Positions 1 to 29,758 of a DNA stretch of 29,758 bases are shown here, piece by piece; position 1 is the stretch's first letter; every line of letters starts with the position of its first letter. The stretch covers positions 1 through 29,758 of IMG/VR virus record IMGVR_UViG_3300032893_000223. The stretch is one strand, 5' to 3'. Position numbers and translations under genes: made by a program. Source of the DNA: a virus. The notes beneath the pieces are model-generated. The model made no database searches. It was not told the DNA's origin and saw only the letters and a list, made by a program, of their open reading frames with translations.

Positions 1-1469
1 CAGCAGGTGCGGGGTATTCGAATCACGCTTCCCAATCATCCCAACCTGCAACTCCTTCTAATGGTACTAATTTATTCTCAGATAATTCTTCTCCTTCTGT
101 ACTCTCCTGGATTGGAACTGATGGAACTAAACGTAGGCTAGACACTTTTTTAGGTGATTTTGGATCTGGTGGATCAAATGGTATCGTCCCTGCTCCACCT
201 TCTGGATCAGGTAATACTTCATTCTTAAAAGCTAATGGATCCTGGGGTACTGCTGTAACTAGTGTGGGGTTATCTGTTCCAGGAGTAATATACAATGTAT
301 CTAATAGCCCAATTACTACTGCTGGAAACATTTCATTAAACTTAAATACTCAATCTGCAAATACAGTATTCGCAGGTCCCGTTAGTGGGTCAGCTGCGAC
401 TCCAGCATTTCGACCACTTGGTGCATCTGATGTAGCTGCCCTTCTTAATACTTATTTCGGTGATGGTAGCGATGGAAATGCAACTATAAATGCTGGGGTT
501 ACTACAATCACCAAAGACATGTATTATAATAATTTGACCTTAACCGGAACAGGTCAACTATATACAAATGGTTTTAGAGTATTTGTATTAGGTACACTTG
601 ATATCTCTGCTGCAGGTAATAGTGCAATTAATTGTAACGGTAACAATGGTGGAGCAGGTGGTAATACAGGTACTGCGGGAACTGCTTCCGGTGCCCAGGC
701 AACAGGATCTGTCGGTGGAGCAGGTGGAGGAAGTGCTGGTGGTACTGGTGCAGTTGGAGCAGGAGCTACCGCTGGTGCTGCTACCACTGTACCTGACGGA
801 AATGGTGGTGCAGGTGGCCGGGGTGGTGCAGGTGGTTCTGGTAATGCTGGTAGTAATGCTGGTGGCGCGCTTAGAGCAGGAGGTACCATCAGTGCTAGTC
901 TATCTATTCATAATTGGAATCTAGATCTTCTATTAGCAGGTAATCCTCTTGAAGGTGGTTCAGGCGGAGGTGGTGGAGCATCTGGTGGTGGTGACGGAAC
1001 TGTTAAAGGGGGAGGCGGTGGAGGTGGTGGAGGAGCAGGATGTACTCTCTTTCTCTCTGCCAACATAGTAAATCGTAGTGGCTCTACTGCAGCAGGAGCA
1101 ATCTCATCAGTAGGTGGCCAGGGTGGCCAGGGTGGTTCTCCAGCTAGTGGTAACGCAGGAGGAGCAGGTTCAGGTGGTTCAGGTGGTGGTGGGTATATTT
1201 ATTTAGTTGTAAATAATGTGACTGGAAGTACTGCAACTAATGCAATAGATGTTAGTTCTCCAGCAGGTCTAAATGGAGGAAATGGTCAAGGTACTGGACT
1301 TGGTGGATCTGGTGGTGGATCTGGTACAGCTGGTCAAATTGTCTATATTAATTTATCTACTAATACCGTATCTGTCAACGTTGGATCCGCAGGTACTGCA
1401 GGTTCTACCACTGCCACATCTTCTGGTGGAGCAGGTGGTGCAGCAAATACTTATAGGATTAATTTCTAA
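1..1469 (+). CDS. Glycine-rich tail fibre protein, 5'-truncated
   Basis: The frame is open from the left edge (first complete codon at base 3), so the gene begins outside the window. The first visible part is Ser/Asn/Gly-rich and carries the fibre signature FLKANGSWGT. A middle segment (GDGSDGNATINAG, then KDMYYNNLTLTG and FRVFVLGTLDIS) resembles a fibre domain found in many phages just before polyglycine regions. From about base 640 to the stop the protein is dominated by GGAGG, GGSGG and GGGGG runs with Ala, Ser and Thr. Such glycine-rich tracts form receptor-binding polyglycine-II bundles in gp38-type adhesins, which is known of that family and only inferred here. Virion location and host-surface binding are inferred. 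It is followed 9 bases later by the next gene. The internal GTG at 264 is not the real start. Confidence 0.85.
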   Translation, partial: AGAGYSNHASQSSQPATPSNGTNLFSDNSSPSVLSWIGTDGTKRRLDTFLGDFGSGGSNGIVPAPPSGSGNTSFLKANGSWGTAVTSVGLSVPGVIYNVSNSPITTAGNISLNLNTQSANTVFAGPVSGSAATPAFRPLGASDVAALLNTYFGDGSDGNATINAGVTTITKDMYYNNLTLTGTGQLYTNGFRVFVLGTLDISAAGNSAINCNGNNGGAGGNTGTAGTASGAQATGSVGGAGGGSAGGTGAVGAGATAGAATTVPDGNGGAGGRGGAGGSGNAGSNAGGALRAGGTISASLSIHNWNLDLLLAGNPLEGGSGGGGGASGGGDGTVKGGGGGGGGGAGCTLFLSANIVNRSGSTAAGAISSVGGQGGQGGSPASGNAGGAGSGGSGGGGYIYLVVNNVTGSTATNAIDVSSPAGLNGGNGQGTGLGGSGGGSGTAGQIVYINLSTNTVSVNVGSAGTAGSTTATSSGGAGGAANTYRINF

Positions 1470-1478
1470 GGAGAGTTT

Positions 1479-1934
1479 ATGTTACCAAATGATAAATTTG
1501 GCCGAACAGTGACCATGATAACTCAGAATGGTCAAGATGTATATACTGCTGATGATGGTCAAGGTCATACTATTCAGGTATCCTTTCCTTCAGGAACTGA
1601 TCAAGCCAAAGTATATAACTCTCTTAACGGTCAAGCACCTCCAGGATACACTCCTCCTGTTGCTAAATTAAGTGATACTCTTGATAATAAAGCATTTGGT
1701 CAGTATATTATTGATCAGTTTAATTCAGCCCATGGTGCTCAGAATTTAACTCCTGACCAGAATTTTCAAGTGACTCAACTATTGGAGCCTTTCTTTATTC
1801 TTGCCCAGGCAGGAGACATTATTACACTGAGTGCTGAAATATCTAAAATACCTGTTGATGGAGTTTTAATTACACAAGGATTAATTGATCAATTTACTGC
1901 ACTGATTAATGGCTATCTTAATGGTTCCCTTTAA
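1479..1934 (+). CDS. Small fibre-associated protein, paralogue of the next gene
   Basis: 151 residues; ATG preceded by AAGGAG (1468-1473) with a 5-base spacer. The N-terminal about 60 residues (LPNDKFGRTV, DVYTADDGQG, VSFPSGT, NGQAPPGYTPP) match the N-terminus of the following gene, so the two share a domain. The C-terminal half differs: it is predicted mostly helical, with hydrophobic stretches around VTQLLEPFFILAQAGDII. There is no signal peptide and no catalytic motif. Position directly after a fibre gene suggests a fibre accessory or small virion protein, but no function is recognised. Confidence 0.8.
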   Translation: MLPNDKFGRTVTMITQNGQDVYTADDGQGHTIQVSFPSGTDQAKVYNSLNGQAPPGYTPPVAKLSDTLDNKAFGQYIIDQFNSAHGAQNLTPDQNFQVTQLLEPFFILAQAGDIITLSAEISKIPVDGVLITQGLIDQFTALINGYLNGSL

Positions 1935-1945
1935 GGAGAATTAGA

Positions 1946-2335
1946 ATGAGTCAAGAAGCACCTTTCCCATTGCCAAATGACAATTATGGTAGGGTCATTA
2001 GTTATTCCTATGATGCTGAGCTTGATTTTGATGTCTATACTGTAGGATCTTTAGGACCACCTGTTCCTGCATTTAACGTAGGATTTCCCTCAGGAACAGC
2101 TTCAAGTACAGTTTATACTACAATTAATGGCATTCCACCAGCTGGTTCTGGAGGATTAGCTGCAGCAGATCCTGATCAATTAGTTCCTGCTAATAATAAT
2201 TGTGGTGCAACTATCGATCGCCCAAGTGCTCCTGGAATGGGAGTTATTTACTTTGATACTGATCTCGGAATTCCAGTTTGGTGGGTTGGTCATGGGGAAA
2301 CTGGTTGGGTTGATTCTCAAGGTGATCCTGTTTGA
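1946..2335 (+). CDS. Small fibre-type protein with a WW-containing C-terminal motif
   Basis: 129 residues, with AAGGAG just upstream of the ATG. The N-terminus repeats the motif of the gene before it (LPNDNYGR, DVYTVG, VGFPSGT, VYTTINGIPPAG). The C-terminus (RPSAPGMGVIYFDTDLGIP then VWWVG and GWVDSQGDPV) resembles a short motif common in phage fibre and minor virion proteins, where an FDT-LG-P-WW-G-W-D pattern ends the chain. This supports a virion-surface or fibre role. The stop overlaps the TTG start of the next gene (TTGA), suggesting coupling. The exact role is unknown. Confidence 0.78.
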   Translation: MSQEAPFPLPNDNYGRVISYSYDAELDFDVYTVGSLGPPVPAFNVGFPSGTASSTVYTTINGIPPAGSGGLAAADPDQLVPANNNCGATIDRPSAPGMGVIYFDTDLGIPVWWVGHGETGWVDSQGDPV

Positions 2336-2949
2336 TTGTTAAACTCCGATTACTGATATTTAAGATCCTTCACCCATTTCTAGTTTTATCAGGGAAAATA
2401 CATGTTCCCTGGTCGATTAAGAAATGTAATGGTCTTACTTATTATAAATTCTTAGATAAAAAACCCACCCCTGGATTAATATTTGTTTCTAAAATTCTTG
2501 GTGAATTAACCGACTGGGAAATTCCTGGATTTTGGAAACACGCTTATCTTTATGTGGGAGAAAATAATGGTATCCCTCATAATATTATTGAGGCAGAGGG
2601 TAAAGGTGTTCAATACACTGATTTAATTACTTCAATCACTTCTAAAGATTATTTTCTCGTCTTTGAATGCATTCATCCTAGAGCAAAAGAGATAAATGAT
2701 TTAGTAGTTGCTTACGCTAGAAAAGAAGTAGGAACAAAGTACGACTTCTATCTTAGCCTGGATCAAAACACTTATTACTGTTCTAAATTGGTCTGGTTCG
2801 CTTATGACTACGCATGTCAACAATTAGGAATACCTTCATTCTTTAATCCACCAAGTGAACTCGGGATACCTACTTTATCTCCAAGTGATATTCCTAATAT
2901 GCTATTGAAAACTGGTCACTTTAGAGTATTCTTTGATTCAAGGAAATAA
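2332..2949 (+). CDS. Permuted papain-like (YiiX/NlpC-P60 type) amidase or peptidase
   Basis: 205 residues. The start is TTG at 2332, overlapping the previous stop, with AAGGTGA (2319-2325) correctly spaced. In permuted NlpC/P60 (YiiX-like) enzymes the catalytic His precedes the catalytic Cys. Here His70 lies in FWKHAYLYVG, Glu87 in IIEAEGKGV, and Cys150 in YYCSKLVWFAY preceded by the YDFYLSLDQN segment, in the expected order and spacing. Family members hydrolyse amide or thioester bonds in peptides, lipids or cell-wall peptides; the substrate here is unknown. The N-terminus (LRLLIFKILHPFLVL) is hydrophobic and could attach to membrane, but no cleavable signal is evident. Context next to fibre genes allows a virion-associated wall-active role or a host-modifying role. 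Confidence 0.75.
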   Translation: MIVKLRLLIFKILHPFLVLSGKIHVPWSIKKCNGLTYYKFLDKKPTPGLIFVSKILGELTDWEIPGFWKHAYLYVGENNGIPHNIIEAEGKGVQYTDLITSITSKDYFLVFECIHPRAKEINDLVVAYARKEVGTKYDFYLSLDQNTYYCSKLVWFAYDYACQQLGIPSFFNPPSELGIPTLSPSDIPNMLLKTGHFRVFFDSRK

Positions 2950-2952
2950 TAT

Positions 2953-3264
2953 ATGAATAAAAGTATCTTAATTCTTGAAAAAATGGATATTATTGAGGCA
3001 CTTGAAGTAAAGAATTTAGGTGTATTAGGAAATACTCTATTTCTTGATATAAATGGAACTAGATACGGGTATAGTGCTAATCATCCTGAAGGACATGGTA
3101 TCGAGAAAATATCTAAACAGTTTGACGACATGAGTAAACATAGTGTTGGTAAAGCACTTGCTTGGCTAAAAACAGTAACAAAATTAGAAAGTGGATCAGT
3201 AAAGGGAGTACCCAAGACAATTCGTGGTACTCCGGCTGAATTACATTATAAGAAAATTGGGTAA
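2953..3264 (+). CDS. Hypothetical protein
   Basis: 103 residues; ATG with AAGGA at 2940-2944. The N-terminal half is predicted as a small alpha/beta region (ILEKMDIIEALEVKNLG, LFLDINGTRYGYSANHPEGHG) followed by a basic helical segment (KHSVGKALAWLKTVTKLE) and a Lys/Gly-rich tail. No family, signal peptide or metal motif is recognised. It sits 3 bases after the amidase-like gene and 5 bases before the HNH gene, so it is probably co-transcribed with them. Confidence 0.65.
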   Translation: MNKSILILEKMDIIEALEVKNLGVLGNTLFLDINGTRYGYSANHPEGHGIEKISKQFDDMSKHSVGKALAWLKTVTKLESGSVKGVPKTIRGTPAELHYKKIG

Positions 3265-3269
3265 TTACT

Positions 3270-3767
3270 ATGTTAATGAGATTAGTTAGACATGTAGTTG
3301 ACGTAGCACAAGGTAAGACCAAATTAGGCTTATTAAGAAGTCCCCACTGGCCATCAGTTGAGAAGCAGCACTTAAAACTTCAGCCTGCTTGTGTTGTATG
3401 TGGAGAAGCTGAAGCAGTAAATGTTCATCATATTTTTCCATTTCACTACTGTGTGTCTCTTGGCCGTCCAGATCTTGAGTTGGATCAGAGAAATCTTATT
3501 ACCTTATGTGAAACCCGTAAGACTAAAGAAACACAAGATCACCATTTACTTATTGGTCATCTAGACAATTTTAAATCTTCTAATCTTGATGTGGTTAAAG
3601 ACGCTACTGAGACATTCTCAAAGATGACTGCCAATCAGATTAAAGCTAGTCCTGTCTGGCTGGCTAAAGAGGCAAAGAAACTACCCTTATTGCCTGACAT
3701 GACTGATCAACAAAAACAAGATTTTATTAATTTAATGAACAGTACGTTTCCTAAGCTTGATAAGTGA
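3270..3767 (+). CDS. HNH-type nuclease-like protein
   Basis: 165 residues; ATG at 3270, or possibly the in-frame ATG at 3276, with only a weak SD. The HNH signature is visible: Cys41 and Cys44 (CVVCG), His53-His54 (NVHHIFPFHY), Asn75 (RNLITLC, with Cys80), then His91-His92 and His97 (DHHLLIGH). HNH proteins bind a divalent metal and nick or cut DNA. Phage copies are homing nucleases, packaging-associated nucleases or small virion nucleases. The C-terminal third is helical and Lys-rich. Its position just before the head module could mean a packaging helper or a free-standing homing enzyme; the sequence does not decide. No disrupted gene or intron is visible nearby. Confidence 0.7.
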   Translation: MLMRLVRHVVDVAQGKTKLGLLRSPHWPSVEKQHLKLQPACVVCGEAEAVNVHHIFPFHYCVSLGRPDLELDQRNLITLCETRKTKETQDHHLLIGHLDNFKSSNLDVVKDATETFSKMTANQIKASPVWLAKEAKKLPLLPDMTDQQKQDFINLMNSTFPKLDK

Positions 3768-3855
3768 GTTTAACTGGTCTAACCTAGTTTCTAGTTCGTT
3801 TTCCCGTTTAACGGGTAAGGTTTGACTTAACTGGTAACTATTTTATTTAATAATT
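3768..3855 (+). promoter_or_regulatory. Intergenic region before the head module
   Basis: 88 bases without a gene. It holds TTAACTGGT twice (near 3770 and near 3828), the palindrome CTAGTTTCTAG, and CCCGTTTAACGGG (about 3803-3815), which can fold as a 4-bp stem with a 5-base loop. TTGACT at 3822-3827 with TTTAAT at 3846-3851 (18-base spacing) looks like a sigma-70 promoter but would start RNA inside the first codons of the protease. No Shine-Dalgarno precedes the ATG at 3856. The regulatory role is inferred only. Confidence 0.35.
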
Positions 3856-5226
3856 ATGAAAAAATTTACTCAAGATATTTTTGAACCTAATCTAAAGTTT
3901 GAAGTCGAGGAAGCCTCTGGTGACGTCGATGGTAAACATATTTTAGCTAAGGTTAAAGGTAGCTTTTTTGTCCCGAATGGTGTCTCACGGAATAATAGAT
4001 TTTATTCCGAAGGTCTATGGAAAAAAGTTGTAAGTAATCCAAGCATCATTAAGAAACTGACTGAACGGAGAATGTTTGGATCCATAGGTCATAATCAAAA
4101 ATTAGGCGATGATGCATTACTTGAAGGCAAAACCAGTCACATAGTTACCGGCTTAAACATTGTCAACGGACAAGGTATTGGAGAAGCACTCATTCTCAAT
4201 ACTCCAGCTGGTCGAATCTTAAACACTATTTTAAGAGCTGGCTCCAAAATGTTTGTCTCTTCAAGGGCAGATGGGTCATTTAATGGCGAAGAGAATGGCA
4301 TCCCTAAAGTTGATGAGGACTCTTATCAACTCGATACATTTGACTTCGTCGTTGATCCAGGTTTCTTGGAGGCAAATCCTAATTTAGTTGAACAATTTAA
4401 AAAGATTGAAAGTTTAAATAATAATGAAGGAGATTACATGGAACCCTCTACTCAATTGATGGAGAAGCTAGCGAAAGAGAATGGTACTCTTCGTAGTGAC
4501 TTGGAACGTGCAACGTCAGAAGTTGTTGATCTTAGAAATAAGAATACAGTAATGATTTCTGAGAACGATGCTCTTAAATCAAAATTAGATAAACAGTCAT
4601 TTGCTGAAAAGCAATTGGCTAAATATCGCTCTTTGGGTACTCCTGAAGAGATTGAAAAAGTATTGGATATGGCCGAAGGCAAACTCAATGTATATAAAGA
4701 GTTTGGTTCAGTGAAAGAGCTTGGTCTTGCCTTGGATCGTGCAAATGATCTTATCGAGCGATATAAAGTGCTTGGTACTCCTAAAGAGATTAATGAAGCT
4801 CTTGATAAGTCTATTGCTGTTGTCACTGCCTACAAAGACCTTGGCTCTCCAGTTGAATTGAAAATGGCAATGGATAAATTTGAAGAGAAGATCAATAAAA
4901 TCAATTCAGATAAAGCTGTTGTCAAAATCGCCGAACTGGCAAAAGATCTTAAAGTTTCTGAAGATAAGATCAGGATGCTTTGGGGTAAAATTAGCGAAGC
5001 AGAAATTCGTAAAGTTTATTCTTCTTCGTCTGAAACTGTTTCGACAACTCGTAGTAATCCGTCGCGTACCTATGCTCGTGGAAGTAAATCATCTAGCGTA
5101 GGTGTTAAAACCACTGAGACTGAAAGTGGATTTAGCCGCTTCAAGCGTCCTCTTGGTGCTCAGTTGATGGAACAATTCTGTGCTCCTGCTCCGGATGCTG
5201 GTCCTAAGAACGAACCTAAGCGTTAA
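3856..5226 (+). CDS. Prohead core protease fused to scaffold domain (gp21/gp22-like)
   Basis: 456 residues. Residues about 25-180 match the T4 gp21-type prohead serine protease: His79 in FGSIGH, Ser135/Ser136 in VSSRADGS, and Asp163/Asp167 in DFVVDPGF, in the expected order. The remainder is an acidic/basic coiled-coil scaffold region with four 23-residue repeats (Tyr257, 280, 303, 326) and a Ser/Thr-rich tail ending in a Pro/Ala/Lys segment. In T4 the protease and the core scaffold are separate genes; here they are one frame. The enzyme would assemble in the prohead core, cleave scaffold and capsid N-termini, then digest itself. Possible self-cleavage motifs of the L-x-E type occur at 201-203 and 437-439. 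The ATG has no clear SD, suggesting low output compared with the nested start at 4438. Confidence 0.88.
   Translation: MKKFTQDIFEPNLKFEVEEASGDVDGKHILAKVKGSFFVPNGVSRNNRFYSEGLWKKVVSNPSIIKKLTERRMFGSIGHNQKLGDDALLEGKTSHIVTGLNIVNGQGIGEALILNTPAGRILNTILRAGSKMFVSSRADGSFNGEENGIPKVDEDSYQLDTFDFVVDPGFLEANPNLVEQFKKIESLNNNEGDYMEPSTQLMEKLAKENGTLRSDLERATSEVVDLRNKNTVMISENDALKSKLDKQSFAEKQLAKYRSLGTPEEIEKVLDMAEGKLNVYKEFGSVKELGLALDRANDLIERYKVLGTPKEINEALDKSIAVVTAYKDLGSPVELKMAMDKFEEKINKINSDKAVVKIAELAKDLKVSEDKIRMLWGKISEAEIRKVYSSSSETVSTTRSNPSRTYARGSKSSSVGVKTTETESGFSRFKRPLGAQLMEQFCAPAPDAGPKNEPKR
4427..4432 (+). promoter_or_regulatory. Internal ribosome binding site for the nested scaffold
   Basis: AAGGAG lies 5 bases upstream of the in-frame ATG at 4438, inside the protease-scaffold gene. 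It is the best SD in this stretch; the gene's own first ATG at 3856 has none. Confidence 0.7.
4438..5226 (+). CDS. Nested in-frame scaffold protein (alternative start inside the protease gene)
   Basis: An in-frame ATG (Met195 of the long product) is preceded by a perfect AAGGAG at 4427-4432 with a 5-base spacer, whereas the long form has none. The product, 262 residues, is the scaffold region alone: an N-terminal coiled coil (LMEKLAKENGTLRSDLERA), four 23-residue repeats and a polar tail. This mirrors lambda C/Nu3, where the scaffold is made from an internal start within the protease gene, giving scaffold in excess over protease. The SD and frame are seen directly; expression as a separate protein is inferred. 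Confidence 0.7.
   Translation: MEPSTQLMEKLAKENGTLRSDLERATSEVVDLRNKNTVMISENDALKSKLDKQSFAEKQLAKYRSLGTPEEIEKVLDMAEGKLNVYKEFGSVKELGLALDRANDLIERYKVLGTPKEINEALDKSIAVVTAYKDLGSPVELKMAMDKFEEKINKINSDKAVVKIAELAKDLKVSEDKIRMLWGKISEAEIRKVYSSSSETVSTTRSNPSRTYARGSKSSSVGVKTTETESGFSRFKRPLGAQLMEQFCAPAPDAGPKNEPKR
4624..4899 (+). repeat. Four 23-codon tandem repeats in the scaffold domain
   Basis: The encoded repeats begin at Tyr257, Tyr280, Tyr303 and Tyr326, each exactly 23 residues long, with the pattern Y-[RK]-x-[LF]-G-[ST]-[PV]-x-E-[IL] followed by a helix (YRSLGTPEEI, YKEFGSVKEL, YKVLGTPKEI, YKDLGSPVEL). DNA copies have diverged, so this is an old protein-level repeat. Confidence 0.85.
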
Positions 5227-5341
5227 TTGATAGTTTGTTTCTAAGCTGATTATTTACACTATAGATAATCTTTGTTAATAAAAATTAATAAATAGAAGAA
5301 CACTTTTTCTACTATTTCTAAAGTCTAACCATGGAGAAAAT
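5227..5341 (+). promoter_or_regulatory. Leader of the major capsid gene with candidate promoter
   Basis: 115 AT-rich non-coding bases. AATAAATA at 5287-5294 differs at one base from the T4 late promoter box TATAAATA and lies about 48 bases before the capsid ATG. A weak sigma-70-like TTTACA (5253-5258) is also present. GATTAT/ATAATC around 5248-5269 could pair as a 6-bp stem. GGAG at 5333-5336 is the SD for the ATG at 5342. Promoter activity is inferred. Confidence 0.35.
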
Positions 5342-6817
5342 ATGGGCAAACGTGAACTGTCCGCTGAAGAGCGGCAACAGGCTAGACTTAGCAAGATAGA
5401 AAAACAAGGTGAACAGTACTACGAGAAGTATCGTTCACAAATGGATCTTCTTGATAAGTCTACTCTGGCTAAAGTAAAATCGAATAAAGGTGGTATTCAA
5501 CCGCACGATTATTGGGCTCTCGGTAAGCAGCTCGAGCAATTCGAAGAGCAGTTGGCTATTAATGAAGAACAAGGCAACGTTAACTTGCTTGGTCAAATTC
5601 CGAATATCGCTTTTGATGTTATCACTGCGGTGTTTGGTGCTTCGATCATCCCGGTTGTTGCTTCGGTTCAGCCGATTGACGAAGAGCGCGGAACTGTTTA
5701 CTTTAAAACAGTTCGTGATGCTACGACTAAAGGTTCCCAGACTGCTGGCGAAGTGAACATTGATCCTCGTCAGAATGTTGTTACTCCGATCGGTTATGCA
5801 AATAACTCGTTCAGCAACGTTGCTGTGGCTGGTACCACTTCTGGTACTTTGACCTACAGCTTTACTCTGGCTGGTTTCCCGATCAAGTCCGAGACTTTCT
5901 CGGTCAGCCTCGCTTCTAACTCTGCAGTTCAGGGTAAAGACGTTGGCTCTTACCTCAGCTTCCCCGCCAATAGCGATATTGGTCAAATCTGGGGTGCTGG
6001 TGTTTCTGGTACCATCAACTATCTGACTGGCGCAGTCTCTTTGACTTTCGCTGCAGATCCTGGTACGCATGCCAACAACATCGTCGTTAGCTATCAACAG
6101 AACTACGAGTTGAGCTCCGATCTGCCCCAGATCGATTCGTACTTTGCGTCAACCGGCATTTTTGCGAATGTCTACGCACTCAAAGGAACGATCGGTTTGC
6201 TGCAGTCTTACGGTATGAGCAAACGCTTCGGTCTCGTGGCTGAAGATGAAGTTGCTAAAGATCTTGTCCAAGAGATCAACCGTGAGATCGGTGGTGACTT
6301 GATTCGTACTCTTGCCTCTATCGCTCAAGGTACTACGACTTACAATGACCAACCGCCTACTGGCGTGTCGTTGTTTGAGCATCGTCAAACTTACAAGTAC
6401 TTCTTGGCTGGTGCTGAGGAGACGCTTGTGGCGAATGCTGGTCGTGGAACTATCAGCTTGTTGATCGTTGGTCTCGTCCACGCCTCCATCATCCAGACTC
6501 TCCCTGGTTGGGTTAAGTTGTATGATGGTAATGGTTTAGGCTCACATGTTTATGGTACTCTCGATGGTATCACTGTAATTCGTGTGATGGAATCCAACAT
6601 TCTCGGCTCTACTCAAGGATTGGCTGTTTGGAAAGGTTTATCTCCTTTCGAAGCAGCAGTGGTTTATGCTCCGTATATGCCACTGACCGTTACTGCGGTT
6701 CTTCCTCAAGCTCCAAATCCCCTGCAGTCGATGCGTGCTGCTGCGGTTTGGGCAGGTGTTGAAGGTGTGGTTCCCAACTACGTTACTAACTTCAACGTTT
6801 CTAACGTTCAAACTTAA
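5342..6817 (+). CDS. Major capsid protein (T4 gp23-like)
   Basis: 491 residues; ATG with GGAG 5 bases upstream. The N-terminal about 75 residues are charged and helical, like the removable delta-domain of gp23. I73-N74-E75 fits the L/I-x-E cleavage rule of gp21-type proteases. The core then begins (IAFDVITAVFGASIIPVV, then SVQPIDEERGTVYFKTV), matching the region of gp23-type proteins that ends in VQPM-like residues. Residues about 155-255 form a beta-rich segment (GTLTYSFTLAGFPI, GTINYLTGAVSLTF) placed like an insertion domain. The C-terminal P/A-domain region includes GITVIRVMES and YAPYMPL. The gene is visibly richer in G+C and in codons such as CTC, CGT and TCG than its neighbours, as expected for very high expression. 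It follows the scaffold gene and is followed by a strong hairpin. Confidence 0.92.
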   Translation: MGKRELSAEERQQARLSKIEKQGEQYYEKYRSQMDLLDKSTLAKVKSNKGGIQPHDYWALGKQLEQFEEQLAINEEQGNVNLLGQIPNIAFDVITAVFGASIIPVVASVQPIDEERGTVYFKTVRDATTKGSQTAGEVNIDPRQNVVTPIGYANNSFSNVAVAGTTSGTLTYSFTLAGFPIKSETFSVSLASNSAVQGKDVGSYLSFPANSDIGQIWGAGVSGTINYLTGAVSLTFAADPGTHANNIVVSYQQNYELSSDLPQIDSYFASTGIFANVYALKGTIGLLQSYGMSKRFGLVAEDEVAKDLVQEINREIGGDLIRTLASIAQGTTTYNDQPPTGVSLFEHRQTYKYFLAGAEETLVANAGRGTISLLIVGLVHASIIQTLPGWVKLYDGNGLGSHVYGTLDGITVIRVMESNILGSTQGLAVWKGLSPFEAAVVYAPYMPLTVTAVLPQAPNPLQSMRAAAVWAGVEGVVPNYVTNFNVSNVQT

Positions 6818-6828
6818 TCTTCTCAAAA

Positions 6829-6856
6829 AGATGGTGGGAGTAAAATCCCACCATCT
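6829..6856 (+). terminator. Perfect 11-bp hairpin after the capsid gene
   Basis: AGATGGTGGGA (6829-6839), a 6-base loop GTAAAA, and TCCCACCATCT (6846-6856) form a perfect 11-bp stem, with CAAAAAG just 5' of the stem. Downstream is ACTTATTATC, not a real U-tract. It may be a partial terminator or a 3' stabilising hairpin that keeps capsid mRNA abundant relative to downstream genes. Confidence 0.65.
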
Positions 6857-6882
6857 ACTTATTATCTCAAAGGACAATTATA

Positions 6883-7263
6883 ATGCTAGTACTCTTAAAA
6901 TGCTTAGTTGATGAGCATGTTCAGTTGAATGGTCAAAATAACTATGCTCGAGGTAAACAGGTCTCTGTTGAGCCTATTATTTTTACCAAAAAAGGTCAAG
7001 AGCATTTATTCAATCATATTGATAGTTTTGATCCCTATAAAAAGGGTGCTGAAGGTCTTGCTAAAATGGGTAAGATCAGTATTGAGCTTCAAAAACCTGA
7101 AGATCAATCTAAGAATGTTAAAAAATTGGAAGCTAAACCAGAAAAGCCTGCTAAGGCTAAAGCAGAGAAACCTGCTAAAGTTAAACCAGCTGCAGCTCCC
7201 GCAGCTGCTAAAGCTGAACCTAAACTTGAAGAAGCTAGTGAGCAAAAAGCAGCCAATGCATGA
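6883..7263 (+). CDS. Small head-region protein with Lys/Ala/Pro-rich tail
   Basis: 126 residues; ATG with AAAGGA upstream. The first about 75 residues look like a compact domain (LLKCLVDEHVQLNGQNN, PIIFTKKGQEHLFNHIDSF). Residues about 85-126 are low-complexity and basic, built of KPEKPAKAKAEKPAKVK-type units followed by AAAPAAAKAEPK, resembling histone-H1-like tails. The role is unknown; a head-associated or DNA-contacting protein is possible from the position directly after the capsid gene. The stop overlaps the next start (ATGA at 7260-7263). Confidence 0.75.
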   Translation: MLVLLKCLVDEHVQLNGQNNYARGKQVSVEPIIFTKKGQEHLFNHIDSFDPYKKGAEGLAKMGKISIELQKPEDQSKNVKKLEAKPEKPAKAKAEKPAKVKPAAAPAAAKAEPKLEEASEQKAANA

Positions 7264-7925
7264 CACTACAGGAGATCTTCGATAGAGTAATGATTGAGGC
7301 TGGTCAATTCTTGATCTCATCTGATGAGATTGAATTAGACCAGAGGAAGTTCAAGACTTTAGTTGAACGATCCTTAGCTTACTACTCTCGTTATTCTCCA
7401 GTAGTAGATCACATACTTGTTGATATTGAAAACTCTGAGTCTCGTCAATTTACATTTGACGATACAATGTATAGATACGGAATACCTGATTTTATTGCTG
7501 ATTTAATTCCTATTCGAGTTAGTGGTGTTGTTCCTTACTATTTAAGAGAATACGATAGACCAAGGTCAAATCTTGATATTAAAGTTGAATTTCCTTGGGT
7601 ATATAGAAAACCAGTACTAACTGTTCCTACTAATGCTCAATTTGATATTAAAGCAGTATATAAACATAAATTAAAGAATATTGGTACTGATAAAACTCCC
7701 TTATGGGATGTTGCTACAATCTCTGATGATGACCAGGAATTTATCGATTTAATCACTGGTCGTTTTATGATAGCAGTAGGACGGCAGCGTAGGGCTTTCA
7801 CAATAAATGAGTTACCAATTCAAGTAGATGCTTCTACTTTGGTTAGTGAAGGTCAGGAAAAAGAGAGAACTGCTAAAGAAGAGATACAGAATAATAAGAT
7901 TAAATTTTATCTAAGTTGGGGTTAG
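7260..7925 (+). CDS. Probable neck / head-tail adaptor protein
   Basis: 221 residues. The N-terminal helical region (LQEIFDRVMIEAGQFLI, DQRKFKTLVERSLAYYSRY) resembles the start of T4-type neck proteins (gp13-like), which begin with a helix-rich segment followed by a beta domain. Here the middle contains FTFDDTMYRYGIPDFIADLI and a beta-rich segment. The C-terminus is a charged helix (EGQEKERTAKEEIQNNKIKF). It would bind the portal or neck ring after packaging. The assignment rests on position between capsid and sheath genes and on general resemblance. The start overlaps the preceding stop, so translation is probably coupled. Confidence 0.55.
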   Translation: MTLQEIFDRVMIEAGQFLISSDEIELDQRKFKTLVERSLAYYSRYSPVVDHILVDIENSESRQFTFDDTMYRYGIPDFIADLIPIRVSGVVPYYLREYDRPRSNLDIKVEFPWVYRKPVLTVPTNAQFDIKAVYKHKLKNIGTDKTPLWDVATISDDDQEFIDLITGRFMIAVGRQRRAFTINELPIQVDASTLVSEGQEKERTAKEEIQNNKIKFYLSWG

Positions 7926-7929
7926 TGAG

Positions 7930-8427
7930 TTGCCATTGAGAATACCTGATATCAAAGCACAATTGAAGAGATTTGGTCGAGATCCTGGAAAATATAGTCA
8001 GCTGCCTATCAGAAATCTAGACTCAGTTGCTTCTCCAGGTCTTGGTACTTTGATGTTTAAGACAACTGTGGTTAGTGAGTCTGGAAAAGACAGCTACACA
8101 GCTTACATGCAGTTTTTTGGTATTAAATTTGGTGAGGAAAAAGATCTAAATCTTATTATTCCGGCTAAAGTCAATAATAGACTAATTTATCACGCTAAGC
8201 CGAGTATTAATAATAATCAAGTTCAACTGTATTGCGGTTGCCAAGATTTTAGATTTCGATTTAGTAAGCCTCTTTACGATAATAAAAGCTTAATTGGTAA
8301 CTGGCAGAGATACACACGAGTAACCGATCACTATCCTCCAGTTAATCCTGAAAATTTATGTGGTTACTGTAAACATATTGAATCGTTTTTGATCGCATTA
8401 AAAGCTAGTGGACAAATAACTGACTAA
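7930..8427 (+). CDS. SWIM-type zinc-binding virion-region protein
   Basis: 165 residues, starting with TTG at 7930, 4 bases after the previous stop; no ATG fits. C102-x-C104 (YCGCQDFRF) and C147-K-H149 (CGYCKHIESF) reproduce the SWIM pattern C-x-C-x(n)-C-x-H with n of 42; Cys144 is an extra possible ligand. SWIM fingers bind zinc and mediate DNA or protein contacts. Several phage structural regions carry such a domain with an aromatic residue after the second Cys, as here (DF). The N-terminus is basic (KAQLKRFGRDPGKY). A structural or packaging-associated role is inferred from context only. Confidence 0.7.
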   Translation: MPLRIPDIKAQLKRFGRDPGKYSQLPIRNLDSVASPGLGTLMFKTTVVSESGKDSYTAYMQFFGIKFGEEKDLNLIIPAKVNNRLIYHAKPSINNNQVQLYCGCQDFRFRFSKPLYDNKSLIGNWQRYTRVTDHYPPVNPENLCGYCKHIESFLIALKASGQITD

Positions 8428-8446
8428 CAATATAAGGAGTTAAGTC

Positions 8447-8833
8447 ATGAAAAGCAGAGCTCGCAGAATGATGGAGAATCTTTTAAAAGAAGATGCTCCA
8501 CAAACAAGTGGTGATTTGCAAGCTGGTCCTCAGGGTCAGAATGGTCCTGGTGGTGTTCCTTTTGCTGCACCTGCTGGTGGTGGAAATGAACCTCAACCTA
8601 CAGCTAATAACACTGGTTCACCGGATCTTAAACAGTTGATGGCTGAACACGCTGATCAACCTGATAAAATGGCAGATCTTTTGGATGCAGCTCATGCTAT
8701 GCATGAACGCTACATGGATGAAGCTGACACTGATGTTTACACTCCCCAGTCTCCCGAAGATAAAGAGGCTTGCATGGAGTCAATGGGTAAACTTCATGAA
8801 GCTGGTCTTGCTCTTCGTAAAATTTACACTTAA
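8447..8833 (+). CDS. Hypothetical protein with Gly/Pro-rich linker
   Basis: 128 residues; ATG with AAGGAG upstream. A basic N-terminus (MKSRARRMMENLLKED) leads into a Gly/Pro/Asn-rich flexible region (residues about 18-60), then an acidic helical C-terminus (LKQLMAEHADQPDKMADLL, AAHAMHERYMDEAD). The shape suggests a small structural or assembly protein. An L-x-E-like site (LLKED) near the N-terminus could be a prohead-protease target, but this is speculation. No family recognised. Confidence 0.65.
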   Translation: MKSRARRMMENLLKEDAPQTSGDLQAGPQGQNGPGGVPFAAPAGGGNEPQPTANNTGSPDLKQLMAEHADQPDKMADLLDAAHAMHERYMDEADTDVYTPQSPEDKEACMESMGKLHEAGLALRKIYT

Positions 8834-8844
8834 GAAAGTAAAGT

Positions 8845-9252
8845 ATGAAGGCCAATACGGCTGAAAAAGTATTAGCTCGTGTCCATAGTGTTGCTCTAGC
8901 AGTATTGCAGAGAAATGGCTATGTTAGTATCGAATTAATACTATATAAAGCTGTAAAGAGTGTTCATACTAAAGTCTACGGTGTAGAAGCAGGTGAAGAA
9001 GGAGTTTTACCGGCAGGTAAAATTCAAGCATTAGTAGCAGGTGACACTTTCACTTCTATTGATAATCATCAAGCTGGTACTCTAGAAGAGGGTTGGCTCT
9101 TTACTACCAGTAATCTTATTAATGTTGGTGATTTAGTTCAAATCCAAAGAACTGACCTGAGAGAGCGAAAATATAAAGTGGTTAGTTTACTGGGAGTTGG
9201 AACTACTTTGTCAGTATTTAAAAAGTTTAAATTATCAGCTGCAGGTGGTTAA
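8845..9252 (+). CDS. Putative head-tail connector protein
   Basis: 135 residues. A helical N-terminus (AEKVLARVHSVALAVLQRNG) is followed by a beta-barrel-like region (FTSIDNHQAGTLEEGWLF, VGDLVQIQRTDLRERKYKVV), an arrangement seen in small phage head-closure and tail-joining proteins. The assignment is by position between neck and sheath genes and by this shape, not by a recognised motif. The stop overlaps the next start by one base (TAATG). Confidence 0.5.
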   Translation: MKANTAEKVLARVHSVALAVLQRNGYVSIELILYKAVKSVHTKVYGVEAGEEGVLPAGKIQALVAGDTFTSIDNHQAGTLEEGWLFTTSNLINVGDLVQIQRTDLRERKYKVVSLLGVGTTLSVFKKFKLSAAGG

Positions 9253-9935
9253 TGTCCGATACGGGGATCCCACCAAACAGAAAAATAACTACTCTTTCAG
9301 TTTTAGTTATTGATAATTTGCTGAGTAAGATTCAAAGTGAATTTCCTAATATAAAATTCATTTATGATGACAATCTTTCTTATGAAAGTGCAGTTAATAA
9401 ATTAAGAGCATATAATTTACAAAATGGTATTGAATACGATATCGGTAAGTACCCATTATTTGCTTTTAATAGATCAGTTCTAAGGTATAGTACTGAGGGT
9501 ATTGGTAAGAGATCAGTAGTTGAGACTGCAAATAGGAGACTAGATGCACTCAACAGACCGAAGATAGCTGAGACTTATCATATTCCACATCTTGAGTTCG
9601 ATTTAAACTTCTTGTATTTCACTAAATCAACTCAAAAGATGGAAGAGTTTGAAATAATCTATTTGTCTGAAGATGGAATATCTCAAAATAAAATATTGAC
9701 TTTGGATTTAACACCTGATCTTGGAGGACCTTTAAATTATTATCTTGTTTACAAGCCACTAGATAGTAAAATTATCTCACTTGAGGGTAAATATTATAAG
9801 CAGCTAAATGGTTCACTAGTGGTTCGTGGATTCTTTCCAGTAATTCAAGGTGAGAGTCCAGTTATCTTGCAAATTAAGAAACAGATATATAATTTTATGG
9901 GAAATGTTCTTTGGGAACAGGAAACAATTACCTAA
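9252..9935 (+). CDS. Putative tail completion / sheath terminator protein
   Basis: 227 residues, ATG overlapping the previous stop. Predicted mixed alpha/beta, with LSVLVIDNLLSKIQSEFPN at the N-terminus, then PLFAFNRSVLRY, LEFDLNFLYFTKST and a beta-rich C-terminus (LVVRGFFPVIQG, ending in VLWEQETIT). Proteins of this size just upstream of the sheath gene are usually the tail terminator (T4 gp3 or gp15 type), which caps the tube and sheath at the neck. This is inferred from position; no diagnostic residue is visible. Confidence 0.5.
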   Translation: MSDTGIPPNRKITTLSVLVIDNLLSKIQSEFPNIKFIYDDNLSYESAVNKLRAYNLQNGIEYDIGKYPLFAFNRSVLRYSTEGIGKRSVVETANRRLDALNRPKIAETYHIPHLEFDLNFLYFTKSTQKMEEFEIIYLSEDGISQNKILTLDLTPDLGGPLNYYLVYKPLDSKIISLEGKYYKQLNGSLVVRGFFPVIQGESPVILQIKKQIYNFMGNVLWEQETIT

Positions 9936-9950
9936 GTATCGGAGTTTAAA

Positions 9951-10274
9951 ATGGCTAAAGGCAAAAAACCTGAATCAATCGAAAAGGTTGAGCTTCAAAC
10001 TCTCTCTAAAGACGGTAAGTTGGAAGAGAGCCGAGAAGTTCGCTGGCGTGAGACGGGTAAAAGCATTAAATACTTTGTAGGGAATAGCAAATCCGTTGAA
10101 GCTCCTGAGATGGCTAATCCTGCTAAAGTTATTAGCCGATTAAACCACCAAGTTGTTCTTTGTTATGATGGTGAGGGTATGGTTATTCCTCCGAATGGCC
10201 GTAAATTGATTGCTGATTACAATAAATTAGGACCTCTCCCTCGAGGGATCACAGTTCTCCCCCTTAAGAAATAA
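9951..10274 (+). CDS. Hypothetical small protein upstream of sheath
   Basis: 107 residues; basic N-terminus (MAKGKKPESIEKVELQTL), then a beta-rich core (VRWRETGKSIKYFVG, NHQVVLCYDGEGMVIPPNG) and a C-terminus GPLPRGITVLPLKK. No family recognised. CGGAG lies upstream of the ATG. Its place immediately before the sheath gene suggests a small tail or neck component. Confidence 0.6.
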   Translation: MAKGKKPESIEKVELQTLSKDGKLEESREVRWRETGKSIKYFVGNSKSVEAPEMANPAKVISRLNHQVVLCYDGEGMVIPPNGRKLIADYNKLGPLPRGITVLPLKK

Positions 10275-10290
10275 TTAAAGGAGTTTGGAT

Positions 10291-12285
10291 ATGCAACTAC
10301 CAGCTGGTGATCCTGGCGTTAATATACAGGAAATCAATTTAAGTACATATGTCCCCTCATTTCCTGGTGTTTACGGCGGTATCGTTCTTCAAGCTCGAAG
10401 AGGGCCGGTTAATCAGCCTTTCCTGATTACCAATCAAACCCAACTGCTAAGCGTCTTCACTCCTCTTAATAAAGTAGAGGTGCAGGACGATATTGCTTTC
10501 TTCTCTGCTCTAGCATTTCTCCAACAGTCTAGTACAATATGGTGTGTTCGAGCCTCAAATGGTTCCCTCTACGGTGGTTTGTCTGCACGTACAGCTAGCT
10601 CCGCCTATGAAGCTAATCCTCTTCAAACTGGTTTTAGCGATCCAACTGACTACGTTTTTGACTCTAATCCTGATGTTCCTGCTGTAGCTCAGGAACTAAG
10701 TATTGTATTTTCCCAAATGGGATCATTCTACGATGTAGCTGGTCCGGCTAAAGCTATTCAGCTCTACGATTCTCCAGCTGTTGGTCATTATTTCTGGTTT
10801 AGTGTTACTGGTGGATCAAATGTTCAAACAGACCCAGGTTTGTCTGGAACTGGACATCAAATTAATATCTCTCCTGGATACTCCGCCGCTCTTGTTGCAA
10901 CTGCTTTCAACAATTCTGTTAATAATAATGCCTCTGCTCACTTTATTTCTACTAATGCTACAGCTGGCACAGCGGTGGTCACTAACGTAACTGCAGGTGC
11001 TTGTACTGCAGCTTCTGCTACAGGATCTGCTGCTGCTATTTCGGTTGTAATCGCTGGCTCTAATGCGGTAAATGCTGACGATGAATTGTTTCTTATCTAT
11101 GGTGCAAACCAAGGTGCATGGAATGATTTAATTGCTGTCACAATTACTAATAATTCTGATAATGCTATTTTGGTTCCAGATCCAAACACTTTTGTTATCC
11201 AGGTATTCTATAATGGTGCAACTGCTCCAGTTGAATCGTTTACTTGTTCACGTACGCCTGGTTACAAGGATGGATATGGAAATAACACCTATATCCAAGA
11301 CGCTCTTCTTGGATCAGCCTATATCCGTGGTCTTGATAACGTTGCATTTGCCCCAAATATTCTTCCTAAGAGTCAGCTGACAGCTGTTAATCTTGGAGCA
11401 GGAAGTGATGGAGTAGCTGTAACTGATTCTCAGATGATAATGGCAGTTGATACTCTAAATAATCCCGATACTTACTTGTTAACTTGTCTGCTTGATGGTG
11501 CTCATGCAACTGTAATGTACCAGGAAGAATTGGACAGCATCTGCCAAGAGCGTCAAGATTGTGTAGCACTATTGTCAACTCCATTTGCTGACGAAGCTGC
11601 ATCAAATTATATTAGCTCGATTTTAACTTACCGCAATACCACCTTGAATTTGAACTCGAGCTACTCAGCACTTTACACTCCTGCTCCGTTGATCTTTGAT
11701 CAGTTCAATGATCGTCAGATCTATGTCGGACCAGATGGGTACGCAGGTGCGGCTATTAGCTATAGTGCTTCTAATTTTGAGATTTGGTTCCCCCCAGCTG
11801 GATTCCGTCGTGGTCTATTGAGTAAAGTGTTAGGACTGCGCCGTAACTATACTCCTGGGGAGATAGCTACTCTCTACAATAACGGAATTAATCCAATTCG
11901 ATTTGCGACAGGTAAAGGTATTGTGATTTGGGGTCAAAAAACTCTCTCTTCACTGCCTTCCGCCTTGAATCGATTGAATGTTCGGTTGTTGTTGATCACT
12001 ATTGAACCTGCGATTGCTGAAGCTCTTGAAGACTTCGTTTTTGAGATCAATGATACTGAGACTCAAAATGCAATTACTTCAATCATCTCCAGCTATTTGA
12101 AGAATATTCAAGCAAATCAAGGATTGTATGCGTATACAGTCGTATGTAATGCTTCTAATAATCCTCCTGCTGTTGTTGATAATAATCAATTAGTGGTTCA
12201 AGTTTATGTTCAACCTACTAAAGCAGCTGAATTCATTACTCTTCAGATTATTATCACTGCCACTGGTGTTACGGTTTCGACCTAA
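10291..12285 (+). CDS. Tail sheath protein (T4 gp18-like)
   Basis: 664 residues. The true start is ATG 10291, 7 bases after AAGGAG (10278-10283), not the upstream TTG at 10285. The N-terminus matches contractile sheath proteins: PAGDPGVNIQEINLS, FPGVYGGIVLQARRGPVNQP, FLITNQTQLLSVF. The C-terminal sheath domain is also clear: GIVIWGQKTLSS, LNRLNVRLLLITIEPAIAEA, and a final beta-rich stretch (LVVQVYVQPTKAAEFITLQI) that forms inter-subunit strands in the family. Residues about 160-350 are Ala/Thr/Asn-rich beta segments, probably the surface-exposed insertion domains. The length is close to T4 gp18 (659). It contracts to drive the tube into the host envelope. Confidence 0.93.
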   Translation: MQLPAGDPGVNIQEINLSTYVPSFPGVYGGIVLQARRGPVNQPFLITNQTQLLSVFTPLNKVEVQDDIAFFSALAFLQQSSTIWCVRASNGSLYGGLSARTASSAYEANPLQTGFSDPTDYVFDSNPDVPAVAQELSIVFSQMGSFYDVAGPAKAIQLYDSPAVGHYFWFSVTGGSNVQTDPGLSGTGHQINISPGYSAALVATAFNNSVNNNASAHFISTNATAGTAVVTNVTAGACTAASATGSAAAISVVIAGSNAVNADDELFLIYGANQGAWNDLIAVTITNNSDNAILVPDPNTFVIQVFYNGATAPVESFTCSRTPGYKDGYGNNTYIQDALLGSAYIRGLDNVAFAPNILPKSQLTAVNLGAGSDGVAVTDSQMIMAVDTLNNPDTYLLTCLLDGAHATVMYQEELDSICQERQDCVALLSTPFADEAASNYISSILTYRNTTLNLNSSYSALYTPAPLIFDQFNDRQIYVGPDGYAGAAISYSASNFEIWFPPAGFRRGLLSKVLGLRRNYTPGEIATLYNNGINPIRFATGKGIVIWGQKTLSSLPSALNRLNVRLLLITIEPAIAEALEDFVFEINDTETQNAITSIISSYLKNIQANQGLYAYTVVCNASNNPPAVVDNNQLVVQVYVQPTKAAEFITLQIIITATGVTVST

Positions 12286-12298
12286 TTAAGGAGTTAAT

Positions 12299-12832
12299 AT
12301 GCCACGCCCAACAATAGATCAGGTTCGAGGACTCGGTGACTTTCAGGCATTGTTCAGATGGAATCTGGCGTTCGCTCAGTTTCCTACTGCTATGTCTTCA
12401 CCACCTAGCTCGGATGCTTTAAATCTTCGCTGCCTGACTTCTGATGTTCCTAAGGCTACCCAACAGTCTATGGATATCATAATTCGTGGCCAGAAGGTTA
12501 AACAGCCCGGAATTATGAACTATACTAATACGTACACCATTACGTTCCAGGAAACTGTTGACGTGACTATTCGTAATTTCCTTAAACAGTGGCGTGAAAT
12601 TATTTGGGCAACTGGTTCGGGTGTGGCCGCTGGTCAAAAGTCAGCTCTTACGGCAGTAATCAACCTTTATCAGTTGGATAATCAAGATAATCAAGTATGG
12701 CAGTACAAGCTAACAGGATGTTATCTTGAAGACTATGATCTTGGATCTTTGGACGGAGCAAGTAATGATACTCAAAAACCGAGTATGACTATTAGCTACG
12801 ATTATTTCGAAGATGGAGCACCAGGTTTCTAA
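12299..12832 (+). CDS. Tail tube protein (T4 gp19-like)
   Basis: 177 residues; ATG with AAGGAG 5 bases upstream, 13 bases after the sheath stop, the standard sheath-tube order. The sequence has the gp19 pattern: an N-terminal F-R-W-N-L-A-F strand, [40 protein letters not shown], a helix with KQWREIIW, and a final [14 protein letters not shown] strand. Hexameric rings of this protein form the inner tube through which DNA passes. The length is near T4 gp19 (163). Confidence 0.9.
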
Positions 12833-12971
12833 ATTTCGTCTTTCCGACGGAGCCCTAAACCAGTCTTAAACATTGCTATTAGGCCTTCCACGGAGTTTAA
12901 AGTAATCGTCGCGGGCACTTCCCCGCTTCAATTTGTGAACTCAATATCTGGATTTACAGGGTGTATTAGCA
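12833..12971 (+). promoter_or_regulatory. 139-base intergenic region between tube and baseplate genes
   Basis: The longest non-coding gap in the window, with no ATG in any frame. It holds a small stem CGTC-TTTCC-GACG at 12837-12849, the GC-rich hairpin described separately at 12911-12926, and only a weak SD (AGGGTG) before the next ATG. It probably separates strongly expressed sheath/tube RNA from the baseplate genes. A promoter is not evident. Confidence 0.4.
12911..12934 (+). terminator. Terminator-like GC-rich hairpin after the tail tube gene
   Basis: GCGGG (12911-12915), loop CACTTC, and CCCGC (12922-12926) form a 5-bp all-GC stem followed by TTCAATTT, a weak U-rich tail. It stands out in AT-rich DNA. 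Confidence 0.45.
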
Positions 12972-13454
12972 ATGGCATTCTTAAATGGAATAGATTCAGT
13001 TAGGGCAGTGGAATGGGGTAGGACCTATCTATGGGACATCCAATTCCAAGATCCAACTATTCCTTCTCCATTCAATACCTGGTTTCCTGCTAAAGAAGTA
13101 GAGGAAGAATTAGCTAAGCTTAATTCTCATACTTTTACTTCAGGAATCAGCACTTATAAAATCCCACAAAATACTGAAACACTGAATGTTAAAATAACAT
13201 TCTACGATAACTCCGATTACGACCTGCTTAACTGGCTGGAGAATTGGATTAATACGATTTCATTGAATGGTGGATTTTATGTAGCAACTCTGTCCACTGC
13301 TGCTAAGTTTCTCCAGATAATTAAAATGGATAATGAAAGAAATACGATAGATACTTCTAGCTACTGGGTATATCCCGAGGGGACCCTAACTTACATGGGT
13401 AATAGTGAATCAGGAGCGATTACTTACTCAATGAATTTCGTAATAGTAGGATAA
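12972..13454 (+). CDS. Tube-like baseplate initiator protein (gp54/gp19 fold)
   Basis: 160 residues. The pattern THTFTSG-like segment (HTFTSGISTYKIPQN), then LNVKITFYDNSDYDLLNWLE and W-I-N, resembles the gp19-type tube fold: a strand, a V/I-P turn, a long strand and a helix with NWLENWI. T4 builds its tube on gp48 and gp54, both tube-like. A second tube-like gene just before the gp26-type gene fits such an initiator. The exact T4 counterpart is uncertain because gp54 is longer (320). ATG 12972 has only AGGGTG about 11 bases upstream. Confidence 0.65.
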   Translation: MAFLNGIDSVRAVEWGRTYLWDIQFQDPTIPSPFNTWFPAKEVEEELAKLNSHTFTSGISTYKIPQNTETLNVKITFYDNSDYDLLNWLENWINTISLNGGFYVATLSTAAKFLQIIKMDNERNTIDTSSYWVYPEGTLTYMGNSESGAITYSMNFVIVG

Positions 13455-13456
13455 AA

Positions 13457-14329
13457 ATGAAAGTACAACCGCATAATCAAGAAAATAAACCAGAACCGAA
13501 ACAGCCAAGTATTCGAGATTATTTACCTGAGATCAAACTTAAGGTAGATAGGCTACCATCTAAGGGACTTGCCTATCCCCCTGGTGCGACAATTAAGCAT
13601 CGTCCGTTTACTTTTGGTGAAATAAAGAAGATTAGTCAGTCTCGACTTGATACTAAAGAGAAGTTTGAGTTCATTTTATCGGGAATTGAGTGTAGTTTTG
13701 ATAAATTAGATTTAACTCTTCCTGATTTTATGTATATCGGATTTCTCCGACGAATTTCTACTCTTGGAACCAGCGAGGGTGTTCTTATTGTTAAATGTCC
13801 TCATTGCAAGAAAGATCATAGGGAAAAGATTGAGGTCGGATCTTCGAAGAATCATATTGATTTCAATGACATTAAAGCTGAAGCTCTTCCAGTTATTGTT
13901 GAACTGGCAGATAGAAGAGAATACTATTTTCAACCGATTACTCTTCGTAAATTATTCGAGCTTCTTGATGGAAATAAAGAGGTGAATGATCCTATTCTTT
14001 TGATGGCAGCTCAATGCTCCCTGATAAAAGAGGGTAAAAAAGAATACATTCCTGATATTGAAGAAGTATATAAAATTATTGAAAATGTTCTACCTGAAGA
14101 CGGATTAATGTTGGCTGAGGTTGATGAGTATTTAGCTCATAGTATTAAACCATTGAAATTGATTTGTAAAAATAAACTGGCCGATGATCAGACTTGTGGA
14201 CAAGAGATGTCTGTTGAGCTGGACGGAGGTGACGCTTTGCTGTTACCATTTCGTGGAGATAAAGAGTCTACTCAACGTCGAATTCGGTTTGGCACTAAAG
14301 TGCAACATAAGTCCGGCTCACCTAAATGA
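13457..14329 (+). CDS. Baseplate hub assembly protein (T4 gp26/gp51-type)
   Basis: 290 residues. The N-terminal part contains the family signature DRLPSKGLAYPPGATIKHRP followed by FTFGEIKKIS, typical of T4-baseplate (gp26-like) proteins. A zinc-ribbon pair is visible: Cys114/Cys117 (KCPHCKKDH) and Cys237/Cys247 (LICKNK, QTCGQEM). Family members assemble the hub and probably act as chaperones for the tape measure, matching the position immediately before the tape measure gene. T4 gp26 is shorter (208). The stop is 2 bases before the micro-ORF at 14331. Confidence 0.78.
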   Translation: MKVQPHNQENKPEPKQPSIRDYLPEIKLKVDRLPSKGLAYPPGATIKHRPFTFGEIKKISQSRLDTKEKFEFILSGIECSFDKLDLTLPDFMYIGFLRRISTLGTSEGVLIVKCPHCKKDHREKIEVGSSKNHIDFNDIKAEALPVIVELADRREYYFQPITLRKLFELLDGNKEVNDPILLMAAQCSLIKEGKKEYIPDIEEVYKIIENVLPEDGLMLAEVDEYLAHSIKPLKLICKNKLADDQTCGQEMSVELDGGDALLLPFRGDKESTQRRIRFGTKVQHKSGSPK

Positions 14330-14330
14330 T

Positions 14331-14399
14331 ATGGATTTTGCTGAAGTTAAATTTTTAAATGACCGCTTACTTAAGCATTTGAAAGGTCAAACAGAATAA
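14331..14399 (+). CDS. 22-codon micro-ORF between hub protein and tape measure
   Basis: ATG at 14331, one base after the gp26-type stop, encodes MDFAEVKFLNDRLLKHLKGQ plus two residues, a basic amphipathic helix. Its stop overlaps the tape measure ATG (TAATG). It fills exactly the space between the two genes and probably carries ribosomes onto the tape measure, whose nearest AAAGG is too far away. Its frame is +1 to the upstream gene and is open back to about 14184, so a frameshifted extension of the chaperone, as in lambda G/GT, is an alternative. No SD of its own is clear. Confidence 0.45.
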   Translation: MDFAEVKFLNDRLLKHLKGQTE

Positions 14400-16291
14400 T
14401 GGATGACGAGTCAAAACTACCTAGTAGATTAACTCCGAATCAGATTGAAGCTCTAGCTCTTGAGAAAGAGAGTGGAAAGAGAAGCTCGTATCAAGATATT
14501 AAGAGTAAGAAAGATAAAGCTAGGATTGAGACTCAATATCGTAAATTAAAGAAGGACGATAAAAAAGTAGATCTAATTGATAAGGATCTAAAAGACTATA
14601 CTAGTAGAAGTGTGGCTGATTTGAAAGAGGAGCCATCGGAAGGAACTAGAATTGCTGCTCCTAGTAGCTACAAGCCGGGTCAATATAAACAGCGTCCAGT
14701 TCTCAACTATATAAATAAACTTCGCGAGAAAGTCTTTGGTTCTCGTATTGGCACTAAAGATGAAAATGAGCTTCGAAAAGATCTAATTAAAGTTGGAACC
14801 CAAACTGTTATTGTTAATAAGTTACTCGAGGCTAATACTGAAACTCTTCACGAGGTTGCCAAAAAGGATATTGAGTTAGCTAAGCTATTGAAACGTCTTG
14901 GTGATCCAAGAGTTCCAGAGTTAGCTAAGAAAGTTGAATCAGGGCAAGAGGTTTATCCAGAAGAGGCTAGAGAGATTGTTGGTCATCTTGAAGATGTTGC
15001 TATTGGATTAGACTCAGTTGGGGTGGCATTAAAATTAGAAATGCCGGATGTTATCCAAACTGTTCAGGATTTAATTAATAACAATAAATTGGATTTAGAT
15101 TCTCGCAGAAAAGTATTCTCTGATTTGATTAAAGTGTTGAAAGATTCAAAGACTGATCCTAAATTACTAGAAGAAATAAGAAACACTAATATTAAATCTG
15201 TTAATTTTACTGAGAAAGAGCTAGATTCTTTAAATGCAATACTTGATACTTTAAAAGCTACTACGATAGATGAGAAGATCTACGGAACAATCAAAGAGTT
15301 AAAACAAAAATTAGGATCAATTCTTTTAACTCAAGAAGATTTGAATGAATTCTTTGAGAAAGAATATGCTGGTAAATCAGCCAAAGAGTCTTTAGTAGGT
15401 AAAGGTCTAGGTGCTATTCCGGATCAAGCAAAGAGTGGTATTATAAATTCATTATTTGCTGCACTTGGTCTTCCAGGTCTTGGTCAACTACTTAGTTCTC
15501 TTGGTATCGATGTTGTTGGGTTAGCTACTAAAGGCATCAGTGCTCTTGGTAGTTTAGGTGGATTCTTAGGGGGTGCCGGAGAAGGTGGAGTTATCTCCGG
15601 AGCTATTGAGGGAATTGAGAGTCTTTTGACTAAAATTCCTGGTATTAGCACAGTAATTTCTGAAATAGCTGTATTTGGCTCAGCAATAACTGGATTTGTT
15701 TCAGGTATTATGGCAACAATGGATGAGTGGAAGAATTTCTTTAGTGGGATATTTGAGTTTGGCAAATCATTAATTAATTTAGGTGGTAGACTAATAAGCG
15801 GACTTGAAGAGGCGATTCCAATCCTAAAACCAATTATTGAAGGATTAAAAGAGTTTGCTAAATTCATATTTGAGCTTCCCGTTAAATTGATTAAATTAAT
15901 ATTTGAGGGATTCAAGAATATCGGTGGATGGATCGGAGTAGGTGCTGGAAAATTAGGTGATCTATTTAAAGCTGGAGCTAGCTTTTTAGATACAGTAGCA
16001 CCTGCAGCAACAGCTGCTGGGCCTGGTGGAATGGCAGTTCCGGTTCCAACAACTCAAGGTGCAGTTACTCCTGTTACTCCAGCAATGGATACTAGTGCGT
16101 CAACCATGGCTACCAGTTTGGATCATCAAGAACGGGTAAATCAGGCGAAAATGACTGATAATACTGCTAAGCCTATGACTGTTCCAGTTATTGTTCCTCA
16201 GGATAAGAAAGGTACCCAGGTCTCAAACCGCCAGCATGGTGTTGATGATCTTTCAACTGCTCTTATGAATAATGGGATGATTAATAACTAA
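14399..16291 (+). CDS. Tape measure protein (T4 gp29-like role)
   Basis: 630 residues. The N-terminal half is highly charged and helical (long Lys/Glu/Asp/Leu stretches), and the middle to late region (about 340-540) holds Gly/Leu/Ile-rich hydrophobic helices (GIINSLFAALGLPGLGQLL, ALGSLGGFLGGAG, AITGFVSGIMAT, FELPVKLIKLIFEGF), as in tape measures that insert in the host membrane. The C-terminus is Ala/Pro/Thr-rich. Length is close to T4 gp29 (590); at about 0.15 nm per residue it predicts a tail tube near 95 nm. It fills the tube lumen, sets tail length and is ejected before DNA. It follows a gp26-type hub/chaperone gene, as expected. Confidence 0.82.
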   Translation: MDDESKLPSRLTPNQIEALALEKESGKRSSYQDIKSKKDKARIETQYRKLKKDDKKVDLIDKDLKDYTSRSVADLKEEPSEGTRIAAPSSYKPGQYKQRPVLNYINKLREKVFGSRIGTKDENELRKDLIKVGTQTVIVNKLLEANTETLHEVAKKDIELAKLLKRLGDPRVPELAKKVESGQEVYPEEAREIVGHLEDVAIGLDSVGVALKLEMPDVIQTVQDLINNNKLDLDSRRKVFSDLIKVLKDSKTDPKLLEEIRNTNIKSVNFTEKELDSLNAILDTLKATTIDEKIYGTIKELKQKLGSILLTQEDLNEFFEKEYAGKSAKESLVGKGLGAIPDQAKSGIINSLFAALGLPGLGQLLSSLGIDVVGLATKGISALGSLGGFLGGAGEGGVISGAIEGIESLLTKIPGISTVISEIAVFGSAITGFVSGIMATMDEWKNFFSGIFEFGKSLINLGGRLISGLEEAIPILKPIIEGLKEFAKFIFELPVKLIKLIFEGFKNIGGWIGVGAGKLGDLFKAGASFLDTVAPAATAAGPGGMAVPVPTTQGAVTPVTPAMDTSASTMATSLDHQERVNQAKMTDNTAKPMTVPVIVPQDKKGTQVSNRQHGVDDLSTALMNNGMINN

Positions 16292-16974
16292 TGGCAAATC
16301 CGCATATAGACTACAAAGATTTATTTGGCGTTGCAGGGGTAAACTCCTTAATTAAGATTTTTGGAGTTTACAATGGTCCTGTTGTTGGGATTATTACCCA
16401 AGAGCTCACATTTGCTGCATCAAATAGCTTTAATACACCACTTGAGTCTTCGGCCCAACAGCAGTTAAGTGAGACTTTAATGGGAGCTCAAGCTGCTGCA
16501 GGTAATTTAGCTACTAGACTAGGATATAAAGGTGGAGCTTTAAGTAAGCCATTTACTCTCAGAACTGTTGAACAATCTGTAAAAACATGGACAGGATCCG
16601 AGACTCCAGTATTCAATGTTGTTCTTAAACTAGTCGCACTACAAGAAACAGATGATGTTCGCCAGGCTGTTTCTAATCTTCTTTCAGCAGTAGCACCTAC
16701 GTTTTCCTCTTTTGGGTTGTCCGCAAATGTTGCTCCTCCTCTTAATTATTTACCCAAAGGAATGACAGCTCAAGGAACAATTACTGTTGCTATTGGGCGA
16801 TGGTTTAAAGCACATCAGCAAGTTATGTTATCTGTAACTCCAACCTTCTCGCGTGAGACAATTGCAAGTGGTGCTCCTCTTTATTGTGATGTGGCTATTT
16901 CATTTACTCCGTATCGTCAGGTAAGTGTTGGTGAACTTACTGGATACATTAAAACTCCATTGGCGGCTGGATGA
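16291..16974 (+). CDS. Baseplate tube-cap / tube-initiator protein (gp48/gp54-like)
   Basis: 227 residues, ATG overlapping the tape measure stop by one base. The C-terminal region (GTITVAIGRWFKAHQQVML, VTPTFSRETIASGAPLYCDV, AISFTPYRQVSVGEL) resembles the C-terminal tube-like domain of gp48/gp54-type proteins and of LysM-less P2/Mu connectors at the base of the tube. The N-terminus includes LTFAASNSFNTPLES, compatible with a tube-like beta-barrel. It would sit between hub and first tube ring. The choice between the gp48 and gp54 roles cannot be made from sequence alone. Confidence 0.6.
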   Translation: MANPHIDYKDLFGVAGVNSLIKIFGVYNGPVVGIITQELTFAASNSFNTPLESSAQQQLSETLMGAQAAAGNLATRLGYKGGALSKPFTLRTVEQSVKTWTGSETPVFNVVLKLVALQETDDVRQAVSNLLSAVAPTFSSFGLSANVAPPLNYLPKGMTAQGTITVAIGRWFKAHQQVMLSVTPTFSRETIASGAPLYCDVAISFTPYRQVSVGELTGYIKTPLAAG

Positions 16975-17342
16975 GCTATTTCTTTATTAATCTAAACTAC
17001 GTATCTCCTGCTACTTCGCCTGAGCGATTTGATCTAGCTCGGTTTATGAACTATACCGACAATTTTGATCCGATTACCTGTGCATTCTTTCCACAACTTA
17101 CTAATCTTCCAGTTCAAGGTAACTACGTAGTAAATTTTGAGGCTAGTCGTCCTGATTTATTAAGTAATAGTATTTATCAAGATACTCAATATTGGTGGAT
17201 TTTGATGTTATATAATGGTCTTACGGATGTGGACCAAATTGTTCAGGGATTGAATATAGCATTTCCTGGAGTTGATGATATCGAAGACTTATTGTTCTCC
17301 CTTCAAGCACAACAGACCGCAGCTAATACTGCTACAGGTTGA
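16971..17342 (+). CDS. Baseplate wedge protein gp53-like
   Basis: 123 residues, start overlapping the previous stop (ATGA). RPDLLSNSIYQDTQYWWILM followed by YNGLTDVDQIVQGLNIAFP and VDDIEDLL has the LysM-like shape of T4 gp53, where the protein holds the wedges around the hub. The segment YWWIL-YNG is the most diagnostic part. It is shorter than T4 gp53 (196) but in the usual range for reduced homologues. Confidence 0.8.
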   Translation: MSYFFINLNYVSPATSPERFDLARFMNYTDNFDPITCAFFPQLTNLPVQGNYVVNFEASRPDLLSNSIYQDTQYWWILMLYNGLTDVDQIVQGLNIAFPGVDDIEDLLFSLQAQQTAANTATG

Positions 17343-17345
17343 TTT

Positions 17346-18479
17346 GTGGCTATTGGAATACCAGGACAGTATTTATTCAGATTTAGCCTGAATAAAAATA
17401 CTGATTTTATTGATGAATCTGACTTGATTGGATTTAGTATTCACGAGCAGGCAGGAAATTTACTCCCAACATTTGAACTAAATTTCCTAACTGATGATGA
17501 AACTATTTTTCCACTGTTAAATGAGGGGAATGACCTTCAAGTCTCATTCGGAAGTGACTATAATGATCTAGTGACTATAGGATTAGCTACAAGTAAGGTA
17601 CAGTCAATCCCATCTGGTTCAGCTAAAAGACAAATCACCTGCATGGGACTACTTTCAGCTATTCCGTATATTACTAATCCTAATATGCAGATAACTGCAG
17701 CTCAGTCGGGAATAGCTACAATAATTCAAGTCGCAAAGAAGACATTTAATGTTCAATCAAATATACAAGTATCTTCAGACAACCAAAGATGGGTTCAACA
17801 TACACAGTCTGATAAATCATTTATTGATGATATCTGGCTGCACTGTAATCTTCCTAACTCTTTTCCAGCTCTTGGTGTCAGTTCTCAGGGAAATTTTATT
17901 CTTAAGGATATAAAAGCTGATTTAAAAACTCCATATAAATACAGATTTACACAGTCAGTAAAGAGTCCTAATGATATTTATTTTGACTCAGATCCTGTTC
18001 TTACATCAAATACCGGATTTATAAATAGCTGGGTAGGATATGGTCGTGAAAAGATAATTCAGAATGTGGATGAAGGAACAGATCAGGCTGTTCAAGTGAC
18101 TCCTACACCAGTAATGGCACTAACTGCTCAATTAGCGAAACGTGCCGGTATCTCAAATGTATTTGATGGTGTTGGAATTCAGAATGAAAATGTTGATTCG
18201 AATTACTGGAATTCGTATTTGAATAATTTGGCTTATTTGGGAATGTTTGGAGCTCTCGACGTAACTGTAAGTTTTCAGGGTAAATTTATTCCGATTCAGA
18301 TATTAGATCAGATAAATTTCAAAGATCAAAAAGTAGATTTACAATATCCAAGTACTTCTGATTTTAATGCCGGTATTTACTATGTTAGTAAAGTCTCACG
18401 GAATGTAGGAAATAAACAGTTTAATACAGTTGTTTCATTCTGTCGTGAATCTATGAATCAGATTCAAACAGGTAAATAA
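17346..18479 (+). CDS. Baseplate hub protein (T4 gp27 / P2 gpD-like)
   Basis: 377 residues, starting with GTG at 17346, 3 bases after the gp53 stop. The layout is that of hub proteins: an N-terminal beta domain (QYLFRFSLNKNTDFI, LLPTFELNFLTDDET), a middle part with ITAAQSGIATIIQVAKKTFN and SDKSFIDDIWLHCNLP, and a C-terminal tube-like domain with IPIQILDQINFKDQ and IYYVSKVSRNVG. T4 gp27 is 391 residues. Trimeric hubs of this type join the tube to the spike, and the next gene is a gp5-like spike, supporting the call. Confidence 0.78.
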   Translation: MAIGIPGQYLFRFSLNKNTDFIDESDLIGFSIHEQAGNLLPTFELNFLTDDETIFPLLNEGNDLQVSFGSDYNDLVTIGLATSKVQSIPSGSAKRQITCMGLLSAIPYITNPNMQITAAQSGIATIIQVAKKTFNVQSNIQVSSDNQRWVQHTQSDKSFIDDIWLHCNLPNSFPALGVSSQGNFILKDIKADLKTPYKYRFTQSVKSPNDIYFDSDPVLTSNTGFINSWVGYGREKIIQNVDEGTDQAVQVTPTPVMALTAQLAKRAGISNVFDGVGIQNENVDSNYWNSYLNNLAYLGMFGALDVTVSFQGKFIPIQILDQINFKDQKVDLQYPSTSDFNAGIYYVSKVSRNVGNKQFNTVVSFCRESMNQIQTGK

Positions 18480-19546
18480 TGTTAATCAATTTTTCTAACT
18501 ATTTAAAGAAGACTAATGCCTTGTCACGGGAGTACAGAGGCACAGTCGTAAATAATGTCGATCCATTAAGAATTGGCAGAATTCAAGTAAATATTCCTAA
18601 TTTCATTGAAGGTGATCAGACCAATTTACCCTGGGTTTATCAGAAATCACCGGCTAAATTAGGAGGATCTGGTAATTCTTCAGGATTTGCGGTTCCTGAA
18701 ATAGGAAATGAAGTTTTTGTGGAGTTCAAGGGCGACGTTTACGCCATGTTCTACTCCTTTTACTGGCAATCCGCAACTACCCATCAAGCTGATTTTGATG
18801 AGGACTATCCTGCTAGCTATGGTGACCGAGATCTAACTGGAAATTTATTAAAAATAAATAAAGCCAAGCAATTTCTTGAGTTCATCCACTCCAGCGGGAT
18901 GCAATTTTTTGTTGATAATGATGCCAATGGATCTTGGCAGTCTGACACAACTCTGACAATGACCTCTTCAGATGGTGCAACTCAGATCGTGTTAGATATG
19001 GTCAATGGCAATATAACACTTCAAGCAAAAAATCAAGTTAGCATTGATGCACCAAACTTAGATCTGAATGTTAGTACTATTACCGGAGAACAAGGTAATC
19101 ATAATGATACAGTAACTGGTTATCGTAATTCGCAGATATATGGATCTTATGTAAGATCTATTGGTAGTGACGACGGCGAGGCAATATTAGGGAATAAAGT
19201 TAGTACTGTTGCTGGAAATAAAAGTGAGCTAGTTTCTGGAACAACAAGTGAAACATTTGGTTTAGCAGTAGATCGAACAATTGTTTCTGGGGATGATGAT
19301 ACTACCGTAAATTCTGGTAATAAGAATAATAATATTACAGGAAATAAAACTAATACGATATCAGGAAACTATCAAACTACAGCAGGTGGAACGGTTACAT
19401 CAACTGCCAGTGGTGATAATAAAATAAATGGTGCTAATGTTAGAATAAATAGTGGTCCGGGAAATGTTTTAACTACAATTACAGATCCTGTTGTTGATTT
19501 GATTACCGGTGTTCCCACTCAGGGAGTGCCTACATTTTTTGCTTAG
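18479..19546 (+). CDS. Central spike protein (gp5-like OB fold and beta-helix, no lysozyme)
   Basis: 355 residues; ATG overlaps the hub stop. Residues about 15-105 show the gp5/VgrG OB-fold signature (REYRGTVVNNVDPLRIGRI, NLPWVYQKSP, FAVPEIGNEVFVEFKGD). The C-terminal half is Thr/Ser/Asn/Gly-rich short-period beta (ITLQAKNQVSIDAPNLDL, GNKVSTVAGNKSELVSG, NNNITGNKTNTISGNYQT), typical of a triple-stranded beta-helix needle. No lysozyme domain lies between the parts, unlike T4 gp5. The trimer would pierce the outer membrane, with the hub gene just upstream. Confidence 0.87.
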   Translation: MLINFSNYLKKTNALSREYRGTVVNNVDPLRIGRIQVNIPNFIEGDQTNLPWVYQKSPAKLGGSGNSSGFAVPEIGNEVFVEFKGDVYAMFYSFYWQSATTHQADFDEDYPASYGDRDLTGNLLKINKAKQFLEFIHSSGMQFFVDNDANGSWQSDTTLTMTSSDGATQIVLDMVNGNITLQAKNQVSIDAPNLDLNVSTITGEQGNHNDTVTGYRNSQIYGSYVRSIGSDDGEAILGNKVSTVAGNKSELVSGTTSETFGLAVDRTIVSGDDDTTVNSGNKNNNITGNKTNTISGNYQTTAGGTVTSTASGDNKINGANVRINSGPGNVLTTITDPVVDLITGVPTQGVPTFFA

Positions 19547-19553
19547 GTGACTA

Positions 19554-19877
19554 ATGACGAAATGGCATTGCGACAATTGTAAAACTATAGGGCATATTAA
19601 TCCTCCAACAAAACCCATGTTTGTTGAACAGAAAGATGAGAAGACGGGAGAGGTAAAACTTTCTCCTAAGATTAATATTACTAAAAGGCAAAATCCTGCA
19701 ACTGGCGAGATTGTTGATGTTCCAATTCATCAAGTTGAAGATTTAGAAACTAGAATTCACATCGTTAGACTCACAGTTGGTAATGAGACTATTCAGAAAG
19801 ACCTATGTGGAGCATGCCTAGATAAAGTTCGAAAAAAATTAATGGGATTGTGGACAGAACTGGACAAACTTAAATAA
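19554..19877 (+). CDS. Small protein with two CxxC pairs
   Basis: 107 residues. Cys6/Cys9 (WHCDNCKT) and Cys85/Cys88 (DLCGACLDKV) could form one zinc ribbon bringing the two ends of the chain together. The middle (EQKDEKTGEVKLSPKINI, RIHIVRLTVGNE) is beta-rich and charged. The C-terminus is a helix ending in LDKLK. No family recognised. Its place between spike and the next spike-region gene suggests a baseplate-associated or assembly role. The stop overlaps the next start by one base. Confidence 0.65.
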   Translation: MTKWHCDNCKTIGHINPPTKPMFVEQKDEKTGEVKLSPKINITKRQNPATGEIVDVPIHQVEDLETRIHIVRLTVGNETIQKDLCGACLDKVRKKLMGLWTELDKLK

Positions 19878-20470
19878 TGGGATTAAGTGGACCAAGATTT
19901 TCAAATACCTTGTATTCTAATCTTACCGGTGTGGGATTTACGGGAGCCAAACTCCACCTATTCACAGATGCTGTTGGAATTGGATCGGATTCGCATGTAT
20001 CTGGAAAATCCTTTGCAACGGCTGATACTGGCACAGTACCTGGTCATGGAACAGGCGTTGGTACGGGCCTAACTGGAATAGCTGGCGTTGCTACGCAGAT
20101 CTATGCTCTAGCAACTGGATTTGGATTTACTGGATCCAAGCTAATGGAAATTTGCACAGCGATTGAGATGGCATTAATCACAGAAATGGGCAATGCCTCT
20201 TTAAATTCAATTGACTTTCCAGTTTATTTAGGTGTTGGAAATATTGTCCCCGGAAGTATAGCAGTCGTTTCCTCGGGATGGAGTTCAAGTATTCAAAGTC
20301 AAGGAGCTGGTGACGGTTTTATCGGATCTAAATGGCCAGAATTCTCCCAAGCTATTGGCGGTGGCTGCTACACTGGATTTCAAACAGCTACTGGAACTTT
20401 GGCCATTACTGGTAGTCCTATTGGAGCCCCAAGTGGTGGAAGCGGAACAGGAACAGGAACTATATCATGA
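19877..20470 (+). CDS. Triplicated Gly-rich protein, possible spike-tip or hub cap
   Basis: 197 residues with three internal repeats at a spacing of 63-64 residues: Gly20 (GFTGAKLHLFTDAVG), Gly83 (GFTGSKLMEICTAIE) and Gly147 (GFIGSKWPEFSQAIG), each a helix followed by a Gly/Thr/Ser-rich beta segment. It lies two genes after the gp5-like spike, where T4 has the PAAR tip protein gp5.4. PAAR caps are single chains with pseudo-three-fold shape that sit on a trimeric spike, so a triplicated chain suits that job. It lacks obvious PAAR Cys/His metal ligands, so the function is inferred. The stop overlaps the next ATG (ATGA). Confidence 0.65.
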   Translation: MGLSGPRFSNTLYSNLTGVGFTGAKLHLFTDAVGIGSDSHVSGKSFATADTGTVPGHGTGVGTGLTGIAGVATQIYALATGFGFTGSKLMEICTAIEMALITEMGNASLNSIDFPVYLGVGNIVPGSIAVVSSGWSSSIQSQGAGDGFIGSKWPEFSQAIGGGCYTGFQTATGTLAITGSPIGAPSGGSGTGTGTIS

Positions 20471-20646
20471 GTAAATATTGGGCAAAGGCTGAATTTAAAA
20501 CATTGAATGATAATTTAGATAAACTTGAACGAGCTCTTGGAGAGATGGCTGTTATTCAGACAGATGATATTTTGGGAAGAATAAAACAGTTACAGAAGAC
20601 GGCAGAAGAAGCTAATAAAATTAAGATGAGTAAAAAAGTAAAATGA
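20467..20646 (+). CDS. 59-residue charged helical protein
   Basis: A complete small gene starting with ATG at 20467 inside the previous stop (ATGA) and ending at TGA 20644-20646 inside the next start (ATGA). It begins MSKYWAKAEFKTLNDNLDKL and continues with LGRIKQLQKTAEEANKIKMS, all compatible with a long amphipathic helix or coiled coil. The double ATGA overlap strongly supports translation. Function unknown; perhaps a small assembly factor for the flanking genes. Confidence 0.7.
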   Translation: MSKYWAKAEFKTLNDNLDKLERALGEMAVIQTDDILGRIKQLQKTAEEANKIKMSKKVK

Positions 20647-21578
20647 GTTGGATTAAACGCGATATAGCTGGTCCTATTCCAGCTGGATTAGGTAGTTTAG
20701 CTAGTACTGCGGGAACAATGGCAGGAGCCTTGACTCCTTTACTAGCTACTGCATCAGCCGCAGTCGCAGCTGCTCAGAGTTTCTTTAATCCAACAACAAA
20801 TCCATATGCGGGTATTGCTAACAGTTTACTAACTCAGGCTCAGGCACTGAGTACAGATCTATTTTCTACTGGTGTCTACTATCTGTCAGTAAATGGTGAT
20901 AATGTTGCTGGAGTTACTAGGCATGATCAATTTGGTATTCCGCTATTAACTCCTCGTCAAGCGATAACTGCAGCTATTTCCTCTTTTGACGATTTAGGTG
21001 ATACTCAGAGACCTCAATTTAGTAATAATGCAACAGTATGTGCTCTTGGGCTATTAGGAACTGTTCCAAGTCCAGGGCAGTTTACTTCATTACTAAATGG
21101 ATTAAATGCGGTTCTTAGCATTCCTGATTTGAATAATTTGAGTCTGACTATTGGTCGCCGATCTCAACCAGCACAACCTCAAGCTGTTCCTCCAAATTGG
21201 ATCAGCTTTAGATTGAATTCTATCCCCCAGTTAGCTTCATCTCAAACTGCTATTAATAACTCGATTACGACAGCTGAGGGGTATTTACTGACAGCAAATA
21301 ATGCACTTACTCAGTTACATAATGTAATTACAGCAAAACAGAATCAGATTAATCAGTTACAAACTCAAATAAATCAGCTAGCTACTGATCTTAAAGCATT
21401 CACTGGATTATATACTTTAAATGTTCCTCCTTCTATTGGAGGAAATGCATTAATTAAAGCTGCCTTAGTTGATTGTCCACTTGAATTGTCGAACAATCAA
21501 TATACTTTTCTAATCCTATTCGTAGGAGGAGGACCTTCTTTAACCGCAGTTGATATGCTCAGACAGATGGTGCTTTGA
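20643..21578 (+). CDS. Unknown baseplate-region protein with Ala-rich hydrophobic N-terminus
   Basis: 311 residues. The N-terminus (IPAGLGSLASTAGTMAGALT, PLLATASAAVAAAQSFF) is hydrophobic and Ala/Gly-rich, and residues about 210-255 form a coiled coil (LTQLHNVITAKQNQINQLQ, TQINQLATDLKAF). A central segment contains GRRSQPAQPQAVPPNWISF. Phage proteins of this kind in the hub region may be ejected into, or contact, the host membrane, but no family is recognised. It overlaps genes on both sides by 4 and 1 bases. Confidence 0.6.
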   Translation: MSWIKRDIAGPIPAGLGSLASTAGTMAGALTPLLATASAAVAAAQSFFNPTTNPYAGIANSLLTQAQALSTDLFSTGVYYLSVNGDNVAGVTRHDQFGIPLLTPRQAITAAISSFDDLGDTQRPQFSNNATVCALGLLGTVPSPGQFTSLLNGLNAVLSIPDLNNLSLTIGRRSQPAQPQAVPPNWISFRLNSIPQLASSQTAINNSITTAEGYLLTANNALTQLHNVITAKQNQINQLQTQINQLATDLKAFTGLYTLNVPPSIGGNALIKAALVDCPLELSNNQYTFLILFVGGGPSLTAVDMLRQMVL

Positions 21579-21946
21579 TGTCGATCTATTCAGACTTAAA
21601 CGAGGTAACTCCCACTAATACAGCCTATCTTCAAGATGTTAATTCGGTTTACCAGGCTCTTTTTAATTTATTTAGTACTGGGACGAATCAGAGGTTATTT
21701 CTGCCTCAGTATGGAATAGATATTGATAATGATGTTTTCGAATTAATTAATGATATTACAGCATTGGATATTGAGAAAAATGTTATTGATGCAATTACTC
21801 GTTGGGAGTCGAGAGTAGTCCTTGACACTAGTAATACTTCAATAACCCCTGACTATGATAATAATGCGTACATAGTTAAAATCGCATTTCAAATTATTGG
21901 ATTACAGGGTCAGACATTTACGTATATGGCAAGCTTTACCTCATAG
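21578..21946 (+). CDS. Baseplate wedge protein gp25-like (P2 gpW)
   Basis: 122 residues from ATG 21578, which overlaps the previous stop (TGATG); the TTG just upstream at 21575 is not needed. The family pattern is clear: NQRLFLPQYGIDID, then NDVFELINDITALDIEKNV, then AITRWESRVVLD. The motif LPxYG and the E-x-R-V segment (WESRV) are characteristic of gp25/gpW. It forms the sheath-initiating part of each wedge. The following gp6/J gene confirms the call. Confidence 0.88.
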   Translation: MSIYSDLNEVTPTNTAYLQDVNSVYQALFNLFSTGTNQRLFLPQYGIDIDNDVFELINDITALDIEKNVIDAITRWESRVVLDTSNTSITPDYDNNAYIVKIAFQIIGLQGQTFTYMASFTS

Positions 21947-21955
21947 GAGTGATTT

Positions 21956-23809
21956 GTGAGTTCAACTGATGGAATCGGTTTTATAATAAACCCAACTTCG
22001 CTGTCTCAGTCAGCGATCACTCAAAATCTCCAAGATTGGGTTGAGTCTCTCCCCGATTATGAAAGATGGCAGGACTTTTTCGCCTCTAGTGCGGGTACCA
22101 TTGTTCTCCAGTTAATTGGTGGTTTAGGTGCGTATATTGCTAATGCTGTTATTGTGGCTCGTCGGGAAAATTATTTAGCTTACACTCAAAATTACAGCTC
22201 AGCAGTCGCAATATCTGAAACGCTCGGATACAGTGTCGACCGAGGTAGAAATCCAGTTATTAATTTAACAGTAACACCAAATGTAACTGGATTTTTCTCT
22301 AAATTTACCTCAGTCGGAACTATTTTAAACAGGGATATAATTTTACTCGAAGACGTTGTTTTTAACAATGGCGTTGAAATAACTTTTCAGGCTGTTGTTG
22401 GAATTTTTGTTGAAGAGCAGATCACAATTGCCAATGCTAATCCTCAACTGTTTAGATTTACTACTGGCCCTGTTTCTGATGACTACCAACTGCTTCTTAA
22501 TGGAAATATCGTCTCCACTTCTAACAGACTTCTGGATTTAATCAATGGCGATTTTGCAGTAATTAGTAATGTTCTCAGCTCAGTTGATGTTAGCTATCTT
22601 AATCTCTCTACTTTTGCTGTTACCTATAATACTGGTGATATACTTACTCTAAATTACATTCAACTCCAAGATACCCAATTTACTCAGTCAGATATCAATT
22701 TTGATCAAGGTACATTGAATAGCTACAGTGTCGAATCTCTATATCAAATGCCAGAGACCTTAGGTGAAATTCAAGTTAATGCTCCTCTTTTTAATGAAAC
22801 GCAATTTGTTATTCGTGGGAGAGACGACTACGAAAAGATATTCAAATTATTAAATAATACAATTGCTTCTACGAGCTATCAAGATGTTTCTCCAGCTGTA
22901 GTTCAGCTATGTTACTGTACAAATAATTTTTGTTTATTCACTGAGGCAGAACTCGCGGAATTTATTAATCAATTATCTCTAAATCGGCCAATGGGATTAG
23001 AGCCTCCAACTATTACTCAACCAAGTATTAATTTCTTCAATATGGCAATTGCAGTTACTGTCACTGGCCCTGGAAATATTGATCTGGATGTGGCAAATAT
23101 TTTAGCAAGCTATGAGCAACATTTGGGCAGCTCGGGCGCTGTTGGCACTGTTCCATTCTTTATAGACTTCGCTGCAATTGAGAATGCTATTAATCAGTTA
23201 AGCTATGTTGAAATTAATAGACCTACTTACAATCCTACCAACTGGGCGGGAAGTACCATTTACTATTTGGGCAATCATGTTCGAAAGGTTCCCGATGATG
23301 GTCTAATCTATCAAGCTATTGGTTTCCTATATGAGACTGGTGCATCCATGCCAAATTTCTCATTAGGAAATGCTACTTATGTTGATGGCAGAATTCTTTG
23401 GACTAAAATAACTTGTCCGGTCCCCGCTCCTACGGCAGTATGGCAGGCTAATCATGTATTTCCACCCGGAAGTATTATTACTGCTAGTGGATTCTGTTAT
23501 CAAGCAAGTAACTATAATCCTTCGGGATTTGACACTCCAGCTGTTGCTGCCAGTGGTACTTATCATAGTGTTACATACACAGCAGATGTTCCTGGGGCGT
23601 TAGGAAATTCTATTGATTTAGTGTTTGATGGAACCTCTACAAATCAAACTATTGTAAATAATTGGAACACGCTGAATCCTTCGAATACCGTTTCGATTAC
23701 TTCAGGTAATCCTTCAGCAGTTTCACCCTCTGGAAGTTTAACTCTTTCTGGCGGTGCAAATTTGATTTCAGCAGAACCTCAATGGATGAATACGGTACCT
23801 GCATGCTAA
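21956..23809 (+). CDS. Baseplate wedge protein gp6 / gpJ-like with extra C-terminal modules
   Basis: 617 residues, GTG start with AGGAG (21945-21949) 6 bases upstream. The N-terminal half resembles T4 gp6 and P2 gpJ: LPDYERWQDFFASSAGTIVL, ENYLAYTQNYSSAVAISETL and LGYSVDRGRNPVINLTV. The middle includes FVIRGRDDYEKIFKLLNN. From about residue 425 extra modules follow: a W-x-Y-x-G-x-V module (NWAGSTIYYLGNHVR and LIYQAIGFLYETGASMPNF), a second one (AVWQANHVFPPGSII), and a 70-residue beta module (about 23558-23772) that is also found twice in the fibre at 24836. The extras may bind fibres or host glycans. The stop falls shortly after EPQWMN, where a module end would be expected. Confidence 0.85.
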   Translation: MSSTDGIGFIINPTSLSQSAITQNLQDWVESLPDYERWQDFFASSAGTIVLQLIGGLGAYIANAVIVARRENYLAYTQNYSSAVAISETLGYSVDRGRNPVINLTVTPNVTGFFSKFTSVGTILNRDIILLEDVVFNNGVEITFQAVVGIFVEEQITIANANPQLFRFTTGPVSDDYQLLLNGNIVSTSNRLLDLINGDFAVISNVLSSVDVSYLNLSTFAVTYNTGDILTLNYIQLQDTQFTQSDINFDQGTLNSYSVESLYQMPETLGEIQVNAPLFNETQFVIRGRDDYEKIFKLLNNTIASTSYQDVSPAVVQLCYCTNNFCLFTEAELAEFINQLSLNRPMGLEPPTITQPSINFFNMAIAVTVTGPGNIDLDVANILASYEQHLGSSGAVGTVPFFIDFAAIENAINQLSYVEINRPTYNPTNWAGSTIYYLGNHVRKVPDDGLIYQAIGFLYETGASMPNFSLGNATYVDGRILWTKITCPVPAPTAVWQANHVFPPGSIITASGFCYQASNYNPSGFDTPAVAASGTYHSVTYTADVPGALGNSIDLVFDGTSTNQTIVNNWNTLNPSNTVSITSGNPSAVSPSGSLTLSGGANLISAEPQWMNTVPAC

Positions 23810-23858
23810 ACTTAAGACTTACTCTTAATTCGTTTTCCCAAATGTGGCCGGAGGCCTT

Positions 23859-24209
23859 ATGATAACGCCACCTAGTTTAACTTTAGATTCGGGTATTCTC
23901 TGGCTTGCTAGAACACTTCAAGGCACTCCCTCAACATGGACGTCGGGGACAAATTACAATCTTGGTGATACTGTAATTCCTACTCCTACGTTTTATATTA
24001 ATAACCCGTCATTCCCCACAAATATAATGTTTCAGGTAGTAGGATTTGTAGGAAAATCTGGAGCATCTCAACCAGCTTTTCCTCTTACGATTGGGCAGAC
24101 TGTTGATGATAATACAGTTATTTGGGAAGCGATTGATCCGACTAAGAATCCTCCTAATTTACCATTTGACCAATATTACTTGATTTCTCCGACAATCACA
24201 GTTACTTAA
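23859..24209 (+). CDS. Small protein with carbohydrate-binding-like module
   Basis: 116 residues from ATG 23859, with GGAGG at 23850-23854 four bases upstream; an in-frame GTG at 23844 is an alternative. The chain contains TPSTWTSGTNYNLGDTVI, then IMFQVVGFVGKSGASQPAF and a DDNTVIWEAIDP end. This is the same W-x-Y-x-x-G-x-x-V ... F/Y-Q-x-x-GF-x-G-x-SGAS-P-F ... W pattern as in the C-terminus of the wedge protein upstream, resembling small carbohydrate-binding (CBM5/12-like) folds. It may be a split-off module of that wedge protein or a decoration protein. The SD lies in GGCCGGAGGCC, which can pair on itself. Confidence 0.65.
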   Translation: MITPPSLTLDSGILWLARTLQGTPSTWTSGTNYNLGDTVIPTPTFYINNPSFPTNIMFQVVGFVGKSGASQPAFPLTIGQTVDDNTVIWEAIDPTKNPPNLPFDQYYLISPTITVT

Positions 24210-24228
24210 AGTTAGGTAGGGTAGTAAC

Positions 24229-24834
24229 ATAGGCTTAAGCTTTAATTCTCAATTTACTAGCATTTTAGCTATTCCTGAAAATCTTCAGGAGCAACCACTT
24301 TATCCTAAAGTGTGTGAGATGATGGACTATATCGTCACCACTTATGCTACTCAGTTTGAGGATATCACAAATAAATATGCCAACCCAACTGAAGCTAGTC
24401 AAGAAGTTATTGTTAATGTTGTGAATGAACTTGGCTTCCAGTACATTACTAATGTAATGGGAACAATAACTAATTTTGAATTTAATTCGCTACTTAGCTT
24501 CATTAGTCTTATTAACTTACTTAAAGGATCTCGTCAGGGACTAGAGCTAGTTCTTATTCTTCTTGGATTTGATTCGGTTATCACAGAGTGGTGGGAACAA
24601 TCTCCTCAGGGAGAGCCTTGGACCTATGAACTGCTAGTTATTATGAATAACTCGTATGTTACTGATCCAACGTTGACTTTAAATAAATTATTGACATTTG
24701 CAAGAGCATATGTTTATCCGACAATTAGTAACTACAACTATCAGTTTGACTTCCAATTTGCTCAGGCAGGAACGGCACTTGCTGGCTTCACTCGTCAATA
24801 CTACCCATATGCTATTTCTGCGAGGATAAGCTAA
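24229..24834 (+). CDS. Tail protein gpI-like baseplate protein (P2 gpI type), start uncertain
   Basis: The reading frame is open from 24220 to 24834. The first standard start is GTG 24310, which has no usable SD, yet the upstream codons look like protein (LSFNSQFTSILAIPENLQEQ, then PLYPKVCEMM). ATA at 24229 with AGG eight bases upstream is the best-placed start, though ATA is rare; from it the product is 201 residues. The core matches P2 gpI: LLKGSRQGLELVLILLGFDS, VITEWWEQSPQGEPWTYELL, NKLLTFARAYVYPTI, and the following gene is an H-like fibre, as in P2. The family forms the outer wedge part that holds fibres (the role of T4 gp7). Confidence 0.8.
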   Translation: MGLSFNSQFTSILAIPENLQEQPLYPKVCEMMDYIVTTYATQFEDITNKYANPTEASQEVIVNVVNELGFQYITNVMGTITNFEFNSLLSFISLINLLKGSRQGLELVLILLGFDSVITEWWEQSPQGEPWTYELLVIMNNSYVTDPTLTLNKLLTFARAYVYPTISNYNYQFDFQFAQAGTALAGFTRQYYPYAISARIS

Positions 24835-24835
24835 T

Positions 24836-27800
24836 ATGTCTTTTGTTGGAATTATTACAAACGCAGGTCTTACAGCTGCTCAACTTGCAGCGCAGAATAA
24901 TGGATTCTTCATTGTTCCTACTGGATTTGGCGTTAGTAATCAGTCAGGGACATTAGATCCTACTCGAACTTCTCCTAATGCAGGTCAGTGGTACACGGGG
25001 ATGATTAGTAGCCGAGTAGTTATTGATCTAAATACAATAGAATTTGTATGTACCATCCCCCCAGGCCAGTTACCTCCAAATACGCAAAAAACAGTTAATG
25101 AGGTCTACCTATATACTTCTAGTTATGCAACTGGAAGTTATAATGGTGTAAATTATGCTGCTTTGAATCTTGGAACTGTTGGTAATAGTATTACTCTGAC
25201 ATTTAATGGATCACTGACTAATCAGCAAGTTATTAATAACTGGAATACAGCTAATCCTACCAATATGGTAAGGATCACATCGGGAAATGCATCAGGAATA
25301 TCTCCGTCAGGAAATCTGATACTTACTAATGGCGCTAGTAATATTCTCTTTGCTATTGGTGAGACAACTGCTAATACGACTATTACTTATGATCCTACTG
25401 GATCTGTTACTCTTGATCTGCAAGTTGCAATCTTAAATACAAATTTAACTAATTTAATTACATTTGCATTTACTGAAGCAACTGAGATTGCTGAGCATAA
25501 TACAGATCCAAATGCTCATCCAGATTATCTAGAAGCACTACATATTGCGGCTATTTTTCCCAAGGCTGGAGCCGTTCCATTCTCATATGATGGCCAGAGC
25601 TACGATCAATTTCCAAATTTCGAAGGAACACCTGCATCTGTAGTTTATGGTGGTATTACTTTCACTGCAATTTATAATGGACCAAATGGCAACAGCATCT
25701 CTTTGACTTTTGACGGTGTCTCAACTGTTGATGAAGTTTGTTCATACTGGAATACAGCTAATCCTGAAAATCCTGTTCAAAATAGCAGTTTAAGTGGATT
25801 AGAAGTTTTACCTGCTGCTGTTGAAAATCTGAGCGGTGGTACTCTTTCTGTCAATCAGTGGGATATCGTTTACTGTGACGTTGATGGAGTTTATAAGCAG
25901 GCTCTTGCTGATGGAACTATAAAATCTCAAGTTGCAGGTATTGCTGATCTAGTTTACAATAAAGTTATATCTGAAGGCTTTATTGACAAGACTACTGGTT
26001 TTACAGCTGGTAAAACAATTTATCTGTCAAATACCATTCCCGGAGCAATGACAACTGTAACGACAGCTGTTCCTGTTGGTATTCAGATCCGCTCTTCTCC
26101 TGATCTAATTTTATTCTCTAAAGCTAGCTCAGGTGGAGCATTCAGCACTAATTACACTGCAGTCGTAACTGACACTCCAGGTGCGATCAATTTTCCGACT
26201 ACTCAACAGGCAATTGATGCTGTTCCATCTGGATCAAATATCTTAATTGATAAATTTGAAGAAATTGATTCGGAGATACTGACAAATAATAAACAGATCG
26301 ACTTCGTATTTGCTGGTCCTGGAACCGGTTGGTTTAAGTCTCTCGGATATCATGAAATTCAGGAAATCACTTTTAGTGGCGTTCCAACTTCTGGTACATG
26401 GAGAATTGAATTTGGTGTTGAAGCTACCTCTGACTTGGCATATAATGCTAATGCACTAGCTGTTCAGTCTGCATTAAATGCACTGCCAAATATTTCTGGT
26501 GCGGGTGGTCTTGTTGTAACTGGTAGTTACAGTTCTGGGTTTATTGCTACTTGGAATAATCCTGGAGCTCAGACTCTATTTACTTTTACTAATCCTGGTC
26601 AGGACGAGATTCAGAAATTTAGTTTCGATGCAGTTCCGACATTCGGATCATTCCAGATTGAATTCTTTAATAATGCTGGATACACAACAAATCCTATTGA
26701 CTCAGACTTCACTCTTGCTCAAGTTCAGATGGAAGTTGATCTTGTTCTTGGGGCAGGAAATTCAATTGTTACTGGATCATTTTCAGCGGGATTCACAATT
26801 GAGTACGAAGGTATTTATGGCAAGCAGTCAATAGCTGCAATGCAGGCTGTAAATAACACCTTAGTTAATGGTGTTAATCCAGTTAACATCACCTACTCTG
26901 AATTACAGGCTGGAATTCGTCCTGCTAGTAATTTATTTATTGGCCCTACTCATGTTGTTATAACAAATACTGAAACTCAGCATGGCACTCCAATTGGTCC
27001 TGATACTTGTATCCAGCTTACTGAGGATGACTGCTCTTTTACTGGTCAGGGAGTTATTCAGGGATTTGTTACTGGAATTGATTTTAATGGCACTAAGGGA
27101 CATTTTATTGGTGAAGGTCTTTATTTTGACCCAACAATAACTTATCCAATTTCTACTAATGGCAAAACTCCTCAAATTGATTATAACACTTCTGGTGCAA
27201 TTGGTGTTCCAAGTTTTGATAATCCAGAATTAAGAATTTTACAACATCCTAGTAACAATAATCGTGCTGTTGTTACTTCAGGATCAATGTCAAATATCGA
27301 TGGTACAACTTTTAGTCAGAGTCAAAATAATCAGCTGTTGGATTTTAATGGTGGTCAAATTGACTTCCAAGCTGGTATCATATATGCTGCTGATGGTGTA
27401 ACAAATGTAGGTACTTTTACTCCGGCAACCATGACATCCGGTCAGTATGTATACTACGGAGTATCGGTTAGTCAGTCTGGTGTTAATGCTGACAATACTA
27501 TTGATGGACAACTTCAGATTGTTGTCGGCGTAGTAGGATCTACTCCGTCAAATGCTAGTAAACCAACATTGGGTGGTGGTACTCCGGTAGGTTATGTCTT
27601 AGTTGAGGGTGCTGGCGGATCAAATATTAATCCGGTCCTCCAGGCTGCAGTTACTTCTTTTGCTCCAGGCTCTGGCGGCGGTGGAGCAGCATTCCCACTT
27701 ATTATTCAGGAGACTCCTGCTGGAACAGTTGATGGTACTAATTTAGTATTTACAACTAGTCAAATTCCAAAAGACTCTCAGAGTATCCTGGTTATGGTGA

Positions 27801-28705
27801 ATCGCGTACCGGTTCCCATTACAACAGGTTGGAGTATCGTTGGGAATACGATTACTTTCGTTAATGGGTATCAACCAACTCCCGGTCGTCCACCCTCCGT
27901 ATTCTATATCTCGTCAACAGTTGTTACTAGTATTTCAGGATTTCAAGAAGTACCCGCAGGGACAGTTAATGGAATTAATGATACATTTACATTAACAGGA
28001 CAAGTCCCAAATCAAGAGAGTGCACTCTTGATAGTTGACAGAGCTATTGTACCAACTACTGGCTGGGAATTAATTCAGGGAGCGAGCTCTAGTTCAGTTA
28101 AATTCTTGACCGGATATATTCCTAGCACTGGTCAGACACCATATATCTTCTATCTTACTAACGTCGGATCAATTGGTGGAGGCGGAGGTGGTGGAGGAAT
28201 TACCAGTATAGTAAATGATGGTGGTGGAATTGGTCTTTTTAGATCACTCGCTTCTAATATTGCTCACTTTAAGACATTAATAAATGGAACAAATACTATT
28301 GTTGTTGATAATGGTGATGGTACAGTTCAAGTTAATGCCACAGGTGGCGGCGGCTCCGGTCAGTATGTACCCCAAGGAGATGAATCCACTCCAGAAGTAA
28401 TTAATCCTGCAGCTGGCATAACTCCAACTTCTGATTTACTACAGTCCTGGTATATAAAATCAGCGACTTCAAGTGGAGCTCAACAAGTAACAGCAAATCC
28501 CCAGATTGCTGCTGGGACAGCGGTGGGCCAGAGACTAGCGCTAACTACAGCTGATGGAAATGATTTTGTTTATTTTGAAGATGGAAATGGTTTATCTCTT
28601 AATGGAGAGTGGCCAAATCATCTAGCATCACCATCTCAAATTCTGTTAACTACCCTCGAATTAGAGTGGACAGGGGTGAGATGGCGAGAAAGAAATCGGT
28701 CGTAA
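24836..28705 (+). CDS. Large tail fibre protein (P2 gpH-like N-terminus)
   Basis: 1289 residues; ATG two bases after the gpI-like stop. Residues 1-100 match the H-type fibre head (GIITNAGLTAAQLAAQNNGF, RVVIDLNTIEFVCTIPPGQL, NEVYLYTS) that docks to gpI/gpJ. Then come two 70-residue beta modules also found in the wedge gene, a beta-helix-like part (TTQQAIDAVPSGSNILID and later FTGQGVIQGFVTGIDFNG) interrupted by two repeats of the phage E-I-Q-x-x-x-F-x-G-x-P-T-x-G type, and a fibre segment with YYGVSVSQSGVNADNT. Two PAGTVDG/PAGTVNG repeats follow. The C-terminal about 75 residues (GLSLNGEW, LELEWTGVRWRERNRS) are also found at the end of the secreted protein at 28755. It should be the main receptor-binding fibre. 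Confidence 0.87.
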   Translation: MSFVGIITNAGLTAAQLAAQNNGFFIVPTGFGVSNQSGTLDPTRTSPNAGQWYTGMISSRVVIDLNTIEFVCTIPPGQLPPNTQKTVNEVYLYTSSYATGSYNGVNYAALNLGTVGNSITLTFNGSLTNQQVINNWNTANPTNMVRITSGNASGISPSGNLILTNGASNILFAIGETTANTTITYDPTGSVTLDLQVAILNTNLTNLITFAFTEATEIAEHNTDPNAHPDYLEALHIAAIFPKAGAVPFSYDGQSYDQFPNFEGTPASVVYGGITFTAIYNGPNGNSISLTFDGVSTVDEVCSYWNTANPENPVQNSSLSGLEVLPAAVENLSGGTLSVNQWDIVYCDVDGVYKQALADGTIKSQVAGIADLVYNKVISEGFIDKTTGFTAGKTIYLSNTIPGAMTTVTTAVPVGIQIRSSPDLILFSKASSGGAFSTNYTAVVTDTPGAINFPTTQQAIDAVPSGSNILIDKFEEIDSEILTNNKQIDFVFAGPGTGWFKSLGYHEIQEITFSGVPTSGTWRIEFGVEATSDLAYNANALAVQSALNALPNISGAGGLVVTGSYSSGFIATWNNPGAQTLFTFTNPGQDEIQKFSFDAVPTFGSFQIEFFNNAGYTTNPIDSDFTLAQVQMEVDLVLGAGNSIVTGSFSAGFTIEYEGIYGKQSIAAMQAVNNTLVNGVNPVNITYSELQAGIRPASNLFIGPTHVVITNTETQHGTPIGPDTCIQLTEDDCSFTGQGVIQGFVTGIDFNGTKGHFIGEGLYFDPTITYPISTNGKTPQIDYNTSGAIGVPSFDNPELRILQHPSNNNRAVVTSGSMSNIDGTTFSQSQNNQLLDFNGGQIDFQAGIIYAADGVTNVGTFTPATMTSGQYVYYGVSVSQSGVNADNTIDGQLQIVVGVVGSTPSNASKPTLGGGTPVGYVLVEGAGGSNINPVLQAAVTSFAPGSGGGGAAFPLIIQETPAGTVDGTNLVFTTSQIPKDSQSILVMVNRVPVPITTGWSIVGNTITFVNGYQPTPGRPPSVFYISSTVVTSISGFQEVPAGTVNGINDTFTLTGQVPNQESALLIVDRAIVPTTGWELIQGASSSSVKFLTGYIPSTGQTPYIFYLTNVGSIGGGGGGGGITSIVNDGGGIGLFRSLASNIAHFKTLINGTNTIVVDNGDGTVQVNATGGGGSGQYVPQGDESTPEVINPAAGITPTSDLLQSWYIKSATSSGAQQVTANPQIAAGTAVGQRLALTTADGNDFVYFEDGNGLSLNGEWPNHLASPSQILLTTLELEWTGVRWRERNRS
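26353..26865 (+). repeat. Two tandem beta repeats inserted in the fibre beta-helix
   Basis: Copy one (from EIQEITFSGVPTSGTWRIEF, with LAYNANALAVQSALNALPN and VVTGSYSSGF) and copy two (from EIQKFSFDAVPTFGSFQIEF, with FTLAQVQMEVDLVLGAGN and IVTGSFSAGF) share the pattern of a widespread phage and surface-protein repeat. Boundaries are approximate. Confidence 0.75.
27690..28171 (+). repeat. Two tandem PAGTV repeats near the fibre C-terminus
   Basis: Copy one begins IIQETPAGTVDGTNLVFTTS and ends PSVFYISS; copy two begins FQEVPAGTVNGINDTFTLTG and ends PYIFYLTN. Both contain a V-N-R or V-D-R turn, a T-T-GW strand and a F-x-x-GY-x-P-x-x-G segment. They are about 80 residues each and diverged in DNA. 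Boundaries are approximate. Confidence 0.8.
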
Positions 28706-28754
28706 CAAACGGATTTGTAGTAGAAATTAATGCCTATATGGCAAGGAGGACAGT

Positions 28755-29699
28755 ATGAAAAATATTAAAACATGGTTGCTATTAGTGGCATTGACCACTA
28801 GTGTGACCGCGTGGGCAAACGGCTCACGAACATTAGATGGTGCGCTGATCACCAATGGTGCAGCGACACTGACTCTACCTACAAGTACAGATACACTTGT
28901 TGGTCGAGCAACTACTGATACTTTGACAAATAAAAGTATTAGTGGTGCAACAAACACATTCAGCAATATTCCAGTTAGCGCTATTGCTACTGGTACAGGA
29001 TTGAGTGTTCAGTCTGGTGGTACTGGTGATACTACTCTGACTGTCCATGGTGTCCTGATTGGTGAAGGAACTAGTGCTGTCGCAGTGACTAGTGCTCCTG
29101 CTCAGTACCAATCTTTGGTTGGTAATGCTTCTGGTGATCCTAGCTTTCAAGCAATTTCTCTTAACCAATCTGCTGCTGTTAGCGGTCAGTTGGCTACGGG
29201 CAATGGTGGTACCGGTTTGAACGGTATTACTGCTCACGATTTGCTTGTTGGTAACGGATCTTCAGCAGCTAATTTGATTGCTCCTTCAACTGCTGGATTT
29301 GTTCTTACATCAAATGGTGCTTCAGCTGATCCTAGTTTCCAAGCTGTTTCGTCTCCGGCACCTTCATTGAATGGTGGCTCTGGTTCAGCTCAGTCTGTTA
29401 CTGCTGCGGGTGGTGTATCTCTCGCATCTTTAACTTATCAAAATTTTGCCTGGGTGGCAGGATCACCTGGTGCTGTTACAGTTACTGCTACTCCGTCAGT
29501 AAGCGCAGGATCTGCTGATGGTCAATTATTGAGAATTGTTGGAACAAACAATACCAATACTGTAACTCTGCAAGATCAGGCTAATTTAGCCTCTAGTGGT
29601 CTGAGTTTAAACGGTAATTGGGTTGGAGCTAAAGATAGTGTTCTCAATCTTCACTGGGACGCCACTCAATCATTGTGGGTAGAAGACGCAAGACGGTAA
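28755..29699 (+). CDS. Exported fibre-like protein with Sec signal peptide
   Basis: 314 residues; ATG with AAGGAGG just upstream. The N-terminus is a textbook Sec signal: MKNIK, a hydrophobic core TWLLLVALTTSV, and an A-W-A site before NGS (cleavage after about residue 22). The mature part is fibre-like: GGTGDTTLTVHGVLIGEGTS, VLTSNGASADPSFQAVS, and a C-terminal module (GLSLNGNW, VLNLHWDATQSLWVEDARR) that matches the end of the upstream virion fibre. Virion fibres assemble in the cytoplasm and do not need export, so a secreted copy suggests a periplasmic or surface protein, for example a receptor-masking or decoy factor. That function is inference. No lipobox is seen, because the cleavage region has no Cys. 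Confidence 0.8.
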   Translation: MKNIKTWLLLVALTTSVTAWANGSRTLDGALITNGAATLTLPTSTDTLVGRATTDTLTNKSISGATNTFSNIPVSAIATGTGLSVQSGGTGDTTLTVHGVLIGEGTSAVAVTSAPAQYQSLVGNASGDPSFQAISLNQSAAVSGQLATGNGGTGLNGITAHDLLVGNGSSAANLIAPSTAGFVLTSNGASADPSFQAVSSPAPSLNGGSGSAQSVTAAGGVSLASLTYQNFAWVAGSPGAVTVTATPSVSAGSADGQLLRIVGTNNTNTVTLQDQANLASSGLSLNGNWVGAKDSVLNLHWDATQSLWVEDARR

Positions 29700-29711
29700 T
29701 AGGAGTTAGTG

Positions 29712-29758
29712 GTGAAGTCAATTACTTCTAAAGTAATTAGATTACTATTATGTGTCTC
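29712..29758 (+). CDS. Start of a gene with signal-peptide-like N-terminus (truncated by window)
   Basis: GTG at 29712 preceded by AGGAG (29701-29705) with a 6-base spacer. The visible codons give MKSITSKVIRLLLCV, a basic start followed by a hydrophobic run with a Cys, as in Sec or lipoprotein signals. The gene continues outside the window, so identity is unknown. It lies 12 bases after the exported fibre-like gene, suggesting an operon of exported proteins. Confidence 0.5.
   Translation, partial: MKSITSKVIRLLLCV

Follow-up and report, generated by a model that had tools for sequence, protein, structure and literature searches.

A predicted Sec-exported fibre-like protein in a phage tail gene cluster and its recurrence in other phages

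Tail fibres are normally virion proteins that are assembled in the cytoplasm and carry no signal peptide. Why, then, would a phage encode a fibre-like protein with a signal peptide directly behind its tail fibre gene? Such a gene lies near the end of a viral contig of 29,758 nucleotides (IMG/VR record IMGVR_UViG_3300032893_000223, positions 1 to 29,758), which is called the window here. The contig carries a structural gene cluster of T4-like type, with an S77 protease, a gp23 capsid, a gp5-type hub and a Tail_P2_I protein (Table 1), and a gap of 49 nt separates the 1289-aa tail fibre gene from the gene under study. The capsid relatives among isolated phages are Rhizobium phages, e.g. RHph_Y65 (45%), and in RHph_Y65 the tail-region fibre genes all lack a signal peptide. 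A gp23 family search in ten relatives gave no match, and as its controls were silent too, it is uninformative.

Signal peptide and start site of the gene

The N-terminus of the protein follows the Sec layout, with an n-region KNIK (+2), a hydrophobic core WLLLVALTTSV and an AxA c-region followed by NG. The signal was called with a crude home-made scorer which, in a benchmark of 67 E. coli K-12 CDS, called four of the six exported proteins and one of the 61 others. Among the 33 ORFs of the window, this one alone was called. When its own first 40 residues were shuffled, the real score was reached in 172 of 20,000 trials, and among 16,000 shuffled N-termini made from the other ORFs, 58 were called. 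Since the 314-aa protein contains a single Met, no signal-free ATG start is possible. The signal peptide is kept in full-length homologues with 44–52% identity, one of 382 aa in G001, a close relative of the window phage (capsid 87% identical), and one of 352/361 aa in G004, a phage with a complete genome of 54 kb, a terminal repeat of 123 bp and a tail module different from that of the window. No lipobox was found: the proposed cleavage region reads TAWA followed by NG, and the mature part has no cysteine.

The Sec signal peptide with an A-W-A site proposed in the earlier note thus stands, on the scorer call, the shuffled controls, the ribosome-binding site at the signal Met and the conservation in homologues. 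That the hydrophobic start is not exported, an outcome which that note had set against its own proposal, is made unlikely by the conservation of the signal at this level of identity and by the cysteine-rich character of the exported group (see below). Judged from its sequence, the protein is almost certainly exported via Sec. As the call is a sequence-based prediction, one could still argue that the hydrophobic start is incidental, or that it provides membrane association only, with no functional export. We consider this very unlikely, given that the signal is conserved in homologues and recurs in unrelated lineages with canonical AxA sites, that the ribosome-binding site is placed at the signal Met, and that only 2 of 80 viral loci fetched by a shared fibre motif had a signal on or beside the matching fibre. 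The rarity of this arrangement also indicates that the signal does not simply follow from fibre sequence or composition. The motif DTLTNK was rejected as a way to single out exported fibres, because it is also common in phage fibres that lack a signal.

The ORF that begins at 29712 probably encodes a second exported protein, as its N-terminus suggests. It has its own Shine-Dalgarno sequence.

Table 1. Features of the window and of the gp01-type marker family
Feature	Coordinates	Strand	Remarks
gp23-type major capsid protein	5342..6817	+	lineage context
Tail_P2_I-type tail protein	24310..24834	+	upstream neighbour; domain search
1289-aa non-exported tail fibre	24836..28705	+	last ~110 residues (28376-28702) homologous to the exported tip
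Shine-Dalgarno AGGAGG	28744..28749	+	5 nt upstream of ATG; read from sequence
Fibre-like protein CDS, predicted Sec-exported	28755..29699	+	314 aa
Predicted Sec signal peptide MKNIKTWLLLVALTTSVTAWA	28755..28817	+	home-made scorer; conserved in homologues; proposed cleavage A19-W20-A21/N22
Mature N-terminal segment GSRTLDG..TNGAATLTLPTSTDTLVGRATTDTLTNKSISGATNTFSNI	28818..28970	+	common to exported proteins of G001, G004 and L162
Two GGTG...GNGTSAV...DPSFQA fibre repeats	29013..29351	+	self-alignment versus shuffles
C-terminal tip domain	29355..29696	+	beta-sandwich, pLDDT 83.6 in a model of this domain by itself, with six homologues; related to C-terminal domains of phage depolymerases and tail fibres
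Further ORF start, signal-peptide-like N-terminus VKSITSKVIRLLLCV...	29712..29758	+	ORF cut by the contig end
gp01-type signal-peptide marker family	L237:1-828, L240:21591-22475, L241:21158-22102, L234:4999-5910		in all tailed Bdellovibrio phages examined

Fibre repeats, C-terminal tip and cysteine content

Two repeat units, at residues ~87–135 and 150–199, align with a score of 96, against a mean of 27 for shuffled controls (SD 5, max 52, n=2,000). The fibre-type repeats announced in the earlier note are therefore real; its description of a fibre-like protein inside a virion gene cluster, without standard annotation, agrees with the ORF, the tail neighbours and these repeats. The window protein had no match in sequence searches of Pfam, PHROGs and the PDB.

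The last 114 residues of the protein align with the last 110 residues of the 1289-aa tail fibre (E=3e-7), with a score of 105, where shuffled sequences average 33 (SD 6, max 65). The full-length AlphaFold model was set aside (pLDDT 43.5). In a viral structure library, the model of the tip domain resembled phage tail-fibre and pectate-lyase proteins. Searched against the PDB, it gave Z 9.4 with a domain from a complex of chaperone and substrate, Z 8.4 with the C-terminal domain of a tailspike depolymerase from a phage and Z 6.4 with TSP4 of CBA120. Because Z values near 8 can be background, the tip assignment rests on the sequence link to PF25692 (Phage_depo_C). The cut-off of this family, 25 bits, was passed by the homologous tips L049:5902-6222 (35.1) and L010:13838-14185 (25.9), and the window's own tip gave no match to it at E<=1.

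The exported tip of the window is 43–49% identical to other exported tips versus 33% to the tip of its own fibre. In the Bdellovibrio phage phi1422 (NC_019525), in contig L162 and in the podovirus MW202898, the tips of the exported proteins are unlike those of their own fibre. The tips also vary between phages, being C1q-like (by eye), Gly-rich or of depolymerase type.

In 17 exported fibres, 1.14% of the residues are cysteine. The share is 0.39% in the 11 non-exported fibres next to them (p=4e-7 by Fisher test on residues, p=0.047 by Mann-Whitney test on proteins) and 0.40% in a background of 137 fibre-like ORFs (p=0.0015, Mann-Whitney test on proteins). Maturation in an oxidising compartment would lead one to expect such an enrichment. 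The mature protein of the window contains no cysteine at all.

The cysteine enrichment would suit a virion part that is exported, matures in the periplasm with disulfides and trimer formation, and docks on the particle when the cell bursts. The genes lie among or beside tail genes, and in the complete genome of G004 no other GG-repeat fibre was seen. However, no conserved baseplate-attachment domain was seen, most of the genomes already have a non-exported fibre bearing a tip, and we know of no precedent for an exported fibre that docks on virions after lysis. We therefore consider such a late addition to the virion improbable.

Occurrence in other phages and candidate hosts

At the corresponding position, G001 encodes three fibre-like proteins with signal peptides, of 382, 143 and 434 aa; a TM holin-like gene and then a lipoprotein gene lie downstream of them. 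An ORF between these fibre genes (L010:15885-16619) has zinc-finger-like and endonuclease-like motifs and looks by eye like a homing endonuclease. In G004, four exported fibre-like genes, one of them coding for a full-length homologue (44%), lie in the tail-to-lysis region and a fifth lies elsewhere; outside the tail module, a fibre-like ORF of 1014 aa has a signal peptide (L130, G004:12868-15912). In MW202898 and L162, the end of a short fibre gene with the same tip domain overlaps with the exported ORF. The 175-kb contig L234 has two exported fibre genes ahead of a lipoprotein gene and a holin gene, and single or more divergent cases were found in L158, L187, L005, L090 and L141. A 2121-aa fibre-like ORF with a signal peptide is present in L005 (579-6944), overlapping at its end with another ORF of this kind. 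Together, these comparisons show that a fibre with a predicted Sec signal, built from ordinary phage fibre modules, recurs in at least six phage lineages. The exported fibre is a real, conserved and recurrent feature.

Most of the genes come straight after a fibre gene, precede a holin gene, or both. A holin-like family with an SSMKVSFL.. motif (L010:17951-18511, L162:13013-13393, L233:5980-6357, L234:5911-6756) is common to otherwise unrelated exported-fibre phages. Holin-like, lipoprotein and endolysin-like genes are neighbours in G001, L187, L234 and phi1422, and this vicinity could suggest that the protein belongs to the lysis module and acts on the envelope by binding peptidoglycan or the outer membrane. 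But the modules found are fibre repeats and tips, with no enzymatic or peptidoglycan-binding domain, and a role as lysis accessory is, in our view, slightly less probable still than the late addition to the virion.

In phi1422, the gene of fibre gp67, which has a tip-like end, is followed by gp68 and then by a holin-like gene. The gp68 protein (614 aa, annotated as hypothetical) starts with the signal MKFMIAFIIALFSVTMATA, and phi1422 has another exported fibre-like protein, gp75. A prophage in a Bdellovibrionota genome (L271) has the same order, and its gp68 homologue (37% identity) has its own signal. No convincing direct sequence homology was found between gp68 and the exported proteins of L187 or MW202898, and gp67 matches the window protein weakly and in the tip only (E=1e-4). 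phi1422 is a member of a described phage group with common structural modules (PMC3391216). A signal-peptide fibre behind the tail fibre was found in none of its four sisters, which are phages of Vibrio, Aeromonas, Pectobacterium and Iodobacter, against two exported fibre-like genes in phi1422. No exported fibres were found in phi1402 and MAC3UK; two of the three isolated tailed Bdellovibrio phages are thus without the trait, which is not universal in this group.

Among 50,697 phage records, the gp01 family of phi1422 had matches only in Bdellovibrio phages. It was present in 22 of 291 Bdellovibrionota genomes versus 2 of 299 Pseudomonadota genomes (marginal), and in the Bdellovibrionota genomes the matches were mostly in chromosomal regions and not in prophages. 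This family offers a usable host marker for metagenomic phages. As L234 encodes a member, its host very probably belongs to the Bdellovibrionota. L234 and G001 have their exported-fibre type (E=4e-32) and holin type in common, so that the host of the window phage is plausibly also a member of the Bdellovibrionota, with about an even chance on this indirect evidence; it is probably a diderm bacterium. The G001 holin had no match in the Bdellovibrionota genomes, which is uninformative. Matches to the A3 profile in 10 of 291 Bdellovibrionota versus 2 of 299 Pseudomonadota genomes were mostly to generic fibre repeats and are weak.

Bdellovibrio bacteriovorus itself exports signal-peptide, phage-fibre-like proteins, the MAT (mosaic adhesive trimer) fibres, to the predator surface, and all 21 MATs are said to have, directly behind the signal, a conserved beta-rich domain of ~130 aa (PMC10769870). 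Large cellular signal-peptide fibres of MAT type, with a common PQLTYHGRI N-terminal domain, were noted in Bdellovibrionota genomes (L266:15684-19904, L268:1-3536). The exported phage proteins might likewise be host-surface adhesins ("morons"), displayed on the infected and probably predatory cell as MATs are, where they would alter the adhesion of the host or the bdelloplast with no receptor block. The exported fibres of phi1422, of the Bdellovibrionota prophage and of the marker-bearing L234 fit this explanation, as do tips that differ between phages. On the other hand, BLAST and HMM searches with two chosen MAT-like Bdellovibrionota proteins as stand-ins found the MAT N-domain in none of the 17 exported phage proteins. 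Moreover, the lineage of the window and phi1422 appear virulent, with the genes in the late region, which leaves little time to benefit the host. We regard an adhesin as unlikely, if worth keeping in mind. Membership of the MAT superfamily was rejected, as the Sec signal is present but the N-domain behind it is missing. By sequence, the exported phage fibres are MAT-like in design and no members of the MAT superfamily. A bolder proposal, which we hold to be less likely than a plain adhesin, concerns phages of predatory Bdellovibrionota, whose progeny must escape a host inside another cell. These phages would have dedicated Sec-exported fibres that use the host's own surface-fibre route, appear on the infected predator or within the bdelloplast, and there hide receptors or direct adhesion.

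Possible function and comparison with known systems

We tentatively favour, at somewhat under an even chance, an exported fibre which is released or displayed and which occupies surface ligands, blocking superinfection or adsorption to debris. It would be synthesized late, together with the virion fibre, cross the inner membrane by Sec and then lose its signal by cleavage. Trimerisation would take place in the periplasm, apart from the virions assembling in the cytoplasm. Having no lipobox, the protein would either stay soluble until lysis or be displayed at the cell surface. The tip could then occupy ligands on the host surface or on debris, which would either exclude related phage or stop progeny from re-adsorbing to a dying host or what is left of it.

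Receptor masking, superinfection blocking and release as a decoy, suggested in the earlier note, are hypothetical roles. The idea of masking or decoy is supported by the tip domain that the protein has in common with the window phage's own fibre. Masking of the phage's own receptor is weakened by the greater closeness of the exported tip to other exported tips and by the unrelated tips in which several members end. In addition, a soluble periplasmic protein in a diderm host would not mask a surface receptor before lysis, unless a route across the outer membrane exists.

In the literature searched (subscription literature was outside its scope), no description of Sec-exported phage fibres was found. 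If the favoured reading is true, some phages use receptor-binding modules away from their own particles, by rerouting fibres through Sec, and could in this way exclude superinfecting phages, avoid debris or remodel the host surface. The gp68 protein of phi1422 provides a concrete handle on the phage biology of predatory bacteria. The findings could also bear on module exchange between host MAT fibres and phage fibres.

The closest likenesses to the window protein come from four sides. With phage tail fibres and depolymerases, it has in common the GGTG/DTLTNK repeats and a C-terminal beta-sandwich tip of receptor-binding type, but it differs from ordinary tail fibres in its conserved signal peptide. 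Llp of T5 and Cor are small superinfection-exclusion lipoproteins, and Llp blocks its receptor by acting from the periplasm on a TonB-dependent transporter (PMC9586334). The window protein is also a phage protein predicted to be sent to the envelope, with a possible block of re-adsorption to infected cells or debris, but as a 314-aa fibre without lipobox it is a different molecule and would work by a different mechanism. It resembles the MATs in its signal peptide, phage-fibre-like body and exchangeable C-terminal tips, with a plausible predatory host background, whereas it is phage-encoded, lies in a late tail/lysis region and is only a candidate for surface display. Finally, gp67 and gp68 of phi1422 present the same succession of a tip-ended fibre gene and a signal-peptide fibre-like gene, although gp68 is of another sequence type and phi1422 belongs to another phage group.
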